From Mesostigma viride (Eukaryota > Streptophyta > Mesostigmatophyceae > Mesostigmatales > Mesostigmataceae): a DNA stretch of 64,000 bases. Shown one piece after another: positions 1 to 64,000 of this stretch. The stretch's first letter is position 1. The number at the start of each line of letters is the position of its first letter. The DNA lies in NCBI GenBank assembly GCA_009746045.1, contig RPFO01000826.1, forward strand, positions 1 to 64,000. Direction: 5' to 3'. The translations under genes and the position numbers were made by a program. Under the pieces are notes generated by a model. The model had not been told where the DNA came from and made no database searches. It saw only the letters and a program-made list of their open reading frames with translations.

Positions 1-30
1 AAGTATATAACCTATAGCACCGGACGATAT

Positions 31-190
31 AAGGGGGAAGGGGAGGGAAGGGGAAAGGGGGAAGGGGGAAGGGGGGAAGGGGGGAAGGGGGAAGGGGGGC
101 AAGGGGGGAAGGGCGGGGGAAGGAGGGAAGGCGGGGGGAAGGGGGAGGGGGAAGGGGGGAGGGGGGCAGGGGGGAAAGAGAGGAAATGTG
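31..190. repeat. purine-rich G/A low-complexity tract
   Basis: The plus strand is almost entirely G with scattered AA dinucleotides (GGGGAAGG-like units) and nearly no pyrimidines. It could form triplex or G-quadruplex structures. No coding signal is visible between here and position 470. Confidence 0.85.
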
Positions 191-469
191 GGGTAAGAAG
201 GGGTGTAGGCGCCTCAGGGCATGGGGTGGTATGCTAATCAGACTTGCTAATCAAACGGGGAGGGGGAGGGTTGTCAAGGACTTCGAATCGATTGCATGCC
301 CATGTTGACGCCTATTGTCCGGCTACTGGGGGTAAGGCTGGATGTACATATACATGTGTACTTGAGTATGCTGCCTGACGATGGTCGGCCGATAAGCAAC
401 CATCGCGGGAATATCACAACAAAAGGCCACACAAATAGCATGCGGGCCATGCAACGCCTCAACCAAAGA

Positions 470-3400
470 CTAGAGCGGCCTTGCGAGGTGGCTGAACAAC
501 TGTGAAAGGGCAGGGTGGGTGGCTGGGTGTGCACAACCACGACACACACACATACATACATACACACACGCACACACACACACACAAACACACATGTTCC
601 ATCATACCAGCGCATACTGACCACCACTTCTTCGTGAATCTCCCTATTACTTACAGCAGTCCTGTTTCTACTACGTCCAGTACCCCATCTCACCTGGCGC
701 GTGGACCGGCTGTCGAGGCTCGCGGATGACAGGTTCATGGAGAGGCGGTCTACGAGGGACAGGCTGTGGAAGGGACTCTGCGCGCCCCGCTGGAGGTCAT
801 GTAGCAGCAGGACGACGTGCGCATCGCGAAGGTATAAATTGAAACAAAGGTATACAGGTATACATTGAAACAAAGGTATACATGTATAAATTGAAACCCG
901 ACATTAAAAGGTAACGTTGGTAAAAAATAGAATAATTAAAAAATTACTAATGGGCATATTAGTTACCTAACCAAGCATGGAATTTACTTATTGTATGACG
1001 TAAAGGGAAACAAGAGCCCCAAAGGCAAAACAAAGGGCAAGGGCCAGCAGGCGCTGCGAAGAGCACCAGGTCACTGACCTTGAGTCAAACAACCACAAGG
1101 ACATGCTGCGTGAACAAATCGCGTTTTGCAGCAGGCCACCCTCAGGATATGCCATGGGGGACTAACTACTGTGGCCGGCTGCATGCTGAGGGGTGGTTCG
1201 TGGCCTCTCGGTGTACAAGAAGAGGTAGGTAAACATCCATCCAGATCGGCGCTCCTTATTCAAACAGGAGACGGCTGGGCATCGCAGCCATGCCCTCTAC
1301 TCGTATCGCGAAACACAAGCCGCGATGAAACACACGCAAGAAAAAGAATCCAGATGCACATTCCCACCGGGGCTGAAAAAAGTCGACGGATTTGGGGTGA
1401 GGCTTTAGGGTTTATAGCGCTGGAGACAGCATGCTGATTGAATTGAATTATAACATAACTCCGTTGGGAGTACATGTAGCACATATCCCTGAGATGGGAG
1501 CATGCTGAGGCCACATTGATAATATAGTGGTATCATTTTTGTTATATATTTAGTATCATTTTTGTTATATATATAATATACTCGACAGCAGTATGTGAAG
1601 CCCGACCAGAGCCCACGCTCACAGCAACATTCTCGTCCACAGCCAAGTTCTCAGGCAAATAGGCGGCTCACCTCCTGCGCGATGCGCCGGCTACGCTCGT
1701 TGAGCTGCGGCTGGAAGGTGAGGTCCTGGTTGCTGCCCTCCACCTCCTTGCGCACCTGCATCAGCTTCTCCTGCTTCTGGCGCTGCGCACGGTGAGCAGG
1801 CGGAGCAGAGGGGGCGGGGGGGGGGGGGGGGATCGGTCATGCGTCCATACACGTATTGTAGCGGGATGGTTATTACTAGGAAGCGCAACTCCACACTGTG
1901 TGCGCATCTTATATCTAACCCCAAAAGTAAGCCACACAGCAAATTCACAGGACATAAGATAAGAACGCCATGGCCAGAACTGCAATGAAGCAGCAGATAC
2001 ACCCATGTTACTAGTACAGTACAGCATGAGTACGACGAAACCACCAAAGCCATCATCCAGCCCGTGAATGATATGATATGATGCAGGTACTGCTGCATTT
2101 TCATGGAGAGCTTGAAATTCGCCAGCCCTCCGTCTGGGTTTGCAATCCGGCGCAACCAAGAAGTCCCCATGCTGGCCACTGTAACTCCCTCAGGGCATGG
2201 CGAACCGAGCAGTTGGAGTTCCCAACAGATGCAAGTGTTACCAGCTAGGAGAAAAGGTCCGACCACCAAGGGAGGGGAAGTGGAGAGCCGCAGCCAAAGC
2301 TCTTATAAGTAATGGCACGAGTATGCCACGCAGCCGGTAATGCCATGACGCACGCATTCATACATGTTGCCAACTGATCAGATTCAGAAAAATACATCTA
2401 GAAAGTAGCAATAGAAAATGGAGCAAAAGGTACTTCGATGTGCCAAAAGCTTCTGTTCATCGCGGGTGGCGCGCTTGCCTGTATCTCCCCGCTGCGCTCG
2501 TGGATGGGGCGGTAGGTCGCGCGGTCGACCATGCTGGCAGACGTCTCATTGATGCGTGGCGTGAAGGAGCACTCCTCGAGCAGCTTGTCGTCGTTCTGCC
2601 GTTTGGCCTGCGACACCACCATAATGCACGGAGGCCAGACACAAACATGTTGCACGGCGGCCAGACACAAGGAGTTGAGGACAGGCAAAGCGGGGGGGGT
2701 AGGGGGGGAAATTGGAGGGGAGGGGAAGGGAGCCGAGGGAGGGGTCCACCACGCACAACGGATCAACACAACCTAGCCATGTGCCCAGGCCACGTGCCCC
2801 GGTAGAAGTGGCGTGTGCGCAGAGGAGCAGGGAGGGAGGACGCATGGAAGGGTGCTCCCTGGTGGCATCTTTCTACTACTGAGATGGCAAGCCGCGCTTC
2901 GATGGTAATGACGCTCGTTGCACAATGCTGATGAAGATTGAAATATGAGTTATGAGGAAGTGATCATGCAAGCCGTAATCTGGAATAGTGAATTGGGTGA
3001 GGCACAAGCACCTTCGGACTTAATCCATATGCTAGAGGACGCACCATCTCCCACACGACCATGCGCTGGCTGGTGTCCACCACTTCTATATGCTGGCACA
3101 CGCACCTTCTCCCACATGACCATGCGCTGGCTGGTGTCCACCATCAGCCTCTGCTGTACGGGCGGCACAAACTGCAGGTTGGGGCCACGCCCCGTCTTGG
3201 GCTGCGGCAACCACGCGCACAGAAACAAGGCATGCACCAAGCACCAACGAAGCATACACACATGCATAAGGCAAAGAGTATGAGAGGGGGGGCGCACACA
3301 ACAGTAGCCAGTACAGCTTACGGGCCTTGGCAGGACCCTGGCACCTGTGGCTGGTGAGGAAACAACGGGGTACTGCGGCAGATCCCTTGTCCATCATCGT

Positions 3401-6033
3401 GTGGCGAGAAATGCGCAGTGAGAGAAAGAAAAGAATACCACAAAAGAACACCACAAAAGAATACCGCATGGCCTGCGCATGCCACCAGGCCTTGCCCAGA
3501 ACATGCATCAATGCATGGCATGCAAGCGTAGCAAAGGTTATACCGCCGCATGGGGGGGGAGGGTGATGCTGGAAGGTGGGGAGCCTCCAACGACCTTTTG
3601 CAAGGGGGGTTGCCACATGGGTGTTGCACATGGGTGCTTTGGCAGGGGCAGCAACCTGAAGGGAATGCAGGCGGATGCGTGTGGGAAGAAGATGTGCAAT
3701 ACTTAATCAAAGAAATTCCTACAGTGCACGGTTATATGAGAAAACGAGTGGTTTTGACCCTGGCGCAACCCCTTGAAAGAGCACCCATTTATCTCTAATA
3801 TTCTGTATAAGAACAAGAGTGGGTTCTGATCTAGCGCCACACCTTAAAGGAGCACTCCTGCATCTCCTTCTGCAGCAGCTCGTTCTTCTTCTCCGCCAGC
3901 TTCTGCGCGAGGTCCTGCCGCGGCGCCGCCAGCTGCTCAATGCGCTCCTGCGCACGGACGTCACCGTGAGGAACGACGCGAACAAAGGCACGGTGAACAG
4001 CGTGAAAAAGCAGGCAAGCAAAGTCTGAAACATCATCGGGGACCCTGGGAAACGAAAAGAAACCAAGTGCCGAAGGCCAAGGCAAAAGCGTAAAGGGGTT
4101 ACCATGTGACCGAAGTGAGGTGCGGATGGAAGCACTTTAGAGTCATACAAGTGGTTTATACAAACAGCTTATACAATGTACAAACAGGCATGCACGGGCT
4201 TTACAAAAAAAAAAAACGAGAAACGGGTGCGGCGCGGGAATGCCAAAAAGACCCTGACTCAGGGTCTCCTAGCAAGAAAGGGGCATAGTAGTATGACCCA
4301 TGGGCCACACCACAGCGACCAGACCGCTGCAGGACGTTGTGAGTGCTGTGTCATGCACCCACCTCCACGGTCAGTGGCTTCGCGATCTTTGTGGAAGGGT
4401 GCTCGTGGATGCGCGGGTTGAACGTGCACTCCTTTTCGCGCTCGCCCTCCAGCTTCTTCGCCACCTCCTCCTGCACAAGTTTTCATGCAAAGTAACATAT
4501 TGTTTATGTTTAGGATATCAAGAATAATTGAGTCACATGCGAGCCATCGGGGAATGGAGTTCGAATGATCGGCCACGAGGGAAATCCTTGGCATAGTAAA
4601 CCCAAATATATCGAAACAACTATTCTTGGAAGGGGCCGGCTATTTCAGGAAATGCGGCACCAGTTTGCGCCCATGAGCTGGATGCATGGGTGACACATCA
4701 AAAGTTGCGGTACCAAAACTTTGATATGCTGGCAGCCGAGCTCCCATCGGAAATACTTTCATTACTTTGTAGCCAGGGAGGGCATCCCGCGGGACTAGAA
4801 AGGGGCCTGCACAGAATTGGAAGGACGGAGGGAAGTGGGTGACGGAGGGAAGTGGGTGCCCGTGACAGCGGAAGATACTTGGCCCAGCGCATGGGGATGA
4901 CGATAGGAGCACGTAGAAGGCTAGGCACAAAATGTTGGAGCTGGACAAACATACCCAGTAGCAGGGGCATGACAACCGCGGGTGCACCCAACTGATGACA
5001 ACTGACATGACAACCGTGGGCGCACCAAACTGGGCATGCCCCATCCCCTACCCTACCTTGGAGTGGCGGTTCTTAACGCCTGCTGTCGCAAAATGGAAAG
5101 CCTTTGGCGTCGTCACCGCCTGGGGGTGCCAGCAGGACATGATCAAAAAGGGTCCAGCGAATGCATGTCATCCGACACATAAAATAGCATCAATACACGC
5201 GAATGCCCCTCGCCCCTCCCCCCCCCCCCCCCCCAAGAAGTATTGGGCTAGATGGCTGTGGTTGACGAGCCAATCCCCCCCCCCCCCCCCCCAAGATCAT
5301 CATTGGGCTAGATGGCTGTGGTTGACGAGCCAATCCTCCCCCCCCCCCCCCCCAAAGAAGTATTGGGCTAGATGGCTGTGGTTGACAAGCCAAATCCCCC
5401 CCCCCCCCCCCCCACAAGAAGTATTGGGCTAGATGGCTGTGGTTGACGAGCCAATCCCTTCCCCACCCACCCCAAGAAGTATGGGGCTAGTTGACTGTGA
5501 TTCCACACTGCTGTAGAGGACAGTGCTGTGACAGATGCGTGTGATGGTGACGGCCGGGGACCCACAAGGCCCCGAGATGTGCGCAGACTCTTCTTACACA
5601 GACCACCATCAGGCAGCACCGATCGCCAGAAAAAAATGCTATAGCAGAGGGCAGTGGGGTGGCCATATCCATAGCCGCGGGACAAGATACAGCCCCCCTA
5701 TGTATCAAAGAGACAACCAGCGCAGGCCAGAAACCTGGAAGAAACCGGTATGCACAAGGTGATGGCTTCTCGACCGCTGGACGTGATGGTATCGTCATCT
5801 GTCGGGTTGGATACTGCCACAAAAACTACATAATTTGTTCGCGAGGGGTGGCTGGCGCAAAGCAGGGTGGACATCCAAGCAACCGGGATGGGACGCAACG
5901 GCACGCACCCTGGGTGTACTGGATGCAAGGTCCCTGGACCCGGGCTGAGGCCGCTCCCTGGGTGCGCTCATCGGGCGCGCTCGCTCGGTCGACTTGGAGC
6001 GACGCGCGGGTGCCGGTGACTCAGCATTCTGGG

Positions 6034-6071
<38 letters not shown>

Positions 6072-8747
6072 GGGGGGGCAAGGGGAGGGGGGAACAGGGA
6101 ATATCCCATGTAAGGATACAGGTACAGGACAGAGTATGGGGTGTGCGGATGCGTGGACAAAGACTCAACGAGAAAGGCTGCATCGCAAGATAGGGGGAGA
6201 GCAGGGAAGAGATGTAAAGAGGGGGAAAGGGGAGGACCAACCAAAATATGTCATGGTGGAGGCATGCAAAAGAACGTATTGTGAGGTTGGCATGGTTGTC
6301 GGTGGGTGGGGAAAGGGTTGGGGTTGGCCGGTTGGGGTCCAGGAGGGGTTTTGGACTTGGGAACGCATGGGGTGGGGTTGGTGGGCACATGAAACAAGCA
6401 AACACACATGAAAACAAACAGATAGTTACCAGAACAGCCAAAGAAATGAACGGAACACCCACCGGCCGCTCTCTCGTCACGCTGCGGCTGCGCTCCGGCC
6501 GCCCAACCCCCGCGGTCGCAGGCCGCCCCCTTGTTTCCGCTCTTGAGTCCCCCCGCACAGGGGTGGCCGACCGGGGCCGCCCACGCTCCTGCCTCCCCGC
6601 GTCCCCCAGGTGGCTCTGCCCTTGCCGGTCCCCCCATCCCTCCCCACCCCCGTCATTGCCACCCCGGGGACGCTCATCCCCCCCTCCTGTGTCTCCCGCC
6701 GACCCTCCGTCAGCCCGTCCCCGACCCGTGGCCACGTGTCGAATGCCTCCCCCGGGCCTACTGCTGACCTCAACGGCCCCCTCCTGCTCATTATAGTCAC
6801 CTTCCTCTTCTAACAACGCGGCGGCCTCCCAGGGACGTTCCCTCACCGCGGCCACCGCCGCCACCAACTGTGCCCGCTGCTGCTGCTGCGCTGCTCGCTG
6901 CTGCTGCTCGTAACCCCACGCGCCCACCTGGCCTGCGGCACTGTAGTACGAGGACGAGACACCGCTCTGCTCCGAGTCACCAAGTGAGACCGCGGAGGCC
7001 AGTGAGGCCACCTCGTCGTCGATACCGCGTCCGCTAGCATAATTTCCGCCACCGGCACCGTGATGCTGCCCATGGCCGTGGACTTGATGGCCGTGGCTGC
7101 CCCCCGAACTACCCCCGCTGTGCTGTCCGTGGCTGCCAGAGTTACTGTTCTGGCCAGGAGGACCCGCGCCAGCGCGATGCTGGCTACTATAATTAGCGTT
7201 ATTGGTGGTGGTGTTGACGGCATTGTTGTTGCTGCCATCGGCCACCATCGGGGCTGACCCTGCCCCAACGTGGCCAATCTCCGCCCCGAAAGCAAGACGT
7301 GCCACCGCGGATGGACCATCTGATGAAGCCCCGCCCATAGAGGACATTGATGACGGTGGCGGCTGTGCTGATGATCCCACCGGGCGTCCCGATGCTTGCG
7401 CCTGCCCCGCCGCCTCCCGTTGCTGGCGTTCGGGCGGATGCTGCCCCGATGCCGCCATCTGTGATGGGTGGTTGCCCTGAGGCGGCGGCTGCTGCTGCCA
7501 GGTGGCGGGATCCCTGCTGCTGACATCTGCGTCAACCGAGAGCTCCACATGGGCCCAGCCAGGACCCCCGGGCGTGCTGGGGGGGCTAAGCAGCACCCCC
7601 GCGTCCGCCCCTCCCCTGGATTGGTTGCCTTGGGAGGCCATCAGTGGCGGCTGGGGGATGGGCGGAGGCACGAAGGCTTGCAGCGGTGGCGGTTGCGGCT
7701 GGCGACGTTGCTGCTGCTCCTGCTGGGCGCGCCGCTGCTCCAGCAGCTCCTGCACCCGGTGACTGGGCGACGATGTGCTGGCCGGTTTGTAGGTTTGTGC
7801 CTGTGCCTGGGCGGACATTGTGGATGAACCCCCACCTGATGGGCCGGCGTTGTTGTTGCCGTTGCTGCCCTCTCGGCCTGCACGCCCGCCTTGACTGGCA
7901 TGGTTGTTGGAACCGCTGGCATCCCGAGCACCTGGCTGGGAGGTGCCCCCCCCAGCTGGCTTGTTGGAGGAGGAAGGCGCGGCGGCAGGCATGGATGTGC
8001 GGACCATGAGGGACGGTGGGGCGGCGGCAGCATTACTCGCGTTGCCGAGAGATGCGTCTGCCGAGGGTGCCCCTGGGGCCACCTCCCTGCGCGCGAGGTA
8101 CCGCCGCAGCTGCCTCTCGGCCTCCATGCGGGCCATCAGCTCCTTGCGCCGGTCCTCCTGGTCGTGGCCAAAAATAGCATCAGCGCAGGGTGTGCATGAG
8201 AGGCATGTGTGGGTGTCATGCCGTGGTCCATAGGCTGCCGAGTACAAAGTAATGAGGATAATATGTGTGCATACATCATCGACTACTAGGGTCAGAACTA
8301 GGGCGTGACGGGGGCGTCTCTCCTTTGGGGGCAAGAGGTACACGTGCCGTGATGCAGGCTACAGGAGACGCGGCCAACAAGAACGACGGCTAGACACGGA
8401 CTAGTGAAGCCACTTAAGCTAAGCAGGATAGCCATATCGAGGAGGGGAATGATGGAAGTGCACGAAGGCATGTAAGCAGAGACTCAACGTACCGACAATC
8501 TCCGATTCCCTTGATTGCGAGGGCTAATTTCACCGGTGGAGGGTGGAGGGACGGCAGTGGCAGGCTTAGACATCTCCGGGGAGGGCACCGATTGCGGCGG
8601 AGTTCCCGCGTCCACGGGCAGGGTGCGTTCGTTCCGGATTTGGGCCAGCGCAAAACGATCTTTAGCTAGCAAGGCCTCGCACCTCAAAATGTCTTGTTCT
8701 AAATTCTCCAGCGTGGTCTTGGTGCTGTCATTGAATGGGGATGGCAT
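470..8747 (-). CDS. multi-exon gene: ECTFxP-repeat protein, probably cilium- or cytoskeleton-associated
   Basis: Exons read on the minus strand: 8747-8493, 8157-6463, 6019-5909, 5119-5057, 4470-4363, 3947-3843, 3201-3106, 2607-2479, 1782-1672, 789-694, and a possible last exon 499-470 (ends LFSHLARPL, then TAG). Every exon is a whole number of codons, so all introns are phase 0. The product is about 930 residues. It starts MPSPFNDSTKTTLENLEQD, then has a 565-residue low-complexity exon (Gly, Ser, Gln, Pro, His rich; ends RSRSVTRERP). The C-terminal third is charged and helical with recurring motifs: ECTFNPRI, ECSF, ECSFTPRIN, DLTFQPQLNERS, and one PKAFHFATAG segment resembling TPX2-type microtubule-binding motifs. 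Proteins with such motifs are often flagellar or basal-body components, so that role is inference. The intron after 2479 uses a GC donor. The first two exons and the repeat exons are the firmest; an extra small exon between 5119 and 5909 may be missed. Confidence 0.72.
541..598. repeat. (CA)n microsatellite
   Basis: Imperfect CACA/CATA dinucleotide run lying in the last putative intron of the ECTFxP-repeat gene. Confidence 0.9.
1438..1492 (+). repeat. dispersed repeat copy with CTCC-GTTG-GGAG hairpin (copy 1)
   Basis: Sequence runs from an AATTGAATTATAACAT-like stretch into CTCCGTTGGGAG (a 4-bp stem with a 4-base loop) and then ACATGTAGCACATA. Related copies occur at about 10380-10430, 12545-12600 (inverted) and 36480-36540. 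It is probably the end of a short mobile element. Confidence 0.6.
3040..3142. repeat. roughly 60-bp tandem duplication across an exon end
   Basis: The 3' end of the exon at 3106-3201 (encoding SQRMVMWEK on the minus strand) and its donor region are repeated just downstream at about 3043-3085, with a few differences. The second copy would be an out-of-use decoy exon end within the intron. Confidence 0.7.
5205..5475. repeat. four-copy roughly 62-bp tandem repeat with long C runs
   Basis: Each unit reads AAGTATTGGGCTAGATGGCT, then a GTGGTTGACGAGCCAATC stretch, then a run of about 12-18 C. The last copy is degenerate (CCCACCCACCCC). It lies in an intron of the ECTFxP-repeat gene, so on the transcribed strand it is a series of G runs. 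Confidence 0.9.
6031..6078. repeat. extreme homopolymer: 34 consecutive G
   Basis: Positions 6037-6070 are all G, flanked by further G runs broken only by single A bases. On the coding (minus) strand this is a poly-C tract ending about 10 bases before the acceptor of the exon that starts at 6019, so it serves as an unusually pure polypyrimidine tract. Confidence 0.9.
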
Positions 8748-8799
8748 TTTGGTTGGGTACTTTGTCGTTAACGGTTAGGGAGAAAGTACAGCGACAAAC

Positions 8800-9358
8800 T
8801 AGACTCTGATGTGCAGAATCGTAAGTGAGACGCGAATTTCGTATGCTCTGCCCTCGCAACTGAGCTGTCGCCGTCTCTCGGACTCGCGTGGCATTGTTAT
8901 CCGAGCTGCTGACCCAAATCCGATACCCGGCAGGAGGGGGGCTTGTGGTTCACCCTACGCTCGGCATTTTAACAAGCACTACCAGCATTTATTTTAACAA
9001 TCATATTAAGGCTACTGCCTCTGTTCCTTCCTGCCTTAAACGGTCCAGACATGTATCCATTGCCTCTGTCAGCGTGGGGCGCGCTGAGATCAAAACTTCG
9101 AACGACTTTCTCTGATGAGCTCTGGTTCTTTTTTTTAGTGCTTGCACGCCTTGCCCGTTGCGTTGTTGTCTTTGGGTGCCGTATCCTCTTATGTCCGTTG
9201 TCCTTAAAGTAGGTACTACTGTAGTTCCTACAGTACTCAAAACCTAGAAGTACAAACCCCAGGGTACCCCAGGGCTGAATTCCGAACCGTCATATTTACT
9301 GTACAGTAAGATACAGTACATACAGTATTCCGGACCTCGTTTTCCACCCTTAAATTAC
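8800..9358. other. intergenic, upstream of the ECTFxP-repeat gene
   Basis: No gene recognised. A 79-codon minus-strand open frame (9001-9240, rich in Gln, Arg and Thr) has no family resemblance and no clear neighbours. 9294-9330 has repeated ACAGTA/TACTGT words. The region should hold the promoter of the minus-strand gene starting at 8747, but no promoter motif is convincing. Confidence 0.4.
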
Positions 9359-9485
9359 GAGTTTTTGTAAACATCAGACACTGATTTCTTCAGACGATGC
9401 ACAAGGCTGGGCGCGGCGCAGCGTGCGCAAGGCTGGCGTGCGCAAGGCTGGGGAGTGCGCGAGGCTGGGAGTGCGCAAGGCTGGG
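9359..9485 (+). repeat. left arm of a 127-bp perfect inverted repeat
   Basis: This stretch, with several GTGCGCAAGGCTGG sub-repeats, reappears exactly inverted at 20337-20463. Weaker similarity continues inward to about 9580 and 20240 (shared CGTAAAACT and CGACGTAAA words). The arm lies about 0.6 kb upstream of the start codon at 8747. Confidence 0.9.
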
Positions 9486-10253
9486 AGTGCATCGTGGCTG
9501 GGCGCGGCGCGGCAGCGTGCGCAAGGCTGGCGCGTAAAACTGCAAACGACGTAAATCGTATCGGCTGCCTTTGGACTTAGCCGAATTTCGTCGTCGATGC
9601 GAGTGGTGATGGCCGTTTAGATCTTAGTTTTTAACCCGACGGGTTTCCTTATGATGCGTTCAAAATGGCAGCTGATGGCATGATTACTTAACATGTGGCG
9701 CGCGCAAAGAGCCTGTAGTCGTGCAGTTTACCCTCAATAATCAATCAATCTGAGTCTCGAGTCCACGTTGGAGTCCACTGACCCCCCCGACTAGAATTTC
9801 CGACCCCCAATGTTGCACGCAAGCTATGCCTGCCATGCTTTTTCTATTTCCTAACACCCACAGTTGGGGGATCATAGTCATTGACAATTTCTCCCCGTTG
9901 CTTTTTATGCTGCATATCCAACTATATCTGAGTAAGAGGGGTCGAGCGGATGACGCCGACATGGTTTGCATATACCTTCATAGTGGCTTCAAATCGTCAT
10001 ATTCTTGAAGCGCGGTCAGTTCAGCCCACAGAACCTTACGTACGTCTTACCAAGGTACATGCACGGTGGGGACGCGGTCGGCCGGTCGGGGTTTGCCTGC
10101 TTTCTTTACCCAACCAGGGACATGTTCGTGATTTTCTTGCAGCGCTGGAAGATCAGTCCCGGGAAGAACCGCCTGCGACCCCTGGACCGTTCCGTTCCAA
10201 CGATACCTGTGACTCTTCAGCATCAACGGTACGAATAGCACGAACCCGCCCAC

Positions 10254-10376
10254 GTGCTTGGCCGCCATACCCGTTCCTAGTCATGCCATGCTCCTTCCTA
10301 GTCATGCCATGGTCGTTCCGAGTCATGCCATGGTCGTTCCTAGTCATGTCACTCCCGTTCCTAGTCATGCCATTAA
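10254..10376. repeat. 21-bp satellite, short outlying block
   Basis: About six copies of a unit with core CGTTCCTAGTCATGCCAT. It is the same unit as the main array at 10815-11640 and is followed by (TTAA)n at 10374-10391. Confidence 0.9.
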
Positions 10377-10814
10377 TTAATTAATTAATTAAAATGATAG
10401 CTCCGTTGGGAGCATATGTAACACATAGCCCTGAGAAAAGGGCATCTATGGGTTTGTAATACAATCAGGGCTACAACCTGCAGGTGGAGGATGTACAACT
10501 GTCACCTGCTCTGGGTGCACAAGGTGCACCTGCACCGCCATGATGGTTCATGCCTCCTTAACAAGCACAGGCACCCAGGGGGGGCTTGAGGAGAGGGCCT
10601 AGAAGGCCTGCATGACATATGGGGTGGAGGGTATGTGGCTAGGCTATAGCTGGTGTACACATGGCATCTCAGCAGAGAGTAACTCCCTGCATAGGCATCG
10701 CATGGCTAAATTCTTAATGCATCATCCATGGGAGGTCCCATTGTAGGCTGGGCGCGGCTAAATACTGAAAGCATCATCCATGGGGCCATTATGGGCGCAC
10801 ATGCGCGTGGGCCA
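10377..10814. other. spacer between two blocks of the 21-bp satellite
   Basis: Starts with TTAATTAATTAATTAA and a CTCCGTTGGGAG repeat copy (about 10380-10430). The rest is unique sequence with a short internal duplication: GGCTAAAT, a TGCATCATCCATGG-like word and then GGG occur at 10708-10735 and again at 10757-10784. No gene is supported. Confidence 0.6.
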
Positions 10815-11640
10815 CGTCATGCCATACCCGTTCCTAGTCATGCCATGGCCGTTCCTAGTCATGCCATGGTCGTTCCGAGTCATGCCATACCCGTTCCTAG
10901 TCATGCCATGCCCGTTCCTAGTCATGCCATACTCGTTACTAGTCATGCCATGCCCGTTCCTAGTCATGCCATACCCGTTCCTAGTCATGCCATACCCGTT
11001 CCTAGTCATGCCATACCCGTTCCTAGTCATGCCATGCCCGTTCCTAGTCATGCCATGGCCGTTCCTAGTCATGCCATGCCCGTTCCTAGTCATGCCACAC
11101 CCGTTCCTAGTCATGCCATGCCCGTTCCTAGTCATGCCATACCCGTTCCTAGTCATGCCATACCCGTTCCTAGTCATGCCATACCCGTTCCTAGTCATGC
11201 TGTACACGCTCCTAGTCATGCCACACCCGTTCCTAGTCATGCCATACCCGTTCCTAGTCATGCCATGGTCGTTCCGAGTCATGCCATACCCGTTCCGAGT
11301 CATGACATACTCATTCCTAGTCATGCCATACCCGTTCCTAGTCATGCTGTACCCGTTCCTAGTCATGCCATGGTCGTTCCGAGTCATGCCATACCCGTTC
11401 CGAGTCATGACATACTCATTCCTAGTCATGCCATACCCGTTCCTAGTCATGTTGTACACGTTCCTAGTCATGCCACACCCGTTCCTAGTCATGCCATGCC
11501 CGTTCCTAGTCATGCCATGCTCTTTCCTAGTCATGCCATACCTGTTCCTACTTCCTAGTCATGCCATACCCGTTCCTAGTCATGCTGTACACGTTCCTAG
11601 TCATGCCATGCCCGTTCCTACTCATGTCATGGTTTTTACC
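10815..11640. repeat. 21-bp satellite array, about 39 copies
   Basis: Near-perfect tandem repeats of CGTTCCTAGTCATGCCATAC plus one base, with point variants (CATGG, CACAC, TGTAC) distributed among units. Because 21 is divisible by 3 and the unit lacks stops in several frames, long open frames occur on both strands (PSHAIPV-type and MTRNGYG-type repeats). I read these as translation artefacts. Confidence 0.95.
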
Positions 11641-13230
11641 TGTATGTCCTCTGCCCTTGGTGCCAGCGTTCTGTGAGCACCTCAATGTATGGTCTGTCGT
11701 GAGAACAATAATGGCAGTCTAGCCAACGTCGATACGTTCGAGTTGGGCTCATAGTTAGTTGGTTGTTGTCGACCCACACAATAGCTGTTGCTTGTGTTAA
11801 TTGGGAAATGTGTTTTATTGCAGCTGAACATGTATCAAGCTTCATTGCAATCTAGCTGTCGCGAACGATTCCTCTAAATCATCTTTAGTGGTGATAGGTA
11901 CCATTCGAGTGCCAACGGTGGAGACGTACAGGTTCTCACATAGAGGTGGGTTAACTCGTAACAGTGCTATCAATTGCGTGCGATAAGAACGTGACTGCAC
12001 CACGTGAACAAGAGACAATTATCAATATTATAATTAACAAACATCACGTGAGCATTATTAAGTTTACATCATTTGCAGGTTGTTGCTTAGCACGCTTATA
12101 GACCATGTACCCCCTCTCACGGACATTTAATTAATTAATTAATACCACGTGACTGCGTGAGCAGTATCCTCATGAAGGGAATGGATGACATGCGAAAGAA
12201 ACTATCTAAGCACGGGTAGCAGGATTGTGGGCCCCGCGGCCGGTGGCACTGTGCCGACCGTAGCGGGTTACCCGAGGTGCCCCTACCGGACATTAATTAA
12301 TTAATTAATAGACACGTGACTGCGTCACGTGAGCATAAGTCCTCAGTGGGAGGGGAACATGGGATGGAATGGATGGTATAAGCTATCTAGGTCCTAGTTA
12401 CAGGGGTGTGGGCACCGCGGCCCGAATCGCTATGAATGCCATACTTGGTCACACGCGGAGCCCCCACAGACTTGGGGGTGGTCTCCTTCATCACTACTTG
12501 CCATCTATCCTTGCGCACCATCTGCCTTAATATTACAGACTACCGGACATGTGTTACGTGATCTCCCAACGGAGTAACGCTTCAATTCAATGCAACTAAT
12601 ACGTTAGACAGTATAATATTATCGTGACATGCATCACGTGAGCATAATGAATGCAATATCAAAGCGACTACCGGCGCAGGCCAGAAATCTGGAGAATATG
12701 TCAATATCAACAAGTACTAGGAGCATAGAGTGTACGCATTATGACTGTCCTGGTTAGCCTTGTACTCAGACCCTACGTGGATCATGCCACGACAAATGAG
12801 GGTCGTACACACAACTCTTGGTTTAGCTCCGAGACCATGCAGTCATTGGCAAACTTTGGAATTACCTCTTTCTCGATACTGTGCCAAAATTCCAAAACAA
12901 AAGAGGTGGTAGCCCAACATTGCATGTGACGACTGAAATCACTTTTTAGGTGTTAAAATTATATGAGTAAATATTTTAATCCATTAATTCATGCTCCATG
13001 CATCACCATCCCACCAGCATTTTGTATTGAAATTCATGACTAAGGTGTAGATGAATTGGAAAACGTTGAGAGCACTGTTTATCAAACCCAAATCAATCAC
13101 AATTGAATTATGAACATGTTATGTTGTCTCTTTGATGTTGCTAAAATGAAAATGCAATTATTTTATCCATGCTTTAATACAATAACAACATTTTAACTCA
13201 TCCGCCGGACATGGCACCACCCAAGGGCAG
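11641..13230. other. non-coding region with CACGTG-rich diverged repeats
   Basis: Two related blocks begin with an ATTAATTAATTAAT run and continue into CACGTGACTGCGT and a CACCGCGGCC-like end (about 12127-12250 and 12291-12440). The palindrome CACGTG or CATCACGTGAGCAT occurs repeatedly from 11998 to 12650. An inverted copy of the CTCCGTTGGGAG repeat is at 12545-12600. No gene is seen. Confidence 0.65.
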
Positions 13231-14868
13231 CTATCTCGTGACCGAGTGGTACTTGACTTCAAGTAGGACGCCATCATCGTACGTGCATGTCTTGTCAGCC
13301 AATGAAACCCAACCCTGCACCAAGCCATCCGTCGTCGCTGCAAACCGACTGTCGTCTTGTGAGACCGCCGTGGGGCATGATGTCATGGTAGCATCCGGGA
13401 AGCTGTCCAGAAAATCTGACTTGGCAGTTGACTCGTGCATGATGCCGTAGCACAAACGCACACGAGTAATCAGATCTTCTGTACAGCTAGCAGACTCGCG
13501 GCGCAGGTGCCGCAATGCTTCTATCACACGAGCGTGTCCGCATTTGAAACCAAAGTGGCCAGCGACATCGCTTTCAAACATACCCAAGACGGCGGCAAGC
13601 AGGCTGGCTGTCAAACGTCCGAGGCGCAACATGTCATCCTTTTCAACGTGCGCATTCAACATGCGAGGATGACGAGGGACATGACCAGCCTGGAGGTAGG
13701 GCAGGTTGGACCAATGGGCCAACGTGCGGCATTTGGGGCCCCAATACTTCTGGGGAAGGAGAAGAAGGACCTGCAAAAAATCTCTGTCAAAGTGCTCACG
13801 GCTGCGAAGATCGGTTTGGTTGCGTAGCCGCCACAATGCCAGGTAAAACTTCTCCCACGCAGCTTCGTCACCGAAGCAACGCCTCATGTTCTTTGTCACA
13901 TTCATGATGAAGAGGTGGAATATACAAAGATGATGAGTGATTCCTCGCTTTGTAATCGCCAATGCCATGGCCTGGTCTTCGTCGGTGATGGCAACCTTCG
14001 GCAAGTGCCCATGCATGCACTCAGCGAACTGGTCCCATATCCAGCCAAATGCCTGCTCGTGCTCCGACACTGTTAGGGCAACTCCATAAATGTCATTTTT
14101 CCCGTAAGGAGACACACCCGTGAAGAAGATTAGCTTCATGCCATGATTATTCGTGCCGTGGGTCGCGTCAACAGAAACCGCCTGGGAATCACAAGCCATG
14201 GCATAACGCTCCCTCATGTCCCCCGTCGCGTAGAAAAGAAGGTTGAGCCGGTTGTTGCCATCAACAGCATGCTTCCAGTAGAAACGAGGATCGGCATCTT
14301 GCTGGGCATAGCACCAGGAGACCAACTTCGACGCAGACGACAAGTTATCTTCAGGAGACCGCCGCAGGAAATTCCTGACATCGCTATCAATCCACGTGCG
14401 GTTTTCCCCAAATTCCTTATCGATCATTGTCAGGATTGTTGGCAGGTCGACCCCGCTCTTCCTGCACAACAATATCCTTGCCTTCACCTCATCAGGCAGC
14501 TTTCGAAGCATGGGGTCCAAGAGAGCAGCAATGGTCCCGGGACGTCTTAGCTCATGATTGTGGCCAGTGGGAAGGTGCCCTGGCTTTAGGCTTGTCACGG
14601 GCAATGGGTATTTTGTGACATAAAACATCCCATCCTTCCGCTTTGCAATCACAACTCGCCACTCACAATTCGTCTTCTTGGATGTTGTCTGTTTTTTGCC
14701 TTGATGATTAGCTACACCGCAACCATCGCACCAGAATTCCCGGCGCTCTGTTCTGCTCTGAGCCACGTAGCGGGCGCATAACGCGAAGGCTCCATGCTCA
14801 CCATGATCAGCCCATGATTGAATTGCGGCACGAGCGGCGACCCAGGATTCCCAAGGCCCCGTCGGCAT
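13231..14868 (-). CDS. FAR1/MULE-type transposase (Mutator superfamily)
   Basis: An uninterrupted frame reads from Met at 14868 to a stop at 13231 (545 residues). The frame stays open upstream to 14997, so a short 5' exon is possible. The N-terminal part has a FAR1-like zinc-binding region (FWCDGCG, then NCEWRVVIAKR and TGHNHEL), a WRKY-GCM1-type fold. The central part is a MULE DDE domain: SVDATHGTNNHGMKL with the first Asp, VAITDEDQAMALA with the second Asp, and the C-x2-H signature LCIFHL. No SWIM zinc finger is visible at the C-terminus, so the copy may be 3'-shortened. Such proteins catalyse cut-and-paste transposition, and some are domesticated as transcription factors. I found no terminal inverted repeats or 9-bp duplication around it, so autonomy cannot be claimed. 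Confidence 0.85.
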   Translation of the reverse strand: MPTGPWESWVAARAAIQSWADHGEHGAFALCARYVAQSRTERREFWCDGCGVANHQGKKQTTSKKTNCEWRVVIAKRKDGMFYVTKYPLPVTSLKPGHLPTGHNHELRRPGTIAALLDPMLRKLPDEVKARILLCRKSGVDLPTILTMIDKEFGENRTWIDSDVRNFLRRSPEDNLSSASKLVSWCYAQQDADPRFYWKHAVDGNNRLNLLFYATGDMRERYAMACDSQAVSVDATHGTNNHGMKLIFFTGVSPYGKNDIYGVALTVSEHEQAFGWIWDQFAECMHGHLPKVAITDEDQAMALAITKRGITHHLCIFHLFIMNVTKNMRRCFGDEAAWEKFYLALWRLRNQTDLRSREHFDRDFLQVLLLLPQKYWGPKCRTLAHWSNLPYLQAGHVPRHPRMLNAHVEKDDMLRLGRLTASLLAAVLGMFESDVAGHFGFKCGHARVIEALRHLRRESASCTEDLITRVRLCYGIMHESTAKSDFLDSFPDATMTSCPTAVSQDDSRFAATTDGLVQGWVSLADKTCTYDDGVLLEVKYHSVTR

Positions 14869-15210
14869 ATTCTTGGCAAGATCGCAATCCCCTCCTATGT
14901 CCCGTGGAGCGTCCCTGTGCAATGAGACACAATAGCAAGTGTAGTGTGTGAACAAGACTAAGTGAGACAGCAAACAACATGGAATGAGTTCGAGCAACGT
15001 TTATCAACCTTAACCTCGGGACCCTATAAAACAACCCAATAACCGTAGCCGACCCATTAACCGTTCACCCACTGGGTTACTTGAGACGGTGAGAGGCTAA
15101 CTAACCCCTTATTTGATGCATACAACATTAAATTATATGTATATTTATACACCAAACTAATTTCATGGGGTCATGTAATCGAGAGGCGCATCAACACATG
15201 ATGCGCGCAT

Positions 15211-16100
15211 TCTTCTAACAAGCAATTACCTTGCGCACGGGGCAGTCAGTAAGGCGGCCGTTGGGGGGGGCTGAGCCCCGGCGCGGGCGCGACGCCAGCC
15301 CCGCTGTTGGGACCGGGGCAGCTCGCAAAGCCGCTGCCGCTGGTGCGGCTGCCAGGGATGCGATTGTCAGCGCCGGGCACGGATGTGCCAGGCTCGCTGC
15401 TGAGCGGGGACAGTGCGCTGCAGGCAAAGGCACGCAAACGACGCAGGTTTGGTCCACATGGGTGCCTTAGTCCGAAAGCCAAGTGCTTTACTCCATACCT
15501 AACGCCACGCATCATCACACGATGAACATAATGATGTCAGGTTGGCATGCCGCGTGGCCCAAGGGGGCTGTCTCTTCTAACAAGCAATTACCTTGCGCAC
15601 GGGACAGTCGGTAAGGCGGCCGTTGGGGGGGGCTGAGCCCAGGCGCGGGCGCGACGCCAGCCCCGCTGTTGGGACCGGGGCAGCTCGCAAAGCCGCTGCC
15701 GGTGGTGCGGCTGCCAGGGATGCGATTGTCAGCGCCGGGCACGGATGTGCCAGGCTCGCTGCTGAGCGGGGACAGTGCGCTGCAGGCAAAGGCACGCAAA
15801 CGACGCAGGTTTGGTCCACATGGGTGCCTTAGTCCGAAAGCCAAGTGCCTTACTCCATACCTAACGCCACGCATCATCACACGATGAACATAATGATGTC
15901 AGGTTGGCATGCCGCGTGGCCCAAGGGGGCTGTCTCTTCTAACAAGCAATTACCTTGCGCACGGGTCAGTCAGTAAGGCGGCCGTTGGGGGGGGCTGAGC
16001 CCAGGCGCGGGCACGACGCCAACCCCGCTGTTGGGACCGGGGCAGCTCGCAAAGCCGCCGCTGTTGAGCAGGGATGGCGCGGCGCAGGCAAATGACGCAG
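15211..16100. repeat. 362-bp tandem repeat, two full copies and a partial third
   Basis: Units start at 15211, 15573 and 15935 with TCTTCTAACAAGCAATTACC. Copies 1 and 2 differ at only a few positions, and copy 3 diverges after about 130 bp. On the minus strand each unit keeps an open frame ending in CPVRK followed by a GTAATTG donor-like site, so the unit may once have contained an exon, but no gene model connects them. Confidence 0.9.
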
Positions 16101-16258
16101 GTTTGATCCGCATAAGAGAGCTCGCAGTGCCGCAGACAGAATGATCGAGTCGCGTAACACCTTTACACTAGCACGAGGTTCAGGAGTTAGGCTCATAGTA
16201 ATGCGAAAAAAATTTGCTTGGTCAAATCCATAAAAAACCGAGCCATCACTGCCTTTCA

Positions 16259-20126
<3,868 letters not shown>

Positions 20127-20336
20127 GATGATAGTGCCTATGAAATGAAATCGCAAGCCGCGACGTTCTTCACGAGGATTGCAGTCGGCTAGTTGCGGCC
20201 ATGATCACCAGAGGTCGCATCGGCGAATTTGACCCAAGTCCTGCTTGCTCAAAATTTGGCGCCTTTTGCAAGCCACACTTTTACGTCGGTTGGAGTTTTA
20301 CGCCGCACCAGTGGGTAGCTGTCAAGTCGCGCCGCG

Positions 20337-20463
20337 CCCAGCCTTGCGCACTCCCAGCCTCGCGCACTCCCCAGCCTTGCGCACGCCAGCCTTGCGCACG
20401 CTGCGCCGCGCCCAGCCTTGTGCATCGTCTGAAGAAATCAGTGTCTGATGTTTACAAAAACTC
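20337..20463 (-). repeat. right arm of the 127-bp perfect inverted repeat
   Basis: Exact reverse complement of 9359-9485. It lies about 0.2 kb upstream of the start codon at 20126, so both arms sit in the 5' flank of a minus-strand gene. Confidence 0.9.
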
Positions 20464-20678
20464 CTTAAATTACTGTACAGCATCAGTGTCCAACACTCCA
20501 ACCTGCTCCAACCGCTCCAGGAGACCAGGACCGATCACGGAATCGGGATTTCCCCAACGGTCGGTCACGATGATCAGTCAAGTCAGTCAGCTGATTGCCA
20601 CCAGTGAGGCAGTGACACCGGTCATGATTCTCCGGTCATACTGTACTTTTTCACTTTTTTGTATGTAGCCACTAGCCA

Positions 20679-21455
20679 CTACCGTAGTGGTTACAATATA
20701 TGTACGCGTAATTATGTACGAATCGACCTCGTACAGGCCCAAAAAAACCCTCTTCCGGGCCTCGTACACCTCAAAATTAGGTACCACCAGCGCAGCGCGG
20801 CGCAGACCTTAAAGCCTAGCTACCCGTGGCGCGGCGCCCGGAGGGAGTTTTCGCGCGCAAACTTCGTTTGATCTGCGTTGATCAGGCGGAGCCAATTTTC
20901 GGAAGAACCGTCAGGTTCGCCAGAATTGGCGAAGCTTATAAGGCCGTACACGTGAGAAAACATAGGAATAGGGGATGAAAATCCGTCAATCCATCCATAC
21001 ATACATCCATCCATACATACATCCACCGAATTTGTCCCGAATTTGCAAGCATAAGGGTGAGGTTCTTCCGAAAATTGGCTCCGCCGTAGAGTTTCAACGG
21101 GCAAGTTGCAAACACGCACGTTACTTGATATGTGGGTAGGTGCCTCGTTTCGTGGTGTGCTCCGTTGGTGTTCTCTCGTTAGGTTATGGATAGCTAGGTG
21201 GCTATGGGTGAGAAAAAGCAACGTACTCTGGACGGCTTGTGGGGTAAATTCCTGACCCCAGATGGCACTACCACGTCCCTCCTTGGCTACTATCTAATGG
21301 CTACTACCTAGTACCTACATGCAGTTCAGTCAAACTGAACTGAACTACCTACTAGGTACTCGCGCACCCTTGAATATACCCTGACATCACAACAAAAATT
21401 CCTAAAAGTATTCGTACGATAATTACGCGTACATATATTGTAACCACTACGGTAG
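20679..21455. repeat. nested inverted repeats between two divergent genes
   Basis: Outer arms 20679-20723 and 21410-21455 match as inverted copies over about 45 bp with one indel (core TACCGTAGTGGTTACAATAT). Inner arms 20885-20909 and 21061-21085 are a perfect 25-bp inverted pair (core GGCGGAGCCAATTTTCGG). The whole lies between the minus-strand gene starting at 20126 and the plus-strand gene starting at 21754. It may be a foldback/MITE-type element. (CATC/CATA)n tetranucleotide repeats occupy the centre (20990-21025). Confidence 0.85.
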
Positions 21456-21753
21456 CCACTAGCCAGACAGAGACGAGACTCACGAGGGCCGGCCGAGGTC
21501 CTGATGATCGATCATCGAGGTCCTGAAGACGACCGTCTTTATTATTCCCGACCGTCTTATTTTGTGCTCACGACAGTCACGAGTCACGAGTCAACTGAGG
21601 TTGAGACTTGAGACTCTCAGTGACGTCTGTAGCATCCGAGCAGTCAGCATTTGGCCGTGCAATTCTGCAAGCCGGGTTATGTATACCGTATTACCGTACC
21701 TAGGTAGTGGCCCGCGTTAATAGGCCTTTTATCCTGCCTGAGAGCAGTCCGCT

Positions 21754-24700
21754 ATGGAGGTCTGCAATCAGCTATGGAGGTAAAATCTCATTTTCTCAGT
21801 TCCAGGCTTAGCTACCATGCGATTACGAGTTGTATGAAAGTCGCTGGCTGACTTTTGTAAAACTCTCTGCCCTAAGCCCCGCATAATTTGCCCATATCAG
21901 CGTCAGTATATGCCTCCCGTAATTTGTAATCGTTTACCACATGCACGTTCACACCGACGGTTTGCTGGACAATTCGGAGGATCGTGGATACCTGTGACCT
22001 GCAGTCGACTGTGAAATTCCAGTTCATTACCAATGCGGAAAGGATAACAATAACAGGACCATGCTCCTTGATCAAGTTATCAATTTCGTTATCCGGCCGC
22101 CGAGGTGCGTTATCGTCGTTTCGCTGGCGTAGTAGCTGCTGACGCGGTATGAAACACTTTCGCCATTTTTGAACGTCTAGTAACACGGGCACATATCTCG
22201 TTCAAGTTTGCGCGTTTTCTCCTCCAGGGCTGAGTACGATGTGGGCACCGATCTGATTGGCCCGAGGTTCTCCATCAAAGGACGCAATTACATTCGAAAT
22301 GACATCCAGGTAAATTCTACATTGTTCGCAAATTAATGGAAAGCCCAGTGTCATGCCATTGTGTCGGTTTCCTATTTCCGAGTTTGGTTTGAACTAAATT
22401 GCCATTGGTCAGAAGCGAGCGTGGTCATGCACGGCCTCCGCCGATGCTCGCCCTGTCGATGGCTCCTTTTCGACTAGAGATGAATGCGCTGCCTGTAAAT
22501 CCCTTCTGTCGTGTGGCCGATTCATCCCTGAACCGATGCGAGACGGCGGGAATTCGTTATTGCCTCTTGCCGTGTAATTCTTTTCGTAATATCAGCTCGT
22601 GAACCAGCGGGGAGAAACCCTGGAATGTTCGCACTACAAGCCCGCCACGCCGCTCCCTGGGGAGCCTCAGCTACCCTGCGTTGTCTACTGCCACGGCAAC
22701 AGGTAGGTGAACAAGGCAGGGCAGCTGCCTTTCGTCGTCTACTGCCACGGCAATAGGTGTGTAAGCATGCCAGGACAGTGCCATGCACAATCTATTGCAC
22801 AACAACAGGTATTTATGTGCATGGCAGGAGACATTTCACAAGTTTGCAAAACTGGGGGCTCCGCAAGTTGTGAGTTTGTAAAACTGTTAGTTTCCAACTG
22901 GGGGTGTGGCATTGCATCAGCCTTGCGAGGTTGCGGCAAGCTGCTGGGAGTGGGGCAAGGGTGGGGGCAAATTTCCCTACAAACCGCAGGACTGGAGACA
23001 GCCATTCGCATGTTGTCTCAATTAACAGCATGTGCGCTGCACCTGTGGCGGCATGCCCACGGAGTCAGCCTCGCCGCTGGGCCGTGGTCACTATGCGCCG
23101 CCTGTGTCACCACTGCTACCACCACTACCATCACCACCGTAATTCACGGATAGAACGCATGTAATTGCAGGGATTTCTTGTTATCGTATCAGGAGGGCCA
23201 TTTGCGTCATACACTACTATTATCATTCAGGTCGCTGCCACGCCTGGGGTTTCTCGACCCAAGCGCCTGCCCTATGAGTGCACACTTGGGCACACAGGAC
23301 CTCCCTCATGACGCCAGGGAACATGGGCACCACAGCCATGCATGGGGGCGGTAGAGAGAGGAGGAAGGGTATTTTTTCCCAAAGCAGGTGAGGCGCAGAA
23401 GCCAGCGTCAGGCAGTGCATGCCTTGGATTCTGGGGATGTCCATGTTGTGGTTGTGCTGTGAACTATTCATGTGCCCCGTTGCATGCGCATGCCGGGCAG
23501 TGCATCACATCCCAGTTCAACCCCCCCACCCCCCACCCCGCACCCCACCCACCCAATCCCGTGTTTCCTCTCTCACTTCCCCGATACCCACCCCCCCTTT
23601 CCTCCCATGCCCTCATCCCCTCCCGCCCATCCGCCCGCCTGCCCGCCGCCCGCCGGACCGCCACGCACCTTGCTATCGCATGCCCCATGAGCCGTGCGTG
23701 ACATCTTCCCACCTTGTGCGCATGTGGCTGGGCTGTGCCATGGGCCATGGGGTTGTGCTATGGGCCATGGGCTGCCGTACGATTATAGAGATGTGCCTTA
23801 CGATGTGGGCTGCCTGCCTCCCTCCCTTGTAAACGCCTGCCGTGTGTACCCCCCCATTTTCGTGCCCTTTCCCCACAAGCGTTCCTTTTGTCTGCCTCGG
23901 TCCTTGTGCTCTTCTAATGGCTGCCCTCCTGCCCTCCTAACCACTCACCTTGCTGCCCTTGCCCCTTACACCTTTCCAATCCTGCATTGCCTGATTCGAT
24001 CCCATGTGTCCTCTCGCCTTGTGCCCCTGGCGACCCCTGGCTGTGGTTACGTCGCGCAGCGGGTGCCGCGCGGACGCGAACGAGATCGTCCACGTGCTTC
24101 TGCCGTCGAACATCACCGTCTTCTGCCTTGACTTTTCCGGGTCCGGGCACTCGACGGGCGAGTACATCACCCTGGGCGTGCGCGAGGTGGGTTGCCGGGA
24201 GGAGCCACTGCGCCAGTGCGCAGCGTGCCGGTACACTAGCATGATTGTATGCTCATTAGTGCGCAGAATGCCGGTATACGAGTTGTGTTTTTCTTGAGAA
24301 TGCCAGGGCACATGGTGAATTGCCTGTCGCGGGCGCTATGCTAGTTGTAGCGTGGCGGCCCTCCTTGTGCTCTGACACGATGCACTACCTCGAAGTACGC
24401 CAGTACCTAACGTTGGTTGTGAATCTAGATCAGCCTGGGCATGGGCAAGGTGGATGTCGAGCGGTTGGTGGGGTACTGCCAAGCTGGAATGCCTGTCGTA
24501 TGCCAGTAGACAAGCTGAGTTGCTTGTGTGTTTGCCAGTAGACAAGCTGAGTTGCTTGTGCGTTTGCCAGTAGACAAGGACGAGGGCATGTCCCTTCCAA
24601 CGGAAACACCTTTCAACCCCCCATCCCAGAAGGGGCGGCTCTCCTTTGCCATCCGCCCAAAACCTGCCAATTAAGCTAACTACGAAGAAAGTCTTGTAGT

Positions 24701-27139
24701 TACCAGCCAAATATAACAATCAAAGCCAGTCCATGCGTAGCTTGCGGACTTGCCCTACCAGGAAGCTTGGCTCGTTGCCATGGCCGCCTCTTTCGATGCT
24801 ATCTAATTCTATTGAGGCTATCTGATTCTATTGATGCTATTTAATTTGATTGATGCTATATGATTCTATTGAGGCTATCTTAAGGGGTTGGAGGCAAAGA
24901 ACACTTACCTGCATGGCCTGTTGGTGCACACGGGAAAGTAACGCTCCGGCGCTGCCCACCCTGGCCTTGCGCGTTGGCCGCACGAATGGTTGACCGCACG
25001 CAGAAAGACGACTTGATGTCCGTGGTTGACTACTTGCGGGCGGAGGAAGGCGTGTCCAAGATCGCGCTGTGGGGGCGGTCCATGGGCGCGGTGACGTGGT
25101 AAGGGGCATCTCATGAGCCTTTAGAGTCCCCTTACGAGGTGGGGGGCACGCGCCCAGCGGCGTGGGCAGGGGCACGCACGGCTACCCATCTCATTAGACT
25201 TGCGTCCCCGTAGGCAGCCGTGGTGAGCCACAGTCACCAAGTGAAGTTAGGTTTGGAGTAAGTAAAGTTGGGTGGCCATGGGTGGGGTTTGGGCGTTGCT
25301 ACCCATTTTCTGTAGGCTGCCACCCGATATCTTCACCCAGGTGAGCCCGGTATGGTTGAACCCGATAACGTGTCAAGCCCTTCATCCAGGAACCGTGTTG
25401 GCCGAGTCTTGGCTTGCTAGGGCGGCCGTCCACCATCCTGTGGGTTGCATACTAGTCTTTCGTCTACCAAGGACGGATGTTGGCCGGTCACCCTTCCAAC
25501 CATTTCGCAGGGAACCTCTTCGTATCAAACATATCACCGGGCACCCTTCCAACCATATCTTATTGGACCCCTGCGATCAGAGAATGAGGGCAACCCCCTG
25601 GCCGGCACTCATATGCGCTAAGTCTATGATGTGTGCAGCGGCACAGTATTGCTTTCGTGACATGCCAGCAAGAGCCGACAGGCAACTGTGGATTTTTTTC
25701 TCGGAATCCATCTTCCAGAGGATCGACATCGGTTTACCTAGGCCCCCTCATGAGTGCCTGCTCTATTTTTCATCCTTGTTTCATGCTGGCATCGAGCTCG
25801 CATGATAATTCTTTTTGTGTTATCTCCTGATGGCTCCCATTTGGATTGTGGCTCGCATGGCTCGCATTCAAGTTATGTTCCTAATTAATTAATTAATGGC
25901 TCGCACTCAAGTTTGATATCGGTGACCCTCGCTCACCCCATTTCGTTTGCATCAGCTGCCCGCTCGTGACTCATCCCATGCACGCCCATCGCCGTACCCA
26001 TGGCGAAGCGCCTCTTGTCCAGGCAAACTGTTTAGGGTTTAGGGTTTAGGGCTTAGGGTTTAGGGTTTAGGGTTTAGGGTTTAGGGTTTAGGGTTTAGGG
26101 TTTAGGGTTTAGGGTTTAGGGTTTAGGGTTTAGGGTTTAGGGTTTAGGGTTTAGGGTTTAGGGTTTAGGGTTTAGGGTTTAGGGTTTAGGGTTTAGGGTT
26201 TAGGGTTTAGGGTTTAGGGTTTAGGGTTTAGGGTTTAGGGTTTAGGGTTTAGGGTTTAGGGTTTAGGGTTTAGGGTTTAGGGTTTAGGGTTTAGGGTTTA
26301 GGGTTTAGGGTTTAGTGTCATGTTTCATGTTTATGTGTCATGTTTCATGTTTATGTGTCATGTTTCATGTTTGTGTGTCATGTTTCATGTTTATGTGTCA
26401 TGTTTCATGTTTATGTGTCATGTTTCATGTTTATGTGTCATGTTTCATGTTTGTGTGTCATGTTTCATGTTTATGTGTCATGTTTCCTGTTTATGTGTCA
26501 TGTTTCATGTTTATGTGTCATGTTTCATGTTTATGTGTCACGTTTCATGTTTCTGTGTCATGTTTCATGTTTATGTGTCATGTTTCATGTTTATGTGTCA
26601 TGTTTCATGTTTGTGTGTCATGTTTCATGTTTATGTGTCATGCTCATGCCTACGTCGCTCTGCCCCACGTCCAACGTGCACGTCGCTCTGCCCCTCGCCT
26701 GCCCAAACTCGCTCTAACCCTTGCCGCACTGCCCCGTTCCCAACAACTTTTTTGTTGGGAACCACCCCTTCTCACACTACCGCTTGCCCCACAAACACAA
26801 ACCACCCCTTCTCACACTACCGCTTGCCCTCAAACGCAAACCACCCCTTCTCACACTAGCGCTTGCGCCACAAATGCAAACCACCCCTTCCCGCACTGCC
26901 CACTTGTCCCGCACTTGGCCATGCTCCCCCCGTTGGCCCAGCCTGCGGTACGGCGTGGCGGATCCCAGCATCGCGGGGCTGGTTCTGGACAGCCCGTTCT
27001 GCCGCCTGACCGACCTGATGCTGGAGCTGACCGACACGTACGGCGTGCGCGTGCCCCGCAGCATGGTGCGCTTGTGTGTGCTGGCGTCCGCCGTCTCTCC
27101 CCTCTTGGATGCTTTAGCACAGCGTGGTGCGGTGCTATG

Positions 27140-27235
<96 letters not shown>

Positions 27236-30200
27236 GCGGTGCCGGTGCTGGCATGCGCCCTTATCGTTTCTATGGTGCCATGTCTCTCTGCCTTTGCTCA
27301 TTTGCCTTCACTCTATCATGGAAATGTGAGGAGAGGTTCCTGGTGCAGCTCAGACTGGTGGTCAGCCTATCATATCTCATACCTTCATTGCCTTAACCAT
27401 CATATCTTGTATCTTCTTTGCCACAACCATCATATCTCATATCTTCTTTGCCATAACCATCATATCTTATATCTTCTTTGCCACAACCATCATATCTCAT
27501 ATCTTCTTTGCCATAACCATCATATCTTGTATCTTCTTTGCCACAACCATCATATCTCATATCTTCTTTGCCATAACCATCATATCTTATATCTTCTTTG
27601 CCACAACCATCATATCTCATATCTTCTTTGCCATAACCATCATATCTTATATCTTCTTTGCCATGACCATCATATCTCATATCTTCTTTGCCATAACCAT
27701 CATATCTTGTATCTTCTTTGCCACAACCATCATATCTCATATCTTCTTTGCCATAACCATCATATCTTATATCTTCTTTGCCACAACCATCATATCTCAT
27801 ATCTTCTTTGCCATAACCATCATATCTTATATCTTCTTTGCCATGACCATCATATCTCATATCTTCTTTGCCATAACCATCATATCTCATATCTTCTTTG
27901 CCCTAACCATCATATCTTATATCTTCTTTGCCATGACCATCATATCTTATATCTTCTTTGCCACAACCATCATATCTTATATCTTCTTTGCCATGACCAT
28001 CATATCTCATATCTTCTTTGCCATGACCATCATATCTTATATCTTCTTTGCCATGACCATCATATCTCATATCTTCTTTGCCACAACCATCATATCTCAT
28101 ATCTTCTTTGCCTTAACCATCATATCTCATATCTTCTTTGCCAAAACCATCATATCTCATATCTTCTTTGCCTTGACCATCATATCTTATATCTTCTTTG
28201 CCATGACCACCATATCTCATATCTTCTTTGCCATAACCATCATATCTCATATCTTCTTTGCCATGACCATCATATCTCATATCTTCTTTGCCATGACCAT
28301 CATATCTCATATCTTCTTTGCCATGACCATCATATCTCATATCTTCTTTGCCATGACCATCATATCTCATATCTTCTTTGCCATGACCATCATATCTTAT
28401 ATATTCTTTGGCTTAACCATCATATCTCACATCTTCTTCGCCTTAACCATCATATCTCATATCTTGTTTGCCACAACCATCATATCTTATATCTTCTTTT
28501 CTTCATTTCTTTTCTTATAACCTATCGGAACCTGTTGACTAATCAAGTACTCCTTGTTATTGTTATGACGTTACATCCCTCTGTCCGGGCGCCAATCCTT
28601 CACGCTGGCAGTCCTGACTAGTAGAGCTACTATGCCTTGATAGGCCATGTTATTGTACCCAACCTGGGTAACATTAGCTTGGGCTCTTGATTCTTGCAGG
28701 GTACCTGGATCAGGTCATGCTCGCGGTCACCCTCCCTTGATCGATAGATTTAGTCTCGTTAGGTTGGGCTCTCTTAGCTTGTAGCATGGTAACCACTCTT
28801 GGGTAACCACGGCAACTTTTGGTAAGTAAGGTTGGGTACGTAGAGTCCTGCACTTGATCTCACCCAGCTCGACCTTGCCAGCGGCTCGGAACCAGCCAGC
28901 TAACTAATCGCTCTGCTCTTCTTTTTGTAACACCCAGCATGCCAGAGCCCAGCCGAAGCTATTCGCATTGAGAAAATCAACTAGTCACCCCTTGTCAACT
29001 AACAAGTCACCCCTATTCTATAATCATAAAACCCTAATCACCCCTTGTCAACTAACAAGTCACCCCTATTCTATAATCATAAAACCCTAATCACCCCTTG
29101 TCAACGAACAAGTCACCCCTATTCTATAATCATAAAACCCTAATCACCCCTTGTCAACGAACAAGTCACCCCTATTCTATAATCATAAAACCCTAATCAC
29201 CCCTTGTCAACGAACAAGTCACCCCTATTCTATTATCATGGATCCGTGCATCCCAGCGGCCAGCTTGAGCTGGTGGTCAGCCTACCTTGAAGAAAACAAT
29301 CAGCTAACTAATTACAATACTATCCTGTTGTGTTGAATGCCTCTTGCTCGCGCCCAGCTCAAGCGAAACGTTTTAGTAAGTGAACTAACTAACCAGTTAC
29401 CCCTATTCTATCATGGTAAATCCCTGCCTCCCATTATTAAGCTGGTGGTCAACCTATCTTAATGTAACCATTCAGCTAAGTATTCCTCTCTAGCCTATCG
29501 TTTCTAGCCTAACTAATCTTCTCTGGCCTATCTTGTTGTAACCAATCGCCAACCAGTCGTCTCTAGCCTATCTTCTCTAACCTAACTAATCTTCTCTAGC
29601 CTATCATTGATGTAACCTATTAGCTTAACATTTCTTCTCTTCTACCCTGGTAACACCCTGCGTCCCTGCGCCCAGCTCAAGCTCGCGGTCAGCTACCTGC
29701 GCCGTCAGATCCTCAAACGTGCTGAGTTTGACATCTACGACCTGGACCAGGCCGAGGTGGCCAAGAGGTGCTTTATCCCCGCGCTCTTTGGCCACGCGAC
29801 CGAAGACAACTTCATCGACATGCACCACTCAGAGGACATCCGCGACGCGTATGGGGTGGGTGGCTTGGTAGCTGAGGATCAGTTATGTTCTGCTATTAAT
29901 TAAATAGTAGTATGACATATCATATCATCCATATGTTATGGCCTCTTATGTCCCATAGGACAACTATCGGCAACCGCAACACTCCAGAGATTAGAGGATC
30001 AAGTCAGATGGTAGGAATGCCCACGGAGTGGGTTTCTCATTAACTGCAGACCACATGCTATTTCACCTCTTGCTGATGCGGTAGGTCCCCCCTGGGGATG
30101 ATTGGTACCTTTCGACTACACGTCTAATTAAAATCCAACTTTCAAGCGAATAGGACAAGTTTTTCAACGTCCATGCATACTACACGGACACTGCCTGTAT

Positions 30201-33200
30201 GTGTTGGTTGAGCATCGCACCGCTTTTCGCTCGCCCCAGGTGGTCTGGGGGGGTGTCACCCATCAGGTGGGGGTTGTCACCCATCAGGTGGGGGGTTGTC
30301 GCCCATCGGGTCTGGCGGGCGCCAATATCCGCAGCGGGGGCCTGGGGGAAGGAGCTCGGCATATTTTTGTTGTTGATTTTTATGAGTGCAGGTCCATCCT
30401 TTGTGTGACCTGTAGCGGGTGTCGTGGGGACAGGTTGGACGGCATCAGGAGTAGTTATGGACTTGTTGTTGGTGTGTTTACGCAGCCTGCTTTTCCGCAT
30501 GTCGGCCCATACATCAAGAGGCTGGTTATCTGGAGGTTTACCATGAATCTGTATGGTCGAGTATGTGCGCTGACACCAGCTAATGCATGGTGTTGCGCCG
30601 AACATGCATGGCAAGAAGTAGGACCTACGTCTTGCTCTGCCATTCCTTGTAAGGCAGCTGCTTGGTGCTTTCTTAAAGGTTGCCGAATCCATCCCAGCCC
30701 AACCCCTTCTTTGGCACGTCTCTCCCCCTGTTCCCCTCCCTCCGCAGCCTGTGTTTACCCCACCACAATCCCACCAGACACCACACCACAGCACAGCACC
30801 CACACTACAGCACACCACCCCACACCCTTCCACATGCTCTGTGCCGATCTTTGTGACATATCCCCCCATCGCCACCCCACCCAACCCAACCCAACCCAAC
30901 CCAACCCAACGCAGTCCAACCCCGCCCTCTCCATCGTGCTTTTTCGTTGCGATCTTCTGTTCAGGGCGACAAGAACCTGGTAAAGTTCGACGGCGACCAC
31001 AACTCGGCGCGCCCCTCCTTCTACTACGACTCAGTATGCATCTTCTTCTTCAACGTGCTCAACCCCCCTTCGGCGCGGCCCCCAGAGGCGTACGCGCGGG
31101 AGGCGATGGAGTTCACCCGCATGCCCCGCCCGGAGACGCGGCCGTACGCGGGCGAACAGGGCAGCCAGGCGCAAGAGGTGAGACACGGTGGAACTGGGCA
31201 CTACTGTTGGTGAGCCTAGGAATGCTCGCTGGCGTAACAAACGAGCCGTGCCATCGTTGTGGAGTAGGGCGCTACTTCGAGACGAACTCAGGAACTCTGG
31301 CATAGTCTCGTCGGTAATGGCTGGCTATAGGGCAGGGCGTGCGTTGAGGGGAATGCCCGCAACGGCAGCTTGTTTGGCCGTAAGCAGTAGTCATTTTCCC
31401 CCAACACCTGGCAAATGATGTTCCAACACCTGGAAAATGTTCCCGTTGGCGCTGTCCCAGCAAGCTGCGTTGAAGTGGTGTTTACTTCAGGCAGGTGCGG
31501 GTGAGGGATGCTAGAACTTCCAGGGTGGATTCACTACAGACCTTATCACAGGTCACCTATGGTGACCTTATCAAAGGTCACTATAGACCTTATCTGGTGA
31601 AAAGTGGTTTGTGGTCAGGGTGCCGGTGGTGCTTCCTTGTTTTCCTTTTGCAGAATGATTAGCTCATCCCAGATAACTCGGCTGGGTTTAAAGTACAGGC
31701 AACGCATCGATCTTAGCTGTCACCTGGGATTAAAAAAGCTGTCCAGTGGTATGCGTGTTCGTATGGTTGGCATTCCCACCGTGAGGTCACTCTCCTTTGG
31801 GCGCACCTGGTCCGGGCTCTGTTTGCATTCCCAGGACTGTGAAATCTCTCGCATGCCTATAGTAGTAGTAGTGGTACCGTGCATTAATGAATGGAATCGC
31901 ATGACCCTGGCTCCCTGGATACCTCGCATGCCCTTGCTGATGTGGCGCCTCCTCGGGCTCTCATTCTGCGTTGACAGGAACACGAATGTGCTTCTTGCAT
32001 AAATAGGCTATGCATAAATAGTACACAAATAGGCTGTGCATAAATAGGCTATAAATAGTGCATAAGTAGGCTATGCATGCTCTTACTGATACTGCTCTTA
32101 TTTCGAGACCATCGTCTTTTGGGCTCACCTGACTTCCGTATGACAGAACTTTCTGCCCGAGCTCGGCTGTCACGTGAGATAATTTTGTTATCTTCTAACG
32201 TACCTATACTCTCCCTTGTTGCTCCCTCCCTGTGCTTTGACAGGACTTTCTACTCGAGCTCGCAATGCTGCAAGAATCGGGCGGCTCGGACCGCTCCCCC
32301 AGCGGTGCGCAGCGCTCGGCAGATGCTCGTGCGCTCGCTGCCCTTTCTTGTTTTCTATTGCTTGCATGTTTGTTGCCGGCTTATTGCCTCTTTATTGCCG
32401 CTTTATTGCCGATTTTTAGCCGCTTTATTGCCGCTTTTCTTACCGGTTTCTTTTCCGGTTTGGACAGCCGCTGGCTCCTCTGTCCCTTGCTGCTTGCTCC
32501 TGTGGGCTACGTAAGCCGCGTCGCCCACACGGCTTGCGCATGGGCAAGTGTAAAGCAGGTTAGGGCACATTGGTGCGTACCAGCCGGTTTCACAAGCGCA
32601 CGTGCCTAGCAGACCCCAGCGCTTTCCCCCTCCCCTTTCAGCTGTGTTGTTTTCTTAATTTTTTAAACTGCCTTTCTCTGCTACCTGTGCTGTCTTTGTT
32701 GGCTGCCTTTGTGGCCTTGTCTTCGCTTGTCGCCATCGTATGGTGTGTGTGTGTATGTGTGTATGAATGTGTGTGTGGCCAACAGACCGGGGCTCGCCCA
32801 TAATGACGCGCAACCCATCGGACAGCATCATCCACTATGCAGGGGAGAGGGAACAGGTAACTTAGATAGTTCGTTTCACACGGTTCTGACTGCTTCTAGT
32901 GTGGCCCGCGGCAAAGTATAACAGTGACAATCTGGCCCCTTACCCCCCGCTAGCCCTCCAAAAGATCGCCCGGTTAGCAGGCCAGGGGTCTTAATAGACC
33001 CAGTACGCAAGCCGCGGGGGGGGGGGGGGCACCCACTGGCTTTGCTACGTGTATTTGGACCCCAACCGCCCCTCCTGGCCTTAAGAAGGTTTTGGACTGC
33101 TGCCGCTCTTCACCCCTTTTTGTGAATTCCTTGTGTGTTTCTTTCCTTCTGTGTGTAATTGTGTGGGAAGGATACGCTCATGAGGGTCTGCAACGAAGCT

Positions 33201-34906
33201 GGCCTGGCTTGGGCTTTATGTGGCTTTTCTCCCCCTCTTTTTTGTATTGCCTTTGCTCGGTGCATTTGCGCAAGCGGGCTTGACCTGTGAGAGGTGAACG
33301 GGCAAACAGGTGTAGGCTGTGTGTGTCTGTGCCTTGTGTCCGTGCGGGCGTTCTTCCTTGCTTGCATGGGAGTGGGAGTGGCTTGGCGCTCCCCTCCATG
33401 TCCCCCATCCCCCACACACCCTTCCTTTGTGTGTGGGTACCAGATGTGTGTGAGTACATTTGGCAAGAAGTTCATGTTGGCATCAGACGATGCACGTACT
33501 TGCGGGGTGTATATACTTCGCTGCCCGCACATGAAGGAGTTCACAGAACGCGCCAGGTGTTGTCCTGACCCACTTGATAAAACCATGTGAACAGTGAGTT
33601 TCTTTCGGTGGTTGCCTAGCGGGCAGCTCTACTGGGTGGGATCCGTCCTATTGGCCAGGCCTGATCCCCCCTTATCCCTAATGATCGGCCAGATCAAATC
33701 CCCTTATCATCAAACGTTTGCACCTTTATTTCAACTTTGCGTCTTCTTTCTTTCATTGTTCCCTTGTATTTTTCCTCCATCGATCTATCACCGCCCAGGT
33801 CCTGTCCCCCCGCCACAGCGTCGGCGCCAATGGCCCGCGGACCACCCGCATCGGCAGCATAAGCGGCCTACCGACGGCTGTCTCCATCGCTGCCGCGGCT
33901 GCTGCCGCCACCGCCGCCGCTGCTTCCGCCGCCTCGGGCCGGCGGCCGTCTCCGTGGGCTGACAGGGGCACATTTGCTCCGGAGCCGTCCGACGCCGGGT
34001 TGGAGGAGCAGGTGGGTGCTGGCTAGCTCACGCCACTGCTTGCACATTGGGTGCCCAGGTGGGTGCTAGCTAGCACACGTTACTGCTCATATATAGGGTC
34101 AAGTGCCTCATGCACGGAATTGTACATGATCCAGCAGCGCCAGCATGGCATGTTTGGGACCGGTGGGTCCTGCGCTTTAGGTGTGGCTGTAAACCATCGT
34201 GGTGGTGCCACCGCCAGCATAGGCAGCGGGAACCGGTGGGTGCTGCGTAGCGCGTATGTTTGACCATTGTCTGGTCTTGCTGGTTCAGTTCTGAGGGACA
34301 TAACAGCTTCCTTACAGATAGGGTCCATGCCAAGGTAAATTATTAGAACATGGAGCACAAAGTTCTGTTGGGATGCTTGTAGAGTATCCCAGCCTATAAC
34401 CCCGTCTAACTCGTCCCCATGGCCTATAACCCCGTCTAACTCGACCCCATGGCCTATAACCCCGTCAAACTCGTCCCCATGGCCTACAACCCCGTCTAAC
34501 TCCACCCCATGGCCTATAACCCCGTCTAACTCCACCCCATGGCCTATAACCCCGTCTAACTCCACCCCATGGCCTATAACCCCGTCTAACTCCACCCCAT
34601 GGCCTGTAACCCCGTCTAGCTCCACCCCATGGCCTACAACCCCGTCTAACTCCACCCCATGGCCTGTAACCCCGTCTAGCTCCACCCCATTGCCCCGAAC
34701 CACCCCCCCAATGTTGGTTCACGGCTGTGCAGATGTTGCTGGCGGCATTGCAGGCTTCCCTAGAGGACATGCACCTGCCAGCGCCAGACACTGGCAGCCC
34801 GCACACCCCGAACTTGGGCGATGGTGGCGTGAGCGGGGGAAGCGAACGGAGACTCACGACCCACAGGAGTAGTCGAGGGGCCGATGCGAAGCCCAACGGT
34901 GCTTGA
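21754..34906 (+). CDS. 12-exon alpha/beta hydrolase (plant-type serine hydrolase family)
   Basis: Exons: 21754-21779, 22228-22309, 22596-22702, 24060-24186, 25004-25098, 26942-27065, 29676-29855, 30965-31177, 32244-32328, 32843-32856 (14-nt microexon), 33799-34011, 34733-34906. Frame is kept throughout, giving 479 residues. The core reads FSIKGRNYIRNDIQ, ETLECSHYKP, VVYCHGNSGCRADANE, VFCLDFSGSG, IALWGRSMGAVT, LVLDSPF, LFGHATEDNF and KFDGDHNSARP. Ser in GRSMG is the nucleophile, Asp in ATEDNF the likely acid, and His in GDHNS the base; CHGNSG is the oxyanion region. This closely matches a conserved plant and algal family of uncharacterised soluble hydrolases, so the substrate is unknown. After residue about 315 comes an extension rich in Ala, Ser and Pro that I do not recognise. 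Exon 1 (MEVCNQLWR) is the least certain part; exons 2-8 are secure. Introns make up about 90% of the gene and hold satellites. Confidence 0.9.
21872..22192 (-). CDS. possible small gene antisense within intron 1 of the hydrolase
   Basis: A 106-codon frame, MPVLLDVQKWRKCF to the end MGKLCGA, with amino-acid composition typical of a real protein (mixed hydrophobic and charged, no low complexity) although the region is not GC-biased. No family is recognised. It overlaps intron 1 of the plus-strand hydrolase, whose first exon is itself the weakest. It could instead be the decayed tail of an inserted element, or chance. Confidence 0.3.
   Translation of the reverse strand: MPVLLDVQKWRKCFIPRQQLLRQRNDDNAPRRPDNEIDNLIKEHGPVIVILSALVMNWNFTVDCRSQVSTILRIVQQTVGVNVHVVNDYKLREAYTDADMGKLCGA
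22678..22757. repeat. duplication of the exon-3 donor region of the hydrolase
   Basis: TTGTCTACTGCCACGGCAAC followed by AGGTAGGTGA (real donor after 22702) is repeated 49 bp downstream as TCGTCTACTGCCACGGCAAT followed by AGGTGTGTAA. The second copy is a potential alternative donor, but using it would add intronic codons. Confidence 0.75.
24501..24580. repeat. short tandem repeat of about 33 bp in a hydrolase intron
   Basis: The word CCAGTAGACAAGCTGAGTTG plus CTTGTGTGTTTG is present twice, then partly a third time. At 24797-24880 a second, roughly 21-bp repeat (GATGCTATCTAATTCTATTG-like) follows. Confidence 0.8.
26028..26315 (+). repeat. interstitial telomeric array (TTTAGGG)n, about 41 copies
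   Basis: About 288 bp of nearly perfect TTTAGGG, with one variant unit near 26047 (GGGCTTAGGG). This is the plant-type telomere heptamer. The array lies in the intron between hydrolase exons 5 and 6, so it is internal to a gene and not a chromosome end. It passes directly into a 20-bp satellite at its 3' side. Confidence 0.97.
26316..26642. repeat. 20-bp satellite (TGTTTCATGTTTATGTGTCA)n, about 16 copies
   Basis: Directly abuts the telomeric array. Units differ at one or two positions (TTTGTGTG, TTTCTGTG, TTTCCTG). Open frames here (CHVSCLCVMFHVY type) are artefacts. Confidence 0.95.
26755..26900. repeat. diverged roughly 47-bp repeat
   Basis: AACCACCCCTTCTCACACTA followed by CCGCTTGCCC occurs in four diverging copies before the acceptor of hydrolase exon 6. 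Confidence 0.75.
27142..27230. repeat. (CT)n microsatellite, about 44 repeats
   Basis: Uninterrupted CT dinucleotides 77 bp downstream of the donor of hydrolase exon 6. Confidence 0.97.
27395..28500. repeat. 30-bp satellite with 60-bp higher-order structure, about 37 units
   Basis: The basic unit is CCATAACCATCATATCTCAT followed by ATCTTCTTTG. From about 27420 to 27850 two unit types alternate (CCACAACC with TCTCAT, and CCATAACC with TCTTAT), a 60-bp dimer. Downstream, single CCATGACC monomers dominate. It lies in the hydrolase intron between exons 6 and 7. Open frames through it are artefacts. Confidence 0.95.
28985..29238. repeat. 53-bp tandem repeat, about 4.5 copies
   Basis: The unit contains CACCCCTTGTCAACGAACAA and ends in ATAAAACCCTAAT, which includes a reverse telomere-like CCCTAA word. 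Copies 1-2 have CTAACAAG and later copies CGAACAAG. Confidence 0.9.
31998..32078. repeat. short repeat of TGCATAAATAGGCTA words
   Basis: Five or six degenerate copies of GCATAAATAGGCTATG in the hydrolase intron before exon 9. Confidence 0.7.
34388..34690. repeat. 30-bp tandem repeat, about 10 copies
   Basis: The unit is CCATGGCCTATAACCCCGTC followed by TAACTCCACC, with variants TCGTCC and CCTGTAAC. It fills most of the last intron of the hydrolase gene. Confidence 0.93.
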
Positions 34907-35714
34907 CGATGAAATTTCGCGTCATTTGCTCAGGTGTAGGCTGGTTGGGGAGATATGATATGTCCCTCTCATGACGAGATTGGATCCATGCGTACGTACC
35001 TCTGTGCTGTTCTGTTCAGCCTGAGGGAAATGATTCTTAGTGGGAATTATTTTTTCAAGCGGCACTGCCATTTTGCGCTTGATGTGGGAGTGATTCTTTG
35101 AACAAGCGTGCCGAGTTGCGCTTGATAGACCGTGTCAGGCTCGCCGATGACCATCCTGGAACATAAATCTCACTAGTACTAGTAGCTATATTTATAACAT
35201 AGGAACACTAGATAGCATTGCAGCCATGCTCATGTGCAACGCTGTGGATTGTACATCTGACATGTCATACATATATATTTTTCTTACACACCAGTGCAAC
35301 GAATTCCAAGGTTCATTACACATGCCGATCTGAAAAATGTTGCATGTACGCAAGGACATTCTTCGTGAACTTAGAATTTTAAAAGCAGCTAGTCACGTAC
35401 AGCATTTTCAGACTGACGGAAAATCTGCTTGATCGTTCTGGGGGTGCCGGGCTAAAAGGGCCAGGATATTCGTTGCGCTTTGGGCCGGATCGAGTGATGC
35501 GGGAGTTGCCCCGGCACCTAGTAGGGTCGCCAAAGTTCATGAAAAGGATCAGCGCGCCACCAGCAGTCCGTCCGGTATCGGAAAATTTATTGTTCAGGCT
35601 GTACTATTTTTCAACGTAGTTTTCTAATGAGATTCATGCATGCATAGCTAGTACTGGGTGGCATACCGGCCTATGCTCATGACACACAAATGTACTAAAG
35701 CCGTACTATAATGA
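34907..35714. other. intergenic, downstream of the hydrolase gene
   Basis: No gene, repeat array or RNA seen. A short inverted similarity between TGATTCTTAGTGGG and related words near 35030-35100 was noted but is weak. Sequence near 35700 is AT-rich and leads into retrotransposon-like 3' sequence. Confidence 0.5.
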
Positions 35715-35885
35715 AAAATATATAATTACTTACATCAGAGTAAAGGCACCCACGTAAAAATAAACAAAGCCAAAGCTACTGTAACAAGAGATACCAGGAC
35801 AAAACAACTACAGCCGGCATGGGACACTCGATCCAAACCCGGCGGAACGAAGTAAAACAGCCTAATAACCGTGCTGCACTGCAAA
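35715..35885 (-). mobile_element. 3' tail of a retrotransposon related to the one at 39.8-45.1 kb
   Basis: The minus strand reads FAVQHGY then a stop, followed by about 150 bp ending ACTCTGATGTAAGTAATTAT. The large retrotransposon ends FAVQQGY, then stop, then ACTCTGCTGTAAGTAATTAT at about 39815. The shared stop context, spacing and TGTAA-containing end suggest a 5'-truncated relative. The middle of the tail is only weakly similar. Confidence 0.45.
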
Positions 35886-36029
35886 GTACTATAATTGTCA
35901 CCACCATTATACCCCAAGCCAGCCCCCGCTGGCCCAGGCAGTGACGCCCCTCCCACCCAGACCTGGGCGGACCTGCTCAAGCACCACGCCACCTCCACCA
36001 TCTCCACCACCTCCACCATCGCGGCACAG

Positions 36030-36463
36030 CTTTAGCAACAAGCACTCGACCTCCGCGATCGAGGAGGCCGACCGCACCCAGCGCAGCCACAATGTCATCG
36101 TCAAGCACTTCGACCAGCCGGCAGATGAGACCTCGACGACTCTTCTCACGGCATTCTTGCCCCCATGCACATCACTGGTGAGCTGTGGATGTCGGCTGCT
36201 CGCCTTCCCCGCGCGCGGGGTAAGGGATCCCCTGCTCCTCACCTTCATGGCGGACAAGCTGTTGTTTCTTAAAAACCGCAAGAAGCTCTCGAGGACTCGC
36301 TACACGCTGGACAACGACCTGACCTGGCCCAGCAACAACGGCGACGCGAGCTGTGGCCGACCTACCTCCAGCTCCGGCACAGCGCAGGGGGGAAGCCGGT
36401 ATACTGGCGGGGGGACGTGATCCACGTCGACCACAAGCCCTGGCAGGCACCCCCAGTCTAGGG
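36030..36463 (+). pseudogene. decayed LINE ORF1-like protein (coiled coil, RRM and C-terminal domain)
   Basis: The plus strand encodes AIEEADRTQRSHNVIVKHFD (coiled-coil end passing into the first RRM strand), then after a gap PLLLTFMADKLLFLKNRKKL and LDNDLTWP. One base out of frame near 36330 it continues RRRELWPTYLQLRHSAGGKP and VYWRGDVIHVD before a stop. This order (RSNN-like strand, then LWP helix, then a RG-x-x-hydrophobic-V-D end) is typical of the RNA-binding ORF1 protein of L1-like elements. One frameshift and the missing N-terminus mark it as dead. Confidence 0.55.
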
Positions 36464-37194
36464 AATATAGCAGTAGTGTAGATTAGTAAAAATTAAATTA
36501 AATTAAATTATAACATGTCTCCGTTGGGAGATCATGTAGGGCGTCCCCAACATCTACTGCTCCAATTTTGGTACTTTTGAAATTCCATGCCTGGAGCGCA
36601 AAGTTTGCAATATATGTGCCGTTTGTAGCTCTAGCTCTATAATAACCTGACCAACCCCGCATTCCTCAAAGTACTTAGCACTTGTTGCCTATTCTCATTA
36701 TGCGAATCACATGATTAGGATGTGCTTCATGATTGCTATTGCTCGAGATTCAATTAAGAATGATTGACATCAATAAATGATGAACCAAATAAACCAAATT
36801 AGGCCACTTGACAAGTTCATGATCCATTTAAATTGTACAATTAAGCGATTAATTAATTCATAAATCATACATTACATGGGATACCCCCGTCGACGAGCTA
36901 GTGGTACGTACAATGAAACATTTGAGTTTGTAACATGTCTCCATGGATATATACATGTATGCTGGACCTCGCGCATCTCAGCCCTCTAAGAAATGTTATT
37001 TGAACTCAGGTCTAGATCTAAATATATACATGATCTGGATAATATTATACACTTCCTTAAAAGAGCATGAATCGAGCTTTACAATTCAGGACAAGGAACT
37101 CGTTTGCAAATCACGGCTGAAAGGCAAGTGCTCACAACGAAGCACGTGCTCTCAAGGCTGTCCACCTCGTCCAACCAAGCCCGGGCGAGCTGGC
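36464..37194. other. non-coding AT-rich stretch with a dispersed repeat copy
   Basis: 36480-36540 carries (AATTA)n, ATAACATGTCTCCGTTGGGA and GATCATGTAG, a copy of the CTCCGTTGGGAG repeat. The rest probably includes the 3' untranslated end of the split transposase gene, whose stop is at 37195. No gene seen. Confidence 0.55.
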
Positions 37195-39277
37195 CTACTC
37201 AACAGGTCTCTTCTTGGCCAAGTTCGTGAGCCGTTTCTCGACGTCTGTCGGAATGGTCAAGATGGCCTGGCGATTGTTAGCTGGGTTGACAACAATGGTG
37301 TGTTCGAACCCCGCGTCCATGCACAGGTAGCAATTGACCAAGTTTGGCTGTTCAGCTTGCGCATCGGCGTCCATTTTGAACATCGTCGCCATACCCGGAA
37401 ATCTGTCCCAGTAGCGCACCCCCACCACCCATTGTCCCTTACGGAACAACTCCCTATCGACCTTGCCGTTTCTGTCGGCCACTCGCCTCACGAAAGTAGC
37501 GGCCACCTGATAAGGCTCCTGCAAGACTTCCGCTAGCCAATATGGATGATCTGGATCGTGGGACTCATCACCAGAGTAGGACTCGACGGCAAAAATGTCT
37601 CGCAGCTTCAGTCTCCTTCCCATCATCGTCCTCTCTGCCTGTAGTCTGTTCAGTCGCGTCCCTGCGTGCCCCCCTTGTCCGTTTGGGTTCCTTTGCACTG
37701 GCTCCCCCAGTTTGTGGAGCTTCATCCGAGCACCTCCCACATTCCAGCCGTCCATGTCGGTCCACTCCTTTCGACAATCCCACCACCTTTCCTCGGCGCA
37801 CGCACCGCCACAATAGCAGGAATACTGGCGCAGCATTAAGCGCGTCACATTCGACTTGTCCATGCGCCACCAGTGCGCCTTCTTCACTCCTTTGATTTCG
37901 CCGCGCCCTGGGCTGTAAGGAAGCACCTGCGCGTCGAAGACAAGATTTGCACAAGGGAAAGTTGAAGTTACGAGACCATCGAGCTAGTTGTGTTTTATTA
38001 AGCACTCCTGATCGCCAGGACTCCAAGAACGCCCTAGAAACGACGGCCGGCGTAACTATTCCCTGAACGAGGACTGTACACTTAATTACCTCGGGGAACT
38101 CGAAGAAGTTACGCCTGGTCGTTGTGGTCCCGCCCACCGCCCCCGACGCCAGATTCTCCACCAACTGGGCGGCCGTCTGTTTGTCCTGGTTCTCTTCCCT
38201 GATGTGCCACCTCCTCAACATGCACTTCACAGTCCCACCAGCTCCATCCACCTCCCCCTTTCCGTGCTGCTCCCCAAAGTAATTCCACTCAAATGACTCC
38301 AGGTGCGGATCCTCCGTCAGCAGCCGGGCCACTTCCGCGATCACATTCCTTGACTTGAACTGCATGGAGCAATTGTCCGACCACCCAATGAAGCGCTTCA
38401 CCTCTACCCCTTCTGACCGTAGTGTCGCCAGGATTTTGAGGATAGCAAAACGGAGGGCCCGCCCGTCCCTTTTCATTCCGCCCTGTCCGATGAAGTGAAA
38501 CTCCCTTCTCACGACCTTTCCCGACGCTGGATCCAAGTAGCGCACGATCCAGGGCATAAGGACGAATGTGACTGGATGCCAATACTGTGCTTGGAGATTG
38601 TGATAGGTGTAAGACTGGTAGTTCTCGGCGTAATCTGTGTGGCATACAAGGTCCCCCACCCGCATCCTTGAGAGACATTCCTTGGAGGCGTCCGCTTGCC
38701 ACCACGCGTTGAAGCAATGCTGGATGAAGTCCGGCCACTTGTCCACAATTGCCTCCTTTAGCTCCGTTGGTGTGGACTTGACGTCGACTTGCGTCAATCG
38801 CTGCCCACCAGCCTTTGCGATCTCGTCACAGTCGTCCTGCATATGCGCAGTGTGCACATACAGAAAAGACATCAACTTCGACCCACCAATGACCTGTAGA
38901 AAGAAAAAAGACAGGACCTCAGGAAAAATTGAAAAAGAAACGCCTTGGGGCGCAACCACTCCACTAAAAATTACCTCTGGCCCAAGAACTTCAGGAAACA
39001 TTGCAAAAGAAACGCCTTGGGGCGCAACCACTCCACTAAAAATTACCTCTGGCCCAAGAACCGCACCCGGCGGCACATCCTGCATCTCGTATCTGGTCCA
39101 TGAAATCAGGTGGTTGGAAGCCTCCTCCCGTTCGCATAACATGAAGTTCCGAATTCCACACTTGGGAGCCAGGCAAGTGCCCAACACACAAGCCTTACGC
39201 CGGATCGAGCAAACCCCCAACTCCTCGCCCAGGTCATGATCGGGCACCCCTTCCTCGTCGTCCAGCACCCTCCCATG
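37195..39277 (-). pseudogene. split transposase-like gene, C-terminal half
   Basis: Exons on the minus strand: 39277-39047 (continued from 55850 across the insertion), 38893-38090, 37926-37195; introns are phase 0. The first part has Cys pairs (GVCSIRRKACVLGTCLAPKC). The second holds conserved acidic motifs CHTDYAENYQ, GWSDNCSMQFKSR and HGKGEVDGAGGTVK. The last has YSCYCGGAC and a DIFAVESYSGDE region near a WLAEV segment. This combination is found in a widespread, poorly characterised family of element-borne proteins in algae and animals. The spaced Asp residues suggest an RNase H-like transposase or integrase, which is inference. The intron at 38894-39046 contains a 72-bp tandem duplication of its own donor region. 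The gene is broken by the 16.6 kb insertion, so it cannot now be made as one protein. Confidence 0.6.
39275..39277. other. left copy of 3-bp target-site duplication (ATG)
   Basis: ATG immediately before the left terminal repeat. The matching ATG is at 55850-55852, immediately after the right one. Confidence 0.6.
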
Positions 39278-39380
39278 GGGTGGTTTTACCGGATTAGGAT
39301 ACATTTGCACGGCTTCAAATGTATCCTAAATGCACCATTGGCAAACATGGTTTCTGGACATGGTCGATATCATTAATATG

Positions 39381-39413
39381 TTTGGCAAGCATGATATGAT
39401 CATGCTTGCCAAA
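39381..39413. repeat. perfect subterminal hairpin
   Basis: TTTGGCAAGCATGAT, a 3-base loop, then ATCATGCTTGCCAAA: 15-bp arms. It lies 103 bp inside the left terminal repeat. TGTTGTCTC words follow (39417, 39477) and recur near the right end (about 55655, 55670). Confidence 0.85.
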
Positions 39414-39939
39414 GATGTTGTCTCTTTTCATATTTCACACATATTATCGGCCTCGGCGTGCCATGCTTCCACGTTTGTTGTCTCTTTTCATATATTGTAA
39501 GTATGATCAATAAAATTCCAAACATGACCATGTTGGAGACTTCAAGTGGAGCATCATGATTACTGTTTTCACTATTACGTAACCCATGGTTCATGTTAAC
39601 ATGGCATAATGAGCAATCCTATTGACCCCATGACTAATGGTGAAGTTAATAAAGTTACATCGTGGCACGTCACTATAGCATCAAGTTGCATCATTGTGCA
39701 TAAAGTAGTTTAGCACTGAGTTGGCATGCCAACACCAGGTACACTAAATAAATTAAAACCAGAATTGATAAACAACCCAGTATCCAAATACAGTATCCAT
39801 ATATATTAAAAATATAATTACTTACAGCAGAGTGAAATCACTCAAACCAAAGCAAACGCCCAGCTATAAACCTATATACAGAGCCATGTCAAAGCTCTAT
39901 ACTACGATAAGACCAATGGAAACGCCTAACGGGAGGAAC

Positions 39940-42900
39940 CTAATAGCCCTGCTGCACCGCAAAATCAGCCCGCGTACGGCGGAGCATGATGTCCGCCATG
40001 GCCCGAGTCAGCGCCACCGACAAGCGCTGACGCCAATATGACGTCCAGGTCCGCGCCGACCATGGGGCCCGCTGGCCCTCCAGGTCCAGCCGGTCCTCCC
40101 GGAGCCGGCAACACTCCTTGAAGAAGGCGGAGGTCAGGGGCCCCATGGCCCCAAACTCCTCCAGGACAAAGGGCACCACACGATGGTGCCCGACGTCGCC
40201 GTAGGCCAGGAGCTTGGCCCGCTCCGCCCGGTCCGCCGTGTAACCTGCCGTGAGGGAGGCCCCAGCCACGTGGCTAAGAGCCAAGGGCCGCGCCACCGAA
40301 ACGTCAATAAGCAGATGCCGGCCACCCCCCTCAAAGTCCAGCACCACGATGTCAGGCCGGTGGTTGGGGGAATAGAAGGCAGCGCCATCCGCATCCTCGG
40401 ACCGGATGTTCGCGTGGGGGAAAACCGACCGAATCATGGCGAGCACCACCGTCAGGAGGACAGTGTGCAAATACAAATACCAATTCTGATTCTGTTGGCC
40501 CCCCATGCAGGCAAGGTAGTGAGTCCCCGTGGGATCCAGCGGCTGCCCACAGCTACCACAAGGCCGCCCGGCCGGAACAAGAGGCTGCGGGGCAAATAGC
40601 TGGTGCCGGAGCGCCACCGAGTAGTGGCTGGGAGCCAAGGCGAATGGGGGGGCCATGGGAAGAGCACGAAGGTACGCCGAGCCCACACTCCGCAAGGAAA
40701 GCGAGAACAGCCACGCACGTCCCTGGGCGTTGAGGTCCGCGAAAAGAGCAATCCAATCAGCCGTGTGCAGAATACCCGCGTAGGTTTTCTGGTGTTTATC
40801 GATGACGCGAGCAGGGAATGCGGCGGGAGATTGAACGGAGGCGACCGAGGGAGTGCCGCGAGGGAGGTGGCGCTGTACCGCCTGAGCGGCACGGACGGGA
40901 GAACAGGCCTGCTGGATCTCAGCATAGGCCTCCTGGATGGCGGTGACGAAGGGCAAAGGGCTGCTGGGGTCCAGGAGGTCAGGCGCTGCCGTTGCCAAAA
41001 GGGGCAGGAGCCGGCAGCTTTCCGCCCACGACTGAGCGACGGAGCCCAAAAAGGCTGCTGGGGCCAGCCGGGCGGCACGAGTCAGACCGCAGCCACCCAT
41101 CCGTGCAGGCAGGGAGGCAATGCGAATAGCATGTGGCGGGAGGTCGGGGCCCGGGACCAGCTGCGCCAAGGCCGACTGGATGCGTTCGTCGTGGCCCTCG
41201 GCGGCCAGCCGGACCTGAGACGGAAGAGCGCCCCGGAGCCAGTGAACGACGCGAGGGTGAGCGCAAAACCACAGAAGCAGACCCTTGGTCTGCGAATCAT
41301 GAAGGCGCGCAATCAAGGGCAGTACCTCAGTGCGTGCCTCGAGGGCGGCCCGCAGAGCATCGATGACAAACGCGGGGTCGCCAACCGGAACGCCGAGGAC
41401 ATCCAACCCATGGAGGCGCTCGTCCCGGCCCAAGAGCTGGGGCGGAAAGCCGGAGCAATCACCTTGGGGCGAGTACACCGCGCACTTGGCAAGGGTCAAC
41501 TGGAGGTTGATGTCGGCCACCGCGGTCTGCAGTGCCAGCAGAGCCGCGGTGGTGTCCGGCACAGGGCCCAGAAGGTAGATATCATCCAAGTAGGCCTGAA
41601 TAGCGACCGCCGGGTGGGCAGCATGGACCGCTTGGAGGCAACCCTGGAGGGGGGCGGCAAAGTACAGGGGTCCCAGGGGGTCCCCTTGCTGGGTGCCCGA
41701 CCGCGACAGCAGGCCGCCGCGAGTGCCGTCCTCCATGATGTGAACCAGTTGGCCGGGCTGGCCGTAGCACACGGCTGTCCAAGCGTACAAGTCCTCGAAG
41801 GACTCCATGACGGCCGCAAACATGCTGGCGCGGGACAGACTGTTGAACGCGTTGTGGCAGTCGACCTTGACGACAGCGTGGGTGGGGTGGGCCTCGAGGT
41901 AGGCCTGCACCGAATGGATGAGGATATCCGCCCCGCCTGGAGTCGTCACCCCCAGCTGGGCCGCCACCGAGGTCTCACCCGCTGCGAGGGGCGGGCAGAA
42001 AAAGGCACGGAGCTCGGGCGCCTTTTGGCGGCAGATCACTTTGCCCACGAGCTTGCGGAGCACCTCACCGCAGGCGATCGGGCGCACCTTGCCCTCGGGG
42101 GGGGCAAGACACCCTTGAGCAGAGCGAGGAGGCGAGCGCCCGCTAACCACTCGCGCGCAGCGGGAGGAACGCGACCAGCCGCCAGGTCAATGAGGGTGTC
42201 AAAGAGAATGTCCTCGCCCCCATGCCCCACCAGGACCTCCAAGTGCTCGTAGCGCCAGCCCGACGGCCCGGTAGAGGAAGCCCGCGGGACCTCACGCATC
42301 ACCTCCAGGAAGCAGTCGCGGTCCAGCCGGAGGGGGGCCGGCAGGGGGTCCGGCACGGGCAGCTGGAATCCGGGCTCCGCAGGGTGAAGAGCCTCCAAGG
42401 CCGCCAGGGTAGCCGCATTGGCGGGGGCGAGCTTGGCCATTTCCAAGCGGGTCATGGCCCGGCTGAGCTGCCCCTCGCGGACGAGGCGGATGACGTCGGC
42501 GGCCACCCGCTCGAAGTTGACCTCCCCCGACAGCCGGGCCGTGCGCGGGGGCGGCACGCCAAACAGCCCCTCCCAGTCCCCCTGCAGAAAGCGTCGGCAA
42601 CGGGCAATAACCGCACCCTGGAGGCCGCGCACACCACGCCCGAGAGGGGTGAGGAGCAGGCGGGGGGTCACCATGTGCAGTTTAAAGCCCAGCGGGTCGT
42701 CCGGAGCGGCGTGCATGCGCCGGAGAGAAACGATTGCACATTGCGCGAAAAGGCTACGCGCGCGGTGGGGGAGGTCGGTCAGGGTAGACGTCGGGTTGAT
42801 GGCGCATGCATCCCAGGGAACCGTGTCAAGCCAACGCCAACTGGCCGAGTAGTCGGGCGGCGGGGGCTGGGAGCCGGGGGAGCCGAGGCGGGAGGGGGGA

Positions 42901-45106
42901 GGGGGCCGGGACTGCTGGCCGGTTGAGGGGCCGTTGAGCAACACAGGCGCGCGCGTGCTGAGCGCGCCCGTGAATGGAGTACACCCGCTGGCAGTGAGCT
43001 TCCGGGCACCGGTAACAGCTCATGGCCTGCAGATCCGCCGCGCCGAGATCGGGGTGCACAGCGCGAAGGTGCTGGCAGAGGAGGTTACGGTTGTGGAACA
43101 CACCCGCACACGGGGACCCCGTGGGAAGCAGCACGGCACACCGGTGAAGGCCGTCGGCGGGCGCTGAGTGGCGGGGAGCGGCGCCAGCAAAGGCAGGACG
43201 TGGGGCCTGCGGCGTCTCCCCAGCCGGGCCGGCAGGCGCGCGCACCACGACCCGACCAGCGCCCGGCAGGCCCGCCGGGGCCACGGAGGAGGCAGTGCCC
43301 ACCGGGGAGACCCCCAGCGGAGGGGGATCGAGAACGCCGGCGCCCCTCCCAGGGGGACTCGCCAGCGCGCCCGCGACCACCCCAGGCCCCGGCAACGAGG
43401 CCGGGGGCGGAGGCCGAGGGGTCGGGGAGGCAGCTGGCCCCGGGGCCCGGTGGGGACCCGGCAGGGGACCCAGCGAGACCGGGGGCGGGCCGAGAGGAAG
43501 CGCAGTCCCAGGGGGCGGCACAACAGCCCGGCACAACGGGCAGCGCGGCACGGAGTGGAGCAAGCTGCGCGCGATGCACGCTTGATGGAATGTGTGGCCG
43601 CACGCGGGCAGGCGACACAAGCCATCCCCCGGCCGGAAGGGCTCAAGGCAGATGGCACAGGAGCCCGACTCGGGGTCGTCCCCCTCCAGAAGGGACCGGA
43701 CATGAGGGGGGGGCGGGTCCCAGCCGGCCTCCCAGCAACCCGGGAGAGCGGCAATCTGGGCGCGCGAGAGGATGCCGACCGGTTGGTCAGCCGCGGGGTG
43801 CCATTCGTGCGGGATGCCTGCCAACTCCAGGATGTCGTGGAGGAAGGCAGAAACAGGCGTCCCCGCGGTTAGGGGCTGGGCGCGCCCGGCCGAGTCCACC
43901 AAGATGGCCTGGCCGCCCTGAACCGCGATGGGGGCCCCGAACTCCACACGCAGCATGGCGGCCTGCGCCAGGCTGAGGGAGGTGATGAGAAAGCCCCCAC
44001 TGGCAACCGGGCCGGGAGGCGGGGCCTGGGCGTCCAAGAAGAGGCGAAGCTGCCGCGGGGACATGAGGCCCAGGTCGGCGCCGCCCGCGAGGTAGGCCGC
44101 CCGCACCGAGACCTGTGCGTCTCGAGCCACCGCCGTGACGAACTCGACCACCGCCTGACCCACCCGCTCGTCCAGGGAAAGCAGCTCTTCCTGCCGGGCG
44201 GCCGGGAGATGCCACGGCAGCCGGCAGCCGGCGTGATATCCTTCCAAGACATACCCCCAAAGAGTCGAGGCCGTCACCGGGGGGCGGCGGAAAGAAATGT
44301 CGCCCGCACCTGCGCAACTAGGGCCAGGAAGGCCGGGGGCCTAGGGAGCGAGGGGAAGGCGGCCTGGAGCCCGACCGCGTCCAGCAACAAAGGGCAGTAC
44401 GCCCAAGAAAAGGTGGCGCGGCCCACCACGCCGACAATGTGCGAGGGCGGCCACGAGGTGAACGCGTGGGCCCGGGGGCCGCCGTCCCACGCGGCAAGGA
44501 CGGGGGTGGCGGCTGGGTGGCCAACCGCGGCCGGGGGAAGGGAGGCCAGAGCGTCGGGGAGCGAGGGGCCGGGGGCGGGCGCCGGGGTCGCCAGGCCCGC
44601 CGGGGGTCGGCCGGGCTCAGCCCAGGCGACAGCGCCGCGCCCCCGTCGGCGGGGCCAGGCGACGGGTGGGGCCCCGGGGCCGAGGGCGCCAGGGCCCGAG
44701 CAACGGCGGCCCCATCGGGCAGGCCACGGCCCGCCCCGAGGGCCTCGGCAGGGGGGCACACGGGGCAGGGGGCCGGAGCACCCAGCGGGGAGGGCAGCCC
44801 GGGGGCCCGCCGGGGGGGACAGCGCGGGCACGTCCAGGAGCCCGGCGGGACCCGGTAGAGCCGGGGAGTAAGACACTGCAAGTGCCACCCGGAATTGCAA
44901 GCATCACAAACTAACATGTGGTGCCCGCGGTGCCCGCTCCGGCAGACCTCGCAGACCAAGGAGGGGGAGACCGGGGCGCCCGAGCCCCCCGCAGCCGGGT
45001 CGCCCACCTCCGCAAGAAGGGCCGCAAGCCGAGAGGACCGCCGAGGCGCCAACCGGGGAGCGGGGGAGCCGTTGGGCGAAGGGGGTCGTGGGTCGTCCAT
45101 GAACAA
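39940..45106 (-). pseudogene. retrotransposon polyprotein: PHD, RING and C2H2 fingers, reverse transcriptase, restriction-like endonuclease
   Basis: Starts near 45106/45100 (MFMDDPRPPSP). In order: a PHD finger C4HC3 (CEVCRSG, LVCDACNSGWHLQC, WTCPRC) near 44830-44980; a RING-H2 finger (CAICLEPF, LPACGHTFHQAC, RCPLC) near 43520-43660; C2H2-type fingers (CAGVF, LCQHLRAVH, CYRCPEAHC) near 42960-43130; a pre-RT region; RT motifs GKVRPIA, VVKVDCHNAFNSL, SGTQQGDPLGPL and catalytic AYLDDIYLLG (41550-42090); a CCHC knuckle CGSCGQPLDPTGTHYLAC; and an RPDIVVLDF ... LLIDVSV endonuclease core near 40290-40360. The RT plus restriction-like endonuclease layout is that of the R2/CRE/NeSL-type early-branching LINEs, which nick a target site and prime reverse transcription there. 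The frame changes about four times (near 44570, 44290, 42900, 42100), the last in an 8-base homopolymer. It is therefore either a decayed copy or one with assembly errors. Confidence 0.82.
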
Positions 45107-45214
45107 TCAGGGCAGGCGTGGCAGCCACCGAGGGGGGGGGCGGGGGGTGTGGGGGGCGGAGCCCCCCACGCGGGGGTTTGGGGGGCGGCAGCCCCCCAAC
45201 GCGCTGCGGTCGCG

Positions 45215-47084
45215 GTACCGCCTGCCGTCCGGCACTTTGAAGCCCGCCGGTGCTATAATTCCTATCGTCCACGCATGTTTTCCCCTGCCTCAAACCGCAC
45301 GTTGCATTTAAATCTGGAGCCCAAAATTCACTGAAAACGTGTGCCAGCCGGTAGCAAACTGGGCCAAGCTGCCACGGAATGGTGGTACCGCCTGCCGTCC
45401 GGCACTTTGAAGCCCGCCGGTGCTATAATTCCTATCGTCCACGCATGTTTTCCCCTGCCTCAAACCGCACGTTGCATTTAAATCTGGAGCCCAAAATTCA
45501 CTGAAAACGTGTGCCAGCCGGTAGCAAACTGGGCCAAGCTGCCACGGAATGGTGGTACCGCCTGCCGTCCGGCACTTTGAAGCCCGCCGGTGCTATAATT
45601 CCTATCGTCCACGCATGTTTTCCCCTGCCTCAAACCGCACGTTGCATTTAAATCTGGAGCCCAAAATTCACTGAAAACGTGTGCCAGCCGGTAGCAAACT
45701 GGGCCAAGCTGCCACGGAATGGTGGTACCGCCTGCCGTCCGGCACTTTGAAGCCCGCCGGTGCTATAATTCCTATCGTCCACGCATGTTTTCCCCTGCCT
45801 CAAACCGCACGTTGCATTTAAATCTGGAGCCCAAAATTCACTGAAAACGTGTGCCAGCCGGTAGCAAACTGGGGCAAGCTGCCACGGAATGGTGGTACCG
45901 CCTGCCGTCCGGCACTTTGAAGCCCGCCGGTGCTATAATTCCTATCGTCCACGCATGTTTTCCCCTGCCTCAAACCGCACGTTGCATTTAAATCTGGAGC
46001 CCAAAATTCACTGAAAACGTGTGCCAGCCGGTAGCAAACTGGGGCAAGCTGCCACGGAATGGTGGTACCGCCTGCCGTCCGGCACTTTGAAGCCCGCCGG
46101 TGCTATAATTCCTATCGTCCACGCATGTTTTCCCCTGCCTCAAACCGCACGTTGCATTTAAATCTGGAGCCCAAAATTCACTGAAAACGTGTGCCAGCCG
46201 GTAGCAAACTGGGCCAAGCTGCCACGGAATGGTGGTACCGCCTGCCGTCCGGCACTTTGAAGCCCGCCGGTGCTATAATTCCTATCGTCCACGCATGTTT
46301 TCCCCTGCCTCAAACCGCACGTTGCATTTAAATCTGGAGCCCAAAATTCACTGAAAACGTGTGCCAGCCGGTAGCAAACTGGGGCAAGCTGCCACGGAAT
46401 GGTGGTACCGCCTGCCGTCCGGCACTTTGAAGCCCGCCGGTGCTATAATTCCTATCGTCCACGCATGTTTTCCCCTGCCTCAAACCGCACGTTGCATTTA
46501 AATCTGGAGCCCAAAATTCACTGAAAACGTGTGCCAGCCGGTAGCAAACTGGGGCAAGCTGCCACGGAATGGTGGTACCGCCTGCCGTCCGGCACTTTGA
46601 AGCCCGCCGGTGCTATAATTCCTATCGTCCACGCATGTTTTCCCCTGCCTCAAACCGCACGTTGCATTTAAATCTGGAGCCCAAAATTCACTGAAAACGT
46701 GTGCCAGCCGGTAGCAAACTGGGGCAAGCTGCCACGGAATGGTGGTACCGCCTGCCGTCCGGCACTTTGAAGCCCGCCGGTGCTATAATTCCTATCGTCC
46801 ACGCATGTTTTCCCCTGCCTCAAACCGCACGTTGCATTTAAATCTGGAGCCCAAAATTCACTGAAAACGTGTGCCAGCCGGTAGCAAACTGGGGCAAGCT
46901 GCCACGGAATGGTGGTACCGCCTGCCGTCCGGCACTTTGAAGCCCGCCGGTGCTATAATTCCTATCGTCCACGCATGTTTTCCCCTGCCTCAAACCGCAC
47001 GTTGCATTTAAATCTGGAGCCCAAAATTCACTGAAAACGTGTGCCAGCCGGTAGCAAACTGGGGCAAGCTGCCACGGAATATAT
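45215..47084. repeat. 170-bp monomer array, 11 near-identical copies
   Basis: Units start at 45215 and every 170 bp to 46915 with GTACCGCCTGCCGTCCGGCA. The only variation I noticed is GGGCCAAGC (copies 1-3 and 6) versus GGGGCAAGC (the rest). Each unit contains TGCTATAATTCC, a possible TATA-like element. The array ends 109 bp upstream of the retrotransposon's first Met, so the monomers may act as repeated promoters, as in rodent L1. That role is inference. Confidence 0.9.
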
Positions 47085-47439
47085 ATGCAGGTCGTACTAC
47101 AGGTACAGCCACGGCTGCCACGCGGCTTCTGCAGCGATCACGCTCTTTCTCCTAGACAATTGCTCTACTGGTCCCTACAGGTCGGTCGACTTGGACCATG
47201 ATGCGTCAAGAACAGTTAATTGACCGACTTAAACAAGATGTTTGTCTACATGCAGCTGTCTGCACCTAACTAACGCGAAACCGCGTGCTACCAAATATAG
47301 GGGGAAATGCATGAGTAACACATGTCAACGCACAACCGGTGGAAATCACGCGATACCAACCGCGGCAACAGTGGTGTGAACATAGCGGGCACTGACATGC
47401 AAAAAAGCACCAGCAGCGGCATCAGTAGCAAATTGTAGT

Positions 47440-47860
47440 AGCGGAACAATAGCCACTACATCAATGCAACAACACATCAGCCCAGCAACACAGCAGCAGC
47501 ATGACCGTAGCACAGCAGCAGCACAACTGTAGCACATCAACACGGCCGCATAGCAGGAGCACAAGTCAGCGCAGCAGCAACTTAGTATGCCGATTCCTGA
47601 ATTTCCTATCAGTGGACTATAGTCCATTGATAGGAAATTCACTAATAGGCAGTACTAGCTCAGCAGCACGGCAGCAATGCAGCAGTGCATCAACACAGCA
47701 GCACGACAGCAATACATCAGCGGCACGGCAGCAATGCAGCAACACATCAGCACAATAGCACAGCAGCAGCACGGCAGCAATGCAGCAGCAGTAGCATGGC
47801 AGCACAGCAGCAGCAGCAGCACATGAGCAGCTCAATGACAACAACGCTGCTTGCGCTTCA
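47440..47860. repeat. CAG/CAACA-rich imperfect repeats with a 42-bp palindrome
   Basis: Irregular AGCAGCACAGCAATGCAGCA-like repeats. At 47599-47640 a near-perfect palindrome (TTTCCTATCA at the left, TGATAGGAAA at the right, centre GGACTATAGTCC) with one mismatched pair could form a hairpin or cruciform. Confidence 0.8.
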
Positions 47861-50462
47861 GCAGTCGTCGTCGTCGTCATCGTCATCGGCAAGGATGAGC
47901 GCTCGCTTTCGACGCCGGGAGGCGCCTGCGTTGTTGTTCTCCGCCACAACGTCGCTGGGTGGAACCATCTCGCGCAATCGAGCCTCGGCCAGGGTGATAT
48001 CCGGCGCTTGCAACGCAGGGACGACCACACCGGGGCACCCGCAGATCTGTGCCTCCAGCTCGTGGAGAGGCACGCAAGAAACCGCGTCCTCCTCCCAACG
48101 GGCACCCCAGTACATGGCTACCATGTCGTTTTGCGTGTCGACAACAGCGACACGACCATGGTACCTGCCGTCCCGGCTTTCGGTGCGACCGTCCGCGGAT
48201 GTCACACGCTCCGACGCCCAATGACACACGACTTGCCCTACGAGGTTGCGGCTGCCACTCTTGACCTGCAGCGTTACGCCTTCCCAGCATGCCTTCGCCA
48301 TGCCGACGATGCCCTTCGAGCATTCAGCATCTTGCCACTTCACGACCGGGTGTTCCGCGTCATAGGGCACCTCCTTCAGCGCCTTTAGGCACTCCTTGGT
48401 GAGCTTTTTGTTCGCACCCAAGGAGACTCCATGGGGCGGCTGACCTCGCTTGCCCACCACTTGTGTCAAGACGAGGTCTGAGGCGGTGATGATCACCGTG
48501 TGCGCCGCAGTGGTTGGCGGATGGGGCCATTGCGCAATGTCTGTATTCCACGGGTGCCACGTGTCATGCAAATGCTTAGCGCGGTATACAAAGAGCTCAA
48601 TAGAAGGTTGGCCGCCATCCTCCTTCGCAACCACCTCCTTGATGATGCCAACGAGGACTGGAGTCCACGTGAGCTTCGAGTTGCAGAGAATACCAGCTGA
48701 AGGGTGCCAGTATAGAACAGCGGAGCCTTTCTCAACGCCTTGCATGCGCTTCAAGTAAGCGACCTTGGCTGCCATGGCCCTGTCTTCTGCCGCCCATTCC
48801 TGCTGTGTGTGGCCATCATGACGAACTCGGTCTACCAGCGGGGTGACGCGCACCGCCTCTGCGTCGACCAACGCCATGAAGTGCTCTTCTTGCGTCGGTG
48901 GTGGTTCAGGCGCTGCATCGTGCTCACGCAGGGCGGAGATGTCCGCGCGAGATGGCCACGGCAAAGGGCGCCACTCCTCAGGCACCTCCTCAGGGGCATG
49001 TGGGACTTGACTTGCGAAAAAAGGCCTTGTTTGGCTTGATGGTGTCGGGCGGAAAGTACCACTGCCAGATGCCATGGGGCAACTTCTCGACCCTTGTTTT
49101 GATCGACTCCAGCTCCTTCCCCAGAAACTCCATGTTCAATGGTGCGAAGGCTGGGGTGTCCTGCAACATCGGAATGCGGTCTGGATCCACAAGTCGGACG
49201 CCAAACAGCGGCCGCCCCTCCGCATCAAACCTGTATGGCTGTGTCATCGCCTTCCCGCACCGTGGCGCGCCTTCCTGTCGAGTCCCCGCGGGCTGCCACG
49301 GCGTCTTTTGGGACTCCGTGGTCCGGTAGGACAACCAGGTCTCTGTGTTGCCCTGTACCTGGAAGAAGACGGCGTGGTGCACCTTCATTGAGCGACCGCG
49401 TTTTTCAGGCACCGGCTGTGCCGCTCCGCCGCTCCGCCGCTCCGCTGCCCGCCGGCTGCGCCGCCGGCCCGCCGCGCGCCGGCTGCCCCGCCCCGTAGCC
49501 CGTCGACAGGCTGCCCCGCCCCGCCGCATGCCAGCTGCGCCGGCCCGCCGCCCACGCGCGCCGGCAGCGCCGTTGGCCCCCCGCGCGCCGACGGCCCTGC
49601 CCCGCCGCCCGTTGACAGCCCCGCCCCGCCGCATGCCAGCTGCGCCGGCCCGCCGCCCATGCGCGCCGGCAGCGCCGCTGGCCCCCGCGCGCCGACGGCC
49701 CTGCCCCGCCGCCCGTCGACTGCCCCGCCCCGCCGCCCGTCGACAGCCCTGCCCCGCCGCATGCAGGCTGCGCCGCCGCTGCCACCTCGCTGCGCGCTGG
49801 CTGCGCCACCTCGCCGCCCGCCGACGGCGCCGCCCCGCCGCGCACCGGCTGCCCCGCCCCGCCGCCTGTCGACTGCCCCGCCCCGCCGCATGCCAGCTGC
49901 GCCGGCCCGCCGCCCACGCGCGCCGGCAGCGCCGCTGGCCCCCCGCGCGCTGACGGCCCTGCCCCGCCGCCCGTCGACTGCCCCGCCCCGCCGCCCGTCG
50001 ACAGCCCCGACCCACCGCATGCCAGGTGCGCCGGCCCGCCGCCCGCGCGCGCCGGCAGCGCCGCTGGCCCCCGCGCGCCGACGGCCCTGCCCCGCCGCCC
50101 GTCGACAGCCCTGCCCCGCCGCCCGTCGACAGCCCTGCCCCGCCGCCCGTCGACAGCCCCGCCCCGCCGCATGCCAGCTGCGCCGGCCCGCCGCCCACGC
50201 GCGCCGGCAGCGCCGCTGGCCCTGCCCCGCCGCCCGTCGACTGCCCCGCCCCGCCGCCCGTCGACAGCCCTGCCCCGCCGCATGCCAGGTGCGCCGGCCC
50301 GCCGCCCGCGCGCACCGGCAGCGCCGCTGGCCCCCCGCGCGCCGACGGCCCTGCCCCGCCGCCCGTCGACAGCCCCGCCCCGCCGCATGCCAGCTGCGCC
50401 GGCCGGCCGCCCATGCGCGCCATGCGCTTCGCAGGTCCATTGGGATCATGAGGCCTGCGCAA
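47858..50462 (-). pseudogene. unidentified coding region with GC-rich repeat segment and one frameshift
   Basis: The frame read from 50462 begins RPHDPNGPAKRMARM, passes through a long Ala/Gly/Arg-rich tandem repeat (49400-50440) and continues as ordinary-looking protein (MKVHHAVFFQVQ, FDAEGRPLFGVRLVDPDRIP, LPHGIWQWYFPPDTIKP). Near 49020 a T6 run shifts the frame, and the sequence continues (QVPHAPEEVPEEWRPLPWPS, ALLKR-like helices, MYWGARWEEDAVSCVP) to an acidic Asp-rich end and stop at 47858. I do not recognise the family. It lies inside the 16.6 kb insertion and might belong to the element. A single homopolymer indel separates two otherwise open frames, so an assembly error is possible. 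Confidence 0.45.
49400..50445. repeat. GC-rich tandem repeat inside the unidentified coding region
   Basis: Units of CCCGCCGCCCGTCGACAGCC type and GCATGCCAGCTGCGCCGGCC type alternate in composite arrays. All six frames stay open for long stretches, so the encoded Ala/Gly/Arg repeats in other frames are shadows. Confidence 0.9.
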
Positions 50463-50600
50463 AATCTCACCTCGGAGGCCCGTGCTACTTCTAGTAAGAT
50501 GCTTGCATTTTCAATGCGTCACCTATATGCAGGCATAGAGGGTGGTACATGGCGCTAGACTCATCAGGGGATAGGAGCCATGCCCTCAGCAATTACTCAC

Positions 50601-51375
50601 CTCCTGGCCCTTGCTGTTGCGGTCTCGGATGAAGATGATGGTCTACACGCCGCCGCATGCAAACAAGGAATGAGAGACAAAGCCGTGCGAGGCCAATATG
50701 GGCACAGTGAGAGAAACAAGTCGACGCGAATCTACATCACGAGTGTCAGCGAAGGGGACCCATGGGAGAAGTCTCCCTCCCATGGTATCATTCACGGACA
50801 CACGCAGCGGCCATGGGAACAGCCAAAACAGCAGGTTCACACACGCAAGGGCAACGACCTGCAGTGCCTGACCAGCATGTCGGTCAGTTGTGATTGGCAA
50901 GGCAGAGCCACACACACCAGGTACACGCTGCATGGGCAGGGAAGACGCTCTTACATGAGAAAAAGCGAGGAAACGTGCGCGAGAAGGATATTAAGAGCGA
51001 TCCGCCTAGAAGGATGCTACAATAGCATCATATATTCAAGAATTAGCAAAGAAAGATGTAGAAAAGAGACAAAAGAAAGAAATACGAGAGAAAGCAAAGA
51101 CAGGGAGCTGCCAAACCGGGCAGACAAAAGGTTACGAGCGGCAAGAGTTGTGAACGCTGCACTTGATTGCTTTCTCTGACTTGTCAACTGCGAAGAGTGA
51201 CTGACTTACCTCTCTGGAAATGGTATGCTCAGCATCCCATGGTAATGAAATGGTGAGCTATGCTGTCAGACATGCCTATATAACATAGCTACCCTAGGGT
51301 CCTAATACAAAACTAGAAATCAAACCATACCGTGAGTTTCCCGGCTCGCACGGCCTCCTCCCTTTGTGCCAACGC
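50601..51375 (-). CDS. partial gene: three phase-0 exons of an unidentified protein
   Basis: Exons 51375-51331 (ALAQREEAVRAGKLT), 51257-51210 (LTISLPWDAEHTISRE) and 50642-50601 (TIIFIRDRNSKGQE). Each has an AG acceptor and a GT donor (GTATGG, GTAAGT, GTGAGT) and a length divisible by 3. The joined peptide reads like conserved protein, but I cannot name it, and no start or stop exon could be linked. The second acceptor (TAG) is a choice between two nearby sites. Being inside the 16.6 kb insertion, this may be a captured host gene fragment. Confidence 0.4.
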
Positions 51376-51514
51376 CTGCAAACACAACGGGCCGTGGAGG
51401 AGGGTGGAAAGGTGGGCAAGTGTGGAGGAGTTTGGGGGGGACCGGGTTGAGCAGCGGTGGGGGAAAGATGTGCCGGTCATGATGTTGTCAACTACAGCTG
51501 TTGTATCGTGATTC

Positions 51515-51830
51515 ACCTTCAATAAGTCTACTGTTCTACATCCGGTGGTGGATGGACACAAGCAATAAAGGCCCCGCCCACAACTCAGATTTCTTTAGAA
51601 AATCTACTGATCTACATTCGATGGCGCCTTCACAGAAGCAGGAAACTCCGCCCACCGGTCAAATGTTACGCCCAACAAAGCCCCAACTTTCTTCAAGAAG
51701 TATACTGTTTAACATCCGGTAGTGCTTGGACAGAAGCAATATGTAAAGCCCGCCCACGAATCGGATTTCTTTACGAAAAACCTGTTTTACATTCGATGGG
51801 GTCTTGACAGATTCAAGCAGCAATACTCGT
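51515..51830. repeat. diverged roughly 95-bp tandem repeat, 3-4 copies
   Basis: Repeating order: TCTACATCCGGTGGTGGATG-like word, AGCAATAAAGGCCCCGCCCA-like word, then TTTCTTTAGAAAATCTACTG-like word. Copies are about 70-80% alike by eye. No coding content. Confidence 0.7.
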
Positions 51831-51887
51831 TTCTACCTGCGTGCGACTGCAGCGGCCGAGTGCTGCAACTTGCCTTCACGTCCCAGT

Positions 51888-52888
51888 CTTCACGTGACAG
51901 TCCTGGTCTTCACGTCTTCACGTCTTCACGTCTTCACGTCTTCACGTCTTCACGTCTTCACGTCTTCACGTCTTCACGTCTTCACGTCTTCACGACTTCA
52001 CCTGAACTTGCGGCGTATCGTATCTTTGATACCTTGCCTGCACGTCTTCACGTCTTCACGTCTTCACCGCGTCTTCACCTGTCTTCACCACGTCTTCACG
52101 TCTTCGCGTCTTCACGTCTTCACGGCTTCACCTGAACACCTGAACTTCACCTGAACTTGCCGTATCGTGTCTTCACGTCTTCACGTCTTCACGTCTTCAC
52201 GTCTTCACGTCTTCACCGCGTCTTCACCTGTCTTCACCACGTCTTCACGGCTTCACGGCTTCACGGCTTCACGGCTTCACCTGAACACCTGAACTTCACC
52301 TGAACTTGCCGTATCGTGTCTTCACGTCTTCACGTCTTCACGTCTTCACGTCTTCACGTCTTCACCGCGTCTTCACCTGTCTTCACCACGTCTTCACGGC
52401 TTCACGGCTTCACGGCTTCACGGCTTCACCTGAACACCTGAACTTCACCTGAACTTGCCGTATCGTGTCTTCACGTCTTCACGTCTTCACGTCTTCACGT
52501 CTTCACGTCTTCACCGCGTCTTCACCTGTCTTCACCACGTCTTCACGTCTTCGCGTCTTCACGTCTTCACGGCTTCACCTGAACACCTGAACTTCACCTG
52601 AACTTGCCGTATCGTGTCTTCACGTCTTCACGTCTTCACGTCTTCACGTCTTCACGTCTTCACGTCTTCACCGCGTCTTCACCTGTCTTCACCACGTCTT
52701 CACGTCTTCGCGTCTTCACGTCTTCACGGCTTCACCTGAACACCTGAACTTCACCTGAACTTGCCGTATCGTGTCTTCACGTCTTCACGTCTTCACGTCT
52801 TCACGTCTTCACGTCTTCACCGCGTCTTCACCTGTCTTCACCACGTCTTCACGGCTTCACCTGAACACCTGAACTTTGCGTATCGTAT
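51888..52888. repeat. CTTCACGT-based satellite with roughly 149-bp higher-order units
   Basis: The 9-bp word CACGTCTTC is reiterated and grouped into six or seven larger units, each ending TTCACCTGAACACCTGAACT and CTGAACTTGCCGTATCGTGT. Units alternate between an internal (GGCTTCAC)n and a CGTCTTCGCGTCTTC variant. Confidence 0.93.
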
Positions 52889-53389
52889 CTTTCATACATT
52901 GCATCATTTGCATGCCTTGGAGCTGCACGTCTTCAAGGAGTGTCACCCAGTTCCCGCTTGATTCAAATGCACTTCGCGCTTGAATTCGTGACTTCGCCCC
53001 GCTCAAGGTGGAAAGAATGATGGGCACTAGCCACGGGAACTATGCCCGATGCTGATAGCCGAAGCGATGACATGGACGAATTGATTGATTTGTGTTATGC
53101 CGGGGACGATTGTAGAAAATGGGTGCTAGGAAAGAAATCTGGTGCCATGAAAGTAGATTTTTTGGCCGGTGCAAACCACCAATGCGCCGGCCGATGTGGC
53201 AAGGTCCTGCACGGCAGCCAGAGCGCACCCAGCCAGAGCGTACCCAGCCGCTGCCGCCGCCGACCCCCGTACTGGTGGGCGTGGAACAGACGATGAGAGA
53301 GATGCAACGAGCTATGGAGAACCAAAGCAAGAAGGTTGAAGAGCTTGGTTTGCAGCTGCGTCAAGAGGTGCAGAAACAAGTGGTCCAGC

Positions 53390-53395
<6 letters not shown>

Positions 53396-53431
<36 letters not shown>

Positions 53432-53480
53432 TGCAGCAGCAACTGCAGCAGCAACTGCAGCAGCAACTGCAGCAACAACT

Positions 53481-53566
<86 letters not shown>
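53396..53566. repeat. (CAG)n tract with CTG interruptions
   Basis: About 57 triplets, with CAACTG interruptions between 53429 and 53482. It encodes poly-Gln in the coiled-coil frame of the surrounding plus-strand coding region. Confidence 0.95.
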
Positions 53567-53567
<1 letters not shown>

Positions 53568-53778
53568 CTTCAGTTCCCGCAGGCAGCGTCGGCAATGTCG
53601 CAGTTTCCACAGGCATTGTCGGCACTGCAGCAGTTTTCGCAGGGACCGTCGGCAGCAGAGCAGTTCCCGCAGGGATCATCGGTGGTGCAGCAGTTCTTTG
53701 TGAGTCATTCGTGTAGTGTTGAGTGGGTGGGGTGGGTGTGTGTGTGGGGGGGGGGGGGTGTAGGGGGGATTTGACTGT

Positions 53779-55017
53779 GTGACTGCGTGGCTGCTTGGCT
53801 GGAAAGGAGGGTGCGTGGCTGTGTGGCTGCGTGGCTGCGCTGCTGCGTGGCTGCGTGGCTGCTTGGCTGGAAAGGAGGGTGCGTGGCTGTGTGGCTGCGT
53901 GGCTGCGCTGCTGCGTGGCTGCGTGGCTGCGCTGCTGCGTGGCTGCGTGGCTGCGTGGCTGCGTGGCTGCGTGGCTGCGTGGCTGCGTGGCTGCGTGGCT
54001 GCGTGGCTGCGTGGCTGCTTGGCTGGAAAGGAGGGTGCGTGGCTGTGTGGCTGCGTGGCTGCGTGGCTGCGCTGCTGCGTGGCTGCGTGGCTGCTTGGCT
54101 GGAAAGGAGGGTGCGTGGCTGTGTGGCTGCGTGGCTGCGCTGCTGCGTGGCTGCGTGGCTGCGTGGCTGCGTGGCTGCGTGGCTGCGTGGCTGGAAAGGA
54201 GGGTGCGTGGCTGTGTGGCTGCGTGGCTGCGCGGCTGCGTGGCTGCGTGGCTGCGTGGCTGCGTGGCTGCGCTGCTGCGTGGCTGCGTGGCTGCGTGGCT
54301 GCGTGGCTGTGTGGCTGCGTGGCTGCGCTGCTGCGTGGCTGCGTGGCTGCGTGGCTGCGTGGCTGCGTGGCTGCTTGGCTGGAAAGGAGGGTGCGTGGCT
54401 GTGTGGCTGCGTGGCTGCGCTGCTGCGTGGCTGCGTGGCTGCGTGGCTGCGTGGCTGCGTGGCTGCGTGGCTGGAAAGGAGGGTGCGTGGCTGTGTGGCT
54501 GCGTGGCTGCGCTGCTGCGTGGCTGCGCTGCTGCGTGGCTGCGTGGCTGCGTGGCTGCGTGGCTGCGCTGCTGCGTGGCTGCGTGGCTGCGTGGCTGTGT
54601 GGCTGCGTGGCTGCGCTGCTGCGTGGCTGCGTGGCTGCGTGGCTGCGTGGCTGCGTGGCTGCTTGGCTGGAAAGGAGGGTGCGTGGCTGTGTGGCTGCGT
54701 GGCTGCGCTGCTGCGTGGCTGCGTGGCTGCGTGGCTGGAAAGGAGGGTGCGTGGCTGTGTGGCTGCGTGGCTGCGTGGCTGCGTGGCTGCGTGGCTGCTT
54801 GGCTGGAAAGGAGGGTGCGTGGCTGTGTGGCTGCGTAGCTGCGCTGCTGCGTGGCTGCGTGGCTGCGTGGCTGCGTGGCTGCGTGGCTGCGTGGCTGCGT
54901 GGCTGCGTGGCTGCGTGGCTGCGTGGCTGCGTGGCTGGAAAGGAGGGTGCGTGGCTGTGTGGCTGCGTGGCTGCGCTGCTGCGTGGCTGCGTGGCTGCGT
55001 GGCTGCGTGGCTGGCTG
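53779..55017. repeat. 8-bp GCTGCGTG satellite with composite units
   Basis: (GCTGCGTG)n interspersed with GCGCTGCTGCGTG, and about ten times with GCTGGAAAGGAGGGTGCGTG. It ends in a 14-base G run (55017-55030). It stays open in most frames on both strands (WLRGCVAA and QPRSHAAT types), which are artefacts. Confidence 0.95.
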
Positions 55018-55820
55018 GGGGGGGGGGGGGTGCCGGGTGCGTGGATGCGTGGATGTGTGGCTGGGTGGGTGCGTCACTGCGTGGCTGGCTGGCTCTGTGG
55101 CTGCGTGGGCGGCTGGATGGCCGGGTCAGCGTGGCTGCGTGTTCAATGGGATGCTAATATGTTGTTGCCTTTGGATGCCACAGTTCATGGATTCTTTTGT
55201 TCACATGCAGGTGCTGCCGTCTTCCCCATCGACGTCGTCAAGACCGATGTCGCCAAGAAGGATGATGCAATCACTCTCGGCCATGTTTAACTCATGTGGG
55301 CCTTCATGGCCATACGGGAAATATTATTGAATCAGTTCTTTGACACTGAGTTGGCACTACGCAACACCTTTGATGCACATGAGTGCAGGGCGCATGTGTT
55401 GAAACCATGCAACCATGGCGATCCCTCAAAAAGTTTGGTTATGTAATAAGTGACACAATTATTCCGGACGTATGATGGCCCAACGTCCTGTAAGGTTGAG
55501 TTGTCTTGGAGGAGGAGCGTGATGACCGCGGAAGCCGCGTGGGTGTCTGTAGTGCTATATCTTGAAGATGTACGGTCTTGGAAGAGTTATGGTCTTGGAA
55601 TCATATAATAATGAGCTTGGAATAAAGTTGCGGGCAGCCTTCAATTGGCATATGTTGTCTCATTGATGTTGTCTCATTGCGTTAATGGGTCAATTGTCTT
55701 AGTTTATATAATGTATATCTTGGGAAACTCATTGCTTCAATAAAATGCATGCTAGGCGCAATCAACCCCCACAAACACATCTGAAAACTGCACACTGCAT
55801 CAAATGTATCCTAGACAAAA

Positions 55821-55849
55821 AAATGTATCCTAATCCGGTAAAACCACCC
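55821..55849 (-). repeat. right terminal inverted repeat of the 16.6 kb insertion
   Basis: Exact inverted copy of 39278-39306. The interrupted coding sequence resumes at 55850 with the second ATG of the target-site duplication. Confidence 0.85.
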
Positions 55850-57255
55850 ATGCATGGGCAGATCCTCAAGTTCGCCCTGAAAAGGCTGAACCTGCGGCCG
55901 CGACGACCCCACAGACGACCTCGAACCTCCCCCCTCCCTCATCCCCTCCACCTCACAAGTAAACTTGTTCACCCACTCTGTCGTGTGAGTGGCTTTGAAA
56001 ATGGAACATGTGGGCACGGACGACCCCACGTCGAGCTGGCTACCATGATCGCACGCGTGGCATTCAGGTCCGCACTCGCATCTGGCATGAAAAGTTGCAC
56101 GAAATTTGGCCAACCCCCCAACCATGGACTGCATGGTAGTGTGGTGCTGGCATGCGCACAAGTTCCGCATTTTCCACCGCCCCTTGACGCATGCGGGCAT
56201 ATGCTTGCAAAAAGTAGTGTATCCCACATGAACTGTGCTCTTCTGATTCGTGCGTAGCATTGACATCCCTGCCTCCGTCTCCAAAATCACCTGATTTCCC
56301 CCCCTCACACCCTCCTCTCCCTCCCCCCCCCCCCCTCCCTACTGTCCATCCGCCGCGGTGGCTTCAACTCCGGATGGCGGGAAATGAACACTTCGTAAAT
56401 CTTCGACTTGGAGACAGTATAGTAGCGCGCACCCTCCGAAAACGCTAGTGTATGTTTGTAATCCTTTCTGGTCCATTCACAATGAACATCCTTCATGTTC
56501 GGAGACGCCCGCGTCAAGTTATCATCCCTCCAGCACGCTTGTATCAGGGCAATGACTTCCGTCGGAAGCTCGTCTTTCCTCCTCCTCCTCTCTGGCGCAC
56601 TCATCAAAAGGTCGTCCTCCCCTTCTTCCATTCCATCCCTGTGACCCCGAACAGTTGCGACAAAGCGCCTGTCAATCCCGAACGCGCGCTCCACAATCCT
56701 GTCCGGGACGCCCTCCATTGCCTTCGTAACAAGTCCACACAAGGCCCACCTAAGCCCACGATCCTTCTCAGATGTTCCCAAGTCGCCAAAAGCCTTCTTG
56801 ATGTTATCCCGAAGAGATTCCGCCCAATTTTCAGGAAGCCCGCCGTCACAGTTCTTCCTCTTCTTAATGCCGTTGCTCTCCGCCACCATGGCATTTAGTC
56901 TTGAAGCTGCGCAAGACAGAACCTCCGCGCTCATCTCTGGCGTCCTGTGGTTGTTTGCTTTCACGCGTTCCGCCATGATAGGAAAGATGTCATTGGCAAT
57001 TTTGTACCCCTTGTTCTCGATGTACTTGTCGCTCCAGAGACCGCGAAGTGCAGGCTCCCGGTCGTCATTGGACAAGGGACGCGAACCGTCGGAAACGGCC
57101 CCCCGCCCCGATCGCGCCATCAGACTTTGGTCAGACGGCAGCTGATTTTTTTCGCCTCTTAATCCCGCGGCACCGAAAGCCCTGAGGATGAGTAATGATA
57201 AATAATCACCATTAAAGACACGACGAAAACGATGGGCATCAAACAAGAACGACAA
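55850..57255 (-). pseudogene. split transposase-like gene, N-terminal half
   Basis: Exons on the minus strand: one ending at 56343 (open from 57255; likely first Met MARSGRGAVSDGSRP near 57120), and 56268 to 55850, where the insertion cuts it. Exon 1 is helical and charged (GIKKRKNCDGGLPENWAESL, YYTVSKSKIYEVFISRHPEL). Exon 2 carries a Cys/His-rich segment (YTTFCKHMPACVKG, NLCACQHHTTM, CECGPECHACDHG) and reaches ELEDLPMHG at the insertion point. Continuing from 39277 gives GRVLDDEEGV in the same frame. The order of parts (SRHPEL segment, Cys/His segment, Cys pairs, DYAENY, SDN, HGKG) is that of the element-borne protein family named for the other half. Confidence 0.58.
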
Positions 57256-57835
57256 GCGTCATTAATAACGCCGGCCGGCGCAACTGGATACATGTAAACC
57301 ATACAAAAGTGATTTTATGAAACACATACAGTTTGTCATTAATAACGACGGCCGGCGTAACTCGGGCGCAATTAAAAACCATTAAGAAGCAACTCAGGAT
57401 ATGCAGGCAGAAATCCTTCAGGTGTAAAAAAGATGTACAAACACACTTTTGGTAATGGGGCCTGATTGCGCAACTGCAAGATACCATTGGAAACGCCGGC
57501 CGGCGCAACTGGATGCATGTACATAAACCATACAAAAGTGATTTGCACAAAACCCCTACAATTTGTCATGAGTAACGACGGCCGGCGTAACTCGGTTGCA
57601 TTTGAAAACCACAAAGAAGCAACTCAGGTAGTGAAGGCGGAAATCCCAGAGGTGATAAAATGTTTACCAACACAAAATGTTGATAAGCGTGCAAGCTTTT
57701 GCAAGTGCGCGCAAGATACCATTGGAAACGCCGGCCGGCGCAACTGGAACACCAAAACAAAAAACTTGATTTGCACGAAACCCATTCAGTTCGTCATGGA
57801 TAACGACGGCCGGCGCAACTTCATGGCACTCACCA
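57244..57835. repeat. roughly 235-bp tandem repeat with GCCGGCCGGC motifs
   Basis: About 2.5 units, each with an AACGCCGGCCGGCGCAACTG word followed about 80 bp later by AACGACGGCCGGCGTAACT. The same ACGACGGCCGGCGTAACT word occurs in the last intron of the split transposase gene (38040-38058), so the repeat appears to belong to that element. Confidence 0.8.
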
Positions 57836-60135
57836 CTTTCACCAAATGCCATGTCGCCATTATATTGAGGAAAGCGAAGTATGCCCACTTGAAGCTGTGG
57901 TCTGCAGAACATTGACACAAAATATGCATGGTATTTCAAGCAATGAATGCTATGTGTCAGGCATCAATGTCTTTATTGTATCCAAATGTGGTTAGGACGG
58001 AGGTTTACATTGGTTGCTATTTTAAGACAATGGCGTATAACCAAACATTGCACACACTCAAGAGTGTACTTATGCTGAACTGGAAAGGAACATTAAACCC
58101 CAATAAGGTAGATATTTTTCTTTTACATTTTAATTTTTTATATACTACTTTATATAATATTATATTATATTATATTATATTATGCTATATTATGTTATAT
58201 GAAATAACATTAAAATTAACATAAAATTAAAATTATATATTAATTATAGTATATTATATAATTTATATTATATATTATATTCACGATGCTCTGTGTATTA
58301 ATGACATATCAGACACACCTACATCACATCGCCTTGATGTTTCCGTTGTATGGGTCCGGTCGGGCGTTGGTAGCTGGTCGACAACAATTCTACATTTCCT
58401 AAAAAAAAATGCGACCGTGCCTACATTCGAAGGCGCGCTGTGGCTGACCTGAACTATCGGTGAACACCTCGGCGTCACTTGACCGGCCTAGGTTGACATT
58501 TCGGCAGAGTAACGCTGCTTAAAGGATCCTTGCGTAGTTCGCGCGATTTGGCTCTTTATATATGTTTTTGGAGACGACGAGCAAGCATCCGATTGGTCAG
58601 CCAATTCCTGTCCAGTCCTCGGACAGTGTCCAATCCGGTGCTTGGGATCCAGAAAACGTGCTCGAGCCTGGCCACTCTGTCGCGGGCGCCGCGCTAGTGG
58701 CGTCGCGCCCAAACCTGACCAGGCCATAGGAAAGGGCGGGGGCGAATGCAAGAATTATTGTTATATCCTGACCTGTCCTGGGGAAGGTCCGGGGCGAATG
58801 CAAGAATTAATATACCTGCGTATGCAACCAACACGGCCGATCCACATACATAATCCGACTGAGCTGGACGGTACGGACCAAATTTCGGTGCAAATTGAGG
58901 CCCAAAAGCTATGTCGGCATGGTGCGCGCACCCCTTGCGGTAGGGGCCATGGCGACTGCCTTTAGACGAAACGTGACAAATCTGGCACGCGGAAAGCAGA
59001 AATGCTCGATTGTTGGAGAAAATTAGTTACTGATTCTAATTTATGGCGGGATGGTTGCGATCTATAATGTCGCGGGCTTTTTTTCTTTGCCATCGGCAGG
59101 GGGGGTCCGGCCTGAATTTCTGTCGGGATGAATAAAGTATATTGGATGCCTGCCGGGTTGATTGTCGATTGTTGCCAGTTTTGATGGTCGTAAGGAAAGC
59201 TAGTTTAATGATGTTTCTAAAGCCGTAAAAATTCCCGCTGCTATCTTTACCTTTCCCGTCATTTTGCGGTAAGATAACATTAGCCCTGCGCGATGCGTAC
59301 TGCCCAACCACTCCATGAAAGGGTGGACTTTCTTGTGCGCCTGGGCACGAATAAATGCCCGTTATGGTACGTTCTTGTGTTAAACGTCTTAAGCTTGCGT
59401 TTTCCTGCTTTCTTACCTCGTTGAGCGTAAGCTTTTTGCCTTCTTTCCGGCCAGATGCAGCCAGAAAGTTGCGGGTCCTGGCGCTGCATCGCTGGATTCC
59501 TGGGTGTCTTTTAGCTAGTTAATCGTCTGTGACGTGGCTGGCTTTCTGCAGCGCGTGGCCCGCAACCTGTCGGGAAGGTGTAATGCTTTTATTTCCATGC
59601 TTCTCTGAAATTTCTTTTGCTTTATAGACAGTTGTGTTCGAGGAAATTCACGCGGTCTTCCTAAGCAGCGGCATCATTTTCCCCAGACACTGACGAGCTG
59701 GCACCTGTCTCCTAAAGAGAGCGGCTCGTGCTTGTTAGAAAGGAGGCAGTGTGCATTTTGCGGGACACAATGCTTTGGTGGCACATGCGTCAGGTAGGCT
59801 GTTCCAATGGTCTCTTCACCTTTCCCACTGAGTAAATGTTAGCATTTGTCATGCTAACCAGAGCAGCTAGCCACAGGTTGGCTGGATAAAAAGTCAGCTT
59901 ATTTTCTCTTTATATACTGCGTGTGTGGTCCTCCACGTGTCCGGCTTGTTGGGCATTTTGGAAGAGGGTTTATAATGTGTTGTTGGGTGGAACAACTTGG
60001 TTGTTGGCACAAAATCACACATTATTAGCCTGAGATAGGCATGACATATGCTGCTCAGGCGTGTCGTCCTACCAGCCTTGTTGTTAAGGGTAGACTCACA
60101 AGGCTGGCTGTGCCGATGGAGGGGTGGGGCGTGCT
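57836..60135. other. no gene recognised; AT-rich and mixed sequence
   Basis: 58120-58280 is (TA/TTATA)-rich. 58738-58755 and 58790-58810 repeat GGGGCGAATGCAAGAATTA. Short open frames at 58488-58965 and 59036-59489 lack family resemblance. This may include the 5' part of the split transposon, but its terminus was not found. Confidence 0.4.
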
Positions 60136-60905
60136 AGCCCCCCCCCACACCCACGCATGCATGCTAGCCCACCCCCACACCCACGCATGCATGCTAGCCC
60201 CGGCCCCGGCCCCCCCACACCCACGCATGCATGCTAGCCCCCCCCACACCCACGCATGCATGCTAGCCCACACTCACACCCACGCATGCATGCTAGCCCA
60301 CCCCCACACCCACGCATGCATGCTAGCCCCCCCACACACCCACGCATGCATGCCAGCCCCCCCACACACCCACGCATGCATGACCGCCCCCCCCACACCC
60401 ACGCATGCATGCTAGCCCACCCCCACACCCACGCATGCATGCTAGCCCCCCCACACACCCACGCATGGATGCCAGCCCCCACACACACCCACGCATGCAT
60501 GACAGCCCCCCCACACACCCACGCATGCATGCTAGCCCCCCACACACACCCACGCATGCATGCCAGCCCCCATACACACCCACGCATGCATGCCAGCCCC
60601 CCCCCACACTTACGCATGCATGCTAGCCCCCCACACACACCCACGCATGCATGCCAGCCCCCCCCACACCCACGCATGCATGCCAGCCCCCCCCACACTT
60701 ACGCATGCATGCTAGCCCCCCACACACACCCACGCATGCATGCCAGCCCCCCCCCACACCCACGCATGCAGGCTAGCCCAACCCCACACCCACGCATGCA
60801 TGCCAGCCCACCCCCACACCCACACGTGCATGCCAGCCCACCCCCACACCCACGCATGCATGCCAGCCCACCCCCACACCCACGCGTGCATGCCAGCCCA
60901 CCCCT
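60136..60905. repeat. roughly 29-bp satellite (CCACACCCACGCATGCATGC)n, about 26 copies
   Basis: The unit is TAGCCCCCCCACACCCACGC followed by ATGCATGC, with length variation in the C run and variants CCAGCC, TTACGC and GGATGCC. GCATGCATGC is self-complementary. Open frames (HPRMHASPP type) are artefacts. Confidence 0.95.
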
Positions 60906-61140
60906 AGCTTGAGCGTGCTTGTAAAGTTTTTGCATGGTTTATTAAAATGAGTGGAATATGTATTTATTGCATTAAATGTTAATTTTATTGATCATGAATG
61001 AAAATGGTCAACATTGCCGAAGTGCCCCTAAATTGCTCAATATTGTGTGCTCAAGAATTCAATGAGGATTGTCATCATGGAAACCCGCACAAATTCACGA
61101 TTCCGGGCATGCATGTGAAAGTATCAAGAACAATTTTCAA
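60906..61140. other. short unique spacer between two satellites
   Basis: AT-rich unique sequence with no coding or repeat signal. Confidence 0.5.
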
Positions 61141-64000
61141 TTAAGAATGGTATCTCATTGTTCCATGAATCAATATGACTCCATGTACGTAGACAAGCCA
61201 TGATGACCCCATGGGAGCCTGAATCCTCATCATTAAATACATAAATGCCACCCATGTACGTAGACGGGCCATGATGACACCAATGGAGCCTGAATCCTCA
61301 TCATTAATTACATAAATGCCAACCATGTACATACACGGGCAATGATGACACCATGGGAGCCTGAATCCTCATCATTAATTACATAAATGCCAACCATGTA
61401 CGTAGGCCAGCCATGATGACACTGTGGGAGCCTGAATCCTCATCATTAATTTCATACATGCCAACAACACGTAGACGGGCCATAATGACACCACGGGAGC
61501 CTGAATCCTGATCATTTTTTTTTCTTTGACATCCATGTACGTAGGCCAGCCATGATGACACCATGGGAGCCTGAATCCTCATCATTTTTTTTCTGAGACA
61601 TCCATGTACGTAGGCCAGCCATGATGACACCATGGGAGCCTGAATCCTCATCATTTTTTTTCTGAGACATCCATGTACGTAGGCCAGCCATGATGACACC
61701 ATGGGAGCCTGAATCCTCATCATTAAATACATACATGCCATCCATGTACGTAGACAGGCCATGACATCTGACACCATGGGAGCCTGAATCCTCATCATTT
61801 ACTATTCCTTGACATCCATGTACGTAGACGGGCCATGATGACACCATGGGAGCCTGAATCCTCTTCATTTTTTTTTCTTTGACATCCATGTACATACGTA
61901 GGCCAGCCATGATGACACCAATGGAGCCTGAATCCTCATCATTAATTACATACATAAATGCCATGATCATCAATGACCCCATGGGAGCCTGAATCCTCAT
62001 CATTAAATACATAAATGCCACGGTCCATGTACGTAGACGGGCCATGATGACACCAATGGAGCCTGAATCCTCATCATTAATTACATAAATGCCAACCATG
62101 TACATACACGGGCAATGATGACACCATGGGAGCCTGAATCCTCATCATTAATTACATAAATGCCAACCATGTACGTAGGCCAGCCATGATGACACTATGG
62201 GAGCCTGAATCCTCATCATTCATTTCATACATGCCAACAACACGTAGACGGGCCATAATGACACCACGGGAGCCTGAATCCTCATCATTTTTTTTTCTTT
62301 GACATCCATGTACGTAGGCCAGCCATGATGACACCATGGGAGCCTGAATCCTCATCATTTTTTTTCTGACATCCATGTACGTAGGCCAGCCATGATGACA
62401 CCATGGGAGCCTGAATCCTCATCATTAAATACATACATGCCATCCATGTACGTAGACAGGCCATGATGACACCATGGGAGCCTGAATCCTCATCATTTAC
62501 TATTCCTTGACATCCATGTACGTAGGGCCATGATGACACCATGGGAGCCTGAATCCTCATCATTTTTTTTCTTTGACATCCATGTACGTAGGCCAGCCAT
62601 GATGACACCAATGGAGCCTGAATTCTCATCATTAATTACATACATGCCATCCATGTACGTAGACAGGCCATGATGACACCATGGGAGCCTGAATCCTCAT
62701 CATTTACTATTCCTTGACATCCATGTACGTAGGCCAGCCATGATGACACCATGGGAGCCTGAATCCTCATCATTTTTTTTTTTGCCATCCATGTACGTAG
62801 GCCAGCCATGATGACACCAATGGAGCCTGAATCCTCATCATTAATTACATAAATGCCAACCATGTACATACACGGGCAATGATGACACCATGGAGCCTGA
62901 ATCCTCATCATTAATTACATAAATGCAACCATGTACATACACGGGCAATGATGACACCATGGGAGCCTGAATCCTCATCATTTTCTTTGACATCCATGTA
63001 CGTAGAGCCATGATGACACCAATGGAGCCTGAATCCTCATCATTAATTACATACATGCCATCCATGTACGTAGACAAGCCATGATGACACCATGGGAGCC
63101 TGAATCCTCATCATTAATTACATACATGCCATCCATGTACGTAGACAGCCATGATGACACCATGGGAGCCTGAATCCTCATCATTTATTTTTGACATCCA
63201 TGTACGTAGGCCAGCCATGATGACACCATGGGAGCCTGAATCCTCATCATTAATTACATAAATGCCATCCATGTACGTAGACAAGCCATGATGACACCAT
63301 GGGAGCCTGAATCCTCATCATTAATTACATAAATGCCATCCATGTACGTAGACGGGCCATGATGACACCATGGGAGCCTGAATCCTCATCATTTACTATT
63401 CCTTGACATCCATGTACGTAGGCCAGCCATGGAGACACCATGGGAGCCTGAATCCTCCTCATTAATTACATAAATGCCAACCATGTACGTAGACAAGCCA
63501 TGATGACACCATGGGAGCCTGAATCCTCATCATTAATTACATAAATGCCATCCATGTACGTAGACAAGCCATGATGACACCATGGGAGCCTGAATCCTCA
63601 TCATTAATTACATAAATGCCAACCATGTACGTAGACAAGCCATGATGACACCATGGGAGCCTGAATCCTCATCATTAATTACATTGCCATCCATGTACGT
63701 AGGCAGCCATGATGACACCATGGGAGCCTGAATCCTCATCATTAATTACATAAATGCCAACCATGTACGTAGGCCAGCCATGATGACACCATGGGAGCCT
63801 GAATCCTCATCATTAATTACATAATGCCATCCATGTACGTAGACAAGCCATGATGACACCATGGGAGCCTGAATCCTCATCATTTATATTTTGACATCCA
63901 TGTACGTAGGCCAGCCATGATGACACCATGGGAGCCTGAATCCTCATCATTTTACATGACATCCATGTACGTAGGCCAGCCATGATGACACCATGGGAGC
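61141..64000. repeat. roughly 71-bp satellite running off the right edge, about 40 copies
   Basis: The unit contains CCATGTACGTAGACAAGCCA, TGATGACACCATGGGAGCCT and GAATCCTCATCATTAATTAC. Units vary in the linker between CATCATT and CCATGTACG: ATTAATTACATAAATGCC, poly-T then CTTTGACAT, or TACTATTCCTTGACAT. Larger blocks of unit types repeat (61200-61980 resembles 62040-62640), showing segmental duplication of the array. Confidence 0.95.

Follow-up and report, generated by a model that had tools for sequence, protein, structure and literature searches.

A non-LTR retrotransposon of Mesostigma viride encoding PHD, RING-H2 and C2H2-like fingers

Relation to described LINEs

LINEs are usually thought to rely on the chromatin and ubiquitin systems of the host rather than to carry their own. 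Among LINEs with a restriction-like endonuclease (RLE), Utopia, NeSL and HERO have zinc fingers at the N-terminus and in some cases further domains (Ulp1 protease, RNase H) according to the available part of PMC4640811, a paper whose main text does not contain the words PHD or RING. CR1 and L2, which are AP-endonuclease LINEs, encode a PHD finger in ORF1, upstream of the RT protein, and this finger has been proposed to guide integration (PMC4120745, in the available text of which the word 'ring' is absent).

Within the 64,000-nucleotide stretch of DNA analyzed here (the window), positions 39799-47080 of the minus strand contain a non-LTR retrotransposon encoding PHD, RING-H2 and C2H2-like fingers, an RT and a C-terminal nuclease region (Table 1). 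It resembles Utopia, NeSL and HERO in combining an RLE with N-terminal zinc fingers and extra domains, and CR1 and L2 in the placement of the PHD finger. The preliminary description of an RLE-type LINE with these fingers is supported and the domains lie where it placed them, but the span it gave (39940-45106) is too short, the element also including a 170-bp tandem array and a short 3' UTR.

Table 1. Features of the element, with positions in the window
Feature	Position	Strand	Basis
170-bp tandem array, 11 units; 5' UTR / putative repeated promoter	45214..47080	-	TRF; units also in other copies
ORF encoding PHD finger (ORF1 or N-terminal part), ATG at 45100	44318..45100	-	open as 254 aa in L034, L031
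PHD finger (C4HC3)	44819..44953	-	PF00628 E 2.3e-10; closest solved PHDs CHD4, WSTF, ATXR5, KDM5B
SWPP domain ('SWPP...FSW.....LDA.G...RQEELL'), upstream of RING	44139..44462	-	common to P0014, P0029, P0103
RING-H2 finger (C3H2C3)	43528..43662	-	PF13639 E 3.2e-11; closest solved RINGs Arkadia, EL5, RNF165
Two C2H2/C2HC-like fingers	42934..43146	-	inspection only; P0014, P0029 have similar ones immediately N-terminal to RT
RT N-terminal extension	42105..42650	-	homology to P0001 and other relatives
Reverse transcriptase core (QGDP, YLDD)	41446..42093	-	PF00078 E 6.8e-11
CCHC knuckle, C-x2-C-x9-H-x3-C	40507..40560	-	inspection; four ligands invariant in eight aligned sequences
Restriction-like endonuclease motifs (RPD ... 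D ... K)	40200..40400	-	inspection; region aligned with R2
3' UTR and 3' end, without poly-A, AT-rich tail at terminus	39799..39939	-	identical end in 34 printed loci

The LINE-type RT, together with a fixed 3' end, 5' truncation and target-site repeats, identifies the element as a non-LTR retrotransposon. When used singly against PDB sequences the RT ORF matched no chain. A profile built from the eight aligned sequences matched R2 proteins (9nl3, 9dou) with E about 1e-35, over a region running from the RT via the CCHC knuckle to the RPD/D motifs, and these parts align with R2 (also 8gh6) along most of their length. The alignment to the C-terminus and the lack of any Pfam match to an AP endonuclease in the element place it among R2-like RLE LINEs, with a knuckle spacing slightly off the C-x2-3-C-x7-8-H-x4-C given in the available part of PMC5678591. 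The absence of a poly-A tail is likewise R2-like. Unlike R2, the element carries RING and PHD fingers and has TATATA targets. By its insertion sites it falls outside the R2 clade proper, which inserts in 28S rDNA, as no Rfam match, rDNA included, was found in the 64-kb window and readable flanks are TATATA-rich; the window copy thus lies outside rDNA. Utopia inserts within or beside U2 snRNA genes; a search of the window gave no U2 match at the gathering threshold.

Judged from its sequence, the element is a variant of RLE LINE not described before, for which histone targeting and ligase activity are predicted. The earlier remark that no described LINE with the full set was known holds in so far as no LINE with a RING finger was recognized by title or abstract start among the literature matches listed, a set whose scope excludes most subscription journals, but the PHD finger had already been reported in CR1 and L2. 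The presence of a PHD in a LINE is therefore no novelty as such, and the available text of PMC4120745 makes the same targeting guess.

The finger domains

The PHD, RING and RT domains all score above the curated cut-offs of PF00628, PF13639 and PF00078, and inspection showed the C4HC3 and C3H2C3 ligands to be present, bearing out the assignment of a clear PHD finger and a RING-H2 finger. The claimed RT and RLE are confirmed by the RVT_1 match and, for the nuclease, by motifs and the R2 profile alignment. The proposed C2H2 fingers show a C2H2-like pattern by inspection but gave no Pfam match. The SWPP domain gave none either; in the relative P0014 its counterpart is predicted by structure modeling to be helical (mean pLDDT 72).

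Several of the PHD fingers closest to that of the element (Table 1) bind unmodified H3K4. Many RINGs have a tryptophan ahead of the final two cysteines, a position at which, by eye, the element has a leucine. This substitution would suit fingers that serve the LINE protein solely as zinc-bound modules for structure or nucleic-acid binding, lacking histone reading or ubiquitin ligase activity. Such a role is somewhat unlikely given that both fingers exceed their family cut-offs with all zinc ligands in place by eye, that the closest solved structures are those of RING-H2 ligases and of PHDs from chromatin proteins, and that the RING is retained in divergent relatives. Each finger differs from its counterparts in copies L035 and L036 by one replacement and no synonymous change, numbers too small for selection on the fingers to be measurable.

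Copies, reading frames and target sites

A pattern search for an internal site of the element returned 537 matches in the same genome and none for the reversed pattern, and the copies compared were 97.9-100% identical. Twenty copies, drawn from those selected by an open RT frame, were retrieved to look for the stretch from the PHD to the next domain, and 18 had it; those of the copies read in which PHD or RING is missing are truncated at the 5' end. Target-primed reverse transcription leaves copies truncated in this way, and the pattern seen here is that expected of it. The same 3' end was seen at 34 loci whose flanks mostly differ, L032 and L034 being re-read copies of L004 and L016. Upstream of the ATG, 170-bp units number about 3 in L031, about 24 in L034, at least 1 in L036 and about half of one in L035, and the 5' terminus of the array differs slightly in base position among copies; these repeats are part of the element. 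Some R2 elements have a 5' ribozyme, and no Rfam match to one was obtained at E up to 1 within 45000-47400. Uncorrected dN/dS against the window copy was 0.25 for all codons of L035 and 0.09 in its RT and RLE, 0.12-0.19 for L034, L042 and L045 and about 0.3 for L040 and L046, while the comparison with L036 gave 0.60 (11 synonymous, 17 replacement changes).

The coding region of the window copy requires four frame changes, three of them at poly-C runs. These breaks could suggest that a host PHD/RING gene merely adjoins an ordinary LINE or was fused to one during assembly, but independent copies at different places have the same domain order, and P0014, which comes from a source other than the window genome, has RING, RT and nuclease in a single 1592-aa frame. 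A host-gene fusion or assembly chimera was rejected on these grounds as extremely improbable, a conclusion that also follows from the number and identity of the copies and from their target repeats and TATATA targets. Neither of the two outcomes that the preliminary description named as refuting it was observed.

The part from SWPP through RING, C2H2-like fingers and RT to RLE forms one frame when tiled from overlapping open frames of different copies, with nothing mended: L036 is open across the entire SWPP domain past RQEELL, L045 has a 755-aa open frame from RQEELL through RING and C2H2 to the RT N-terminus, and L042 has one of 1124 aa from C2H2 through RT and RLE to the stop; L035 has a 743-aa frame without the SWPP start. 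None of the copies examined has the whole frame open. At a poly-C site just ahead of the RT core the frame is kept in 34/34 loci (30 distinct copies), a figure biased by the choice of loci with an open 748-aa RT frame, whereas poly-C length keeps the frame in 15 of 100 places among the matches listed (537 in total).

The PHD finger does not share this frame. It is out of frame with the SWPP domain in 24/24 copies, and a single protein from PHD through RT and nuclease, as had been described, is therefore not supported; in L036 a break falls within the PHD itself. The PHD is thus probably encoded in an ORF of its own or connected to the rest by frameshifting. We consider it about an even chance that it forms a separate small ORF1 protein of 254-262 aa, with the long protein beginning later at the SWPP-RING part: none of the 24 copies joins the frames, while the 43 codons up to the PHD end remain open in 21 of them, and the available text of PMC4120745 describes an ORF1 PHD in CR1 and L2. 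However, the downstream frame has no ATG ahead of the SWPP domain, and in the relatives P0029 and P0103 the N-terminal domains run on into SWPP-RING without a break.

Where the ends of a copy can be read, the site is rich in TATATA, and in most cases target-site repeats are present. Of the 14 copies that retain a 5' end, 12 have repeats of 6-24 bp at both ends, and TATAT or ATATA occurred within the last 20 nt of 12/13 5' flanks compared with 2% of background 20-mers; both counts are favored by three of the 13-14 flanks (L020, L033, L040), which lie within another copy's AT tail. Mean repeat length was 10.4 for paired and 5.1 for mispaired ends, with at least 9 shared bases also seen in 41 of 182 mispaired ends.

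Relatives and proposed role

Precomputed annotation placed RING PF13639 in 4 of 97 relatives (P0014, P0029, P0103 and P0105), and these fall with the window element within one 17-tip clade (support 0.99), suggesting from sequence comparison that the RING is probably ancestral to this clade. These LINEs, from the green alga Cymbomonas tetramitiformis and metagenomes, share RING-H2, C2H2-like fingers and RT with the element. P0105 has no aligned SWPP-like domain, P0103 and P0105 contain only pieces of the RT, and the nuclease end is seen in P0014; P0014 and P0029 differ from the element in having two RINGs each. PHD PF00628 was annotated in none of the 97 relatives, these four included, nor in any of 11 in another set. 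P0103 has a Tudor-like N-terminus, and as some Cymbomonas relatives carry a Tudor-like domain in place of the PHD, the N-terminal chromatin-reader slot seems to be exchangeable. No close relatives were found among viral contigs. Although P0107 is labeled Prorocentrum lima, a dinoflagellate host was rejected, since the 21-base spliced leader of dinoflagellates has no occurrence in the 440-Mb genome.

We favor, with moderate confidence, the view that the element is a recently active, high-copy, R2-like RLE LINE with a PHD encoded just upstream and with chromatin roles for its fingers. The RLE would nick TATATA-like DNA and the element RNA would be copied from the nick, with the C2H2-like fingers aiding DNA or RNA binding. 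The PHD could tether the particle to a certain class of nucleosomes, and the RING could serve as ubiquitin ligase, its substrate being a nucleosome or host factor where the element inserts, or else the protein of the element itself.

LINEs of this type may carry equipment of their own for dealing with the chromatin of the host. A more speculative and rather improbable extension is that in the RLE LINE clade of Cymbomonas, the metagenomes and this host a ubiquitin ligase belongs to the core machinery while N-terminal reader modules (PHD, Tudor-like) are swapped, that TATATA-site nuclease and histone reader jointly set target choice, and that retrotransposition routinely involves ubiquitylating the site or host factors. 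A clade with RING-H2 in the RT frame, preceded by a PHD or Tudor-like reader, makes testable both the choice of sites by histone marks and the use of ubiquitylation by LINEs to clear or recruit host factors, and with hundreds of near-identical copies the target pattern is measurable from the assembly alone.

Organization and affiliation of the element

The region is occupied by a single non-LTR retrotransposon, the parts of which are listed in the table together with other features of the window. SWPP, a conserved domain between PHD and RING named after its motif, and the C2H2-like fingers gave no Pfam match, and matches were obtained for PHD (E 2.3e-10), RING (E 3.2e-11) and RVT_1 (E 6.8e-11), all above the curated cut-offs, confirming the two fingers and the RT named in the preliminary description. 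When a profile of eight sequences (A1) was searched against the PDB, R2 proteins were the top matches (E about 1e-35), with an alignment reaching from the RT almost to the C-terminus; L1 ORF2p ranked behind them (E 5e-12). This order of matches places the element, on sequence grounds, among LINEs with a restriction-like endonuclease (RLE). The RLE itself, also proposed previously, was borne out by the RPD...D...K motifs and by the extent of the R2 alignment.

Features of the element and of the surrounding window
Feature	Position	Strand	Remarks
Retrotransposon, entire	39799-47080	-	
170-bp tandem units, eleven	45214-47080	-	5'-most part of element
ATG of PHD-bearing ORF	45100	-	3' of tandem array
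Domains after ATG, 5' to 3'		-	PHD, SWPP, RING-H2, two C2H2-like fingers, RT, CCHC knuckle, RPD...D...K nuclease motifs
Stop codon of coding region	39940	-	
3' UTR		-	about 140 bases, AT tail at end, without poly-A
Open frame adjoining element	37568-39325	-	585 aa; Pfam search to E 1 without a match
Interstitial telomere-repeat tract	26030-26315		about 41 TTTAGGG-type repeats
Satellite	61180-64000		71-bp units, about 40 copies, extends to window end

Copies, ends and tandem array

The element is real, young and multi-copy. In the 440 Mb genome (2243 contigs) the 748-aa RT frame was present at 100% identity in at least 60 scored copies (8190 candidates, part of them scored), and one internal site with exact flanks matched 537 times, its reversed pattern giving no match in the same genome. 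The 3' end was identical across 34 listed loci. Two of these, L032 and L034, cover again the copies already read in L004 and L016, and two others, L031 and L033, hold neighbours of the copies in L001 and L007. Flanks of the loci were mostly different, with one common to L014 and L019, and several copies were nested inside others. The best match to the window copy was 99.5-100% identical at most loci; for L035, L036, L037, L040 and L046 the figure was 97.9-98.6%. Repeats of 6-24 bp were observed at both ends in 12 of the 14 copies having a 5' end, and TATAT or ATATA within the last 20 nt of the 5' flank in 12 of 13 (L032 excluded). Of background 20-mers, drawn from distant flanks and from those parts of the window that the element does not cover, 2% hold either motif. 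Both the repeat and the TATAT/ATATA counts are favoured by L020, L033 and L040, each of which is inserted into the AT tail of a further copy; the 24-bp repeat of L040 takes in that tail. The two copies without end repeats were L030 and L032, the latter ending at an assembly gap. Mean end repeat was 10.4 for true pairs versus 5.1 for ends mispaired between copies, with values of at least 9 in 9/14 true versus 41/182 false pairs. Copies with 5' truncation were seen, yet 18 of 20 sampled by open RT frame extended to PHD. An invariant 3' end, loss of 5' sequence and repeats of the target site are established hallmarks of target-primed reverse transcription in LINEs.

The 170-bp array is part of the element, because its units precede the ATG in other copies as well (about three in L031, about 24 in L034, one or more in L036, roughly half a unit in L035), the outer ends differing slightly in base position. 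It may represent a repeated promoter by analogy with mouse L1 monomers. In L037, a rearranged copy, the array adjoins an internal element piece in opposite orientation.

Reading frames and selection

The coding region of the window copy requires four frame changes, three of them at poly-C runs, the lengths of which vary among copies. Unmended, L036 is open over the entire SWPP domain beyond RQEELL, part of the conserved pattern of that domain; L045 has 755 aa open from RQEELL through RING and C2H2 to the RT N-terminus, with RING confirmed; and in L042 1124 aa are open, starting at C2H2 and continuing over RT and RLE as far as the stop, with RVT_1 confirmed. Since these frames overlap, the element has a single frame running over SWPP-RING-C2H2-RT-RLE, pieced together from different copies; none of the copies examined was open throughout. 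At the poly-C site 5' of the RT core, the frame-keeping length was present in 15 of the 100 places listed out of 537, and run-length differences are either biological or sequencing errors.

PHD and SWPP were out of frame in all 24 places with exact anchors for PHD end and SWPP start (spacing class 2 in 15, class 1 in 9, in frame in none), 18 of which stem from copies picked by RT frame, such that less frequent spacing classes may have escaped notice. In 21 of these places the 43 codons leading to the PHD end were open, and the downstream frame held no ATG before SWPP. With PHD out of frame and these codons open, PHD is therefore probably translated from an ORF1 of its own (254-262 aa) or joined to the rest through frameshifting.

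Uncorrected dN/dS values against the window copy as reference were 0.25 for L035 (29 synonymous, 19 replacement changes; 0.09 in RT+RLE), 0.19 for L034, 0.15 for L042, 0.12 for L045, 0.32 for L040 and 0.31 for L046, and higher, 0.60, for L036 (11 synonymous, 17 replacement). PHD and RING each showed one replacement and no synonymous change versus L035 and L036, numbers too small to judge selection.

Relatives, known elements and proposed mechanism

P0107, a EukProt protein labelled Prorocentrum lima, is identical to the element over 332 residues including RING and was the one protein found by a search with the N-terminal half. Because the genome holding the window has no exact dinoflagellate spliced leader, the data set of P0107 may be wrongly labelled or its culture mixed; a very recent transfer may also account for the identity. 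If this EukProt set is RNA-derived, as we presume, the element is transcribed. Among other related proteins, an OTU domain was observed in P0026, a Ulp1-type peptidase in P0091 and RNase H in P0010 and P0068, with a RING-like pattern in P0096 and, discerned by eye, an OTU-like stretch in P0031. SLBP-like and Dam-like profiles are matched by P0009, below cut-off, and by P0072, according to its precomputed annotation. P0009 also has, by eye, three 2A-like ...NPGP motifs 5' of the RT. Ribosome skipping may be one route to several products in such LINEs.

In published descriptions, CR1 and L2 LINEs carry PHD fingers in ORF1 with suggested integration targeting (PMC4120745), RLE LINEs carry zinc finger and Myb motifs (PMC5678591), and Utopia RLE LINEs carry Ulp1 or RNase H as well (PMC4640811), a word search of the main text of the Utopia paper finding neither PHD nor RING. 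The literature matches listed include no LINE with RING, and we therefore consider an RLE LINE that combines RING and PHD a new form of a known type of element; PHD in a LINE ORF1 was already known from CR1/L2. Judged from the related proteins above, ubiquitin-pathway domains are recurrent in the wider LINE group to which they belong.

The element PHD is closest to those of CHD4, WSTF, ATXR5 and KDM5B, several of which read unmodified H3K4, and the K4me3-cage tryptophan is absent from its usual place (by eye). RING resembles Arkadia, EL5 and RNF165. In the mechanism we propose, RT and RLE would work as in R2, nicking, priming on the target and copying, with RLE and C2H2 as the likely source of the TATATA preference, whilst PHD could dock on nucleosomes and RING could ubiquitylate a histone, a host factor or the element's own protein.
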